Shown here: one piece after another, positions 1 through 49,676 of the stretch
Numbering within the stretch: the stretch's first letter is position 1
Layout: the number at the start of each line of letters is the position of its first letter
Origin: Candidatus Cloacimonadota bacterium
GTDB lineage: Bacteria; Cloacimonadota; Cloacimonadia; Cloacimonadales; Cloacimonadaceae
Direction of reading: 5' to 3'
Assembly: GCA_017994635.1 (NCBI GenBank)
Contig: JAGOKK010000006.1
Span: 1-49,676 of the forward strand
Length of the DNA: 49,676 nt
The notes under the pieces: model-generated
Told to the model about the DNA's origin: nothing
What the model saw: only the letters and a program-made list of their open reading frames with translations
The model's database searches: none
Translations under genes and position numbers: made by a program

Positions 1-2
1 CA

Positions 3-158
3 TGCATTCTTCTGGCCTTTTTGGTCAACGATGTGAGAAATAGCGGCCTCAGTGGTGTGCAAGAGCGTCAAGGCAAGATTGCTGATACAGAGCAACCGGC
101 AGAGCCTGCTCCAGCGAGCACTCCAGCACCGGCAGAAACTCCCGTTCAGGGTCAGTAA
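3..158 (+). CDS. secG: SecG C-terminal end (partial, cut by window edge)
   Basis: An open frame enters from the left edge and ends at a TAA. The 51 visible residues begin with a hydrophobic stretch (CILLAFLV), then a short polar segment, then a Pro/Ala/Glu-rich tail ending in PVQGQ. This matches the end of SecG, the small two-helix subunit of the SecYEG translocon: second membrane helix followed by a disordered Ala/Pro-rich tail. A tRNA-Leu gene follows by 8 bases, the same arrangement as secG-leuU in Escherichia coli, which supports the call. The start and first helix lie outside the window, so the identification rests on the tail and context only. Another small membrane protein with a Pro-rich tail remains possible. 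Confidence 0.5.
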   Translation, partial: CILLAFLVNDVRNSGLSGVQERQGKIADTEQPAEPAPASTPAPAETPVQGQ

Positions 159-166
159 ATACATTG

Positions 167-254
167 GCAGAAGTGGTGGAATTGGCAGACACGCAAGACT
201 AAGGATCTTGTGCCTGTAACGGGTGTGCGGGTTCGAGTCCCGCCTTCTGCACCA
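167..254 (+). tRNA. tRNA-Leu (anticodon AAG)
   Basis: Full type II tRNA fold by eye: acceptor stem GCAGAAG/CTTCTGC, D stem GTG/CAC, anticodon stem CAAGA/TCTTG, a long variable arm, T stem GCGGG/CCCGC around TTCGAGT, discriminator A and an encoded CCA. The seven-base anticodon loop is CTAAGGA, which places AAG at positions 34-36 and reads CUU leucine codons. The long variable arm fits leucine. A34 would need deamination to inosine (TadA) to read CUC as well. The gene lies directly downstream of the secG end and is followed by a hairpin terminator, so the two may be co-transcribed. Confidence 0.93.
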
Positions 255-265
255 AACCTTAACGC

Positions 266-294
266 AGCCTCCGATTTTCGGAGGCTCTTTGTTT
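266..294 (+). terminator. Intrinsic terminator after secG and tRNA-Leu
   Basis: A 9-bp perfect stem (AGCCTCCGA/TCGGAGGCT) with a 3-base loop is followed by CTTTGTTT. It sits 11 bases after the tRNA and ends the rightward transcript. It may also help stop leftward transcription from ygiQ, since the two units converge here. Confidence 0.85.
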
Positions 295-367
295 ATGCAT
301 GGAAACCATACCAATCAATGAGGATGTTGATTGTGTATCAACTCTCGCCAAAGGAGATATGGGTAAT

Positions 368-2047
368 CTAACGGGGTTTCTTCAGTGGATCACCACGAGG
401 GACGATCAATTCTTTCTGTTTGCGGATCTCAGAGGGTGTGGGGATGTGTATCGGCTTTCCACTTTCGAAATCCATCCCGGTGTAATACATACATGTACTT
501 ATTGTCATGGGTGTGGGAGTGAATTCCTGCACTTGTTCCACTTTGATCTTGTTTTTTCTCAGCCAGTCTCTTAGAGCGATAGCATCTTCCATGGTGGTGC
601 CGGGATGACCGATGATGATGTAGGGTACGATTTGTCGCTTCAGTCCGGCTTTGTGCACTTCGCTAAAATACTCTTTGGAAAAGGCTTCAAAGCTCCTAAT
701 GGATGGTTTCCCCATCAGCTTTAGCACTGCATCCGAGCTGTGCTCCGGAGCCAGCTTCAGCCTTCCACCCGTGTATCTGGTAGCTATTGCAGAGATGTAT
801 CGTTTGTGCCCCATGGCAAGGTCGTGACGGATGCCGCTGGCAATGTAGACATGCTTGATCCCAGGCACTCGGGAGGCTTTGTCCAGCAATCTTAGTTGAG
901 CTTCGTGATCTTCCCTCAGATTGGGGCAGATGGAGGGAAAAAGGCAGCTACGGCGTTTGCAGGTATCAGGAAAACCAAGTTTACAGCTACTGGCATACAT
1001 GTTGGCGGTAGGGCCGCCAATATCGCTGATTACGGTGTCGATCCCGGCAGCTTCAGCGAGGATGGATGCTTCACTACGAGATTGAACATGGCGTCCCTGA
1101 TGCGCAGCAATGGCACAAAAATTGCACCCGCCATAACAGGCTCTGTGTGAAGTAATGCTATGTTTTATCTGTTCCCAGGCGGGGATAGTCTGTCCATCAT
1201 AACGGGGATGGGGAGCTCTGGCAAAGGGGAGGGCGTAAATACTGTCCATGTCCAAGGTACTCAGCGGCTTAGCGGGGGGATTATGCTTTATCACACGTCC
1301 GCCTGTCCTCTGATATAGCGCTTGGCACTGGAAGCTATGGTAAAAGAGCTTGTTTAGACTATGAAAGGTATTTTTATCCGCACAGTCAGACGCGTCAGGC
1401 AGTATGGTGGCATCATCAGGAATTGAGGAGACAAAGCACACTGTGGAAGGAAGGTCGGTAAGGTCCTTGATGCTCTTCCCTTCTGACAGTTCCTTTGCGA
1501 TCTGCAGGATTGGGCTTTCTCCCATGCCATATACCAAAAGATCCGCTTTACTATCTGCGAGGATGCTATTGCGAATCTTATCCTGCCAATAGTCATAATG
1601 AGCGATGCGGCGCAGGGATGCTTCGATCCCGCCAAGCACTACAGGCGTTCCTTTGAACAGCCTTTTGATGATATTCGTATAGATCATCACCGCACGATCG
1701 GGTCTTTTACCCGCTGCTCCCGAGGGTGTATAGGCGTCATCGTGACGCAGTTTCCGTTGAGCGGTGTAGTGATTGACCATGGAATCCATGTTCCCACTGC
1801 TGATGCCAAAAAAGAGCCTGGGGGTCCCCAGAGCCAGAAAGTCCTCGTCATTTCTCCAATCAGGTTGTGCAATGATGCCCACTTTGAATCCTGCAGCTTC
1901 CAGACTGCGTCCTATGATGCTGATGCCAAATGAGGGGTGATCGATATATGCGTCCCCTGAAATCAGGATAATATCAAGACGGTCCCAGCCCCTGATCTCG
2001 AGCTCCGACATCGTCATGGGGAGGAAAGATAGGGTGGTATTTCTCAT
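368..2047 (-). CDS. ygiQ: YgiQ family radical SAM protein
   Basis: A 559-residue protein of the UPF0313/YgiQ family. These are radical S-adenosylmethionine enzymes of unknown substrate. The N-terminal part has the conserved stretches GDAYIDHPSFG, GIIAQPDW and GGIEASLRR. The radical SAM core carries the CxxxCxxC cluster motif (CYGGCNFC) near residues 304-311, which binds the 4Fe-4S cluster that cleaves SAM. The start is placed at the ATG giving MRNTTLSFLP: family members begin just before the conserved FLP and GWD motifs, while a start 16 codons upstream would read through the hairpin behind the cold-shock gene. No clear ribosome-binding site is visible. Length is normal for the shorter members of the family. 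The natural substrate is unknown, so only the family is claimed. Confidence 0.92.
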   Translation of the reverse strand: MRNTTLSFLPMTMSELEIRGWDRLDIILISGDAYIDHPSFGISIIGRSLEAAGFKVGIIAQPDWRNDEDFLALGTPRLFFGISSGNMDSMVNHYTAQRKLRHDDAYTPSGAAGKRPDRAVMIYTNIIKRLFKGTPVVLGGIEASLRRIAHYDYWQDKIRNSILADSKADLLVYGMGESPILQIAKELSEGKSIKDLTDLPSTVCFVSSIPDDATILPDASDCADKNTFHSLNKLFYHSFQCQALYQRTGGRVIKHNPPAKPLSTLDMDSIYALPFARAPHPRYDGQTIPAWEQIKHSITSHRACYGGCNFCAIAAHQGRHVQSRSEASILAEAAGIDTVISDIGGPTANMYASSCKLGFPDTCKRRSCLFPSICPNLREDHEAQLRLLDKASRVPGIKHVYIASGIRHDLAMGHKRYISAIATRYTGGRLKLAPEHSSDAVLKLMGKPSIRSFEAFSKEYFSEVHKAGLKRQIVPYIIIGHPGTTMEDAIALRDWLRKNKIKVEQVQEFTPTPMTISTCMYYTGMDFESGKPIHIPTPSEIRKQKELIVPRGDPLKKPR

Positions 2048-2059
2048 GAGCAAAACAAT

Positions 2060-2083
2060 GGGCGCTTCACAAAAAAAGCGCCC
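2060..2083 (-). terminator. Hairpin behind the cold-shock gene
   Basis: An 8-bp stem (GGGCGCTT/AAGCGCCC) with an 8-base A-rich loop lies 20 bases after the stop of the cold-shock gene. On the minus strand it is followed by ATTGTTTT, a weak U tract. It probably ends or attenuates the cold-shock transcript just before ygiQ. Confidence 0.6.
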
Positions 2084-2102
2084 AAATTGTTCCAAGCCAG
2101 AC

Positions 2103-2315
2103 TCAGGGGTTGATCCTGATTATGTTGATGGCTTGTACGCCTTTGTCGGTTTCCATCAAATCAAAGGTAACGAGTTCGTCCTGTTCCAGCACTTTCAACT
2201 CCCGAGGCGAGTTCGTGACTATCGATTTCCAATGCACAAAGTACTCCTTGGAGTCGTCAGTGATAATAAAGCCGTAACCTTTATTTTTATTAAACCACTT
2301 CACTTTTCCATTCAT
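2103..2315 (-). CDS. Cold-shock domain protein (CspA family)
   Basis: A 70-residue single-domain nucleic-acid chaperone. The cold-shock fold is clear: the start MNGKVKWFN, the RNP1-like motif KGYGFI, and the RNP2-like motif YFVHW. These are the aromatic and basic residues that stack on single-stranded RNA or DNA. RNP2 normally reads FVHF, so the second aromatic here is Trp, a conservative change. Length equals that of typical CspA proteins (65-75 residues). An AGAGG ribosome-binding site lies six bases before the ATG. It has its own putative promoter and a downstream hairpin, so it is likely monocistronic. Whether it is cold-induced or constitutive cannot be told from sequence. Confidence 0.93.
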   Translation of the reverse strand: MNGKVKWFNKNKGYGFIITDDSKEYFVHWKSIVTNSPRELKVLEQDELVTFDLMETDKGVQAINIIRINP

Positions 2316-2343
2316 AAGAACCTCTTCTAATTATAATATGCCA

Positions 2344-2370
2344 ATAATACGGGGCTTGAATTCTAGTCAA
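2344..2370 (-). promoter_or_regulatory. Putative promoter of the cold-shock gene
   Basis: Read on the minus strand: TTGACT, 15 bases, then TATTAT, ending about 29 bases before the cold-shock ATG. Both boxes match five of six consensus positions, but the spacer is shorter than the usual 16-18. Confidence 0.42.
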
Positions 2371-2428
2371 GACAAATATTTCACGGAGCTTGGTTTATGT
2401 CGTTTACTGGATTATCTTGTTTTTTTCA

Positions 2429-2456
2429 TTGACTATAAAAGCCCGTTGCATATAAT
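2429..2456 (+). promoter_or_regulatory. Sigma70-like promoter of the response regulator operon
   Basis: TTGACT at 2429-2434, a 16-base spacer, and a perfect TATAAT at 2451-2456. It lies about 40 bases before the chosen start of the response-regulator gene. This is the cleanest consensus promoter in the window and probably drives the run of overlapping genes through ddl and beyond. Confidence 0.7.
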
Positions 2457-2494
2457 GCCACGATAAGGTTAAAGAAGGAATGAGAGGTGAGGAT

Positions 2495-2857
2495 ATGGAA
2501 CACAGGATTCTTCTCGTCGACGACGATCGGCTCCTGCGCGAAGTGATAGGTGAGTTCCTGAATTTAAACGGCTATCAGTATGATATGGCTGAAGATGCTG
2601 AGAAAGCCCTGGAGCAATTTGAACCCGGGAAATACGACTTGGCTCTGATTGATCTGGTAATGCCAGGCATGAACGGCATCGAACTCATGCAACGCTTTTT
2701 CGAACTCGATGCTGATTTGTTTTGCCTTATCATGACAGGCTATCCCACAATCGACAGCGCTTATAAATCCATGGTGGAAGGTGCTTCGGATTACATCATT
2801 AAACCCTTCCAACTCAGCGAGCTAATCACGGCCATCAGATTGCATTTGAAGCAATGA
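2495..2857 (+). CDS. Single-domain response regulator (CheY-like)
   Basis: A 120-residue receiver domain with nothing attached. It has the acidic triad DDD near residues 9-11, the phosphoacceptor Asp53 in IDLVMPGMNG, the switch Thr in MTGYP and the invariant Lys in IIKPF. Stand-alone receivers pass phosphoryl signals to partner proteins rather than binding DNA themselves. The ATG at 2495 is preferred over one 15 bases upstream because GAGGTGAGG precedes it at workable spacing, while the upstream ATG touches its would-be ribosome-binding site. The stop overlaps the next ATG (ATGA), so it is translationally coupled to the FemAB-like gene. No histidine kinase is adjacent; the partner kinase is elsewhere. 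Confidence 0.9.
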   Translation: MEHRILLVDDDRLLREVIGEFLNLNGYQYDMAEDAEKALEQFEPGKYDLALIDLVMPGMNGIELMQRFFELDADLFCLIMTGYPTIDSAYKSMVEGASDYIIKPFQLSELITAIRLHLKQ

Positions 2858-3780
2858 AACTCAGTATCCTGCTTGAAGAACCTGAAAGCTTGGATTTTAG
2901 ACCCGGAACAAGACGCTCTGGGGAGGCTTACGATCTTTGGTATAATCCTCATTTCATGTATGCCATCGCAAGCCTGCACGACATAAAACCGCTCCTACTC
3001 AGAGTATATAAGGGAGAGGAGCTGGTTGCTCTCTTGCCCCTCTATGAAAGAAAGAAACTATCATTAAAGGCTCTCGTCTGTCCGGTGGGAGCTTACTATC
3101 AGGGGTTGCATACTTTTTACCCTGCTGGAGCAGCCCCAAACCGGATGCTGCTAGACACAAACGCTATTTCAGAGGGGTTAGCGCTTTTTCTTTCTAAGCA
3201 TTATGGCAGGGTTCACTTCAAGCTAACTCCGCGAAATGCCGATGTGAGAGCCTTCACGCGAAACAAATACCACTCCACGCCCATGTATACTTTCACTTAT
3301 CCCACATCTTCCACGCTGCACATGCTGCCGGATGAAAAGAAGAAACTGCGCATTGCTGAGAAGAACGGGATGCAGATCGAAGAGAACTTCGATCCCGACA
3401 CCTTCATGAAGCTACAGCAATCCCTGGATAACCGCAAGAATCGCAGCTTGGGAACTGACCTGAAAGATCTGGGTAGGTTCTTTGAACGCCTGCATAATCA
3501 CGGGTTGTTGACGCAAATCAACGTTCTGCAAGGATCCCGAGTGGTGAGCAGCAATATTCTATATTACGACGGAGGTGAGATTGCCTATACTGTGTTTATG
3601 GCAAGTGAGGCCGCTGCGATGCAATTGGGTGTGTCCACTTTTCATAATGTGAAACTACTCTCTGCAATGCCAGAAGCCTGCCGGCTGTTGGATTACTGCG
3701 GAGCTAATGTACCCGAAGTGGCAAGATTTAAAGCTGCGTTGGGGCTAAACCTGCAAGTGTTTTACCACGTAAGCAGATAG
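2854..3780 (+). CDS. FemAB/BioF2-like GNAT acyltransferase
   Basis: A 308-residue protein that resembles the GNAT-fold family grouping FemAB peptidyltransferases and BioF2-like (Acetyltransf_6) proteins. Features seen are two tandem GNAT-like halves, a short basic helical segment (DEKKKLRIAEKNG) near residues 158-170, and the acceptor half at about 190-290 containing SLDNRKNRSLG and the strand-rich region around VVSSNILYYDGG. FemAB proteins add amino acids to peptidoglycan precursors from aminoacyl-tRNA; other members act on polysaccharides or lipids. Its position between a receiver domain and D-Ala-D-Ala ligase, with a 4-base overlap upstream and an 8-base gap downstream, suggests an envelope role. 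The substrate cannot be read from the sequence. There is no signal peptide, so it is cytoplasmic. Confidence 0.6.
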   Translation: MKLSILLEEPESLDFRPGTRRSGEAYDLWYNPHFMYAIASLHDIKPLLLRVYKGEELVALLPLYERKKLSLKALVCPVGAYYQGLHTFYPAGAAPNRMLLDTNAISEGLALFLSKHYGRVHFKLTPRNADVRAFTRNKYHSTPMYTFTYPTSSTLHMLPDEKKKLRIAEKNGMQIEENFDPDTFMKLQQSLDNRKNRSLGTDLKDLGRFFERLHNHGLLTQINVLQGSRVVSSNILYYDGGEIAYTVFMASEAAAMQLGVSTFHNVKLLSAMPEACRLLDYCGANVPEVARFKAALGLNLQVFYHVSR

Positions 3781-3788
3781 AGAGGAAA

Positions 3789-4742
3789 ATGGAAAATATC
3801 CTGGTTTTAAAAGGCGGAGATTCACCGGAACGGGAGGTATCCCTGGTCTCGGGGAGTGAAGTGGCTAAAGTGTTAGTAAATCTGGGATACAGGGTGTCTC
3901 AAATAGATCCCGCCGATTATCCTGATCTCCACTCACTTTTGATCGCCATCCGTAAGGAAAATTGCGATCTCATCTTCAATGCCCTGCACGGAGGTAGCGG
4001 GGAAAATGGTCAATTGGCGGCCGCACTGGAGATGGCTGGTATTCCCTTCACCGGATCCGGCAGTAAAGCGTCACAATTGGCAATGGACAAGTATATCTCC
4101 AAGCTCGTGGTTGGTGCAGAGGGATTACCTTTGAGTGGGCACATCCTGCTTCGAGCCAATCTTCTGGAAGACTACAATGATCCCATCGATTATAGCGGCA
4201 TCGTCCAAAGGCTAGGCTTGCCCCTGATCGTGAAACCAAATGACGCAGGCAGTTCGGTGGGCATCAGCATGGTGAAGTACATCGAGGATTTGAAGCCGGC
4301 GGTGGAGGAAGCTTTCAGGTTTTGCGATAGTGTTCTCCTGGAGGAGTACATTGAAGGCAGAGAACTGACGGTGAGTATCCTGGACGGCAAGGCATTACCT
4401 GTAGTGGAGATCCGTCCTCATGACGGCTGGTATGATTATCACAATAAATACACGAAGGGCAAAACCGATTACCTGGCTCCCGCACCAATTGACGAGGCTG
4501 TATCTGAGCTTTGCCAATTGTACGCCGAACGAGCCTTCTTCGCTCTATCATGTTCAGTCTATGGCAGAGTGGATTTTCGCCTGAGAGGCAACACCCCTTA
4601 CTTTTTGGAAGTTAACACGCTGCCGGGGATGACCTCGCTCAGCCTGGTTCCCATGGCAGCCAAAGCGGCAGGAATATCCTTTGAGGAACTGCTTCAATCT
4701 ATCATTAGATTATCTACAAACACAAAGGTGGAGGAATCATGA
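3789..4742 (+). CDS. ddl: D-alanine--D-alanine ligase
   Basis: A 317-residue ATP-grasp enzyme that joins two D-alanines for the end of the peptidoglycan stem peptide. Motifs seen in order are the N-terminal GGDSPEREVSLVSG, HGGSGENG at about 68-74, the ATP-binding loop KPNDAGSSVGIS at 149-160, EEYIEGRE at 185-192, and the metal-binding end LEVNTLPGMT at 273-282. Length is normal (300-370). It follows the FemAB-like gene by 8 bases and its stop overlaps the ATG of the next gene (ATGA), which ties cell-wall precursor synthesis to the secreted-protein cluster downstream. Acceptance of D-lactate instead of D-alanine at the second site cannot be excluded from sequence alone. Confidence 0.96.
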   Translation: MENILVLKGGDSPEREVSLVSGSEVAKVLVNLGYRVSQIDPADYPDLHSLLIAIRKENCDLIFNALHGGSGENGQLAAALEMAGIPFTGSGSKASQLAMDKYISKLVVGAEGLPLSGHILLRANLLEDYNDPIDYSGIVQRLGLPLIVKPNDAGSSVGISMVKYIEDLKPAVEEAFRFCDSVLLEEYIEGRELTVSILDGKALPVVEIRPHDGWYDYHNKYTKGKTDYLAPAPIDEAVSELCQLYAERAFFALSCSVYGRVDFRLRGNTPYFLEVNTLPGMTSLSLVPMAAKAAGISFEELLQSIIRLSTNTKVEES

Positions 4743-5833
4743 AACGCCTTACTTATATCTTCGTATTGTTGCTGATCAGCGGCGGGCTCTTTGCTCAGGG
4801 CTTCACCGTGAATTTCACCCCCAAGAGCCTGAAGGTGAATAAACTGGACGCGGTTGCCATAGATCCCATCAATCCTGATGCCCAACCGCACCTAACCACG
4901 CTGACTGTTAGCAACAGTCAGTCGGCACCCGCCAAAGCAGAATTACAAGTTCAAGTAAAATGGAACAGCACGTGGCTGGTCAAGGAAGGCGAGGCCATGC
5001 TGAGAACTGTGGATCCCATAGCTCCAAATGCTCCGCTTGTCATATCAAACCGCGACCTTCTAACAAATGTTGGAGGCTTTTACCTGGAATCAGATATGGA
5101 CATCGACATAGTGGATGCTGCCGAGGCCAATCCGCTTTTAAAAGAAGCCTTGCTAGCTGGATATTTCCCTGATGGCACACTGGAATTCCACGTATCCGTC
5201 AGAGCCCTTGGCAGCACTACTTGGGATGATAGTGATGTCTTCAAGCTGACCATAAAGAACGCCGGGGCCATATATCCAGTCAGTCCCGGTAAACACATCA
5301 ATCAAGTTCCTCCCTTGGCTACCAGTTTACCGCAAAGCTTCATCTGGAATGCTGTTGCCACCGGTTTCAACGATCAATATCTGGTGATCAAGGAATTTCC
5401 TCCCAGCCAAATTCCAAACTCCAATTCAGTTGAGACTAGCGGCTCAGTAGTGTATCGCAGTCCATCAGGTGTTCAGAGCGGATTTGCTGAATACATCCCC
5501 TTCAATAACGGCTGTTTCTATGCCTGGCAGGTTTACATGCCGCTTTTTGACGGCTTCAATCCGCTGGAGGAAGTAAAGGCTGACGATCCTGGCTTACTGA
5601 AGAGCCCCTGGTATGTATTTAAGTACGCTGAAGATGGAAACACGGGCGATGCTGATGAGATATCAGGACTCCTGAATGGGCTAAAAAACACTTTGATCCT
5701 GAACATCCTTATGCAAGGTTACAAGCCTACCGGCGAAGTCTGGTACAACGGACGCAGCTATAGTGGACAGGAAGCTCTTGATCTCATTGAAAGTCTGAGA
5801 GGCAAGAATTTTACGGTAGAGATCAAGGACTAA
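4739..5833 (+). CDS. Secreted protein of unknown function in the FecR/cyclase cluster
   Basis: A 364-residue protein that I do not recognise. It starts with a clear signal peptide (MKRLTYIFVLLLISGG then LFAQ) with likely cleavage after residue 19 or 20. The mature part is beta-rich. Residues 20-175 look like an immunoglobulin-like or P-pilus-assembly-like domain (paired VTVSN-type strands, LQVQVKW). The middle, about 180-295, looks like a second beta domain. The last 65 residues hold a short helical pair (GLLNGLKNTLILNIL; GQEALDLIESLRG). The ATG overlaps the ddl stop, and a 12-base gap with AGGGAGG leads into the FecR gene. The arrangement suggests a periplasmic or surface partner of the FecR and barrel proteins. 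No catalytic motif is visible. Confidence 0.6.
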   Translation: MKRLTYIFVLLLISGGLFAQGFTVNFTPKSLKVNKLDAVAIDPINPDAQPHLTTLTVSNSQSAPAKAELQVQVKWNSTWLVKEGEAMLRTVDPIAPNAPLVISNRDLLTNVGGFYLESDMDIDIVDAAEANPLLKEALLAGYFPDGTLEFHVSVRALGSTTWDDSDVFKLTIKNAGAIYPVSPGKHINQVPPLATSLPQSFIWNAVATGFNDQYLVIKEFPPSQIPNSNSVETSGSVVYRSPSGVQSGFAEYIPFNNGCFYAWQVYMPLFDGFNPLEEVKADDPGLLKSPWYVFKYAEDGNTGDADEISGLLNGLKNTLILNILMQGYKPTGEVWYNGRSYSGQEALDLIESLRGKNFTVEIKD

Positions 5834-5845
5834 AGGGAGGATGAA

Positions 5846-6523
5846 ATGAAAAAGCAACTAATTCTGATAACCATACTAATGCTTGTGGTGTGCCTCCTCG
5901 GTGCGGACGCCATTGCCATGCTCAGCGCCAATAAAGGCAAAGTAACTCTGGTCCGCGATAAATCCCAAATCAAGTTTCAAAAAGGGCAGTTGCTGATGAA
6001 TAACGATGTTATCCGCACTGGAGAGGAGAGCTTTGCCGCCTACAAATACGTCGATGCGTCATCCTCGGTGAAGATGTTTTCAAATAGCGTAGCCACCATC
6101 AGCGCCACCAAGGACGGCAAAGGGCTCAGCAAGAAGGTAACCGTGAGCAAAGGCAGTATCCTCTCTACAGTGAAGAAAGGTAGCGGCGTTTTTCAGGTAA
6201 GCACTCCCAGCACTGTGGCATCCGTGAAGGGTACTGATTTTTTGACCAAGGTCGAAGATGATGGTTCTTCCATGTTCATCGTAAATGATGGTGAGGTTGA
6301 GCTCCGCATGAGCTCCACTGGTGAAGTAACCAGCGTAGGCAAAGGGAAAACTGCCCGAGTGCAGAGTAGTGGCAGAGTAGAAGTACGAGACAGCCGCCCT
6401 GAAGACCTGAGCCCGGCGGAACGTCAGGAGATAGAATCCGAGGATAATAACGATTCCAATACCATCCGCATTCCTGTATTGGATAAAAACGGTAATCTCA
6501 AACAGATTGAGATCACTTTCTGA
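5846..6523 (+). CDS. Exported FecR-domain protein
   Basis: A 225-residue protein with a signal peptide (MKKQLILITILMLVVCLLGA). Residues about 27-150 match the FecR domain: GKVTLVRD, KGQLLMNNDVIRTG, a run of short beta strands, and the typical TPSTVASVKGTDF followed by VNDGEVEL. FecR domains sit in the periplasm and in other systems relay surface-receptor state to a sigma factor. Here there is no cytoplasmic N-terminal anti-sigma part and no membrane anchor beyond the signal peptide, so this is a stand-alone periplasmic FecR domain, the version often found next to CHASE2 cyclases. The tail (180-225) is acidic and polar. Its stop overlaps the preceding open frame of the barrel gene. A structural or sensory role is inferred. 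Confidence 0.8.
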   Translation: MKKQLILITILMLVVCLLGADAIAMLSANKGKVTLVRDKSQIKFQKGQLLMNNDVIRTGEESFAAYKYVDASSSVKMFSNSVATISATKDGKGLSKKVTVSKGSILSTVKKGSGVFQVSTPSTVASVKGTDFLTKVEDDGSSMFIVNDGEVELRMSSTGEVTSVGKGKTARVQSSGRVEVRDSRPEDLSPAERQEIESEDNNDSNTIRIPVLDKNGNLKQIEITF

Positions 6524-6540
6524 TGGTGGGGGACAGGCTT

Positions 6541-8922
6541 ATGAAGAAAATATTACTGATTATCCTGGCAACCCTAAGTCTCTCGCTCCTGGCGGCTGTG
6601 AACGCCATCCACGTGATGCCGAGTACTTATCTGCCGGGTGTCGATCTGGAGATGATGGTGGAAGTAACGCAGGGCAATGATGATATCAGTGCGGTAAAGA
6701 TGCAGTACCGGGTGTCTGGTGATAGCAAGTGGCTGGAAACCGACATGCGGCAGGATGAACCCGGCTTTTGGCGCGCTTCCATACCCCGCAGTTATTACAG
6801 TACCTCCGAAGTGGAGTATCGCTTCCAGTTTGAGCTACTAAGTGGTGTAAAGGAATATCTGCCAGATGAAAACTCACTGGATCAAGCTTATGCCATCGGC
6901 CCCATCGGAATGCAGGGCACTCAGGGTACGCACAGCGATGCTTTCGTTCTGCTCAGCGACGATAGCAGCATCAGCAGCGATGATGATTATCTCCTGGCCG
7001 TTAGTTACATAGCCATAGCAGATGAATTGGATCCCAATACTCTGCAAATCTTCGTGGATGACAGGGACGTTACCAAACTAGCAGAGAAAAGTGGCTCTAC
7101 CCTGGTGTACCGTGAAGAGAAGCCCCGGGAGGGGATCAAGAAAGCTCTCGTAAAGGCTGTGGTAAACGGCAAAGAGCTATATTCTGATACCTGGATTACC
7201 CAGGTAGTACCTGGTGAGGGTGGGTCCAAGTTGCCCATCAGTTTCAGGGGCTCTGTGAATATGTCTGCCAATTCCTATTCCACTTCCGACAAGGACGTGT
7301 CTTTTGGAAATACTCTCAGTGATTTCGCAGCCTGGACCGATCTATATGCCCAATACGGCATCCTGGATCTCAGCACAAATGTTTACGTTTCCAGCCTCGA
7401 AAAGACTAATGCCCAACCCGTGAATCGCTATACATTCGGGGTAGAGCTGCCCTTTATGGAAGCTTATTTGGGTGATTCATCTCCCCAGCTATCTGAATAT
7501 ACCATGAATGGTAAAAACATCCGCGGTATCTATTCCTCCATTGGCACTCGTTCTCTGAAGCTGTATCTCGCCCATGGTGAATCTGTTCGCATGACCAAAA
7601 ATGATGGCGATGGTAGCACTTCCAAAACGGGAACTTTCAAGCAGGAGGCCGCGGCAGTGCGTCTGGTGATGGGCAATGAGCAGGGATTTTCCCTGGGTCT
7701 TACCGGAACCAGGCATCGTGATGTACGCAGTTCTTTGGATTCCGAGTATTATGAATACATCAACCCCACTACCAACCTAAAAGAGTACAGCACGAAGGCT
7801 CAGGATAACGGTGTGGTAGCCGTGGATGCCAAGCTGAATGTGCCCGATCAGCATGTGTTGATGGGAGCCGAAGTGGCAGCTAGTTTGTTAAACAAGAACA
7901 CCCTGCCCGGTGCCATGTCTGAGGAAGACTTGCAGGAATACAGTGAGGATATCGATGTGAACCCTCAGGATGTTTCAGATTGGTTTATCATCAACCAGAA
8001 TATCGAGCCCTTTGGCCTTGATAAATCAAACATCGCATGGAAGGTTTATCTGCGTGCCTACATGATGAACAATATGATCACAGTGGATTATCAGGAAGTG
8101 GGCAGTTCCTTCACCGCTCTGGGAACTCATGCTCCACTCAGTGATTCCAGGATTGTCACTGTGACCGATCAGTTCAATCTAGGCAGAGCATTTCTGCTCA
8201 CGGGTTCCTACAGCCAGACTGTTGACAATCTGATGGAACATAGCACTGAAACTAACACCTACAGCAATCTGCAGGCACAGGCTATCCTGCGTTTGTCCAA
8301 GATGCCGTATCTGAAGGCTTCCCTCTTGCTAAACAACTCCGAGAATGAAGCCAATACTGAGATCGACAGCCTCGATTTCACGCCATATACTGGGGATAAT
8401 CAACAGCTGAGCTTCGGTATTGGTTATAACTTCATCCAGATCCCCTACGTACCGACACAGCTTGATCTCAGCTACCGCATGGGTGAAGACAGCAGGGAGA
8501 TCGGCAGCCCGGATGTCAGAGCCACTACCCTGGTCAGTGATAATGGCAATAGCGGCATCAATTTCAGCATGAGCAACCGTTTCCTGCCCATTCCGCTCAA
8601 GACATATCTGGCCTATTCCACCAGTTCAAACGAGAACAAGCTCCTGGATACTGAAACCCAGAATAGCAGAATCTACATGAAGGCCGAATACTCCCTGTTC
8701 AGCGACATTCTGAAGCCATATCTCGCCTTCAGCAATACCTCGCTTTCTGGAGATCAGGATGAGTCCTCCTACAGCATTACATCGCTTGGCCTCACAGCTT
8801 ATCCCATGCGCAATCTGAGTGTAAATACCGATCTCGCCTTAAAAAAGGTGAGTAACAAGGATAATAGCGCCGCCGAATACGACACTACCACCTGGCGCCT
8901 ATTGGTCAGCCAGAGATTCTAG
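6541..8922 (+). CDS. Large outer-membrane beta-barrel protein
   Basis: A 793-residue exported protein. The start is the ATG giving MKKILLIILATLSLSLLAA, a good signal peptide, preceded by GGGGGA at eight bases; an upstream in-frame ATG at 6523 would add six residues and spoil the signal. Residues 20-110 look like an immunoglobulin-like domain (MQYRVSGDSKWLETDM, FWRASIPRSYYS). A second small domain follows at about 140-225. From about 240 to the end the sequence alternates polar and hydrophobic residues in many short strands, as in outer-membrane barrels, and it ends in a terminal Phe (LLVSQRF), the signal used by the BAM complex. No TonB box or plug domain is seen. It sits between the FecR gene and the CHASE2 cyclase and could be the surface part of that sensory set. 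Confidence 0.72.
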   Translation: MKKILLIILATLSLSLLAAVNAIHVMPSTYLPGVDLEMMVEVTQGNDDISAVKMQYRVSGDSKWLETDMRQDEPGFWRASIPRSYYSTSEVEYRFQFELLSGVKEYLPDENSLDQAYAIGPIGMQGTQGTHSDAFVLLSDDSSISSDDDYLLAVSYIAIADELDPNTLQIFVDDRDVTKLAEKSGSTLVYREEKPREGIKKALVKAVVNGKELYSDTWITQVVPGEGGSKLPISFRGSVNMSANSYSTSDKDVSFGNTLSDFAAWTDLYAQYGILDLSTNVYVSSLEKTNAQPVNRYTFGVELPFMEAYLGDSSPQLSEYTMNGKNIRGIYSSIGTRSLKLYLAHGESVRMTKNDGDGSTSKTGTFKQEAAAVRLVMGNEQGFSLGLTGTRHRDVRSSLDSEYYEYINPTTNLKEYSTKAQDNGVVAVDAKLNVPDQHVLMGAEVAASLLNKNTLPGAMSEEDLQEYSEDIDVNPQDVSDWFIINQNIEPFGLDKSNIAWKVYLRAYMMNNMITVDYQEVGSSFTALGTHAPLSDSRIVTVTDQFNLGRAFLLTGSYSQTVDNLMEHSTETNTYSNLQAQAILRLSKMPYLKASLLLNNSENEANTEIDSLDFTPYTGDNQQLSFGIGYNFIQIPYVPTQLDLSYRMGEDSREIGSPDVRATTLVSDNGNSGINFSMSNRFLPIPLKTYLAYSTSSNENKLLDTETQNSRIYMKAEYSLFSDILKPYLAFSNTSLSGDQDESSYSITSLGLTAYPMRNLSVNTDLALKKVSNKDNSAAEYDTTTWRLLVSQRF

Positions 8923-8960
8923 CTAAAGTCTGCCCCCGGCTGCGACCAACAATTAGTATG

Positions 8961-8986
8961 CCGTGCAGCAGCCAAATGCTGCACGG
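8961..8986 (+). terminator. Strong hairpin between barrel gene and cyclase
   Basis: A perfect 10-bp stem (CCGTGCAGCA/TGCTGCACGG) with a 6-base loop lies 38 bases after the barrel gene stop and 23 before the cyclase start. It is followed by CTCATTTACT, so there is no good U tract. It may act as a transcript-stabilising or partially terminating element that sets lower expression of the cyclase. Confidence 0.55.
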
Positions 8987-9008
8987 CTCATTTACTTCGG
9001 AGTAGATT

Positions 9009-10865
9009 ATGCGAGCTTTACGCCCTTACCTTTGGCCCATACTCATATTGCTAATCGTGCGAATCCTATTCCTCTTTCCTTTTTTCCACGCATTGGATTA
9101 CAAGGCACAGGATAGTTTGTTTCGCTTGCGGGGAGCGCAAGAGATCAGCAACGACATAGTGATTATCACTATCGATGATGCTACCGATAGTGCTCTGGAT
9201 ACCCGCTGGCCCTATCCCCGAGAGTACCATGCGAAACTGATCGAGAATCTTTTTAAACTGGGCGTGAAGCAAGTGATCTTCGACGTCGCCTTTACCGAGT
9301 CTGCCATCGCCGAAAGTGACGCTCTGCTGGCCGATACCGCTTTCTACTATCAGAATACCATCTTCGCCGGAAAAGTGATCCCAGCCCCAAGCAAGGGAGA
9401 GCCGTCCCGGGTGCAGACCCCGATCAAACCCATTCGAGATCGCGATCTGAGCTGGGGCATTGTAAATATTTCCCCAGATACCGATAACGTGATCCGTAGC
9501 TATTCACTGTTTGAAATGCATGATGATAGCCCCTATTACAGCATCGGCGTGGCCGCATTGGGCAATTCACGCATCTATCAGCCAGAATGGAGCAAACACA
9601 TCGGCAGAGTGGGGGGTAAACTCTCGGTGGCTGGCAATTTGATCCCTATCACTGCAGCAAATCGTGCTTTGATCAATTATTTCGGCCCCGCTGGCTATTT
9701 TCCCTTTGTTTCCTATGCCAGCGTCCTGGACGATTCCACTACGGCTATGCCTGGCTATTATGGCGAGGAACTGGACGAGTACTATGAACTGGAAGAATAC
9801 GGTTTGTTGCAGGGCAAGACGGTGCTCATCGGAGCCACGATGGACGAATTGCACGATAAGTTTCCTACGCCCTTTGGCGGCGAATGGACTCCGGGGGTGG
9901 AGATTCATGCCAATTTCATGGAAATGGTGATGCAGGGAAACTATCTAAGAGCATTCCCAGCCTGGTACTATCTTGGCTTTGAACTGCTGCTCTTGCTGGG
10001 CTTCTGGTTAGTTTTCCGGCATGTCCGTCCGCAGCTATCGGCCGTTATCCTGGTTCTTTTGATCGTGGGTCAGTATGCTGCTGCGTTCATTCTTTTCAAA
10101 TACCATAGCCTGCTGATTCCAATAGTGCAGACAGCTTTTGCCTATGTGCTTCTGTATGTACTCAGCCTGGTGTTGCATTATCTGGCGTCGCTCAAGGAAA
10201 AGAAATTTATCCGCAATACTTTCCAGCAGTATATGGCTCCGGAACTGGTGAATGAACTGCTGAAAAATCCCGGTAAGCTTAGCTATGGCGGAACCTATCA
10301 GGAGATTTCTGTGTTGTTTTCAGACATTCGTTCTTTCACCACCTATTCTGAGGGGCACTCGCCAGCAGAAACGGTAAACATTCTCAAAGAATATCTTACG
10401 GCGATGGTGGATGTGATCATCAAAAACAATGGCACTCTAGATAAGTTTGTCGGCGACGAGATCATGGCTCTTTATGGCAGCCCTTTGCCTTTGGAAAACC
10501 ACGCCCTTCACGCCTGTAAAACCGCTCTGGAGATGCGTGAACGGTTAGGCGTACTTCAAGAGAAATGGCGCAAGGATGGCAAGGAAGGTTTTGAGATCGG
10601 CATTGGGGTAAACACTGGCGGAGCCATCGTGGGTAACCTCGGTAGTGAGCAGATATTTGATTACACAGCCATTGGCGATACTATCAATCTGGGCGCACGT
10701 CTGGAAGGCATCAACAAGGAGTATGACACTGCCAAACACATCATCATCAGCGAGTTTACTTACGCCCAGGTAAAAGACTACGTTCAGGTGCGCTATCTGG
10801 ATGAGGTGAAAGTAAAAGGCAAGAATCTGGCTGTCAAGATCTATGAGCTACAGGGTTTGAAATAG
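9009..10865 (+). CDS. CHASE2-domain class III adenylate cyclase
   Basis: A 618-residue membrane cyclase. An N-terminal membrane helix (about 7-27) is followed by an extracytoplasmic CHASE2 sensor (about 30-315; DIVIITIDDATD, FDVAFTE, LIGATMDE and TPGVEIHANFM are typical), then three membrane helices (about 320-392) and a C-terminal class III cyclase domain (about 428-610). The two metal-binding aspartates are Asp439 (FSDIRSF) and Asp483 (FVGDEIMALYG). The adenine-selecting pair is Lys479 and Thr553 (DYTAIGDTIN). Asn560 and Arg564 complete the active site. All catalytic residues are present, so active cAMP synthesis is expected. The preceding genes encode FecR and barrel proteins, which could feed a periplasmic signal to CHASE2. 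No cAMP receptor gene is in the window. Confidence 0.93.
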   Translation: MRALRPYLWPILILLIVRILFLFPFFHALDYKAQDSLFRLRGAQEISNDIVIITIDDATDSALDTRWPYPREYHAKLIENLFKLGVKQVIFDVAFTESAIAESDALLADTAFYYQNTIFAGKVIPAPSKGEPSRVQTPIKPIRDRDLSWGIVNISPDTDNVIRSYSLFEMHDDSPYYSIGVAALGNSRIYQPEWSKHIGRVGGKLSVAGNLIPITAANRALINYFGPAGYFPFVSYASVLDDSTTAMPGYYGEELDEYYELEEYGLLQGKTVLIGATMDELHDKFPTPFGGEWTPGVEIHANFMEMVMQGNYLRAFPAWYYLGFELLLLLGFWLVFRHVRPQLSAVILVLLIVGQYAAAFILFKYHSLLIPIVQTAFAYVLLYVLSLVLHYLASLKEKKFIRNTFQQYMAPELVNELLKNPGKLSYGGTYQEISVLFSDIRSFTTYSEGHSPAETVNILKEYLTAMVDVIIKNNGTLDKFVGDEIMALYGSPLPLENHALHACKTALEMRERLGVLQEKWRKDGKEGFEIGIGVNTGGAIVGNLGSEQIFDYTAIGDTINLGARLEGINKEYDTAKHIIISEFTYAQVKDYVQVRYLDEVKVKGKNLAVKIYELQGLK

Positions 10866-10886
10866 CTACCAGTACCGATCTTTTTC

Positions 10887-11573
10887 TCAGCTTTGGGTGA
10901 TCGGATCCAGGAGATGCAGAATGTGGCTGTTGTCCCTGAGCCAGGCATAGTGAATCCGGTAATCCGGGACGATCATTTCCACGCTCTTCCAAAATGCCTT
11001 AGAGTGATTAGGATGCAGGCTGTGGCAGTATTCATGTACGATCACGTAGTCGATCACCTCCGGGGGCGCCATGATCAGCGCGCAATTCAGAGATAATGAC
11101 ATCCGGGATGAATACGAGCCCCACCGCCGTTTATTCCATCGTGTGCTGACCTTTACTTTTATAAAGTGGTGTTGGACAGCGAGTTCATGACAGCGTTTGA
11201 TCAGGTATTTGGCCCTTTCCTGATAAAAGTCCTTCATCACGATGTCCAACTGATTGACGTAATCCTTGTTGATGTAAAGCGTGGACATGGCTAGACGCCA
11301 GAGATAGGGACAGTTTTCCATGTACTGTAGCGTGATGGGCTTGCCCATCAAGGGAATGCTGGAACCCTCAGTAAAGCTGTGTTGCCGATGATTTCTTCGG
11401 TAGTTGTCCAGTAAAGCCTGGATGCGATCATCGCGTTTCTGGAGGAGCTGAAAAATGTAATCATCAGTGGTTCCCAAGGGAGCCCGTACTTGGATGATCT
11501 CGTTTGCCAAAATCCTGATCAGGATACTCTTGCGGTTTGTGCGGACAATCGTTACTTTCTCAGGATTCATCAT
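10887..11573 (-). CDS. YgjP-like (DUF45) zinc metallopeptidase
   Basis: A 228-residue protein of the YgjP/DUF45 family. The zinc site is visible: HEYCH at 180-184 (HExxH form) followed by HPNHSKAFW, where His190 is the likely third ligand. The upstream RWNKRRWGSYSS stretch is also typical of the family. Members are soluble gluzincin-like proteins, some fused to nucleases, and the physiological substrate is not established. Length is normal (about 230). The start overlaps the end of the ArsC-like gene by 14 bases, so the pair is probably one transcription unit and translationally coupled, since no ribosome-binding site is seen. Confidence 0.88.
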   Translation of the reverse strand: MMNPEKVTIVRTNRKSILIRILANEIIQVRAPLGTTDDYIFQLLQKRDDRIQALLDNYRRNHRQHSFTEGSSIPLMGKPITLQYMENCPYLWRLAMSTLYINKDYVNQLDIVMKDFYQERAKYLIKRCHELAVQHHFIKVKVSTRWNKRRWGSYSSRMSLSLNCALIMAPPEVIDYVIVHEYCHSLHPNHSKAFWKSVEMIVPDYRIHYAWLRDNSHILHLLDPITQS

Positions 11574-11985
11574 CTATGTTCAGGAGAGGTAAAAGCTGCT
11601 CGATGATTGCGCTCCGCACTTCGCGAAAGCCCTTCATTGCTTCCTGCAAATTGTCGGCCTGGTAGTTCACAGGGTCAGGAAGGCTAAGATGAAGTTGCTT
11701 TACTGGCTTGTAAAAGGTCGGGCATCTCCTGGACGCGTAGTTACAGACTGTGATGATCAAGTCGAGGTCTTCGCGATGCCAATACTCTGAGATTGATTCG
11801 CTTTTCAGGTAGCCAGTCTCGATTCCCATTTCCTGTAAAGCTTTTAGAGCATAGGGATGCGGGTGCGAGGGATGGGTCCCCGCAGAATAGGCTATCCAGG
11901 TATCCTTTAGATAGTGGTTTATCAAGCCTTCAGCCATGATGCTGCGGCAGGAATTTCCTGTGCAAATTACCAGTACTTTCTTCAT
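11560..11985 (-). CDS. Thioredoxin-coupled ArsC-type arsenate reductase / LMW phosphatase family
   Basis: A 141-residue low-molecular-weight phosphatase-fold protein. The phosphate loop is CTGNSCRS (Cys8, Arg14; CX5R). Unlike plain tyrosine phosphatases it also has Cys81 and Cys88 (VCNYASRRCP), matching the Cys10/Cys82/Cys89 relay of Staphylococcus aureus ArsC that passes the disulfide to thioredoxin. The general-acid region is reduced to LPDP (104-105). These residues favour arsenate reductase over tyrosine phosphatase. No arsR, arsB or acr3 gene is adjacent; its partner is the metallopeptidase gene. The ATG at 11985 is chosen because it puts the P-loop at the usual distance; an in-frame ATG four codons upstream is possible. 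Confidence 0.82.
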   Translation of the reverse strand: MKKVLVICTGNSCRSIMAEGLINHYLKDTWIAYSAGTHPSHPHPYALKALQEMGIETGYLKSESISEYWHREDLDLIITVCNYASRRCPTFYKPVKQLHLSLPDPVNYQADNLQEAMKGFREVRSAIIEQLLPLLNIDDES

Positions 11986-11999
11986 ATTTTGTCCCATTA

Positions 12000-12463
12000 G
12001 GTGTTTGTTACCACTTCTCCTGCACGATGGGATGAGTCAAGCGGGAAATGGTGGCATTTCAAATGCCAAAAGGCGAGATCATTCAGGAGTGGTTAGCAGT
12101 ATCATCATGTTCGTCTTCTCTTTTCCCATCCGGGTTACCAGTGACTTGCTTCATTCACAAAGACCATAGATCTCCTTTTGGATAGAATTTATTATTTATG
12201 TGACCTCAGTTGTACTTTGCAGGGATAGGCGGGCTGATAAAACTCGATGGCTTTTTGGGATAAAGCTGTATCGACTCACCGATATTTCCTCGACTTCGTG
12301 CCCCCTGGTGGCCTGGATGCCACTTGAACTCCACTTGAACTCATCCTGAATCCAGTTCGGGTGGGATTCAAGTGGGTTTCGTGAAGAGATCAGGCCAGCA
12401 GGGGGACACAATGCATGGTGAGTGCTCAAGAGCCTGGATGGCGGGATCCTACCCGCCCAGACG
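12000..12463. other. Long intergenic gap with palindromes, no credible gene
   Basis: About 500 bases between the ArsC-like gene and argF. Reading frames here are short and do not resemble proteins. It holds a small dyad at 12052-12068 (TGGCATT/AATGCCA), the repeat described at 12320-12376, and a GC-rich hairpin at 12440-12457 (GGCGGG/CCCGCC). The promoter of the arsC-type gene must lie near 12000-12100, but I see no clear consensus boxes. Confidence 0.6.
12320..12376 (-). repeat. Dispersed intergenic palindromic repeat, copy 1
   Basis: It begins with a perfect 11-base tandem duplication (CCACTTGAACT at 12320 and 12331). An inverted partner closes the element at 12368-12376 (TTCAAGTGG), giving an imperfect hairpin. 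Its reverse complement shares a 21-base core with one mismatch with the element at 49353-49373, and most positions on both sides also agree. Orientation is given relative to that second copy. Confidence 0.65.
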
Positions 12464-12491
12464 AAAAAAGAGGATCCGGAGATCCTCTTTT
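12464..12491 (-). terminator. Intrinsic terminator of argF
   Basis: An 11-bp perfect stem (AAAAGAGGATC/GATCCTCTTTT) with a 4-base loop starts 20 bases after the argF stop. On the minus strand it runs into six T residues. It is a textbook rho-independent terminator. Confidence 0.92.
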
Positions 12492-12511
12492 AGTAGAATA
12501 GCTATATCAGG

Positions 12512-13510
12512 TTATGCGCCTAACGTGGCGACCATCACAGCTTTAATGGTGTGCATTCTGTTTTCAGCTTCATCGAAGACCACAGAATTTGGGCCTTCAA
12601 ATACTTCATCGGTCACTTCCATCGCGGTAAGCCCAAACTTCTCGTTGATGTCTTTTCCCACTCTGGTCTTGAGATCGTGGAAAGCGGGCAGGCAGTGCAT
12701 AAAGAGCGTGCTTCTACCAGTCTTCTTCATCATTTCGGAGTTCACTTGGTAGGGTTTGAGCAATTTGATGCGCTTTTCCCAAACGCTATCCGGTTCGCCC
12801 ATTGAAACCCAAACGTCGGTGTAAATCACATCAGCGTCTTTTACGCCCTTGGCGATATCGTCGGTAATGGTGATTTTCGCTCCGGTTTCTTTGGCTACTT
12901 CTTTGCACTTGTCCAGCAGCTTCTTTTCAGGGAAGAGGGATTTGGGGCTGACAATGCGGAAATCCATTCCGGTCTTGGCAGCGCCGATCATCAGGGCATT
13001 GGCAACATTGTTACGTCCGTCGCCAGCATAGACGAAGGTCATTTCGCTGCAGGGTTTGTTCAGGTGTTCCATCGCGGTAAGGAAATCTGCGAGTACCTGA
13101 GTGGGATGATCTTGATCGGTGAGGCCGTTCCATACGGGGACACCTGCGTACTTTGCCAGTTCTTCCACGATCTCCTGACCATAACCGCGGTATTCGATAC
13201 CATCATACATTCTGCCCAATACTCTGGCGGTATCGGCGATGGATTCTTTTTTACCCATTTGACTGCCGGTGGGGCCGAGGTAAGTGACGTGAGCACCCTG
13301 GTCGAGGGCGGCAACTTCGAATGCGCAACGCGTACGTGTGCTATCCTTCTCAAAGATCAAGGCGATATTCTTGCCTTTCAGCTTCTGCTGTTCGGTGCCG
13401 GCATATTTTGCGCGCTTCAGTTCCTGAGCGAGTTCTAAAAGGAATTTCACTTCTTGAGGAGTAAAATCCATCAGAGTGAGGAAGTGACGGTTTCTTAAAT
13501 TAAAAGCCAT
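12512..13510 (-). CDS. argF: Ornithine carbamoyltransferase
   Basis: A 332-residue transcarbamylase that transfers the carbamoyl group between carbamoyl phosphate and ornithine/citrulline. It has the carbamoyl-phosphate loop STRTR at 57-61, the DHPTQ motif at about 134-138, the ornithine-binding SMG segment in VWVSMGE and the catalytic HCLPA at 272-276. These mark it as an ornithine enzyme and not an aspartate enzyme. GGAG precedes the ATG. It stands alone, with its own terminator and no arginine deiminase, carbamate kinase or other arg genes nearby. It could therefore serve biosynthesis (argF) or arginine breakdown (arcB); in an amino-acid fermenter the catabolic role is plausible. The symbol is given for the family, not the direction. 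Confidence 0.95.
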
Positions 13511-13773
13511 GGTAAGCTCCTTGTACGTTATTTTTCACTTGAGAGCCAATTTAAAAATGGTGGTATCTAAGGCAAGGATTTTCCTTGCATGATATCGGGC
13601 TTTCATTTCTGCTGCGCTCCAAGCCTCCTTGTGGTTGACAATGATACACTGGTGAATGAGCCCGATAAGGGATGGCAAATAGCAAGAAATAGTGCAGGAA
13701 TCGCCAAAAAAGCGCGTAATAGGGATACCTGCACAGTATGTATATATCAATAAAGTGTTTATAAAGAGGAAAA

Positions 13774-15018
13774 ATGAAACCCTACTTGACTCTTATCCTG
13801 TTGTTGCCAGTGTTTTTAACCGCTGGTGAATACACCTTGGACCAGATGATCGAACATGGTTTACAAAATAGCTACCAGGTTCAAAAAAATGAACTCAGTT
13901 CTGAGCTGTCGGAAAGCACACTAAACAGTGCCAAGTGGAATCTGATCCCAGATGCCAGCCTCAATGCCGGCATCAGCCAGGATCTTGATCCTGTAGGCTC
14001 AGCCAGTGGAACCAGCAGCTCCGCCGGGTTTGGAATCAGCAAGAATATCTCGCTGAATGATCCTGCTTACTTTGCTTACAAAAATGCCAAACTCGATCGT
14101 GAAACGGCAGAGATCGGGCTGAACAAGGCTTATCAGGACTATGCCTATGAAGTGTTTCAGGCATACCTGGAGACCCTTTCCGCATCGAAACGGAAAGCAG
14201 CTCTGGAAGAAAACCTGGCAATTCAAACCAGAGTGTGGGAGCAAAGCAAAGTCTTGCAACAGCTTGGCAAAAGCACTCCCTTTGAAGTAAAACAAGCTGA
14301 GATCGCTGTGATGAACTCCCGCATCAGCATTATGCAACTGGAAAATACCATCGCCAATAGCCGCTCCAATCTCTTTGCCCAGGTACAAATGACCGATGAA
14401 GGATATCCTCTGAGAGAGCTGGAGGTGGATATCAGCAAGGATGTTCCTGCTTTCAGTACTGAACACATGGCGGAACTGAGACTCCTGGAACAAGAGGTAA
14501 AGCAGAGCGAGATCAGCTTGAAACAGAACACGCTGGATTTTTTCCCCAAGCTGAGTCTGGGCTACAATTTCTCGCGTAGTGTATCCGGCGCGGATTTTGA
14601 GTTTGATAAGTACAACACCAGCCACGGCCTGAACCTAAACGCGTCATACTCGTTGTGGAACTTCTTTACCAACGGCGAAACCAAGACGCGCGTCAAGATC
14701 AATCAGCAAATGCTGAATCTCAGCTACCTGGATGCTGTGGATAATAGCCGTAGAAGCTATGAGAATATGACCAAAGAACTGGAGTATCTCTTGCGCCTGG
14801 ACGAGCTTTACAGCGAAAGACTTACCCAATCTCGCGAACAGATCCGCATTGCTGAAGAACGTTATCGCCTGGGCATGATCCAATTGTTGGATCTGGATAA
14901 AACTAGAACGGATTACATCTCTTCTGATATCGAGTATCACACAAACCGTTATCAGATCATACAAAAGCAAGAAGCAGTGAATTACCTGCTGTCACATCAA
15001 ATCTTGGGAAAATGGTAA
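13774..15018 (+). CDS. TolC-family outer-membrane efflux protein
   Basis: A 414-residue protein with a signal peptide (MKPYLTLILLLPVFLTAG) and the two-fold repeated helical pattern of the TolC/OEP family: long heptad-rich helices (about 110-215 and 310-400) and strand pairs such as SLGYNFSR that cross the outer membrane. The family forms trimeric channels through the outer membrane and periplasm. It is the first gene of a four-gene operon with an adaptor, an ABC ATPase and a MacB-type permease, and its stop overlaps the region of the adaptor start. The length is slightly short for TolC (about 430-490) but normal for this lineage of channels. AGAGG precedes the ATG. Confidence 0.9.
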   Translation: MKPYLTLILLLPVFLTAGEYTLDQMIEHGLQNSYQVQKNELSSELSESTLNSAKWNLIPDASLNAGISQDLDPVGSASGTSSSAGFGISKNISLNDPAYFAYKNAKLDRETAEIGLNKAYQDYAYEVFQAYLETLSASKRKAALEENLAIQTRVWEQSKVLQQLGKSTPFEVKQAEIAVMNSRISIMQLENTIANSRSNLFAQVQMTDEGYPLRELEVDISKDVPAFSTEHMAELRLLEQEVKQSEISLKQNTLDFFPKLSLGYNFSRSVSGADFEFDKYNTSHGLNLNASYSLWNFFTNGETKTRVKINQQMLNLSYLDAVDNSRRSYENMTKELEYLLRLDELYSERLTQSREQIRIAEERYRLGMIQLLDLDKTRTDYISSDIEYHTNRYQIIQKQEAVNYLLSHQILGKW

Positions 15019-15020
15019 CA

Positions 15021-16364
15021 ATGAAGAAATACCTGAAATACATCATCCTCGTTGTGGTGATCGTCGCAGTGGTGATCGCCTTTAGCAACTATAAGAAAGC
15101 GAAAAAAGCGCCTGAATGGCGTACAGACACCGCATCCATGGGATCGGTAAGAGAAGTGGTGACAGCCACAGGATCATTGAATCCATACGTTTTGGTGGAT
15201 ATAGGCACCGAGGTGAGTGGGAAGATAGAAAAGCTTTATAAAGACTACAACGATACAGTGAAAAAAGGCGAGCTCCTGGCAAAACTGGATACTGAGATCC
15301 TTCGCACCAGCTTGGAAGCCAGCAAGGGCGACCTCGCAAAAGCAACTACTTCAATGGCAGAAGCCAAGCTGGATCTGGATTTGCAGACCGAGCTTTTTCA
15401 AAAGAATATGTCTGCGGAGTATGATCTGCGCAAGGCTGAATTCAAATATGAAACTGCCCAGCAGAACGTAGCCAACGCCCGGCTAAGCCTGCAGCGTGCA
15501 CAGAAAAACCTGGACAACGCTTTTATCACCAGCCCCATCAATGGAATCATAGTATCCAGAAATGTGGATGAAGGGCAGACAGTGGCGGCTAGCTTGAATT
15601 CTCCCACGCTATTCTTGATCGCCAATAATCTCGACCGGATGCAGATTACGGCCGGAGTGGACGAAGCTGATATCGGCAAGATCAAAGTTGGTATGCCTGT
15701 GGAGTTCAACGTGGATGCACATCCTATGCAACGCTTCACCGGTAGTGTGCAGCAGATTCGCCTGAATCCCACCAATGAGTCAAATGTGGTAAGCTATAGC
15801 GTGATCATCGATGCCGAGAATCCTGATCGCCTGTTGCTACCCGGAATGACTACAAACGTTACCTTCATCGTACAATCCAAGGAAGGAATAACTCGCATTC
15901 CGGAACTGGCCACGCGTTTTCGCCCCAGTAAAGAAGTATGGGAACTCTTTGGTTTGAAATGGGATGAAGAATTGCTCAATGCAGGCAACAAACTACGCGA
16001 AGAAGCCATGGCCAAAATGCAACAAGAAGCGAAAGCCAAGGCGCCCGAAATGGCGAAATCTAGTATGCCTGCCGATACTACCCAGGCAAAAAGGCCAGCC
16101 CGGGGCGATGCTACAAAGGGGGCAAGGTCTGGAATGCGTTTCGGTGGTGGATCTCCCACGAGCCGCTCAGCACTGGTCTGGATTCTAAAAGACAAAGAGC
16201 CCACTCCCGTCCTGGTGAAAACAGGAGTCTCTGACGGAGCCTATGTGGAATTGATCGAAGGCCTCGATAAAGACGCTATCCTGGTGACAGGCGTCATCTA
16301 CAAAGATCCCAAACAGGCCACAAACAACAACAGCCCCGGTGGGCCCGGCATGAGAGGGTTCTGA
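15021..16364 (+). CDS. Periplasmic adaptor (HlyD/MacA-like) of an ABC efflux pump
   Basis: A 447-residue membrane-fusion protein. An N-terminal membrane anchor (YIILVVVIVAVVIAF) is followed by a split lipoyl domain (about 45-75 and 170-205, with GTEVSGKIEKL and ITSPINGIIVSRNVDEG), a coiled-coil hairpin (about 85-170), a beta-barrel domain and a membrane-proximal domain. This matches MacA-type adaptors that link a MacB permease to TolC. An unusual Ala/Lys/Gly-rich insert sits at about 325-385. The ATG at 15021 gives MKKYLKY; a start three codons upstream would overlap the TolC stop. The gene overlaps the following ATPase start by one base, which supports tight coupling. Confidence 0.9.
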   Translation: MKKYLKYIILVVVIVAVVIAFSNYKKAKKAPEWRTDTASMGSVREVVTATGSLNPYVLVDIGTEVSGKIEKLYKDYNDTVKKGELLAKLDTEILRTSLEASKGDLAKATTSMAEAKLDLDLQTELFQKNMSAEYDLRKAEFKYETAQQNVANARLSLQRAQKNLDNAFITSPINGIIVSRNVDEGQTVAASLNSPTLFLIANNLDRMQITAGVDEADIGKIKVGMPVEFNVDAHPMQRFTGSVQQIRLNPTNESNVVSYSVIIDAENPDRLLLPGMTTNVTFIVQSKEGITRIPELATRFRPSKEVWELFGLKWDEELLNAGNKLREEAMAKMQQEAKAKAPEMAKSSMPADTTQAKRPARGDATKGARSGMRFGGGSPTSRSALVWILKDKEPTPVLVKTGVSDGAYVELIEGLDKDAILVTGVIYKDPKQATNNNSPGGPGMRGF

Positions 16365-17113
16365 TGCCCGGTACCCTGCTCCAAACCGAAGCCCTCGCCA
16401 AGACCTATCAGATGGGTGATATCCACGTGCATGCTCTCAGAGGAGTGAATCTGCAGGTGCAGCGCGGTGAATTCATTGCCATTATGGGAGCTAGCGGCAG
16501 CGGTAAAACCACCTTTATGAACCTTTTAGGCTGCTTGGATAAAGCTTCTACGGGATCTTACATCCTGGATGGGATTGCCGTTCATGAGATGAGTGACGAA
16601 GAGCTGACGTCCATTCGCAATCAAAAGATCGGTTACGTATTTCAAAGCTTTTATCTGCTCCCTCGCACCACTGCTCTGGAAAACGTGGAATTGCCCTTGT
16701 TGTATTGCCACAGGTGCTCCCTGCACGAACGACATAGTAAGGCCGTGAAAGCTCTTTCAATCGTGGGAATAGAGGATCGCGCCCGGCATTTCCCAAATCA
16801 ACTGTCCGGCGGTCAACAGCAAAGGGTTGCCATTGCTCGTGCCATAGTCAATGATCCCGTCTTCATTCTTGCCGATGAACCCACCGGAAATCTGGACACA
16901 AGAACCAGCATCGAGGTGATGGCAGTGTTTCAAGACTTGCATTCACAAGGTAAAACCGTGATTCTGGTGACGCACGAAAACGATATCGCGCAATACGCGC
17001 AGCGGCAGATCACCTTCCGGGATGGTCTGATAATATCAGATAAAACCAATCCTAAGCCACGGATTGCCAGCGAAGACCTGAAGAATCTGCCCAAACTCGA
17101 TGAGGAGGACTAA
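16364..17113 (+). CDS. ABC transporter ATPase (MacB/LolD type)
   Basis: A 249-residue ATPase of the MacB/LolD/FtsE group. It has Walker A GASGSGKTT at about 42-50, a Q loop (YVFQSFYLLP), the signature LSGGQQQRV, Walker B FILADEPTGNLD with the catalytic Glu, and the H-loop His in VTHEND. It powers the adjacent permease. It overlaps the adaptor gene by one base and is followed after 3 bases by the permease. The substrate is not shown by sequence; relatives move macrolides, peptides, haem precursors or lipoproteins. Confidence 0.95.
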   Translation: MPGTLLQTEALAKTYQMGDIHVHALRGVNLQVQRGEFIAIMGASGSGKTTFMNLLGCLDKASTGSYILDGIAVHEMSDEELTSIRNQKIGYVFQSFYLLPRTTALENVELPLLYCHRCSLHERHSKAVKALSIVGIEDRARHFPNQLSGGQQQRVAIARAIVNDPVFILADEPTGNLDTRTSIEVMAVFQDLHSQGKTVILVTHENDIAQYAQRQITFRDGLIISDKTNPKPRIASEDLKNLPKLDEED

Positions 17114-17116
17114 GCG

Positions 17117-18328
17117 ATGTCAGTACTAGGTATTATTCGAATCGCTTTCAAATCCCTGGCGCGAAATAAGACCCGCACCTTTTTAACCATGCTTGGAATC
17201 ATCATCGGGGTCGCCGCAGTGATTACCATGCTGGCTATAGGTCAGGGAGCGAAGAAGATCGTGGAAGATCAGGTGAATTCCATGGGCACAAACGTGATTA
17301 TGGTGTTTTCAAACTTTAGCCAATCCACAGTACGTCAGGCCGCAGGCGGGGGAAATCTACTGGAAATCGAGGATGTGGAGGCCATCCAGAATCAACTGGA
17401 TGGGATACTCTATGCAACCCCAGTGTATAATTCCTTTGGGCAATTGAAATACGAGGGAAACAACTGGCGCACCGGTATCATGGGAGTGGATGCCGATTTC
17501 TTCTTTATTCGTGATATGCAAGTGAGTAGCGGAGAATTGTTCCATAGCTCAGATGTAGAAAACGGCGCAAAAGTATGCGTAATCGGCAAGACAGTTGCCG
17601 ACAATCTCTTTGGCGATGTGGACCCAGTAGATAAGATCATCCGCATCCGCAACATCCCCTTCACCGTGAAAGGTGTCTTGAAATCCAAAGGACAGAGCGT
17701 GATGGGAAACGATCAGGACGATACTGTGATCGCGCCCTATACCACCGTATACACCAGATTGCTGGGGCATCGCTGGCGTAACATGACGATCCTGGTATCT
17801 GCCAGCTCGCGGGATATAATCCACATAGTGCAACAGGACATTATGGATCTGCTGCAAACCAGGCATCGAGGAACCACCAGCGAGGAGTTTGTGGTAACTT
17901 CCCAGACCGATCTGGCTCAAACGGCGAACGATGTTTCCAATACCATGACGATTCTACTGGCGTCGATCGCAGGGATATCGCTGTTGGTAGGAGGCATCGG
18001 GATTATGAACATTATGCTGGTATCAGTCACCGAACGCATCAAGGAAATTGGGATCCGTATGGCTGTGGGTGCAGGGAAGCGTGATGTATTGCTACAATTC
18101 ATCATCGAAGCTGTAGCCATCAGCATTATGGGCGGTATATTGGGCATAGTGCTTGGTTTCACTGCCGCGAAAATCGTGGGTGACGCGATGAAATGGAGCA
18201 TCGCGGTAACGCCATGGTCAGTACTGCTCTCGGTAGGCTTTTCGATGGCGATCGGGATCTTTTTCGGCTGGTATCCTGCCAGGAAAGCCGCAAATCTGAA
18301 CCTCATTGATGCTCTGAGATACGAATAG
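17117..18328 (+). CDS. MacB-type ABC permease
   Basis: A 403-residue permease with the MacB/FtsX layout: one N-terminal membrane helix (TFLTMLGIIIGVAAVITML, about 21-40), a large periplasmic domain (about 45-275), and three C-terminal helices in the FtsX domain (about 285-390, with GGIGIMNIMLVSVTERIKEIGIRMAVGA and the conserved WYPARKAANL). Type VII ABC systems of this kind do not carry substrate across the inner membrane; they drive periplasmic substrate into TolC by mechanotransmission. GAGGAGG precedes the ATG. It is the last gene of the operon, followed by a terminator 26 bases after the stop. Confidence 0.94.
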   Translation: MSVLGIIRIAFKSLARNKTRTFLTMLGIIIGVAAVITMLAIGQGAKKIVEDQVNSMGTNVIMVFSNFSQSTVRQAAGGGNLLEIEDVEAIQNQLDGILYATPVYNSFGQLKYEGNNWRTGIMGVDADFFFIRDMQVSSGELFHSSDVENGAKVCVIGKTVADNLFGDVDPVDKIIRIRNIPFTVKGVLKSKGQSVMGNDQDDTVIAPYTTVYTRLLGHRWRNMTILVSASSRDIIHIVQQDIMDLLQTRHRGTTSEEFVVTSQTDLAQTANDVSNTMTILLASIAGISLLVGGIGIMNIMLVSVTERIKEIGIRMAVGAGKRDVLLQFIIEAVAISIMGGILGIVLGFTAAKIVGDAMKWSIAVTPWSVLLSVGFSMAIGIFFGWYPARKAANLNLIDALRYE

Positions 18329-18353
18329 AGCTGATCAATACTACAATGATAAT

Positions 18354-18383
18354 GGCCGGAGATACAATCCGGCCTTTGTCTTT
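18354..18383 (+). terminator. Intrinsic terminator of the efflux operon
   Basis: A 7-bp perfect stem (GGCCGGA/TCCGGCC) with a 7-base loop is followed by TTTGTCTTT. It separates the efflux operon from the EF-G gene. Confidence 0.87.
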
Positions 18384-18521
18384 AGCCTTATGAAGCAAGG
18401 GAGAAGTCCGCTTGAGGATGTGTTGGGAGCCATTTTTTTAGTGGACAAAGATGCCACGAGTAAAATTATGACTCTCCAGATCATATCAGCACGTTCAGGA
18501 GCTACATAAAGGATACTCATT

Positions 18522-20633
18522 ATGAAAAGCGATGCGGATTCTCCGCTTTCCAAGATACGAAACATCGGCATCATGGCGCACATCGATGCCGGGAAGACGA
18601 CCACTACAGAAAGGATTCTGTATTATACAGGCTTTCTGCACAAGATGGGTGAGGTACACGACGGCAACGCATTTACCGACTGGATGGAGCAGGAACGCGA
18701 ACGCGGCATCACCATCACGTCGGCTACCGTGACCTGCCCCTGGATGGGCCATCAGATAAACATCATCGACACTCCCGGGCATGTGGATTTTACTGCGGAA
18801 GTAGAGCGCTCGCTACGGATCCTTGACGGGGCGGTGGGTGTATTCTGCGCTGTAGGTGGAGTGGAGCCCCAATCCGAGACGGTGTGGCATCAAGCTGATC
18901 GCTATCATGTTCCCCGCCTGGCATACGTAAACAAGATGGATAGAACCGGGGCTGATTATGAGCGCGTGATCCAAATGATGCACGACAGGCTGACTCCCAA
19001 AGCGGTAGCCATCAATATCCCCATTGGTAAGGAAGATTGCTTTGAAGGTGTGATCGACCTGGTGAGTATGCAGGCCTGGTACTTTGATCCCCTTACTCAG
19101 GGCTCTCAGACCAGTCATACCAATATTCCGCAAAACCTTGCTAAGCTTGCGATGGAGGCGAGAACTGCCCTATTGGAAGCGGTCTGCGAATATGACGATG
19201 AATTGATGATGCTATATCTCGAAGGAGAGGAGATCCCAGAATCACTATTACGCAAAGCGATTCGCAAGGGTACGATCGATCATGGTTTCATCCCTGTGCT
19301 TTGCGGATCTTCATTGAAGAACAAGGGATTGCAGCTACTTTTAAACGCCGTGGTGGACTATATGCCTTCTCCACTGGATATTGGTGATACACATGCTTTT
19401 GATGCTCAAAGTCACGAGGCCATCCCCCTACCTCCAGATCCCGATGCTCCGCTGGTGGCGATGGCTTTTAAAGTGCAGGTCGATAAGTATGTAGGACGTC
19501 TGGTGTATATCCGCGTTTATTCCGGAACCCTGAAGAAGGGCGGGACATTCTTGAATATCACCAATGGCAAGCGGGAACGAGTGGCTCGCATACTGCAAAT
19601 GATGTCCAACAAAAAGAACGATCTGGATAGCATTCATGCAGGCGATATTGGCTGTGTGGTGGGGCCAAAATGTTTGGTGACAGGCGATACCATCACCGAC
19701 GGCAGAATGGACGTGGTGCTTTCCAAGATGCATTTCCCCGATTCTGTGATCTCGATCGCCATCGAGCCCAAGACCAAGGCCGATCAGGAAAACCTCGGTA
19801 ATGCTCTGGCGCGGATGGAAGAAGAAGATCCCACCTTCAAGGTTCATGTAGATAAGGATAGTGGCCAAACCTTGATTTCAGGGATGGGTGAGCTGCATCT
19901 GGACATTATTGTGGATCGTATCAAACGCGAGTTTGGGGTGGCAGCAAATGTGGGAAATCCACAAGTGTCATATAAAGAGACTATAACCAACACCGTGGAA
20001 GTGAAGGAAGTATTCCAGCGCGAGCTGAACGGTAAGGGCAATTACGCCATGGTGCAATTCCGGATCAGTCCCATCGCCCTGGCGGATTTGCCTGAAGATT
20101 GCAAGAACACGTTTAAATGTTCCATCACGGCTACTGATATTCCCTCGGAGTATTGGAAAGCAATCGAGGAAGCAGCCTTGGGAACTCTCTCTGATGGACC
20201 GCTGATCAGCGGCAATGTGGAACGCGTGGCCATCGAACTGACGGGAGGAGATCATAATCCAGTGGATTCAAACGAATTGGCGTTCCGGATCGCTACATCT
20301 ATGGCCATTGGCAGAGCCCTGCGTGAAGCGAAACCCGTGATCATGGAACCGATCATGCTACTCACAGTGCACTCCCCGGATGATTTTGTGGGTGACATCA
20401 TCTCGGATGTCAATGCCAAACGCGGCAAGATCGAGGTGATGCGCCGGCACAATGAATATCTTCAGGAAGTGGTGGCGGACATCCCGCTCTCGGAGATTTT
20501 TGGATACTCCACCCGGATCAGGAGTTTGTCGCAGGGACGCGCCAGCTACTCTCTGGAGTTCAAAAAGTTTGAAATTGCTCCGCAGCAGGTACAAAGTGAA
20601 GTGCTGCGCAGAATACGCGGTTATGCAGAATAA
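18522..20633 (+). CDS. fusA: Elongation factor G
   Basis: A 703-residue translational GTPase that drives ribosome translocation. It has the P-loop AHIDAGKTT near residue 20, the switch II DTPGH, NKMD for guanine recognition, and the usual domain II-V sequence including [20 protein letters not shown] near the C terminus. Length is that of a full EF-G. It is not next to rpsL, rpsG or tuf, the usual str operon neighbours, but is followed by a STAS and a receiver-HATPase gene. Genomes of several phyla carry two EF-Gs split between elongation and recycling, so this may be the second, stand-alone copy; the window cannot settle that. About 190 bases separate it from the efflux operon, in which no clear promoter consensus is visible. 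Confidence 0.94.
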
Positions 20634-20697
20634 TCTTGACACGAAAAAGAGAAGCGCTAAAGGTGTACGAAAGCAGAAAAAGACCAAGGAGTCAGCT

Positions 20698-21006
20698 ATG
20701 AATATCGAACTCACTATCAGTGGCAACATCGCGGCCATGAAGATTGATGGTATCCTTAATAGTGAAAACGCGCACGTCCTGCAGGAGAAACTCAGCGAAG
20801 TGATGCAAAGCGAAGCCAAGGTTTTGGAGCTCGATTTGCTGGATTGCCGCAATATCTCATCAACCGGTATTGGCAAAATCTTGCTGTTTTACAAGGATTT
20901 CATTTCCAAGGGCGGAGATATCGAAGTGGTTCGCAGCTCAAACAGCGTGTACGAGCTTTTCACCATGCTGAAGCTGAACCAGCTCTTCACAGTCAACCTG
21001 GGGTAG
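20698..21006 (+). CDS. STAS-domain anti-sigma factor antagonist-like protein
   Basis: A 102-residue single STAS domain of the SpoIIAA/RsbV type. It has the alternating strands and helices of the fold and the segment DCRNISSTGIGKI at about 49-61, where the phosphorylatable serine of the family (normally DSSG) is represented by Ser54-Ser55-Thr56. The start follows AAGGAG by six bases, and the frame upstream of it only shadows the end of the EF-G gene. It is followed after 3 bases by a protein with a RsbW-like kinase domain, its probable partner. No sigma factor is adjacent, so the final target is unknown. Confidence 0.87.
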   Translation: MNIELTISGNIAAMKIDGILNSENAHVLQEKLSEVMQSEAKVLELDLLDCRNISSTGIGKILLFYKDFISKGGDIEVVRSSNSVYELFTMLKLNQLFTVNLG

Positions 21007-21009
21007 TCA

Positions 21010-21936
21010 ATGGGGGATAAGGCCAGAATACTGGTGGTGGATGATAGCATCGCCATCGTAAATTCCCTGCAATCCATATTAAGCATCAGCGGGTACCACG
21101 TAGATACGGCTTACAACGGCAGCGATGCTTTGCGTAAGATCTATAAAAACGAATATGATCTGGTGATTTGCGATATAGAAATGCCCGGCTTGACGGGGCT
21201 GGAGTTTTTGGGTAGGGTAAGGCAGGATTTTGACCGGTCCTTGGATGTGATTCTGATGACGGGTTATCTGGAACACGATTACTTCATCGAGGCTATCCGT
21301 CTGGGTGCCAGCGACTTTATCCGCAAGCCCATCGATACTAAACAGATGATCCACTCCATCCAGGAATTGATGTTTCGCAAAGGAAACCGCGATGACATTT
21401 CAGGATTCTTTGCCAGCTTGAACAAAGCTAAGTTTTGTTATGAGATCAGCGCCCAAAACTTCACCAGATTTAATATCTCCAAAGTATTCAATGCGCATCT
21501 GAGACAGCGCTTTAAAGTAAACTTCGATGTAATCAACGAAGTACTCGTTTGCGTGGATGAAATGGTCTATAATGCTTTTATCCACGGCACATTAGGCTTG
21601 TCGGTGGAAGAGCGCGCTCTTGGGCATAACGATCTGCAGGCTGTAATCAATGCGAAATTGGACAATCCCGCGATCCATGCTAGAAACCTGCATATCGGCC
21701 TTGAGATTGATAACACTGATGAGAGCATCGTGATCAGTGTGGAAGATGAAGGCCCCGGATTTGACTTTACAAAATGGCTTGATACAGTAAAAAGCTTTCA
21801 AATGCTGGATATCAAGGAGCATGGCAGGGGCTTATCGCTTTTATACCATCTCAGCGACAGTCTGGAATTCTCAAATGAGGGACGTAAAGTAACAATCCGC
21901 AAGAGTTTGTTACACACCGGCAAACATGAGGCTTGA
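21010..21936 (+). CDS. Receiver domain fused to RsbW-like HATPase
   Basis: A 308-residue fusion. Residues 5-122 are a CheY-like receiver with the acidic pair DD at 11-12, phosphoacceptor Asp55 (CDIEMPGLTG), Thr84 and Lys106 (RKP). Residues about 160-300 are a GHKL ATPase: N box DEMVYNAF (Asn188), G1 DEGPGFD at 246-252 and G2 GRGL at 272-275. There is no phosphoacceptor histidine domain, so it is not a histidine kinase of the usual kind; it resembles anti-sigma serine kinases. The receiver could switch the kinase on or off, and the STAS protein encoded 3 bases upstream is the likely substrate. The end overlaps prmC by 11 bases. Confidence 0.88.
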   Translation: MGDKARILVVDDSIAIVNSLQSILSISGYHVDTAYNGSDALRKIYKNEYDLVICDIEMPGLTGLEFLGRVRQDFDRSLDVILMTGYLEHDYFIEAIRLGASDFIRKPIDTKQMIHSIQELMFRKGNRDDISGFFASLNKAKFCYEISAQNFTRFNISKVFNAHLRQRFKVNFDVINEVLVCVDEMVYNAFIHGTLGLSVEERALGHNDLQAVINAKLDNPAIHARNLHIGLEIDNTDESIVISVEDEGPGFDFTKWLDTVKSFQMLDIKEHGRGLSLLYHLSDSLEFSNEGRKVTIRKSLLHTGKHEA

Positions 21937-22729
21937 GCCCTATTATGCTCTCGCACCGAATGCGGCGCCGGGAGATATCCGCCATCTGATCGCGGAATAT
22001 CTGGGCATTAGAATTACAGAATTGGCCGTTGCCAAAGATCCTGATCAAGATCAACACGATGATATCTGCGCCATGATCGGGAAGCTGAATCGCGGTATTC
22101 CGCCTCAGTACATCCTACAAAGCGCCTGGTTCTACGGCTTCAGTTTCTATGTGGATTCCAGAGTATTGATCCCCCGCTTCGATACTGAAGTATTGGTGGA
22201 GGCTTTGGGGAAGTATCTCAGGCCCGGCATGCGGGTACTGGATATTGGTACGGGAAGCGGGATCATCGCGATCTCTCTCAAGAAGCTTCATCCCCAGCTG
22301 GAACTCCACGCTTCCGATCTTTCCTCAGACGCTTTGGACGTAGCGCGGCGTAATGCCAGGAAGCACCTGGTAGAGGTAACTCTGCATCATGCTGATCTCT
22401 TTCCAGAAGTACCCCGGCTATTTGATATCATCATTTCCAATCCCCCTTACATCAGCAGTCTGGAGTATGAAAAACTGGATCCAATAGTGCGGGATCATGA
22501 ACCCGTTTCCGCACTACTTGCGGCTGACGATGGATTGGAATATTACCGCCGCATCATAGATGAAGCGGCAAGGCGATTATCCAGCGATGGCATTCTGGCC
22601 TTTGAGCATGGCTGCACGCAACAGCAGCAAGTGCTCCGCTTGACAGAAAAGGCTGGTTTCATAAGCTTGGAAATGGGGAAGGATCTTGCAGGCCGAGATC
22701 GGTTCCTGATATTAAAGAAACGAGGATAA
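21926..22729 (+). CDS. prmC: Release-factor glutamine methyltransferase
   Basis: A 267-residue SAM-dependent methyltransferase that methylates the GGQ glutamine of peptide release factors. A helical N-terminal domain is followed by IPRFDTEVLVE at 82-92 (usually PRPDTE), the SAM site DIGTGSG at 106-112, and the catalytic NPPY at 172-175. Length is normal. It overlaps the receiver-HATPase gene and sits 1 base from murA. No prfA is adjacent, which differs from the common prfA-prmC pair. The Phe in place of Pro in the PRPDTE motif is unusual but next to, not in, the active site. Confidence 0.93.
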   Translation: MRLEPYYALAPNAAPGDIRHLIAEYLGIRITELAVAKDPDQDQHDDICAMIGKLNRGIPPQYILQSAWFYGFSFYVDSRVLIPRFDTEVLVEALGKYLRPGMRVLDIGTGSGIIAISLKKLHPQLELHASDLSSDALDVARRNARKHLVEVTLHHADLFPEVPRLFDIIISNPPYISSLEYEKLDPIVRDHEPVSALLAADDGLEYYRRIIDEAARRLSSDGILAFEHGCTQQQQVLRLTEKAGFISLEMGKDLAGRDRFLILKKRG

Positions 22730-22730
22730 A

Positions 22731-23984
22731 ATGGATAAGTTCATCATCGAACCCAATCGTGAACTCAGCGGCAAAATATTTGTCAGCGGAGCCAAGAATG
22801 CCATTCTTCCAGCGATGGCGGCTTGTTTACTGGCTCCCGGAAAGTCGATTCTGCGCAATGTCCCCAGCCTTATCGATCTGAAGACTATGGCGCATCTTCT
22901 CAGGGTGATCGGCGCGCGAGTGGATTATGATAAGGGTTCCATGAGCATAGATAGCAAGGATGTTTGCTATCCCGAAGCTCCTTATGAACTGGTGAGTAAG
23001 ATGCGCGCTTCCATCTATGTGTTGGGGCCGCTGGTGGCCAGATTGGGTAAAGCAAGAGTAAGCTTCCCCGGCGGTTGTGCCATAGGCACCAGACCTGTGG
23101 ACCTACATCTGAAAGCCCTGGAAGCTCTGGGCGCTACCATCGAGATCGATCACGGTTACATCAATGCCTCTGCGGATAAACTGGTCGGCGCAGATATCCA
23201 CTTCGAAAAGTCTTCTGTAGGCGCTACGATAAATACCCTGATGGCGGCCGTGTATGCCAAAGGAACCACCCGCTTGTTCAACGCAGCTATGGAACCGGAA
23301 GTGGATTCCACCATAGATCTCCTGGTCAAAATGGGTGCAAAGATCAGCGGCAGGGGTAGCACCACACTTTACATCGAGGGCGTTGACGATTTGTTCCCCG
23401 TAGAAATGACCATGATTCCCGATCGGATCGAAGCAGGCACATTCCTCATCGCGGGAGCGCTTTCTACCAAACCAGTCACTGTTTGCGGCTGCGAATTGGA
23501 TCATCTGACTCCGTTGATGGATAAATTGCGCGAAGCCGGCTGCGTTATGGAGATCGAGGGTCATGATATCACTGTGATCCCCCCGAAAACGATCAAGCCA
23601 GCCAGTATAATTACTTTGCCCCATCCTGGCTTTCCCACCGATCTTCAGGCTCAATTCACTGTGCTGATGTGCCTGGCAGATGGCATCAGCTTCATTGAAG
23701 ACACTGTGTTCCCCGATCGCTTTATGCACGTTGCAGAGCTTAACCGCTTGCAGGCCAATATCAAAATGGATCGAAACGTTGCCAGCGTAAAAGGTGTGGA
23801 AAAGCTCAGCGGAGCAGAGGTGATGGCCACTGATCTCCGGGCAAGTGCAGCGCTGGTTTTAGCAGGGATGGTGGCCGAAGGCTGCACCACAGTTTCGCGC
23901 ATTTATCACATTGATCGCGGCTACGACCGCATCGAAGAAAAGCTGAATGGCATTGGCGCTAGGATTCGTCGCGAAATTGGCTGA
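22731..23984 (+). CDS. murA: UDP-N-acetylglucosamine 1-carboxyvinyltransferase
   Basis: A 417-residue enzyme for the first committed step of peptidoglycan synthesis: transfer of enolpyruvate from PEP to UDP-GlcNAc in the cytoplasm. The two-domain inside-out barrel is clear. Visible residues are SGAKNA with Lys22 and Asn23, the catalytic Cys116 in GGCAIGTRP (Cys115 in Escherichia coli), and the conserved HPGFPTD and RFMHV segments. The cysteine predicts fosfomycin sensitivity of this enzyme. It starts 1 base after prmC with AGGATAAA upstream, and is followed by a terminator, so it ends the operon. Confidence 0.97.
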   Translation: MDKFIIEPNRELSGKIFVSGAKNAILPAMAACLLAPGKSILRNVPSLIDLKTMAHLLRVIGARVDYDKGSMSIDSKDVCYPEAPYELVSKMRASIYVLGPLVARLGKARVSFPGGCAIGTRPVDLHLKALEALGATIEIDHGYINASADKLVGADIHFEKSSVGATINTLMAAVYAKGTTRLFNAAMEPEVDSTIDLLVKMGAKISGRGSTTLYIEGVDDLFPVEMTMIPDRIEAGTFLIAGALSTKPVTVCGCELDHLTPLMDKLREAGCVMEIEGHDITVIPPKTIKPASIITLPHPGFPTDLQAQFTVLMCLADGISFIEDTVFPDRFMHVAELNRLQANIKMDRNVASVKGVEKLSGAEVMATDLRASAALVLAGMVAEGCTTVSRIYHIDRGYDRIEEKLNGIGARIRREIG

Positions 23985-24009
23985 TCCAAAGCAATAACTT
24001 ATCATTTAT

Positions 24010-24038
24010 GCCGGGTGTAAGAATCCGGCCCTTTTGTT
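24010..24038 (+). terminator. Intrinsic terminator of murA
   Basis: A 7-bp stem with one G-T pair (GCCGGGT/ATCCGGC) and a 6-base loop is followed by CCCTTTTGTT. It lies 25 bases after the murA stop. Confidence 0.78.
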
Positions 24039-24068
24039 ATCTTGCCCCTTGGTGGCTCTAATGCAACA

Positions 24069-24125
24069 CAAAGTCATCCTGAACACATCCCAAGCGGAGC
24101 TCAGGATGTGCTCAGGATGACTTTG
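24069..24125. repeat. Long intergenic palindrome with TCATCCTGA arms
   Basis: Arms of 22 bases at 24069-24090 and 24104-24125 pair with a single mismatch around a 13-base loop. No T run follows on either strand, so it is not an ordinary terminator. The arms hold GTCATCCTGA, the start of a palindrome often seen between genes in diverse FCB genomes. It lies between two convergent genes, each of which already has its own terminator. Confidence 0.75.
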
Positions 24126-24173
24126 AGGAGTATCCAGCCTACAAGAGGGGTGGACAAGCTTTGGACAATGTAT

Positions 24174-24206
24174 AAAAAAAGCCCAGGGTCTTGTATGCCC
24201 TGGGCT
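24174..24206 (-). terminator. Intrinsic terminator of the 1291-residue gene
   Basis: A 9-bp perfect stem (AGCCCAGGG/CCCTGGGCT) with a 9-base loop runs into seven T residues on the minus strand, 20 bases after the stop codon. Confidence 0.93.
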
Positions 24207-24226
24207 ATATGCTGTAGGGAATTGGT

Positions 24227-27200
24227 TTACTTCATTAAGATCATCTTGATGCTTTGGCTACTGCGCTTCCCTTTGAGACGGGCGAAGTAAACTCCGCTCG
24301 ATACTGGGGTTCCATTATCATCCACACCCTGCCATGTCAGTGTTTGCATACCGGCACTCAAGCTCCCGCGATGCAGTGAACAAACTCTTTGTCCGCGGAT
24401 ATTGAAGATATCGACCTTCAGGTCCTGAGTAACTGGATTGAGGAAACTGATGTTTGTGACGGGATTGAAGGGATTGGGATAGACTTTCAATCCGGTGATG
24501 ACACTTTGCACTTGATCCTGGTTGCTTACAGGATGGTTGCTGACCCTGATATAGCCATTGTATGTACCTGATTCCGGCGGTATAAACTCGTATACTGCTT
24601 CTTCTGTGATGGTCATGGGAATACCTTCCAGCACAAACCGAGGGGTCCAGGATTGAGGAATATTGACGGGATTGAAGCTAAAGGTCACAGGATTGGAATC
24701 CGGGACGATGATGGAGAAATTGAAGAGCATTTCATCATCATCCTGATTCGGGAAATTCATTCTGAATTCTTCTTGCAGCCTTAGATCGGCATTATCGGGA
24801 TTGTAAAGATAGGTGGTAATCGATGGGAAGAGTAGCTTTTCCGGAGCTTTGGGCATGTCCACGCGGAAGTCGATATCATTGGTGGCGATGGGGCTGGCAC
24901 CAAAGCGGAAGCTATCTTTATCTGCACCGGATGCAGTTACTTCGATAGACCAGTTCGGAGCCGGGGGACTGGTCTGCGGGGCTGCGAAGTAGGGAAAGAA
25001 ATTCAGTTCCACTACAATGCTTTCTGGCGCATAATTATAGATGAAGAAAGCTTCCTGGGGTTGGATAGCATTCACCATCTGATAGCTATTCTCGCGATAC
25101 ACATATACTGCTCTTGAGATGAGTTCCTGATCGATCATTTCACTATAACGGAATAGGACGCTGTCCACTATAAATCTCAGCGAGGGGAGATTGTATGTGC
25201 AAAGATGGGGATTGGCCACCAAGTTCCAGCCCGGATTCAGGACGATAGAGCTTTCCCCGCTTTGCACTGCAGAATTTGTGCTGTTGAAGAGGTAATCCGT
25301 GGCATGCACAAAGTAGGGAACACCATTATCAAAGCTTGGTGAAGGAGTCCAGGCCTCACCCAGAGTAAACAGCTCTGCATCAGCGCCAAAGAGACTAGCA
25401 ATATCAAGATTCAGATTCACATATGGATTTGTACGGGTAGTCCAGCCTGGTTCACAGTACAACAAGTTCATTTTGGGTACAAAAGCCAAAGTGTGGGTAG
25501 ATGCGAAAGTACTGCGTATTCCATCCACTGCCACTACGTCTATGTAGATCTTGGCTTCAGGCATATCGATGCTTTGGGGAAGGATGTAGCTGTAGTACGT
25601 AGTAGTCACAGGGCTGTTTTCCAGTATCGACAGACTGTCTGTGGCATTTTTGATGTAGAGATCGAAGTGATCCACCAGGAAGCTATTCTGGAAATTCCAG
25701 TACATGTTTAAAGCTTCACCGCCCTGGTATATGCGATTTGCAATGTAGGAGTGATTGGCGGTGGGTTGCAGATTACCCCAGTACAGGGTCATGGTGCGGA
25801 TGCTACTATTTGCCACAGTGAACTGATAAGGGCCAGTACTGAGGTCGTGCCAAGTGCCGGAATCGTATATAAACATCTTTTCGCTGCGAGATACCTGATC
25901 CAACGCAATCTGCAAGGGGATATTTATGCGATCGGAACGAACGCGCAAAGTCCAGCTCTTGATATCTGCGTTCAGGTCATATCCTGCGCGTACTTCCTGG
26001 GAAAGCTGGGTGCCGGAATTTCCCCAATACTGTTGCCATGATGCGATCCAAACGTAATTGCTGGAAGGATTACCTTTGGTAACATCCCAATAAGCGTCCT
26101 GGCCATCAGAGGCGTAGGCATTGTTGCCAAGTACGAGGGTATCCGAATGAGAACCACTGACAGTGCTAAAGACTAAGCTACGCATCTGTCCCAAGGCTGC
26201 ATTCTGGGGGACATTGTGAATGAATTCAAAACCGGTACCATCCACCATGCCCAGAGTATAGATGTAATCCACTCCGGGTAAGGCTTCTATGTCAAAGAAT
26301 TCATAGCTGGGAGAGCCCACGAGAAGATTTGGATTGTCTTCATAGGATGAGATTACCACGTCAGTACCGTTACTGCCTGCACGGTGTATCTTAAAGCCCT
26401 GGAGGCCGCTTTGATCGCTTACCGTCCAGTAGAGGCGGATAAAATTGCCCATACCGTGGGTGGTAAAGCTTGATATGTTAGCAGGCGCAGGAGCAGTGGT
26501 AACTTCATTTGAGAGTAGGGAGTAATTGCCATTCTTGTCGAGGGCGCGAACCTTGAAGTAATAGTTCTCTGTGTTGCTGAGCCCTGTCACGTTTATTCTC
26601 TCGCAGGCTTGAGAAGCTAGAAAAGCGCTATTACCACGGTCAAATACCTGGTAATTATTGCCGTTGATGGGTGAAGTGGAATACAAGATCTCATAAGATT
26701 CAAAATCATATGAGTCACTGCGATCCCAGCCCAGTGTGACGTAATACATAGAAGTATTGATCACTCTCAGGTTTTGCACTGGGGAGGGAAGCATGGCATC
26801 GTTCATGGCGAAAAGACCATCATATAGGGAATTCAGATCGCTTACCCAACGTCCGTAGTACTGCCGGGTTTTGGTGAAGAGGTTATCGAAATCCCACATC
26901 CGAGCGGTTTCATTCCAGCCGTAGAACCATTTATAGTTGTTCTCAGTCTCTTCATAGGCATTGGGCAATTCGTCCATTTCAATATGAAAGAAGGGCTCAA
27001 AGCTGTCATAATCGTTCCAACCGTTCAGTGTATAAACCATCTGGCGATTTTGGGAGTAAGCGGGCAGGTCGACCTGGTCGTTCACGGGATAATAGTTTTC
27101 ACCATCGTCAAAGAAGAAATCATGAACCGAGTAATTTACAGAGTAGTATTGGTTTAAAAACACATCAGCATGAGTACCGATGGTATTGGCTGGAATCATC

Positions 27201-28102
27201 AGATGATCGCCACGATTGATTAGATCCTGCTTCAGGCTGCTCAGATCGCGGATGGGTAGATTTGGGCAAAGCTTGTTGTACCCAGCAGAAATCTGGTTAT
27301 CCGTATACCCCTGATGGCGGTTCCAATCGTAGGAGTGGACCTGAAAGGAAAACTCACGTTTCCCAGTCTCAGCTCTGATAAGATCAGCAAACTTCTTGTA
27401 GCAGACGTTAAATACGTGATTCTCGGTACGGGTGGGATCGCTTAATGATTTTGTATTTGTATAAGTACCTTGATTGGTCCACTTTACTTCACGTCCGGCT
27501 CCATTGATCATCAAAAAGGCAGCATCCCAAAGGGTAAGAGCGTCATAACCCATGATGGGGGTGGCAAAATCGTCTGTGGGGTGAGGCACTGTAATGATGA
27601 TGGGGCGCGTAGCCTCAGGATTGTAAATGTATAAACCCCAGCCATAGGAGAAAGCGCCAATCTCGTCATCATAAGGATCCAGGGTGCCGTTATCATCGAT
27701 CTCTTCCATGTTTGGGATTTCCCTGAGTATGTAATAGGTTCTTCCGCTGTCGGTATCGTGAAACTCGACCACCTGATAAGGGAAGCTTGATGCTGTAACA
27801 GCAGCTTGAGCCTCTTCCAGCATCCCTGCCAGGAAGAGATCCACAATGTTACCCCACGCGGTTAATTGTTCGGTTGTGGGGCTTACATAGTCTCCAAATC
27901 CATCGGTTTGGCGGTCGTAGGGGGCATAGAGATTGTAATTGGCAATCGCGATTCCTTCAGCGAGGTGAGATATCCAGTTGTCATAAGCGCAGGCCGTCTC
28001 AGAACGGATCAGGAAGTTCTCAAGGGAGGCAGTCTCCGATACAAAGGCGTGCGCGCCGATGACGACAGATAGTATTGCCAAGAGAAGCAATAGTCTTTTC
28101 AT
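24227..28102 (-). CDS. Large secreted multidomain protein with YPNPFNP sorting tail
   Basis: A 1291-residue exported protein. The start is the ATG giving MKRLLLLLAILSVVIGAHAF, a signal peptide preceded by GGAG. Residues about 20-420 form an unrecognised domain with several His/Glu/Asp positions that could bind metal: VPHPTDD (His174), TENHVFN (Glu227, His229), QVHSYD (His256) and FHIEMDE (His373, Glu375). Its look is loosely that of zinc amidohydrolases or carboxypeptidases, but no family motif is certain. Two fibronectin type III-like domains follow (about 453-540 and 545-640), then long beta-rich regions. Residues about 1205-1291 are the FlgD-like C-terminal sorting domain with VYPNPFNP and SSGVYFARLKG. 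In FCB bacteria this tail directs secretion and surface attachment. A surface hydrolase or adhesin is the best guess. Confidence 0.72.
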   Translation of the reverse strand: MKRLLLLLAILSVVIGAHAFVSETASLENFLIRSETACAYDNWISHLAEGIAIANYNLYAPYDRQTDGFGDYVSPTTEQLTAWGNIVDLFLAGMLEEAQAAVTASSFPYQVVEFHDTDSGRTYYILREIPNMEEIDDNGTLDPYDDEIGAFSYGWGLYIYNPEATRPIIITVPHPTDDFATPIMGYDALTLWDAAFLMINGAGREVKWTNQGTYTNTKSLSDPTRTENHVFNVCYKKFADLIRAETGKREFSFQVHSYDWNRHQGYTDNQISAGYNKLCPNLPIRDLSSLKQDLINRGDHLMIPANTIGTHADVFLNQYYSVNYSVHDFFFDDGENYYPVNDQVDLPAYSQNRQMVYTLNGWNDYDSFEPFFHIEMDELPNAYEETENNYKWFYGWNETARMWDFDNLFTKTRQYYGRWVSDLNSLYDGLFAMNDAMLPSPVQNLRVINTSMYYVTLGWDRSDSYDFESYEILYSTSPINGNNYQVFDRGNSAFLASQACERINVTGLSNTENYYFKVRALDKNGNYSLLSNEVTTAPAPANISSFTTHGMGNFIRLYWTVSDQSGLQGFKIHRAGSNGTDVVISSYEDNPNLLVGSPSYEFFDIEALPGVDYIYTLGMVDGTGFEFIHNVPQNAALGQMRSLVFSTVSGSHSDTLVLGNNAYASDGQDAYWDVTKGNPSSNYVWIASWQQYWGNSGTQLSQEVRAGYDLNADIKSWTLRVRSDRINIPLQIALDQVSRSEKMFIYDSGTWHDLSTGPYQFTVANSSIRTMTLYWGNLQPTANHSYIANRIYQGGEALNMYWNFQNSFLVDHFDLYIKNATDSLSILENSPVTTTYYSYILPQSIDMPEAKIYIDVVAVDGIRSTFASTHTLAFVPKMNLLYCEPGWTTRTNPYVNLNLDIASLFGADAELFTLGEAWTPSPSFDNGVPYFVHATDYLFNSTNSAVQSGESSIVLNPGWNLVANPHLCTYNLPSLRFIVDSVLFRYSEMIDQELISRAVYVYRENSYQMVNAIQPQEAFFIYNYAPESIVVELNFFPYFAAPQTSPPAPNWSIEVTASGADKDSFRFGASPIATNDIDFRVDMPKAPEKLLFPSITTYLYNPDNADLRLQEEFRMNFPNQDDDEMLFNFSIIVPDSNPVTFSFNPVNIPQSWTPRFVLEGIPMTITEEAVYEFIPPESGTYNGYIRVSNHPVSNQDQVQSVITGLKVYPNPFNPVTNISFLNPVTQDLKVDIFNIRGQRVCSLHRGSLSAGMQTLTWQGVDDNGTPVSSGVYFARLKGKRSSQSIKMILMK

Positions 28103-28272
28103 GGGTACTCCTATATGTGTTACGATTAAATGAGGTATCATACTTTTACCACAAGGACGACCTGTAAACAATCCGTCAAGAGTTTTATTGCAGCGGACTA
28201 TGATGAAATTGGGATTGACAGAAATAGGCTGATGCGGATTTCATGACCGTCAGAATATAAGGGAGTTTCATC

Positions 28273-28845
28273 TTGAGAATTGTAAACTACAAGATTGTGA
28301 TCATCATGGCAATACTGCTCATGTGCAGCGCGGGGCTTCATGCTTCAGAACTTGCAGATAAAACCATATCCTGGCTAAACTCGATGGGATTGAATCCCTA
28401 TCTAATTGTATTCATCATCTCCATGTTACCCATCATAGAGCTGCGTGGGGCTATCCCCGTGGCGGTCTTACTGTTCCAGATTCCCTGGCCACAGGCAGTG
28501 TTAGTTTCGGTAATCGGAAACATGGCTCCTATTCCCCTGTTGCTGTTAGTGCTGGAAGGTTTCTTTGCCCTGATCAGTAAGATTCCTGTGGGACACAGGA
28601 TCACCCAATGGCTGTTTGCCCGTACCCGCCGCAAGGGCAAAGCCATTGAGAAGTATGAGGCAATTGGTCTGGTGACGTTCGTGGGCATACCTTTGCCTGG
28701 CACCGGTGGCTGGACGGGGAGTCTGGCTGCCCGCATATTTGGCATAGCATACTGGAAATCCCTGCTATACATCTTTTTTGGGGTGTTGATCGCGGCGGCC
28801 ATAGTGACTCCACTCACGCTTTTAGGCCTACTGGCCGTGAACTAG
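28273..28845 (+). CDS. Small multidrug export family (COG2426) membrane protein
   Basis: A 190-residue integral membrane protein of the Sm_multidrug_ex family. There are about five hydrophobic segments, and two internal motifs, ELRGAIPVAV and IPLPGTGGWTGSLAA, which are the signatures of the family. The name is historical and transport of drugs is not established. The start is TTG: GGGAG lies seven bases upstream, and an internal ATG at 28306 would cut into the first helix. The gene is followed after 4 bases by lpxB, so it is probably the first gene of an operon for lipid A synthesis. Confidence 0.85.
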   Translation: MRIVNYKIVIIMAILLMCSAGLHASELADKTISWLNSMGLNPYLIVFIISMLPIIELRGAIPVAVLLFQIPWPQAVLVSVIGNMAPIPLLLLVLEGFFALISKIPVGHRITQWLFARTRRKGKAIEKYEAIGLVTFVGIPLPGTGGWTGSLAARIFGIAYWKSLLYIFFGVLIAAAIVTPLTLLGLLAVN

Positions 28846-28849
28846 AGCC

Positions 28850-29986
28850 ATGAAAGAAATCACCATCTTCTGGTTGGCGGGCGAAAGCAGTGGCGATCTG
28901 CATTGTGAGCTTGTGATGAAGGCTTTGGCAGTAGACGGCAAAAGATATAGACATATCGGCATTGGAGGCCCAAAAATGCAGGCTCAGGGTCTGAATCCCC
29001 TGTTTCCCTTCCAGCGCTTTGCAGTGATGGGCTTTGTGGAGGTGATCAAGCACCTGGCATTCTTCATCAAAGTACAACAGCGCATCAGGAAGCTTTTTGA
29101 GAAGGAAAAGCCAGATCTAGTGATCCTGGCAGATTATCCGGGCTTAAACATGCGGGTCGCGCACATCGCCGATGAGTATCGCATTCCAGTCCTGTACTAC
29201 ATTTGTCCTCAGTTTTGGGCTTGGAAACATGAACGGGTCTTCAAGCTAAAGGCAAATGTACGTCATACTGCCTGCATTCTACCATTTGAAAAGGATTTGT
29301 TGGATATTCACAATGTCACCAGCACTTACGTAGGTCACCCAATAGCGGAGGAGATTGCCATCAAATTGGATCGTCTGTCATTTGCCCGCTTCTTTGGGCT
29401 GGATGAGAGTAAGAAATGGCTGGGCTTTTTTCCTGGCAGTAGGGATACAGAGATCAGAAAGATGCTGCCCGAATTTTTGAAAGCGGCCTCCGCCTGGCCA
29501 GACCATGAGATTCTGCTATCCAAATCCAAAAATGTAAACCATAGTATGTTTATGGATATGCTGGAAGGACATAGACTCCCAAATCTGCATATCGTTGATG
29601 GCTACAATTACGAAATGATGAAATACTGCGGTGCGTTGGTCTGTACTTCTGGTACAGTGACCCTGGAAGCCTCGTACATCGGCACCCCATGTGTGATATG
29701 CTACAAAGCCAATCCTATTTCCTATCTGATTGGGCGTTATTTCGTGAGGATATCGCGTATCGGATTGCCCAATATCATCCTGGATAGGGACGTCCTTCCT
29801 GAATTGGTGCAGACTGAGATGAATGCAACAATGATCAATGACAGGCTCAGAGATATCCTGCCCGGAGGTTTTAAGCGAGAAATGGTATTGACAGAGCTTT
29901 ACAAATTGCGAGCTATGCTGAGCGACAAAAAGCCCAGCCATGAAGTACCCAGAATAATCGAGCATCTATTGGAAACCTATGTCTAA
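28850..29986 (+). CDS. lpxB: Lipid-A-disaccharide synthase
   Basis: A 378-residue GT-B glycosyltransferase (GT19) that joins UDP-2,3-diacylglucosamine and lipid X into the lipid A disaccharide at the inner face of the inner membrane. Motifs are AGESSGDLH at about 10-18, GIGGPKMQAQG, LADYPGLNMR, YICPQFWAWK, YVGHPIAEE, FPGSRDTEI and the CTSGTVTLE nucleotide-binding end. Length is normal. Its presence shows that this organism makes lipid A. It overlaps the next acyltransferase gene by 8 bases. No other lpx genes (lpxA, C, D) are in the window, unlike the clusters of proteobacteria. Confidence 0.96.
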   Translation: MKEITIFWLAGESSGDLHCELVMKALAVDGKRYRHIGIGGPKMQAQGLNPLFPFQRFAVMGFVEVIKHLAFFIKVQQRIRKLFEKEKPDLVILADYPGLNMRVAHIADEYRIPVLYYICPQFWAWKHERVFKLKANVRHTACILPFEKDLLDIHNVTSTYVGHPIAEEIAIKLDRLSFARFFGLDESKKWLGFFPGSRDTEIRKMLPEFLKAASAWPDHEILLSKSKNVNHSMFMDMLEGHRLPNLHIVDGYNYEMMKYCGALVCTSGTVTLEASYIGTPCVICYKANPISYLIGRYFVRISRIGLPNIILDRDVLPELVQTEMNATMINDRLRDILPGGFKREMVLTELYKLRAMLSDKKPSHEVPRIIEHLLETYV

Positions 29987-30581
29987 ATTGGCATTCTATC
30001 TAGAACGCAAGCTTGCTGCGCTGTTACTAAGGGCATTCCGGGCATCAATCCGCTTTGAGGTGGTCAATCAACCCAGTAAGGAGCAGGAGCCCGTGATCTA
30101 CGCTTTCTGGCATCGAAACCTGATGTATTGCACCCTGCAACGTGCCGGAGATCCTGCGGTGGTTATGATCTCGTCTTCCAAAGACGGAGAACTCATCGCC
30201 GGTCCGGTTGAGGAATTGGGATTCATCCCGGTTCGAGGTTCGAGCACCCGTCAAGGCTCAGAAGCCCTGAAGGGAATGCTGCGCTGGGCGAGAACGAATC
30301 CTTTGGCAATTACTCCGGATGGACCAAAAGGGCCGGTGGGTACTATTCATCACGGGCTCTGGCAAATTGCCATCCTGGCCAGAATCCCAGTGGTGGGAGT
30401 GGCCTGCGATGCTTCGCGAGAATGGGTCTTCAATTCCTGGGATCGCTTCCGTTTCCCTAAACCCTTTGCGAAGGTAAGAATCCGCTATTCTGAGCCTATC
30501 ACTCTGGATGGCAAAGCGGATATCCCCGCTGCGGAAGATCAGCTACGCAAGTTTCTCAAGGACTACGATAAGCTGTTTTAA
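29979..30581 (+). CDS. DUF374 / lysophospholipid acyltransferase-like protein
   Basis: A 200-residue protein of the DUF374 group in the acyltransferase superfamily. Family motifs seen are FWHRNL (the His is a candidate catalytic residue), SSSKDGELI, LGFIPVRGSSTRQGSEAL, and TPDGPKGP. An N-terminal hydrophobic helix suggests a membrane association. In many genomes DUF374 genes lie beside lpx or kdtA genes, and a role as a late acyltransferase of lipid A or the core is suspected. Its overlap with lpxB supports that. The acyl donor and acceptor are not shown by sequence. Confidence 0.85.
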   Translation: MSKLAFYLERKLAALLLRAFRASIRFEVVNQPSKEQEPVIYAFWHRNLMYCTLQRAGDPAVVMISSSKDGELIAGPVEELGFIPVRGSSTRQGSEALKGMLRWARTNPLAITPDGPKGPVGTIHHGLWQIAILARIPVVGVACDASREWVFNSWDRFRFPKPFAKVRIRYSEPITLDGKADIPAAEDQLRKFLKDYDKLF

Positions 30582-30584
30582 AGC

Positions 30585-30613
30585 AAATAAAAGGCACGCC
30601 ATTAAGACGTGCC
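30585..30613 (-). terminator. Intrinsic terminator of the V-ATPase operon
   Basis: On the minus strand a 6-bp stem (GGCACG/CGTGCC) with a 9-base loop is followed by TTTTATTTG, 22 bases after the atpK stop. The plus-strand unit ending at 30581 converges on it. Confidence 0.82.
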
Positions 30614-30635
30614 AAATGATGGGCCTTTTGGATAT

Positions 30636-31175
<540 letters not shown>

Positions 31176-32957
31176 TTAAGATTTAGAAAATGGTTTGTAT
31201 TCAATGCCGGGTCCAACGTACTCGGCGTTCTTAAAAAACTCCACAAAGGTCAGGCGAAGGGGATGGACAAAGCCGGAAAGAGCTCCCAAGGCCAGGTTCA
31301 ATGAGTGCCCCGCAATCAGAAAGATCACATATACTACGGGTCCTGCGATGGGGATTCCGAGCATCTGAGATCCAATGCTGTTTATCACGAAGCCCAGAAT
31401 ACCGCTGGATACGCCGAGAGCAAAAAGCCTGATATAGCTCAGAATGTCGCCAAAGAACCCCGTGATCATATTGTATAGAACCCATAGGCCACCAGCGATG
31501 TTCACTAGCGGGTTTTTCCCGGGTTGATTGAAGAGCAGGATCAGGGCCAATCCTCCCAGCATAGGATATCTTAGATAAGGCTGCACTGCCGAGATGTCAG
31601 TGCCCAATTGCTGTGCTCCATATACTGCCAGGGTGCCGATAAAGAAAAAAGTCCCTATGGAACTGAGCCCGTTCATCAAGCCTGCCTGACGCATTTTCTT
31701 CACGGTTGCTATCGCGATGCCAAAGAGTATCTGGATCACACCCAGGAGCAAGCCAAGGTTGAAAATCTGATTGGTATCGCGTACCAGTATCTTCTCTCCC
31801 AGAGATGGTATCTCCTTCATGTCAAAGCCAAGAATGGTACCCATTACCCAGCCCATAATGATGGACGATACTCCGAATAGGGTTATCAGGGTAAGGAATC
31901 CTCGTATGGTCTGATCCTTGATCTTTAGCCTGAGGCCCAGGGTGATCAGCACCAAAATAATCCCGTAGGCAATATCGGCGTTGCAGAATCCGAAGAAGAG
32001 CATGAAGAACGGTGCAAAGAAAGGAGTAAGATCAAACTCATTGTACTTCGGCAGCATATACATCTTTGTGATGGGTTCAAAAAGTCGCGAGAACCAATTG
32101 TTCCGCAGCCTTATGGGGGGATTATCTTCCATCTTGGCTTCAGAGGCAAAGTGGATCACATTCTCCTGTTTGATAAATTCTATTAACCCGATTTCCCTGG
32201 ATACGGGGATCCATCCGCTAATCACTCTGACATGATCTTCGGCCTCAGATACTCCTTGCAAGGTGGCATCCTCAAAGTCATACATGGTGGTCAGGCGAGC
32301 TATTTCGCGATTAAACATCTCAGTAGCAATCTGAGCATTATCAGCAAAGAAGCTATCGATCGCTTCCAGATGATCCTTCACTTGCTTCAGCTCAGTTTCC
32401 AGCTCCTGTAAAGTATGGGCGTGAAAGCTAAAGGTATCCGCCTCAATGACCGGTCTGTCTCCAGTGTATAGAAGCACGAAATACACGCTACCAGAAAGTT
32501 CAGCCACGACAGTCACAGTATATTCTTCCACCCATTCTGCCTTGAAGTGGTTTTTGAGGCAGTGGTAGAATTCTACCCCGATGCCATTTGCTTTCAACCG
32601 CGAAACCAAGTCATAATCGAAATGACCCCAAGGCTCCAGATCCTTGATCTGCTTTATGAAGCCATCGCGCTGGCGAAGCAGGCTATCCTTTTCGCTTCTG
32701 GCTTTGTTTATCTGGTTCAACAAGGCCTTGGTGGGAAGATTGGTGCTACCTTTGGGGCGTTCATCCTGAAACTTGCTGAGGAACTTGATGCTTTCAGCAT
32801 ACTGACTGATCATTTCCTGGTTTTGCCGCAATTCATCTGTCTTTTCTTCAGTGGAGCGGATGATGTGCACCATGCCCAGGTTCTGGAGTTGCGCCAGAAA
32901 GTCCTGATAATCAAGATGGTAGAGCACAAAGCTGTATTTCTTCATCTTCTCGATCAT
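31176..32957 (-). CDS. atpI: V-type ATPase subunit I (a-type stator)
   Basis: A 593-residue membrane stator subunit. The N-terminal half (about 1-300) is cytoplasmic and coiled-coil-rich, and the C-terminal half has seven or eight membrane helices. The conserved segment SYIRLFALGVSSG near residues 505-517 contains the arginine that faces the proteolipid ring. It forms the ion half-channels with subunit K. It starts in an ATGA overlap with subunit D, and is 21 bases upstream of subunit K. Length is a little short of archaeal I subunits (640-700), as in other bacterial operons of this type. Confidence 0.94.
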   Translation of the reverse strand: MIEKMKKYSFVLYHLDYQDFLAQLQNLGMVHIIRSTEEKTDELRQNQEMISQYAESIKFLSKFQDERPKGSTNLPTKALLNQINKARSEKDSLLRQRDGFIKQIKDLEPWGHFDYDLVSRLKANGIGVEFYHCLKNHFKAEWVEEYTVTVVAELSGSVYFVLLYTGDRPVIEADTFSFHAHTLQELETELKQVKDHLEAIDSFFADNAQIATEMFNREIARLTTMYDFEDATLQGVSEAEDHVRVISGWIPVSREIGLIEFIKQENVIHFASEAKMEDNPPIRLRNNWFSRLFEPITKMYMLPKYNEFDLTPFFAPFFMLFFGFCNADIAYGIILVLITLGLRLKIKDQTIRGFLTLITLFGVSSIIMGWVMGTILGFDMKEIPSLGEKILVRDTNQIFNLGLLLGVIQILFGIAIATVKKMRQAGLMNGLSSIGTFFFIGTLAVYGAQQLGTDISAVQPYLRYPMLGGLALILLFNQPGKNPLVNIAGGLWVLYNMITGFFGDILSYIRLFALGVSSGILGFVINSIGSQMLGIPIAGPVVYVIFLIAGHSLNLALGALSGFVHPLRLTFVEFFKNAEYVGPGIEYKPFSKS

Positions 32958-33547
32958 TGCAATTCCTCCAGACGATCTTTGAGGATCTTCTGCGCAGCTT
33001 TGGAGAGGTTCTCTTCGTCTTCCATGAAGCGTTTGATACGGCGGATGGCATCTTCAAAAGCAGGGATCTGCACCTTTTCATAGAGATTGACCTTTTGTGT
33101 GGTTTTCTTGCGTACCTGCTCTAAAATATGCATCTTTCGTACGAAGAATTCTCGTTCGATCTGCAAACGGGACAGCTCCTTGAGCATCACAATGCCATCC
33201 AGATACCAGGACGGGGCAGTGAAGAGATTAAACGGTGCGATCTCGTATTGGATATCTTCCAGGAGAGGAGTCTTCACGCCAGCAATCTTACGAGTCTTGA
33301 TCTCCACGTGTTTGATCGAGATCAGGCGCGGATCAAATTCACCCCAGAGCTTCATAAAGACATCCAGATCCTGGGTTCTTTCTCTTATGGTGGCATCCAG
33401 CTCCGCGGCTTTATCCCTGGCTCTCTTCACTTCCAGACGCAAGGCAGATTCCTTGTTCTTCAGCGTCGGTAGGGCTTTTTGCCGCACTCCCAGCTGTTTG
33501 ATCAGCTGCAATTGGGAGATTTTGTTGTATTGAAACTTGAGGTTCAT
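32954..33547 (-). CDS. atpD: V-type ATPase subunit D (central stalk)
   Basis: A 197-residue helical protein with long N- and C-terminal coiled-coil helices (about 5-65 and 130-195), the fold of the rotor shaft that turns inside the A3B3 hexamer. The order B-D-I agrees. It overlaps both neighbours by 4 bases (ATGA), so all three are translationally coupled. No separate subunit F gene is visible; in this operon type the central stalk is made without one being encoded nearby. Confidence 0.9.
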   Translation of the reverse strand: MNLKFQYNKISQLQLIKQLGVRQKALPTLKNKESALRLEVKRARDKAAELDATIRERTQDLDVFMKLWGEFDPRLISIKHVEIKTRKIAGVKTPLLEDIQYEIAPFNLFTAPSWYLDGIVMLKELSRLQIEREFFVRKMHILEQVRKKTTQKVNLYEKVQIPAFEDAIRRIKRFMEDEENLSKAAQKILKDRLEELQ

Positions 33548-34866
33548 GCCTTCTTCCAGTACAGCTTCATAAACTCATCTTTGATTCCGATTTCTGCCTG
33601 GCTGAAGTGTCTTTGGAAGAGCTTCCAGGCAGTATCAAGCATGGTGTCGGTATCGATATTTACGTCGATGGCAAGGATTTCATTGGAGTACTCTTTGGCA
33701 AAGTCCAATACGCGTTCGTCGTAGTCTGAGAGATCAAACCCGTTTTCCAGTTTTGTCTTGGCATTGGCAGCATCGGCATACAAACGAACTGCTGTATTCA
33801 TTACCTGGGGATGATCGGCACGAGTCTTTTTCCCTATCACCAGCTGTTTCAAACGAGATAGCGAGCGGAATGGATCCACGATCACCTTTGATATATCCGT
33901 ATCACGTTTCAGGAATAGCTGTCCTTCAGTGATGTACCCCGTATTATCAGGAATGGCGTGAGTAATATCTCCACCAGAGAGGGTGGTAACCGCGATAATA
34001 GTGATTGATCCGCCGTCTGGGAATTGCACGGCTTTTTCGTAAAGCTTAGCCAGATCACTATACAGTGAGCCGGGCATGGAATCTTTGGAGGGAATCTGAT
34101 CCATACGGTTCGAAACGATCGAAAGTGCATCGCAATAAAGGGTCATATCGGTGAGTAGCACCAGCACTTTCTCGTTTTTTTCCGCAGCGAAGTACTCAGC
34201 GGCTGAAAGAGCCATATTTGGTACGAGCAAACGTTCCACAGTAGGATCTTCAGTGGTATTTACAAACGAGATGATGCGATCAATCACGCCAGCGTTTTCA
34301 AAGGCGTGTTTATAAAAAAGATAGTCATCATTGGAAAGCCCCATACCGCCAAGGATGATCTTATCACTCTTCGCGCGCAGGGCCACCATCGCCATCACTT
34401 CATTGTAGGGCTGGTCAGGATCGGCAAAGAAGGGGATCTTTTGTCCTGTGACCAGTGTGTTATTTAAGTCAATGCCCGCGATACCGGTGGCAATCAGTTC
34501 AGAAGGCTGTTTACGACGAACCGGATTCACTGATGGACCGCCAATCTCCACTTCTTCACCGGATACGTCCGGGCCGCCATCTATGGGATCGCCATAGGCA
34601 TTGAAGAAACGTCCAGCCAGATCGGTACCCACTTTCAGGGTTGGGGCCTGACCAAAAAAGACTACTTCGGCATCGGTTCCGATGTTTTCAGTACCGGCAA
34701 AGATCTGCAGGGTCACGTCTTCACCAACGATTTTCACGACCTGCGCCAGGCGTCCTGCTACCGTAGCCAATTCATCGTTTCCGACGTCAGAGGCTCTGAC
34801 GGTACAGGTGGCCTTGGTAATGGAATTGAGCTTAGTATAGATCTTTTGAAAAGCTTGTGTTGCCAT
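33544..34866 (-). CDS. atpB: V-type ATPase subunit B (non-catalytic)
   Basis: A 440-residue non-catalytic nucleotide-binding subunit. It has a beta-barrel N-terminal domain, the segment QKIPFFADPDQPYNE in place of a true P-loop, and the conserved ESMPGSLYSDLA-like region (KDSMPGSLYSDLAKLYE). It lacks the Walker A lysine found in subunit A, as expected. Length is normal (430-460). The ATG overlaps the subunit A stop by one base, with GGAGAG upstream. Confidence 0.96.
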   Translation of the reverse strand: MATQAFQKIYTKLNSITKATCTVRASDVGNDELATVAGRLAQVVKIVGEDVTLQIFAGTENIGTDAEVVFFGQAPTLKVGTDLAGRFFNAYGDPIDGGPDVSGEEVEIGGPSVNPVRRKQPSELIATGIAGIDLNNTLVTGQKIPFFADPDQPYNEVMAMVALRAKSDKIILGGMGLSNDDYLFYKHAFENAGVIDRIISFVNTTEDPTVERLLVPNMALSAAEYFAAEKNEKVLVLLTDMTLYCDALSIVSNRMDQIPSKDSMPGSLYSDLAKLYEKAVQFPDGGSITIIAVTTLSGGDITHAIPDNTGYITEGQLFLKRDTDISKVIVDPFRSLSRLKQLVIGKKTRADHPQVMNTAVRLYADAANAKTKLENGFDLSDYDERVLDFAKEYSNEILAIDVNIDTDTMLDTAWKLFQRHFSQAEIGIKDEFMKLYWKKA

Positions 34867-36620
34867 TATTTAGCTCTCCTTTCCTCGAGTGTGTTCTTCA
34901 GGTCGTTCTCGTATTTCTTGAAGTCCTGACTGTCAAATTCCACATAGTTCATCTGCTTACATATATTGGTTATCTTGATGTAGTATGGCATCACTTCCTC
35001 AAAGCTTTCAAATACAAAATCCATAGCGCAGATGCCCAGAATCAATTCCAGCATGTATTCCTGACGCTTCATAGGTGTGGATTGATCGATCTTGTCAAAA
35101 CCGTCCTGTTGCAGGATGATACGGTCCACAAGCTCGCTTTTCCAGTATTTGTCATGATAAGCCAGCGGTACGCCGTCGTCACCGAGGATATTGATCTGTT
35201 CCTGCGCTTCACGTCCGCGGAGCAGGATGTCCTTGGTGTGCACCACATCATTTACCCAGTTCGGGTTCACGTTTGTATTCAGATATTCCATCACTTCAGG
35301 ATATTCGAGGTACTTACTGTAGGAATCTATCGGGTCCACGGCAGGATAACGCTTACTATCGGCACGGGCCTGAGAAAGAGCGTAGAAACATCGGGCAGCC
35401 TTTTTGGTGGATTCGGTAACGGGTTCCTTCAGGTTGCCACCGGCGGGTGATACTGTACCGATAAAGGTGATGGAACCTGTGGCTCCGCCCTTCAAGTACA
35501 CAAATCCCGCCCGGGAGTAGAAGTTGGACACGATGGCCGGCAGATCCATGGGGAAGGCATCAGGGCCGGGGAGCTCTTCCATGCGGTTACTCATTTCACG
35601 CAAGGCTTGTGCCCAGCGGGAGGTGGAATCAGCGAGAAGCAATACCTTGAGACCCATGTTCCGGTAGTATTCGGCGATGGTCATGGCAGTATATACCGAA
35701 GCTTCACGTGCTGCTACCGGCATGTTTGATGTATTACAAATAATAATGGTACGCTCCATCAGCTTGCGTCCGGTACGAGGATCATCAAGCTCAGGAAACT
35801 CCACAAACATCTCCACCACCTCATTTGCACGTTCACCGCAAGCAGCAAAAATGATCATATCGGCATCGGCGTTTTTGGAGATGGAGTGCTGCAACACGGT
35901 CTTTCCCGCACCGAAGGGACCGGGAATAAAGCCTGTGCCACCCTCTACCATCGGATTGAGAGTGTCCAAAGTACGCACCCCGGTTTCCATCAGTTTAAAG
36001 GGACGGGGTTTTTCAGTGTAACACTTGATGGGTATCTTCACCGGCCATCTCTGGATCATGTTCAGTTCGATATCATTGCCTTCGGAATCGGTGATCGTTG
36101 CGATGGTTGCTGTGATCGGGTGTGTGCCTTTGGGCGCCATGCTTTTCACTGTGTACTCGCCCTCAAATCCGAAGGGGACCATGATCTTGTGTGATATCCA
36201 GCTTTCGGGAACGCTGCCTAGCCAGTCTCCGCCACTCACTTTGTCGCCGGGCTTGGCCAGAGGAGTGAATTCCCAAGTGGAATCTTCATCCAGGGGATCC
36301 GTGTACTCACCACGGGTGAGGAAAACACCCTGCATCTTGTTCAGGTCGTTCTGCAATCCATCGTAATTTTTGGAAAGCATACCGGGACCCAGCTTAACTT
36401 CCAGCATGTGGTCTGTAAACTCTACCGTATCTCCCGGTCTGAGGCCGCGTGTGCTTTCAAACACCTGCGTATAGGCAGTGTTTCCCAGCACCTTAATCAC
36501 TTCGGCCATCAGCTTTACTCCGCCCAGATTGATGTAGCAGATCTCGTTTTGGGACACAGGGCCCGATACTTCTACTTGCACCAAATTGGCGATAATTCCT
36601 TTCACTATACCTTTGGTCAT
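34866..36620 (-). CDS. atpA: V-type ATPase subunit A (catalytic)
   Basis: A 584-residue catalytic subunit. It has the Walker A motif GPFGAGKT at 234-241, CGERANE at 261-267 with the catalytic Glu, and the ADSTSRWAQALRE segment at 330-342. The V/A-specific non-homologous insert before the P-loop (about 115-190) distinguishes it from F-type beta. Three copies alternate with subunit B. GAAGG lies eight bases before the ATG. It follows the DUF2764 gene by 11 bases. Confidence 0.97.
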   Translation of the reverse strand: MTKGIVKGIIANLVQVEVSGPVSQNEICYINLGGVKLMAEVIKVLGNTAYTQVFESTRGLRPGDTVEFTDHMLEVKLGPGMLSKNYDGLQNDLNKMQGVFLTRGEYTDPLDEDSTWEFTPLAKPGDKVSGGDWLGSVPESWISHKIMVPFGFEGEYTVKSMAPKGTHPITATIATITDSEGNDIELNMIQRWPVKIPIKCYTEKPRPFKLMETGVRTLDTLNPMVEGGTGFIPGPFGAGKTVLQHSISKNADADMIIFAACGERANEVVEMFVEFPELDDPRTGRKLMERTIIICNTSNMPVAAREASVYTAMTIAEYYRNMGLKVLLLADSTSRWAQALREMSNRMEELPGPDAFPMDLPAIVSNFYSRAGFVYLKGGATGSITFIGTVSPAGGNLKEPVTESTKKAARCFYALSQARADSKRYPAVDPIDSYSKYLEYPEVMEYLNTNVNPNWVNDVVHTKDILLRGREAQEQINILGDDGVPLAYHDKYWKSELVDRIILQQDGFDKIDQSTPMKRQEYMLELILGICAMDFVFESFEEVMPYYIKITNICKQMNYVEFDSQDFKKYENDLKNTLEERRAK

Positions 36621-36631
36621 CGTGTTACCTT

Positions 36632-37510
36632 CTATTTATGCTTAATTTTTATATTGAAATCTTCAGGAAAACTAAAGCTGTTTTCCAGCTTATCCAAGGT
36701 GTCTTGAAACACTTCTTTTCCCAAGTCAGCATCAGCTTTCAGCCAGCGATTGACCAGGCGCAGTTTGGTGTAATACCCTAGGATGCGATCGATATTGAAG
36801 TACTCGAAAAAGTTCTGTTGGTCGATCCATTTGGCTCGGAACACATCGTAACCCCGTTCCCGGTACAGGATATTGTTTTGTTCCCAGATTCGTATAATGC
36901 TATCAAACACGGGATGATCCTTACCCAACCCAAAATCCGCCGCGTGGCTTTTGGCGATGTTTTGCACATCTTCATCATCTCCGATGAGATACTGCGCAAA
37001 CTCAATATTGTGGTGTCGGGCATTGATGGCAGCTAGGATGTTCTTGATGGTACGTTGCAGTTCAAACCACTTGTTGATAAAGCTATTAGGGTGCTTGGCA
37101 GTATAAGTGAACAAGCCAGAAAGTAGCTCGTGTTCCACCTGCTCTCGGGGAGGCATATCCTCACAGGATAGGGCTTTGACCAGAATGTCAGCGATAAAAG
37201 AGGGAAGTCCAGAAAAATGCGGTGGTATATCAAGATCTCTATTATCCAACCTGGCAAGGAGATATAAACGGTATTCTTCCCAAAACTCGCGAGCATAAAT
37301 ACCTTCAGGATCGGGATCCCGATCGTCCTTGTACAAGTATCCAAGCAGGTTTTGCATATCCTCAGGCAGATGCAATAACATCAGCAACGCGAAATCTCTG
37401 TCACTAAGCTGGGCTGCAGCATCCTGCCTGAACTGCTCCGGAGTATAGCTGAGCTTTGTATCGTCCAGCGAGATGCCTGGCAAGCCGGCGATAAAGTAAT
37501 AGTACTGCAT
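36632..37510 (-). CDS. DUF2764 protein of the V-ATPase operon
   Basis: A 292-residue protein of the DUF2764 family, which occurs in bacterial V-type ATPase operons of the Bacteroidetes and Chlamydia type between subunits E and A. The start MQYYYFIAGLPGI is typical. The protein is helical and charged, without membrane segments. Because the operon encodes no subunit C, a stand-in for C (the link between the rotor and the membrane ring) is an attractive but unproven role. An in-frame GTG two codons upstream is less likely as start. It follows subunit E by 8 bases. Confidence 0.85.
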   Translation of the reverse strand: MQYYYFIAGLPGISLDDTKLSYTPEQFRQDAAAQLSDRDFALLMLLHLPEDMQNLLGYLYKDDRDPDPEGIYAREFWEEYRLYLLARLDNRDLDIPPHFSGLPSFIADILVKALSCEDMPPREQVEHELLSGLFTYTAKHPNSFINKWFELQRTIKNILAAINARHHNIEFAQYLIGDDEDVQNIAKSHAADFGLGKDHPVFDSIIRIWEQNNILYRERGYDVFRAKWIDQQNFFEYFNIDRILGYYTKLRLVNRWLKADADLGKEVFQDTLDKLENSFSFPEDFNIKIKHK

Positions 37511-37518
37511 GGCCACTA

Positions 37519-38118
37519 CTAGCTTTCGAAAAGAATTTTAGCCGTACGGGGACGTAAGTAGTTCTTGAAGAGATTGGCAAAGTCTTCGTCACTGAAACTT
37601 AGCTTGTAGCTGCCATCCATGGGGGAGATGCTGAATCCGGATTTGATCTGAGGGTTAAAATCGATATTTAGCTTACCCTCAAAGCTCTCCTTCACTGATG
37701 CCATGAACGCCGAATCCAGCTTCGCTTCCAAGGACTTGGCAAGGCTGAGATTTGCGCCGGATTGTTTCCAACTGCCCAAGGCTTCTTTCACCAGTTCCTG
37801 AACGAAGTGAACATCTGAAAAGGCAACTTTTGCACCAGTGTCGATGTTTTTCAACATCAGGATATCAGTGATCTTTTGTTTCATGGCGCTCAGGGTGTGA
37901 TTGCCAGCCATTTTGAGATCACCTTCGGTGTTTTTCTTCAGCTCGGCAGCTTGTTTGGTGGCATCTGCCAGCTTCGCATCTGCTTCAGCCTTGGCTTTAT
38001 CTACAATAGCCTGGGCTTCGGACTTGGCTTTATCCAATATCTTCTCAGCTTCGGCGTTTGCTTTGGCTACGCCTTCCTCATAAACCTTGCTTAAGAGTTC
38101 TTGCAACTGATCGTTCAT
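37519..38118 (-). CDS. atpE: V-type ATPase subunit E (peripheral stalk)
   Basis: A 199-residue protein. The N-terminal third (about 8-75) is an Ala/Lys/Glu-rich coiled coil with hendecad-like repeats (AKANAEAEKILDKAKSE), and the rest is a globular alpha/beta domain that caps the peripheral stalk. This fits subunit E; the partner coiled-coil subunit G/H is not encoded in the operon. GGAGATGA precedes the ATG. It is the first gene of the operon, with a putative promoter 37 bases upstream. Confidence 0.87.
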   Translation of the reverse strand: MNDQLQELLSKVYEEGVAKANAEAEKILDKAKSEAQAIVDKAKAEADAKLADATKQAAELKKNTEGDLKMAGNHTLSAMKQKITDILMLKNIDTGAKVAFSDVHFVQELVKEALGSWKQSGANLSLAKSLEAKLDSAFMASVKESFEGKLNIDFNPQIKSGFSISPMDGSYKLSFSDEDFANLFKNYLRPRTAKILFES

Positions 38119-38154
38119 AAGAGGTCATCTCCAGTAAATTCGCTTTTGTCTCAA

Positions 38155-38181
38155 GTAATAATTCTATCAGAAAGCTGTCAA
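38155..38181 (-). promoter_or_regulatory. Putative promoter of the V-ATPase operon
   Basis: Read on the minus strand: a perfect TTGACA (38176-38181), 15 bases, then TATTAC (38155-38160), ending about 37 bases before the subunit E start. The spacer is short, like that proposed for the cold-shock gene. Confidence 0.45.
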
Positions 38182-38460
38182 TGACTTTGTTGGTATATCG
38201 ACACAATAATATCGATATAATTATGTTTAAAGCCAAGTGGCTCTATGAATTAGGAATCTGGTGATTTATTCACTAGTGATGGGCATATTCTCGCACTTCT
38301 GACTTGGTTCTCCCCTCTCGAGCTCTCGATCAAGCCTTGATTAATCCCTAATTGGTAGGGCTTGAGATTGGCATGATGGGAAAGTGATATACGCCGTCAA
38401 GAGATGGGGGGATCACTAGAACCTGATTGTGGCAATCCCACAGTGACTGGAGTAGAGCAG
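38182..38460. other. Intergenic region between ABC exporter and V-ATPase operon
   Basis: The whole gap is about 340 bases. Besides the promoter near 38155-38181 it holds an AT-rich stretch (38195-38235, with two TATCGA boxes) and an inverted pair TCAAGCC/GGCTTGA at about 38330-38365 separated by 22 bases. The small dyad TGTGG/CCACA just before 38450 may serve as a weak end for the exporter transcript. No coding frame is credible. Confidence 0.5.
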
Positions 38461-40215
38461 CTATTTCTTTAGGTGTTCGTGTAAGAAATCGTGGTACTCG
38501 CTATTCCCAAACACCAGTTCTTCGTGCTTGGCTTTATGCCCCCGGCCTTTACTATCGATGAAGAGTACAGAATCCACATAACGCAGAGTAGATAACCGGT
38601 GTGAGATCACGATCGCTGCGGTATCGGGATAATGAATATTGATGGCTTGCCAGAGCTTCTCCTCGTTTTCGGCATCCAGGGAAGCAGTGATATCGTCCAG
38701 AATGAGTAGTTTGGGTTTCTTGATCAATGCTCTGGCGATGGTGACGCGTTGCTTTTGGCCACCCGAAACGTCTAAACCGCGATGTCCGACCCTAGTATTG
38801 TCTTTATCTGGAAAGAGGGCGATCTCGCTGCTCAACTGCGCTGTATCCATGGCTATCTGATATTCATCTTCACTGGCTTGATCATTGGCAAGCATCACGT
38901 TATCTTTGATGCTGCCGCTAAACAGCGATGGCTCCTGAGGCACATAAGCCACAACATCGCGCAGACTCTTTATCTGCAGCGTTTCGATGTCTGCGCCGTT
39001 TACCCGTATTTGTCCCTGATCGATGGGGAGCAAGCCCAGGATCAGGTTTGCCACTGTGCTTTTACCTGCTCCTGTAGCTCCTAAGATCAGCATTCGTTCC
39101 GGAATGGCAAGCTCAAAACTGAGTTCATCGAGCACCTTGTCTTCCTTGCCGGGATAGCGGAAGCTGACTTGATCAAAGGCCAGGGATGTGAATTCTGTCA
39201 CAGGATTGCCGTAGCTCTCATCCTTGTTAAAGGTGGGGAAGTGCTTCATCTCTTCCAGGCGGTCGATATTTACAAAAGCCTGTTTCCCGGAGACGAAAAG
39301 TTGGGGCAGATCGAGCAGAGGATAGATCATCATGGAGAGATAGGTGTAGAAGAGGAAGAAGGTACCCACAGAGATCTCTCCCTTTACAGCCATGAAGCCA
39401 CCAAACATGATCACGCCTATCTGGGCAAAATAATCGATGTATTGATAGATCAGCGATAGTACTGCGTTCAGCCTTACCACGCTCATTTCTGTCTTGAAAC
39501 GATTGGCGAGGGCGATATCGAAAAAGCGGTTGTACTTCTCTTCACTCACAAAGGATTTCACGATGCGAATGCCGGAAAAGCTCATCTCCAATTGGCTGTT
39601 GATGTCGGAGATTGCTCGTTGATTCTTCTCAAAGTTCGTGTATAATTTCTCACTGGTGAAGTAGAAGACTATCATCATCAGTGGCAGCGGCGCGATGGAC
39701 AGAAGGGTTAGTTTGACGTTGATGCTAAACATCACGACCAGTGAAAAGAGGATCATCGAGAAGGAATTGAAGGCTCTGAAGATACCGCTGCATAGGAACC
39801 AGGATATCTTGGGGAAATCCGAAAGATCGTCCGTGAGACGGGTAACGATGTCGCCCGTGCGGAAGTGTTGGAAAAATCGGAAATCCTTGCCCGCGATAAA
39901 CTTGAAATAAAGCATGCGGAGAGTGTGTTCAAAGCGTAAGTTTACAAGGGCACGTACGCAGGGGTAAAATCCTGTGAGGAATTGAGCAGCGCCGATGGCA
40001 AGAAAGAGCCAAATCACGCTGTTGACATCATTCATCGGCTGAGGGTAGGAAGCCGGATTCTGCAAGATATCGCGCAAAAGGTCAATCATGCGTTTAAAAG
40101 CATAGGGATACGCGATGGATACGGCTGAAGACGCCAGGGTGAAGAGCACCATGATCAGGACGAACCAGATATTTGCTTTGTACTGTGTGAAAACCCACTT
40201 CAAATGCTTATTCAT
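38461..40215 (-). CDS. ABC exporter half-transporter with degenerate Walker B
   Basis: A 584-residue half-transporter: six membrane helices (about 15-305) and a C-terminal ATPase. It has Walker A GATGAGKST and the canonical signature VSGGQKQRV, but Walker B reads LLILDDITASLD, so the catalytic Glu is Asp. The H-loop His (ISHRLSTL) is kept. An E-to-D change in one subunit is the hallmark of heterodimeric exporters such as TM287/288 and BmrCD. Its start overlaps the stop of the upstream partner by 8 bases, so the two are made together. Substrate is unknown: lipids, peptides or drugs. Confidence 0.92.
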   Translation of the reverse strand: MNKHLKWVFTQYKANIWFVLIMVLFTLASSAVSIAYPYAFKRMIDLLRDILQNPASYPQPMNDVNSVIWLFLAIGAAQFLTGFYPCVRALVNLRFEHTLRMLYFKFIAGKDFRFFQHFRTGDIVTRLTDDLSDFPKISWFLCSGIFRAFNSFSMILFSLVVMFSINVKLTLLSIAPLPLMMIVFYFTSEKLYTNFEKNQRAISDINSQLEMSFSGIRIVKSFVSEEKYNRFFDIALANRFKTEMSVVRLNAVLSLIYQYIDYFAQIGVIMFGGFMAVKGEISVGTFFLFYTYLSMMIYPLLDLPQLFVSGKQAFVNIDRLEEMKHFPTFNKDESYGNPVTEFTSLAFDQVSFRYPGKEDKVLDELSFELAIPERMLILGATGAGKSTVANLILGLLPIDQGQIRVNGADIETLQIKSLRDVVAYVPQEPSLFSGSIKDNVMLANDQASEDEYQIAMDTAQLSSEIALFPDKDNTRVGHRGLDVSGGQKQRVTIARALIKKPKLLILDDITASLDAENEEKLWQAINIHYPDTAAIVISHRLSTLRYVDSVLFIDSKGRGHKAKHEELVFGNSEYHDFLHEHLKK

Positions 40216-41965
40216 GGTCTTCTCCCACCAGTTGCAATTCCACCAGCTTGCAGTATTCAGGGCTTAGTTTCATAAGCTCTGCGTGCTTGCCCCGGGCTAG
40301 AATCTTCCCATTACTGAAGTACAATATCTCATCTGCGTCCAGTACGGAGGTCAAGCGATGTGCCACTACTACTGCGGTTTTTCCCTTGAAGACCTTTTGC
40401 ATCGTGCGCTGGATCTTAGCTTCTGTCTGGGGATCGATGGAAGCTGTGGCTTCGTCCATGATGATTATCTCGCTATTGAAGGCTAGCGCGCGGGCAAAAG
40501 AGATGAGTTGCTTTTCGCCCTGCGAGATGTTCTGCCCCCGCTCCGCCAATTCGCTATTCAATCCGTCTGGCAATTGCGCGATAAAATCATCGAGTTGCAC
40601 AACCGATACGGCTTTCTTAACCTCTTCTTCAGGCACAGTATCGTTGTATACTCTGATGTTTTCCAGGATCGATCCCGGGAAGAGGAATATATCCTGCAGA
40701 ATGAGCCCGATCTTTCGGCGCCAGGCTCGGAAATCCAGATTGTCGATAGGGGTATCATCGATCAGAATGCGCCCTTTTTGCACGTGGTAAAATCCACAGA
40801 GCAGACTCACAGTAGTCGTTTTCCCACTTCCTGAAGCTCCCACCAGGGCGATCTTGCGCCCCTTTGGGATGGTGAATGACACATCCTTTAGGATCCAATC
40901 CTCGTCCTTGTAGGCAAAGCTGACGTTCTCAAAGCGGATTTCCCGTTCGAATGAAGGGAGTAGATTGCCATGATAGGTTTCGTCCTCAGTGCTAAGTTCT
41001 GTAAGCTCCAGTATGCGTTTCAGAGACACAAAGCTTCGCTGCATCTGCATCACATTTTCTGATAGATGCATCAACGGCCATACCATGCGATAAATGTATT
41101 GGATAAAGACAATCAGGGTACCTAGAGTGGCTACTCCAGCGATGATCTTGGGCGCGGAGATCCAGATCACGATCACTACGAAGAGCACGTTGAAAAAAAA
41201 CATGAAGAAACTCTGCGCACCGTACTCAATGAAAGAAGTCTTGGTCTCAAGGTTCTTCTTGGCCCGGCTGGCTACCTCCAGATCCTTGGTGATTCTGTCT
41301 TGTTGATTGAGGGCCTGGATCATGTGCATACCCTGAACATAATCGGTGATCTTGGCGGTCACAATGGCGTACTTTTCCCGGATCTGTCGAAAGAACTTGG
41401 AGATATAGCGGAATAAGAAGGAATAGGACACCATGCTGACAATGATGATGGGAAGGATGTAGATAGTGGTTTGCCAATCGCGTACGAAAAGCACTACGAA
41501 TACTCCCACGAAAAACAGGATATTGCCCATGATCGTGATGGAGAGATCGCTAAACAGCACCTTTACCCTCTCACTGTCACTTTCCACACGTGCGATCAGT
41601 TCTCCTACGGGTTGCTTATTAAACCAGGGCACGGGAAGCTTTAACAGGTGGCGAAACACGTCACCTTTGAACTTGGTGATTACCTTGATACCCAGACGAC
41701 TGAGCAATACGATCTGTAGATATGAAAGCAAGCCAGAGATGAGTACTACTCCGATGAACATGATCCCATACTGCATCATCTCCCGCATATCTTGATTGGG
41801 TATGCTTTTGTCGATGATCAGTGCCAGGATGAGTGGATCCACCAAACGCAAGGCTGAGGTAACCAACATGGCAAACAAACCAAAGAATAGAAGGCTCCTG
41901 TCCTTCTTGACGAAGGGATAGAGTAGTTTGATGTAGTAGATGAGACCGGGTTTCTGTTCTTTCAT
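40208..41965 (-). CDS. ABC exporter half-transporter with canonical Walker B
   Basis: A 585-residue partner of the previous protein with the same layout: membrane domain (about 20-310) and ATPase. Walker A is GASGSGKTT, Walker B is IIIMDEATASID with the catalytic Glu, and the H-loop His is present (VAHRLTSV). Its signature motif is ISQGEKQL instead of LSGGQ. In heterodimers the weak site combines the defective Walker B of one chain with the altered signature of the other, and that is exactly what this pair shows. AAGGA precedes the ATG. The pair is probably a two-gene operon. Confidence 0.92.
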   Translation of the reverse strand: MKEQKPGLIYYIKLLYPFVKKDRSLLFFGLFAMLVTSALRLVDPLILALIIDKSIPNQDMREMMQYGIMFIGVVLISGLLSYLQIVLLSRLGIKVITKFKGDVFRHLLKLPVPWFNKQPVGELIARVESDSERVKVLFSDLSITIMGNILFFVGVFVVLFVRDWQTTIYILPIIIVSMVSYSFLFRYISKFFRQIREKYAIVTAKITDYVQGMHMIQALNQQDRITKDLEVASRAKKNLETKTSFIEYGAQSFFMFFFNVLFVVIVIWISAPKIIAGVATLGTLIVFIQYIYRMVWPLMHLSENVMQMQRSFVSLKRILELTELSTEDETYHGNLLPSFEREIRFENVSFAYKDEDWILKDVSFTIPKGRKIALVGASGSGKTTTVSLLCGFYHVQKGRILIDDTPIDNLDFRAWRRKIGLILQDIFLFPGSILENIRVYNDTVPEEEVKKAVSVVQLDDFIAQLPDGLNSELAERGQNISQGEKQLISFARALAFNSEIIIMDEATASIDPQTEAKIQRTMQKVFKGKTAVVVAHRLTSVLDADEILYFSNGKILARGKHAELMKLSPEYCKLVELQLVGEDHE

Positions 41966-42200
41966 ATTCCTTGTCGTTCACTAAAAGCCGATACTTGGGG
42001 TTACCATCCCACTTATTTACGATTCTATACCCCGCAAATTATCCTCTGATCCGGGTTTGTGAATCATATCTGGATCAGGGGTTCACGCGCCACTATTCAG
42101 GATGAGATGGGGGATAAAGGGGATCCACATAACTTCTTCTGGCAGCTATAACGTCCATACGCCACCCCGCCATTGACCAAAGAACTGGGTGATACTAAAC

Positions 42201-42278
42201 TGGTCGGGATGAGAGGATTTGAACCTCCGACTTCTCGGTCCCGAACCGAGCGCGCTAACCGGACTGCGCTACATCCCG
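42201..42278 (-). tRNA. tRNA-Pro (anticodon CGG)
   Basis: On the minus strand: acceptor CGGGATG/CATCCCG, anticodon stem CTCGG/CCGAG with loop TTCGGGA, so the anticodon is CGG. The T arm GGAGG/CCTCT-type stem around TTCAAAT is followed by discriminator A and an encoded CCA. The 5-prime end and D arm (TAGCGCAG) are typical of proline tRNAs. It stands alone between the ABC exporter and the DUF4097-like gene. Confidence 0.95.
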
Positions 42279-42322
42279 ACCGTCGTTTAGCCACAATTTT
42301 CAGGCTCTGATTGCTGTCAAGA

Positions 42323-43714
42323 TTATTCTTTGTGTATGGCTTTGAGCAAACGCTCCGCTTCTTCGCTGGTGATCTTGCCTGCTTCCAGCATATCCAGAAT
42401 CTTCAAGCGACTGCGATTCGCGATCTCCTCTTGTTCCTGCTTTTTTCTTTCCGCGCTCAGGTAGGGCTTTATCAGAGGGGAATTGACTACCTTGTTGATG
42501 TACTCCTTTAGAGAATCTGCATTCAAATGCTCATACTTCAAACCGTCAAACTCAGCTTTTACGCCGCGCAATCCTTCCTTTAAACCATCGTAGATCTCTG
42601 AGCTCAAATCTTCGACCTTGGAGATTACCACTGTCTTGGTGCCTTCCAGATCTATGTCCTTGGTGGCCGCTTTCATCTTGTCGATAGCTTCATTTACTTT
42701 GCTCTTGATCTTTTCTTCGTTGATAGAATTGGTAGCGCGGCTGAGGTATTCGATCAACTTCCCCAGAAGTTCGTTCACCTTTTCCTTCTCGTTACAGGTA
42801 TTTGCTCCTGAAATGCTATCTTTGAGCTGATCCAGCTTGGTCTTGATGAAATCCAGATTGATATGCCCATCGCTGGAGAGCTTGATGAGTCCGTTTTCAG
42901 TGTTTATGCTAATCATGGTGGGTTCATCATCATCATACAGGTTTTCGATGCGGAATGTCCTGTCATCCTTTACCACCTCGGAATCAAGATTGGACTTGAA
43001 TCGTCCACTCTCGGTCTCGGCTGATAGCTTGAAACTGAAACGCAATGGCAATACAAGGTGGACGATCCCGTTTTCTGTAGTGAACTTGAAGTTCCCGCCT
43101 TCCACCGGTTGAGTTTCAAAGTGAATGGGACCGTTCTCGGTCTCCAGATCCACTGTCTTGTAGCTTGCCAGCCGCAGTTTGATGGGGCCATTTTCGCTTT
43201 CAATGTGCAGTCCTTCACCTACGATATCTTCTGCAACCACTGGTCCGTTTTCCATCCGGGCGTAGATGTTTCCCCTGATGTTGTGCAGCTTTACCGGACC
43301 ATTCTCGCTTTCCAGATGCAAGTCGCCACGACAGTGCTTTATGGACACCGGGGAATTATCACTACTGATCTTCAGGTTATTTTCCAGCCCAATGAGACTG
43401 AGCGGGAAGTTGTCTGTGCTTACATTAAGAAAGACCTTGCCGGGGACGCTGAGCTTGATCTGAGCAGTTTTGATGTCTCTTTGATTCACTGGTAGTTCAT
43501 CCAGTTTCAGAGTCAGTATCCCTGCGTCTAGTTCGGCATTGATGTAATCCTCGATGTTTAAGTCCTCTTGATCTGCTTCAAAATTCAACAATCCTTCCAA
43601 CAGAACTGCATCATCTGCTGAATCGTCGATAACAAGAGGAGCCAGGGCATTATCCAATCTGATTTCTGATAGCCCCACGTTTGCCCATTTCTTTTGAATG
43701 GCATACTTTTTCAT
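42323..43714 (-). CDS. DUF4097-like beta-repeat protein with SHOCT-like tail
   Basis: A 463-residue cytoplasmic-looking protein without a signal peptide. Residues about 110-295 contain at least seven copies of a 15-25-residue unit with the core [ST/M]-[ED]-N-G-[PL]-[VI], as in SENGPVKL, MENGPVVA, SENGPIKL and TENGPIHF. This is the regular beta-solenoid pattern of the DUF4097/adhesin-like family. A helical region follows (about 300-430). The last 30 residues (ILDMLEAGKITSEEAERLL) match the SHOCT-like motif. It starts in an ATGA overlap with the DUF2089 regulator gene, so the two act together. Similar proteins occur next to regulators in Firmicutes; the biochemical role is unknown. Confidence 0.75.
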   Translation of the reverse strand: MKKYAIQKKWANVGLSEIRLDNALAPLVIDDSADDAVLLEGLLNFEADQEDLNIEDYINAELDAGILTLKLDELPVNQRDIKTAQIKLSVPGKVFLNVSTDNFPLSLIGLENNLKISSDNSPVSIKHCRGDLHLESENGPVKLHNIRGNIYARMENGPVVAEDIVGEGLHIESENGPIKLRLASYKTVDLETENGPIHFETQPVEGGNFKFTTENGIVHLVLPLRFSFKLSAETESGRFKSNLDSEVVKDDRTFRIENLYDDDEPTMISINTENGLIKLSSDGHINLDFIKTKLDQLKDSISGANTCNEKEKVNELLGKLIEYLSRATNSINEEKIKSKVNEAIDKMKAATKDIDLEGTKTVVISKVEDLSSEIYDGLKEGLRGVKAEFDGLKYEHLNADSLKEYINKVVNSPLIKPYLSAERKKQEQEEIANRSRLKILDMLEAGKITSEEAERLLKAIHKE

Positions 43715-44073
43715 TGTTCTCTCCTTTTATGGATCATATCTACAGCTTCCTCCACATTGATAAAACCCGCTTCGAGATCAGAGAGGATATCATTAAAATC
43801 CTTCGTATCCTCTACATCCCGCGTGATAATCCGGGTGATCTCCGATAATCTGTTTTTGACGGTGGGGTATGATATGCCCAGGCGCTTCTGCAATTCCTTC
43901 AGGTTACCCTGGACCAATAGAAACAACTTGATAAACTCCAACTGAGAGGAGGATAATCCTTCCAGCCAACTACGGCTAAATGCTCCCTGAAAGCTTACAT
44001 CGCAGGCCGGGCAGTGATACTCCCGGATCAAAAGCTCTTTATGACAGATTGGGCAATTTACTAGATTCATCAT
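43711..44073 (-). CDS. DUF2089 family zinc-ribbon transcriptional regulator
   Basis: A 120-residue protein (start MMNLVNCP). Two Cys pairs, CPIC and CPAC, about 15 residues apart form an N-terminal zinc ribbon. A helix-turn-helix follows (GNLKELQKRLGISYPTVKNRLSEI), which is characteristic of DUF2089. The C-terminal tail (DILSDLEAGFINVEEAVDMI) repeats the motif at the end of its neighbour. The start is placed after GAGGTGA; a longer frame upstream has no ribosome-binding site and is not conserved-looking. It probably controls its own two-gene operon through the operator-like repeats at 44095-44127. Confidence 0.85.
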   Translation of the reverse strand: MMNLVNCPICHKELLIREYHCPACDVSFQGAFSRSWLEGLSSSQLEFIKLFLLVQGNLKELQKRLGISYPTVKNRLSEITRIITRDVEDTKDFNDILSDLEAGFINVEEAVDMIHKRREQ

Positions 44074-44094
44074 CGTCACCTCACTAATGTTAAG

Positions 44095-44127
44095 GTCAAG
44101 TTTATATAATGCCATATTATGTCAAGT
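44095..44127 (-). promoter_or_regulatory. Operator-like repeats upstream of the DUF2089 gene
   Basis: Two copies of GTCAAGT (44095-44101 and 44121-44127) are 26 bases apart, and between them lies the dyad ATAAT-GCCAT-ATTAT (44106-44120). On the minus strand the same stretch offers TTGACA and TATAAA boxes, though only 13 bases apart. The spacing and symmetry fit an autoregulatory operator for the regulator whose gene starts 22 bases away. Confidence 0.35.
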
Positions 44128-44423
44128 GAAAACTGAATAATGTTTATATGGATATTCATATATCTTATGTGTCGAGTAAGGAAGCATTGCATGGGAGCCG
44201 TGGCATAAATGCGTTCATTTTCCCCTCGCATTTATTCAAACAATCTGTAGAAGGTTTTCCACTACCATAGGCTAAGTGCTCAAGACAGAGGGAGCTGGAG
44301 CAGAAAGATCGTGTTCGCTAGCAAGCCTATGCAGGCTTAATCCGGGATATGCAGGCCACAAGAGTCTTGACAAATCTGCAAATCTCTCAGAGAGTGCCCA
44401 CCAAATACTACAAGGAGATAATC
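44128..44423. other. Intergenic region with a perfect hairpin
   Basis: About 300 bases between divergent genes. A perfect 9-bp stem (ATAAATGCG/CGCATTTAT) with a 13-base loop lies at 44205-44235. A TTGACA box lies near 44367 without a clear partner. An open frame runs through the right end in frame with the secreted protein but has no start signal. I see no gene. Confidence 0.5.
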
Positions 44424-45038
44424 ATGAAAAAAGTACTTGGTATAGCCATATTATTGATGCTGATCATGTCTATGGCGGCGCAGAACGCTCAGAGGGAAGC
44501 TTTGGATAGCCTGGAAAACGCGAAGGGCTTCATTACCAAAGGTGACTTATTGAAAGCTCAGGAAGAGCTGAATTATGCTCAGGCCAAGATCAGCGAGATC
44601 ATTGCGGAGGATTTACTGAAGCACATCCCTGAAAAGCCAAAGGACTTCACGTTCGAGAGTAAGGAAGCCAGTTCATTGGGACAGGCAGGTGCCATTATCG
44701 GCAGTGCCAATTCCGTAGCTGCGTTGGGTCATTACAGCAAGGGTAACGCCACTTTTGAGCTTTCTATCACCATGGGTGGAGCTATTGGTCAGACCGGTAA
44801 TCTGATGAGCGGACTGGCAGCGATGTTTGGCGGCATGGCTACCGGCACCTCACAAGTTCGGGTAAAGGGTTATACCGGAACTCTTGATTATGACCGCGAG
44901 AATGATTCCGGAACTCTTACCATCACCGTAGGCCCCAAGATTTCCGTGATAGTTACTGGAGAAGACATCAAGAGTGCTGATGATCTGAAAGCACTTGCTG
45001 AACAGGTGGATTTGGCTCTTCTGGAAAAATCATTCTAG
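44424..45038 (+). CDS. Small exported protein of unknown function
   Basis: A 204-residue protein that I do not recognise. A signal peptide (MKKVLGIAILLMLIMSMAA) is followed by a helical, charged segment (about 22-75, EALDSLENAKGFITKGDLLKAQEEL, a TPR-like helical pair). A Gly/Ala-rich hydrophobic middle (about 90-155; SLGQAGAIIGSANSVAALG, MSGLAAMFGGMATG) and a beta-rich end (GTLDYDRENDSGTLTITV) come next. AAGGAG precedes the ATG by six bases. It has its own downstream hairpin and converges with iorB. The Gly-rich middle could insert in or lie on a membrane, but this is only an impression. Confidence 0.65.
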   Translation: MKKVLGIAILLMLIMSMAAQNAQREALDSLENAKGFITKGDLLKAQEELNYAQAKISEIIAEDLLKHIPEKPKDFTFESKEASSLGQAGAIIGSANSVAALGHYSKGNATFELSITMGGAIGQTGNLMSGLAAMFGGMATGTSQVRVKGYTGTLDYDRENDSGTLTITVGPKISVIVTGEDIKSADDLKALAEQVDLALLEKSF

Positions 45039-45062
45039 AAACAATTCTTTATAGATATAGTA

Positions 45063-45089
45063 AACCCGCGGCCATATTGACCGCGGGTT
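45063..45089. terminator. Bidirectional hairpin between convergent genes
   Basis: A 9-bp perfect GC-rich stem (AACCCGCGG/CCGCGGGTT) with a 9-base loop lies 24 bases after the exported-protein stop and 38 bases from the iorB stop. On the plus strand it is followed by AATATTTC and on the minus strand by TACTATATC, so U tracts are weak, but its place between convergent genes fits a shared terminator. Confidence 0.75.
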
Positions 45090-45127
45090 AATATTTCAGG
45101 TGAATTTGCCACACTAAGGTAGTCTGG

Positions 45128-45697
45128 TTACCCGATTTTCATTCCTGCCCTCAGAGCGTTGATATTGGCTTCCACCACGTTATCACCCTTTCTGGCAAAA
45201 ATGCTTCTGATGCTGTTTTCGATTTCTTCTGCGCTAAATCCAAGCTTACTGATTGCTGCACCCAAGACAACGATATTCATAGAGCGCCTGGCATTCACTT
45301 CGATGGCGATGGCATCGGCATCAAATAGCAGGTGGTTCTTAATAGCTTTAATGGCAGCGTACACTTTTTCTTCCTCGGGGTAGTTCGGGATGTTTTTGAA
45401 GGGAGTGGAGTTTGTGATGATCCATCCCACATTGTGCAGGTACGGTAGATAGCGTAAAGCTTCCATGGGCTCGACCGAAAAGATCATATCTGCTTGACCC
45501 AGAGGGATCAGATCGCTCCAGATCTCGCTATCTGAGAGCCGCAGATGGCTTTGCACATCGCCTCCGCGCTGGCTCATCCCGTGTACCTCAGCTTGTTTCA
45601 ACTGCCATCCGCGATTTAGGGCGGCATGACCCAAAATGGTGGCGATAGTCAGGATACCCTGACCTCCTACTCCCGCAAGTATAATATCTTTCTTCAT
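45128..45697 (-). CDS. iorB: Indolepyruvate:ferredoxin oxidoreductase beta subunit
   Basis: A 189-residue gamma-domain-type subunit. GVGGQGILTIATILG at the N terminus and the region EVHGMSQRGGDVQSHLR are the conserved IorB motifs. With IorA it oxidatively decarboxylates aryl pyruvates formed from aromatic amino acids, giving acyl-CoA and reduced ferredoxin, a key step in anaerobic amino-acid fermentation. It starts one base after the iorA stop and is therefore translationally coupled. Length is normal. Confidence 0.94.
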   Translation of the reverse strand: MKKDIILAGVGGQGILTIATILGHAALNRGWQLKQAEVHGMSQRGGDVQSHLRLSDSEIWSDLIPLGQADMIFSVEPMEALRYLPYLHNVGWIITNSTPFKNIPNYPEEEKVYAAIKAIKNHLLFDADAIAIEVNARRSMNIVVLGAAISKLGFSAEEIENSIRSIFARKGDNVVEANINALRAGMKIG

Positions 45698-45698
45698 G

Positions 45699-47300
45699 TT
45701 AGGCCTCCATCTTGTGCTTACGCTTCAGGGTTTGAACGCATTCGCGTTTGGGGATGACCACCGAGACTCCTGCATAGGCGATCTCTTCCTTGTAGATCTG
45801 TACCATCTCATCGAAGTTCTTTTTGAAGGGGACAAAGGTGCGGATATGTTCTTTCTCCACGCCGAGCCCCAGACAAATCTGCTCAAGCTTACCAAACGCT
45901 GTGTAATCCTGACCTCCGGTCATTCCAGTGGTGGAATTGTCCAGGATTACGATCACGACGTTTGCCTTGTCATAGATGCAATCCAACAAACCGGTTAATC
46001 CGCTGTGGGTAAAAGTGCTATCACCAATCACTGCGATGGCTGGGAAGAGACCGCTGTCCGAAGCGCCTTTTGCCATGGTTATGGATGCGCCCATATCGAC
46101 ACAGGAATTGATGGCATTGTAAGGAGGCATAAATCCCAGCGTATAGCATCCGATATCACTGAATACATGACCTCTGCCATATTCCTTCACGGATTCATTT
46201 AGAGCCAGGTAGCTATCTGCATGAGGGCAGCCAACACAAAGTGCAGGCGGACGTCCAGTCACCACATCAGGGACATCGCTTCCAAAGGTATCGGGCATTC
46301 CCAGCGCTTTGGCTATTTTATTGGGATTCAATTCGCCATCGCGATCCAGGGTGCCGTCCAATCTGCCATGGATGGCCTTGGTCCCCTTAAAATTCGCACC
46401 TTTGATCAATTCTTCGGTGATCGGCATTCCTTCTTCAAAGATGTACAGGCTGTCGCATTGGTCATAAATGGCATGGATCTGCTCCATGGGCAAGGGATAC
46501 TGACAGATCTTGATCACTGGATAGGGGATCTGTTTATCACCAAAAACCTCCCTTAGATAGTTGTACGCAAGTCCGGTGCTAATGATGCCTTTAGTATAGT
46601 CCGAGGCTTCCATGAAGAAGCTATTGAATTTGCTTTTCAATGATTCCTGCTCAAAGTCTTTTTGCAATTGGATGAGTCTTTTATACTTCTTTCTGGCGAT
46701 TGCAGGTAGTAGCATGAATTGCATCAGATCATCGGGCTTGTTCAATTCCTTTTGCTGAAGCGGACTACGACGCAATACTCCGCTGCGGGAATGGGAGAGC
46801 CTGGTGGTAAGGCGGATCATTACCGGGATATGGTAAAGTTCCGAAAGCTCAAAGCCATAGAAGGCCATATCGTAGCATTCTTGCTGATTTGAGGGCTCCA
46901 ATACAGGGATCATGGCGAAATGACCATAAAACCGAGAATCCTGCTCATTTTGAGATGAGTGCATGAAAGGATCGTCGGCCACAGTGATGATCAAACCTCC
47001 ATGGGCTCCAGTCATCGCTGAATTCATGAAGGGATCGGCGGCCACATTCAGACCCACATGCTTCATGGTAACCATAGTTCTTTTCCCAGAGTAACTCATT
47101 CCCAGAGCTGCTTCGGTGGCTGTTTTCTCATTGGAAGACCAGGTACGGTGAACCTTCTGCTCTTCTGCTTGCTTTGATTTTTGTACGTACTCAATGATCT
47201 CGGTGGAAGGTGTGCCCGGGTATCCGTAAAAGCCAGATATACCGGCATCCAGGGCTCCCTGTGCGAGGGCTTCATCGCCCAAAAGCATCAATTTTTCCAA
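45699..47300 (-). CDS. iorA: Indolepyruvate:ferredoxin oxidoreductase alpha subunit, no ferredoxin domain
   Basis: A 533-residue subunit. The N-terminal pyrimidine-binding domain (GFYGYPGTPSTEI, SSNEKTATEAALG) and the C-terminal thiamine pyrophosphate domain (GDSTFTHSGLTGLLD, NSTTGMTGGQ) are intact, with CVGCPH between them. The best-studied IorA proteins are about 600 residues and end in a domain with two 4Fe-4S clusters; this one stops at RKHKMEA just after the TPP domain, so it lacks those clusters. There is no frame break that would explain the loss. The start is TTG with GGAG seven bases upstream; the next ATG is four codons in. Confidence 0.94.
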   Translation of the reverse strand: MEKLMLLGDEALAQGALDAGISGFYGYPGTPSTEIIEYVQKSKQAEEQKVHRTWSSNEKTATEAALGMSYSGKRTMVTMKHVGLNVAADPFMNSAMTGAHGGLIITVADDPFMHSSQNEQDSRFYGHFAMIPVLEPSNQQECYDMAFYGFELSELYHIPVMIRLTTRLSHSRSGVLRRSPLQQKELNKPDDLMQFMLLPAIARKKYKRLIQLQKDFEQESLKSKFNSFFMEASDYTKGIISTGLAYNYLREVFGDKQIPYPVIKICQYPLPMEQIHAIYDQCDSLYIFEEGMPITEELIKGANFKGTKAIHGRLDGTLDRDGELNPNKIAKALGMPDTFGSDVPDVVTGRPPALCVGCPHADSYLALNESVKEYGRGHVFSDIGCYTLGFMPPYNAINSCVDMGASITMAKGASDSGLFPAIAVIGDSTFTHSGLTGLLDCIYDKANVVIVILDNSTTGMTGGQDYTAFGKLEQICLGLGVEKEHIRTFVPFKKNFDEMVQIYKEEIAYAGVSVVIPKRECVQTLKRKHKMEA

Positions 47301-47450
47301 GGTGAGACTCCTTTTATCTTTTTTTCGTATATATCCTCAGTTAGGGTAGGCATATCCTCTTGCAGGATAACAATATGACTTTACCTCGCAGTTTCTTGGG
47401 ATTGTATTGATCCGTCAAGTTAATTTCTTGGATGAGTTCAGCATACGATC

Positions 47451-47924
47451 TCAATGATAATAAAACAATTCTTTTTCCTCATCTTTCCAGCTGTACTTCA
47501 CTTCTCCCACAAAGATCGTGTGATCTCCGCTTTTCACTTGAGTAACGATCTCACATTCAAAGCAGGCAATGGCATCACTGAGGATGGGTAGTTTATGCAG
47601 CTTACCTGGGAAATAGTTCACCTCTCCAGCGGTGAATTTATCGATGTCCCGGCCACTCTGCGAACCGGAGAGGGACAATAGCGATTTCAGACTGGGGCTG
47701 GGGAATACAAGATTGAAGTAGCGCACATCCTGCAGGCACTCGTGGGAATATCTGGAGTGTCCCACCGAAATGGCGAACATCGGAGGCTGGATTGAGGTTC
47801 GCATAAACCACTCCAAGGTGATCAAATTGAAATTGCCGTCCGGTTTCTGAGTTACTGCCAGGCATACTTTTGAAGGGAGGTGCGCCATTGCGTAGGCTTC
47901 GGGGAGGTTGGATTGTTTCATCAT
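47451..47924 (-). CDS. Flavin-reductase-like FMN-binding protein
   Basis: A 157-residue protein of the flavin reductase/FMN-binding split-barrel family. Family features are AVTQKPDGNFNLITLEWFMRTS (the loop after the first strand), PPMFAISVG, the RYSHECL segment, the NLVFPS segment, and an ending strand pair (ACFECEIV; HTIFVGEVKYSW). Related proteins reduce or hold flavin for partner enzymes, or act as NADH:flavin oxidoreductases. The start at 47924 is chosen because GGAG lies nine bases upstream; an ATG at 47939 lacks a ribosome-binding site. The stop codon and the iorA start are about 150 bases apart, so it is a separate unit. Confidence 0.87.
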   Translation of the reverse strand: MMKQSNLPEAYAMAHLPSKVCLAVTQKPDGNFNLITLEWFMRTSIQPPMFAISVGHSRYSHECLQDVRYFNLVFPSPSLKSLLSLSGSQSGRDIDKFTAGEVNYFPGKLHKLPILSDAIACFECEIVTQVKSGDHTIFVGEVKYSWKDEEKELFYYH

Positions 47925-48078
47925 CAGGCTTTTCTCCATGCTGTGTTAATGATATATAAAGTATATCCAGAATGCGGGTGGAGGCTACAGCTTTATGCTG
48001 CCGTTGGCTACTCCCTGGAGCGTAGGGGAGGGGAGAATTCCAAATACATATCATCGCCATGCCCTGATATAGATGTTC

Positions 48079-48109
48079 CTTGCCAAACATCCAAATTTGT
48101 CTAGATTTG
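48079..48109 (+). promoter_or_regulatory. Possible Bacteroidetes-type promoter of the OmpA-family gene
   Basis: TAGATTTG at 48102-48109 matches the TAnnTTTG box (-7) used by the unusual primary sigma factor of Bacteroidetes, and CTTG at 48079-48082 sits 19 bases upstream where the TTTG box (-33) is expected. The predicted start of transcription leaves a leader of about 20 bases with the ribosome-binding site. Confidence 0.33.
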
Positions 48110-48138
48110 ATAATAATAACAAACACAAAGGAGACATC

Positions 48139-49164
48139 ATGAACAGCAGTTCAAAGTTACTTGTAGCATTAGCTATCGTACTTTTCTGGTTTGGCACGGC
48201 CAATACCATTGAACACACTGTAGGCATTCGAGGCGGAGTAACCATGCCTTTTGCCGACATAGACGAAGAAAATCCCCTTCAACTGATGGGCGGAATCAAT
48301 TACGAAGCCTGGCTAATGGATTACCTCAGCCTTGGCGTATATCCCTATTTTACCAAGATGGAAGGGGAAGAAGGTCCCGCGGATTTCGAATCCACACTTA
48401 TCGGTGGTGACGTAATGGTGAAGCTTCGTCCAGTATCAGAAAAGCTTTCTTTACATTTTAAAGACTCTGCCGTGAAGCGGATATCTCCCTTCGCGCAATT
48501 GGGCTTTGGTGTGGTTCATCACGATAGTGAAGCCAATTTCGGTCCTGTCAAAGCCAAAGATGACGGCATTAGCCTTAGCGCTCCAACCGCCGCTCTGGGT
48601 GTATCTCTGCTCAGTAAGTGGAATGTCAATCTTGATCTGGGTGCACAGTATGTTTTTGCCAATTCAGACAAGCTTGACCTCGTGGAAAAGAATGTATCAG
48701 AATCATATCTTATGCCATTCCTCGGTATTGGTTACACTTTCGGTGAGAAAGAAGCTAAAATGACATCCAAGAAGGTTGCTTCGGAGCTACACAGCCGACT
48801 GTTGCGCAATAAGATCAGCATGGAACAGGATTTTACTCTCAGTGGAGTGCAGTTTGAAATTGGTAGTGCTAAGCTGACCAAAGAAGCTCAAATGGTCCTG
48901 GACGACGTGGCTAAGGCTATGATAAACAACCCTAAAGTGAACGTAGGAATCCATGGCCATACCGACAACACGGGCAGTCTGGAGCTGAATAATCGCCTCT
49001 CGCTGCAGCGCGCGGAATCGGTGAAGGCTTATCTCGTAAGCAAAGACATTGCCGCAGATCGTATGGTTACCAAAGGCTTTGGCCCTTCCAAGCCGATCGC
49101 TGATAACAATACTGAAGCTGGCAGAGCGGAAAACCGCCGCATCGAATTCGTGATAGTGAAATAA
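48139..49164 (+). CDS. OmpA-family outer-membrane protein
   Basis: A 341-residue exported protein. A signal peptide (SKLLVALAIVLFWFGTA) is followed by an eight-strand-type barrel (about 25-215) and a C-terminal OmpA/MotB domain (about 235-341) that binds peptidoglycan: FEIGSAKL, HGHTDNTGS, NNRLSLQRAESVKAYL and NRRIEFVI. The Asp and Arg that grip diaminopimelate in this fold (in HGHTDNTG and the NRR segment) are present. It anchors the outer membrane to the wall. GGAGA precedes the ATG by seven bases. It stands alone, with a strong terminator, and is probably an abundant protein. Confidence 0.93.
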   Translation: MNSSSKLLVALAIVLFWFGTANTIEHTVGIRGGVTMPFADIDEENPLQLMGGINYEAWLMDYLSLGVYPYFTKMEGEEGPADFESTLIGGDVMVKLRPVSEKLSLHFKDSAVKRISPFAQLGFGVVHHDSEANFGPVKAKDDGISLSAPTAALGVSLLSKWNVNLDLGAQYVFANSDKLDLVEKNVSESYLMPFLGIGYTFGEKEAKMTSKKVASELHSRLLRNKISMEQDFTLSGVQFEIGSAKLTKEAQMVLDDVAKAMINNPKVNVGIHGHTDNTGSLELNNRLSLQRAESVKAYLVSKDIAADRMVTKGFGPSKPIADNNTEAGRAENRRIEFVIVK

Positions 49165-49236
49165 CCCCCTTACGCCAAATTTGGGCGATCGATACCAGGC
49201 TGTACTGTGCTGTCGATAGTACAAAAAGATATGTAG

Positions 49237-49262
49237 CAAGGCGTCTTCGGACGCCTTGTTTT
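49237..49262 (+). terminator. Strong intrinsic terminator of the OmpA-family gene
   Basis: A perfect 9-bp stem (CAAGGCGTC/GACGCCTTG) closed by a stable TTCG tetraloop is followed by TTTTC. It lies 72 bases after the stop codon. Confidence 0.95.
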
Positions 49263-49340
49263 CATTATGGGCGTTGTTCTACCTGTAGTTCTAAACTTCA
49301 TCGCTCCTCCTCCCCTCTTGTTACATGAATTCATCCCATA

Positions 49341-49410
49341 CTCCTCATGAACCCCACCCGAACTGCATTCAGGTGGGGTTCAAGAAGGATCCGGGTGGAG
49401 TTCGTGCTGA
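49341..49410 (+). repeat. Dispersed intergenic palindromic repeat, copy 2
   Basis: A 14-bp stem with one mismatch (49349-49362 with 49368-49381) around the 5-base loop CTGCA. Its 21-base core at 49353-49373 matches copy 1 (12345-12365, opposite strand) with one mismatch, and the flanks agree partly as well. Confidence 0.68.
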
Positions 49411-49484
49411 CAGTGGGCACAAGTGAGCCTGGATGTAGTGAAACGATTCATAGCTTTCTCCTGTATGAGCTTTGCTGGGGTTCT

Positions 49485-49516
49485 CCCACCAAAGCCCCTG
49501 CCAGGGCTGTGGTGGG
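49485..49516. repeat. Two-part GC-rich intergenic hairpin
   Basis: An outer 7-bp stem (CCCACCA/TGGTGGG) and an inner 5-bp stem (AGCCC/GGGCT), separated by a single unpaired base on each side, close a 6-base loop. It is followed by further G residues, not by T, so it is not a terminator. It could be a structured RNA element or part of another repeat family. Confidence 0.5.
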
Positions 49517-49676
49517 GGGGCGTCTTATATCCTGGCGCAGGCAATTCCTCCTAGAGATTCGGCAATAGTGCTTAGCACAATGTTGTTTGATGCCAGCATC
49601 TGGGTAGAAAATCTCACTATGCGCCTCCGGGAGCATAGGATCCCATCCCCGTTGGGATGAGGCGTTACTATTAAGA

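Follow-up and report, generated by a model that had tools for sequence, protein, structure and literature searches.

The genes at positions 4739–10865 of the window, the whole stretch of 49,676 nucleotides analysed here from contig JAGOKK010000006.1 of a Candidatus Cloacimonadota bacterium, probably form an envelope-to-cytoplasm relay, in which an outer-membrane barrel signals through a free FecR-domain protein to a CHASE2 adenylate cyclase, and so to cAMP. FecR and CHASE2 domains are periplasmic sensor parts, and we know of no agreed ligand for CHASE2; the occurrence of FecR beside CHASE2 in other phyla, described below, hints at what this long-orphan sensor may detect. The four genes and their neighbours are as follows.

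2480–2857, + strand: first gene of the row, encoding a receiver domain on its own (PF00072, 2.1e-27)
3789–4742, + strand: ddl, D-Ala-D-Ala ligase (PF07478, 1.8e-52)
4739–5833, + strand: gene A, exported protein of 364 aa (ORF list)
5846–6523, + strand: FecR gene, free periplasmic FecR-domain protein of 225 aa (ORF list and PF04773)
6203–6235, + strand: FecR signature TPSTVASVKGT (aa 120–130), near-invariant in loci with the cyclase
6541–8922, + strand: barrel gene, outer-membrane barrel (alternative start 6523)
8960–8987, + strand: perfect 11-bp hairpin between the barrel and cyclase genes
9009–10865, + strand: CHASE2 adenylate cyclase gene (Pfam and full catalytic set)

The four genes are thus co-directional, as the first-pass annotation had placed them. 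Its description of them as tightly spaced stands for gene A and FecR, which are 12 bases apart, but not for the overlap it gave FecR and the barrel: ATG 6541 is preceded by GGGGG and coincides with the beginning of the signal peptide, and the junction is a gap of 6–19 bases in most orthologues. This start is more likely than 6523, and leaves a gap of 17 bases and no overlap. At the two ends of the set, ddl and gene A overlap by 4 bases, and the barrel and cyclase genes are separated by 86. The hairpin that had been noted in this last interval is real, its 11 pairs having no equal in the window; its tail is only weakly T-rich, and it is possibly an attenuator or weak terminator. Barrel and cyclase lie only 1–7 bases apart in six related loci, making a single transcript the likelier ancestral state. 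The receiver-domain gene has a strong promoter-like site at 2429–2456 and accompanies ddl, A, FecR and barrel in the family; it is a possible downstream element.

Neither the gene A protein nor the barrel had a Pfam match. The former is modelled (AlphaFold pLDDT 75.7) as tandem Ig-like beta-sandwich domains with a small C-terminal alpha/beta segment; no more specific fold could be assigned, Foldseek having returned generic Ig/Fn3-type matches only. A gene A orthologue occupies the equivalent position in nearly all type I loci, and none occurs in the CHASE2 loci retrieved for other phyla, so that gene A is, as far as tested, confined to the Cloacimonadota locus. The FecR protein has a signal peptide, a FecR domain at approximately aa 24–159 (Pfam 54–152; PF04773, 6.8e-11) and a conserved C-terminal strand, with no anti-sigma part. 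It is the genome's only Pfam FecR, and no relative of solved structure was found by sequence. The barrel protein carries a signal peptide, an Ig-like periplasmic N-terminal region (approximately aa 20–225) and a C-terminal F, and is modelled with about 26 strands between aa 234 and 792 (26 counted; AlphaFold pLDDT 75.1, pTM 0.52); its best Foldseek match was chain B of the Mtr complex (E 1.8e-9), followed by TonB receptors and ushers. The cyclase joins CHASE2 (aa 14–332; PF05226, 3.8e-48) to a cyclase domain (aa 429–614; Guanylate_cyc PF00211, 3.2e-23). All six residues characteristic of class III adenylate cyclases are present, as had been claimed (metal Asp D439 and D483; purine Lys/Asp K479/D551; transition-state Asn/Arg N560/R564), and are conserved in 45–49 of 49 homologues; the predicted product is cAMP. 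The gene of a second CHASE2 cyclase in this genome overlaps one for a degenerate FecR-like/TPR protein, which was identified by visual inspection and, in a relative, by a marginal profile match.

Linkage of the four-gene set is strong. Across 118 Cloacimonadota genomes containing 93 short CHASE2 cyclases, with FecR sought up to 8 kb away on the contig of the cyclase, a FecR gene was found for 56/93; in 55/56 it lay 2.56–3.13 kb upstream of the cyclase with the barrel between. The short FecR gene is single-copy in most genomes, and it shared the strand of the cyclase in 56/56 cases: gene order is conserved far beyond chance. Moreover, cyclase and FecR co-occur across the 118 genomes (78/7/8/25, Fisher p 1e-12, relatedness ignored), and four g3 genomes without a cyclase (G002, G022, G047 and G031) have no gene A, FecR or barrel either. 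There are exceptions: the cyclase occurs without the trio of A, FecR and barrel in G019, G049 and G009, the trio has an intact FecR motif and no detected cyclase in G036, and the locus is split in G028 and in family f12. As a rule, then, the families stay together in related genomes, and the barrel and gene A do not behave as an unrelated pair, exceptions notwithstanding. A marginal CHASE2 match was the only one obtained in G031.

A series of losses within one genus, in which the cyclase and then the FecR motif are missing while the remainder is kept, points to the residues to mutate first. The native trio has no adjacent cyclase in G037, G042, G048 and G090, and there the FecR core motif TP[ST]TVASVKGT is destroyed, these four copies keeping 3/36 conserved motif positions against 89/136 elsewhere; they form one clade and therefore count as one event. 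G090 has a second, intact FecR adjoining a cyclase at another locus. The reciprocal test failed: erosion of CHASE2 was not seen in the trio-less cyclases of G019, G049 and G009, which keep 40–41 of 42 conserved positions.

These exceptions bear on the strongest rival explanation, an unlikely one in our judgement, by which the locus is an envelope-biogenesis neighbourhood: A, FecR and barrel would build their own assembly, either for export or as a structure of the outer membrane, and the cyclase would be co-expressed with them, without contact, and kept in place by ddl synteny. Persistence of the trio without the cyclase (G037, G042, G048, G036), persistence of the cyclase with ddl and without the trio (G019, G049) and the position of ddl at the head of most loci are all in keeping with this. 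Against it stand the destruction of the FecR core motif in precisely those copies that have no cyclase next to them, the joint absence of all four genes from G002, G022, G031 and G047, and the recurrence of the FecR–CHASE2 pairing in other phyla without ddl or any homologue of A or the barrel.

That recurrence was measured on sampled Pseudomonadota loci and control windows, in place of a list of Pfam FecR matches. CHASE2 was present in 117/199 sampled Pseudomonadota genomes, and FecR was near it in 35/60 loci, compared with 0/20 control windows; approximately 40% of the sampled loci had no FecR nearby, as did nearly all of the few CHASE2 loci fetched from the other non-Cloacimonadota phyla. 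Outputs at FecR-linked loci included cyclase, histidine kinase, hybrid kinase, EAL and GGDEF-EAL, and some FecR partners bore LysM or laminin-type domains. FecR adjacency tracked the CHASE2 tree (16 changes versus 33.7 when shuffled; 0/500 as low). Since FecR is found near CHASE2 whatever the output—cyclase, kinase or c-di-GMP enzyme—its partner appears to be CHASE2 itself and not any one output domain. A search with the CHASE2 consensus sequence gave mostly Cloacimonadota matches; among the Pseudomonadota Pfam FecR matches listed, the leading ones look like the sigma-regulator type.

A second and still less probable rival holds that CHASE2 senses a small ligand of its own, FecR being an accessory or delivery protein that might, for example, anchor the cyclase at the wall or at the outer membrane. 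The orphan status of CHASE2, the many CHASE2 genes without FecR nearby, the conserved CHASE2 of the trio-less cyclases and the LysM or laminin-type domains on some FecR partners would all suit it, but the pairing follows the CHASE2 tree, not the output domain, and the FecR-bearing protein NsrA is genetically required for signalling via CyaK (PMC7529298). Sigma regulation of the FecI/FecR/FecA type, which a FecR domain encoded next to a barrel might suggest, is very improbable. FecIRA has a FecR with a cytoplasmic anti-sigma part, an ECF sigma gene and a FecA with an STN/TonB plug; the FecR of the window is a free domain that is exported and lacks an anti-sigma part, Pfam gave no sigma-factor match among the genes scanned at 2480–11997, and for the barrel it gave none to TonB, plug or STN.

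The relay that we prefer would place the barrel in the outer membrane, with protein A and the Ig-like N-terminal region of the barrel on the periplasmic side. The free periplasmic FecR would read the state of the A–barrel assembly and bind the cyclase, which sits in the inner membrane, at its CHASE2 ectodomain, altering cAMP synthesis, up or down; in this genome one candidate for receiving the cAMP is a histidine kinase that binds cNMP, rather than CRP. That FecR touches CHASE2 directly, what A and the barrel do, and that the signal is a state of the surface or outer membrane are inferred. More tentatively, and with the odds somewhat against it, what CHASE2 receives in many of its families may be not a small molecule but the FecR domain, whose surface around TPxxVxxV(K/R)GTxF, possibly with ESFAA, would be the ligand; with this module attached in different bacteria to barrels, wall-binding LysM domains or surface adhesins, a single sensor fold would convert a variety of envelope states into cAMP, c-di-GMP or phosphorylation. 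If true, the role of FecR extends beyond sigma-factor control, and outer-membrane barrels are linked to second messengers. Because every part is a separate protein, the operon, with its free 225-aa FecR, is a convenient place to test FecR as the CHASE2 input.

Coupling to wall synthesis, which the first-pass annotation read from the overlap of ddl with gene A, was not borne out. In the Cloacimonadota ddl heads most loci and, where the locus has split, is found with one half or the other; this is inherited synteny within the phylum, and ddl is missing from CHASE2 loci elsewhere (0/60 in Pseudomonadota). It is an ancestral neighbour, not judged part of the relay.

Nor is the system undescribed as a kind, as had been proposed: clusters of FecR and CHASE2 have been reported in Sinorhizobium, Campylobacterota and Burkholderia. 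In the Campylobacterota a CHASE2 cyclase is clustered with a FecR-domain outer-membrane protein, from which the authors infer one pathway, citing the working model of the NsrA paper, inhibition of a cAMP enzyme (PMC9239204); those clusters include a cAMP phosphodiesterase and a TPR protein, whereas window genes 2480–11997 have no such Pfam match. The Burkholderia BiofilmReg operon sets a FecR-domain periplasmic protein beside a CHASE2 sensor (PMC5192318), but with histidine kinase and response regulator output, a LysM–FecR fusion and no barrel gene, where the window has cyclase output and no LysM. In magnetotactic bacteria MtxA, a periplasmic Ig-like/TPR protein, lies upstream of a CHASE2 cyclase, its authors recognising no FecR (PMC4439547).

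The closest known system is NsrA–CyaK of Sinorhizobium meliloti, whose relay has been studied experimentally (PMC7529298, PMC13001267), giving the proposed sensing relay from barrel to FecR to CHASE2 cyclase a relative. A blind tblastn of the window FecR against plasmids recovered NsrA, immediately upstream of CyaK (E about 4e-3 to 6e-3); the FecR profile aligned with the NsrA FecR at hhalign E 1.1e-8 (23% identity over 137 columns), and the window cyclase matched CyaK at about 1e-45 over 89% of its length (tblastn). In both systems FecR and an outer-membrane barrel are encoded immediately before a CHASE2 class III cyclase, although only FecR and the cyclase are recognisably homologous; no profile match linked gene A or the barrel to NsrA, represented by a single sequence in a comparison where barrels diverge fast. 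NsrA–CyaK responds to an external protein signal (uL2). Genetically, NsrA and CyaK are both required for the signal-driven response (PMC7529298); another S. meliloti FecR protein, SMc02177, is dispensable for signal perception (PMC5498481). In S. meliloti cAMP acts via the CRP-type regulator Clr, but no CRP-type receptor was found in the window genome, which is 92% complete and encodes three cNMP-domain proteins, one a histidine kinase and none with a DNA-binding Pfam match. NsrA is one protein of 1190 aa combining FecR, TPR and barrel, while the window has separate genes, no TPR match and the additional protein A; its operon is most likely a split-gene variant of NsrA–CyaK.

The four same-strand genes of the first-pass annotation are present on the + strand, as are ddl and a stand-alone receiver gene ahead of them, identified by open reading frame (ORF) and Pfam match:

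2480-2857, stand-alone receiver gene, head of the row
3789-4742, +, ddl (D-Ala-D-Ala ligase), ORF
4739-5833, +, A (exported protein), ORF, no Pfam match
5846-6523, +, free periplasmic FecR-domain protein, Pfam FecR 6.8e-11
6523 or, likelier, 6541 to 8922, +, outer-membrane barrel, ORF, no Pfam match
9009-10865, +, CHASE2 cyclase, Pfam CHASE2 3.8e-48, class III cyclase domain 3.2e-23

The claimed complete catalytic set of the cyclase was also borne out, with the two aspartates that bind metal (D439, D483), N560/R564 and the adenine-type pair K479/D551 all found and kept in 45–49 of 49 homologues; the closest solved structures are adenylate cyclases, e.g. CyaB. The Pfam scan assigned no family to A or the barrel. 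The predicted structure of A comprises tandem Ig-like domains (pLDDT 75.7). The barrel model (pLDDT 75.1, pTM 0.52) shows ~26 strands and a C-terminal F besides a periplasmic Ig-like region, and Foldseek matches it to outer-membrane barrels in general. A and FecR each end in a conserved strand (window 5800-5830, consensus GKxIxVEIxD, and 6485-6520, GNxKYIEITY/F), which may serve as a signal for assembly or strand donation. The hairpin reported ahead of the cyclase exists (8960-8987, perfect 11-bp, unique in the window), though it is unconvincing as a terminator.

The A-FecR-barrel-cyclase row is conserved through the phylum Cloacimonadota. CHASE2 was found in 93 and FecR in 92 of 118 genomes; 56/93 short cyclases had a FecR gene within 8 kb on the same contig, on the cyclase strand in 56/56 pairs and 2.56–3.13 kb upstream in 55, a distance giving space for one barrel gene. 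Our own gene calls in 40 fetched loci gave this order in almost every locus of the window type, A and FecR, like FecR and barrel, being mostly <20 bases apart. Short cyclase and short FecR were both present in 78 genomes, one alone in 7 and 8, and neither in 25 (Fisher p 1e-12, relatedness ignored). The four families, as the neighbourhood comparison suggested at first pass shows, stay together as a rule.

The exceptions (splits, losses, G036) are informative. The trio (A-FecR-barrel) lies at a separate locus from the cyclase in genome G028 and in family f12, ddl lying beside one or the other. Three genomes (G019, G049, G009) keep the cyclase without the trio, its CHASE2 retaining 40–41 of 42 conserved positions. 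Within genus g3, G002, G022, G031 and G047 lack the cyclase and everything else of the set (G031 has one marginal CHASE2 match), and G037, G042 and G048 retain the trio at the native ddl locus, no CHASE2 gene being found by genome search. In G090 the native copy has no cyclase next to it, and a second, intact set elsewhere includes one. The FecR core TP[ST]TVASVKGT is missing from all four native copies (G037, G042, G048, G090), with 3/36 conserved positions kept in the core versus 89/136 in the remaining protein; these copies form a single clade in the barrel tree (100 support) and therefore count as one event in evolution. G036 runs counter to this pattern, its FecR motif being intact, with a FapA-like gene after the barrel and no CHASE2 found in an assembly of ~500 contigs. 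In G010 (L058, L109), A, FecR and cyclase occur with FecR and cyclase still adjacent; no barrel was found at the locus or in the genome.

Other CHASE2 and FecR genes occur in the phylum. A second CHASE2 cyclase of the window's own genome (L064:5258-12640, contig C22) overlaps an exported 221-aa FecR-like/TPR gene, and the cyclase comes after a 1517-aa protein that matches TPR and beta-propeller-type families; this set recurs in L065 and L066. At L067–L070 another cyclase type is followed by a related 400–430 aa exported protein (an SH3-domain M48 peptidase in L067, the one scanned). Long (~700 aa) FecR-domain proteins lie away from CHASE2 at L080–L082; the one scanned has an N-terminal FecR and no other convincing Pfam match.

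In other phyla, blind tblastn of plasmid records with the window FecR recovered NsrA of Sinorhizobium, encoded directly upstream of cyaK, whose product the window cyclase matches. At other plasmid loci FecR lies immediately upstream of CHASE2 proteins with differing outputs: cyclase (Methylocystis, Rhizobium), histidine kinase (Paraburkholderia, Eleftheria; assigned from the neighbouring response regulator and the published operon type) and EAL domain (R. leguminosarum). Among 60 Pseudomonadota CHASE2 loci from 60 genomes, 35 had FecR within ~6 kb, mostly directly adjacent, compared with 0/20 control windows 200 kb away; among nine examples scanned for their output were a cyclase, a kinase, a hybrid kinase and GGDEF-EAL. 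Mapped onto a tree built from 109 CHASE2 sequences, adjacency to FecR required 16 changes versus 33.7 in shuffles. Since FecR recurs across output types and tracks the CHASE2 tree, it is the sensor rather than the output domain that the pairing follows. In Sinorhizobium and Rhizobium, a divergent Pycsar-type membrane effector gene (PycTM/DUF5706; L084:3537-4082, L088:3447-3986) adjoins nsrA-cyaK, placing a cyclic-nucleotide effector beside a receptor cyclase.

Read most simply, FecR would be a periplasmic messenger to CHASE2, its state being set by the barrel together with A. Classical FecA-FecR signalling likewise runs from a barrel to a FecR domain, the target there being a sigma factor; the window FecR, by contrast, is free, without an anti-sigma part, and no sigma factor was matched among its scanned neighbours. 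The genome encodes three proteins with cNMP-binding domains, without a Pfam DNA-binding match in any; in one the domain is fused to a cytoplasmic histidine kinase (L208:736-1845, contig C92), a candidate cAMP receptor. A path from cAMP through this kinase to the receiver heading the row is possible, as speculation.

The first-pass suggestion of an undescribed system is not supported as regards the kind of system, since FecR-CHASE2 clusters are already known in Sinorhizobium, Campylobacterota and Burkholderia; a literature search covering a minority of subscription papers found no statement of FecR as a general partner of CHASE2. NsrA carries FecR, TPR and barrel (the latter portion described in PMC7529298) in a single chain, and published genetics place it at the outer membrane with CyaK downstream in signal-driven cAMP synthesis (PMC7529298, PMC13001267); PMC9239204 cites, from the NsrA paper, a working model in which the effect is inhibition. 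The window set is not classed with NsrA-CyaK because it lacks this single-chain architecture: it is a split-gene variant that adds protein A, phylum-specific among the loci compared, and its barrel is unrelated or diverged past recognition. It probably works like NsrA-CyaK.
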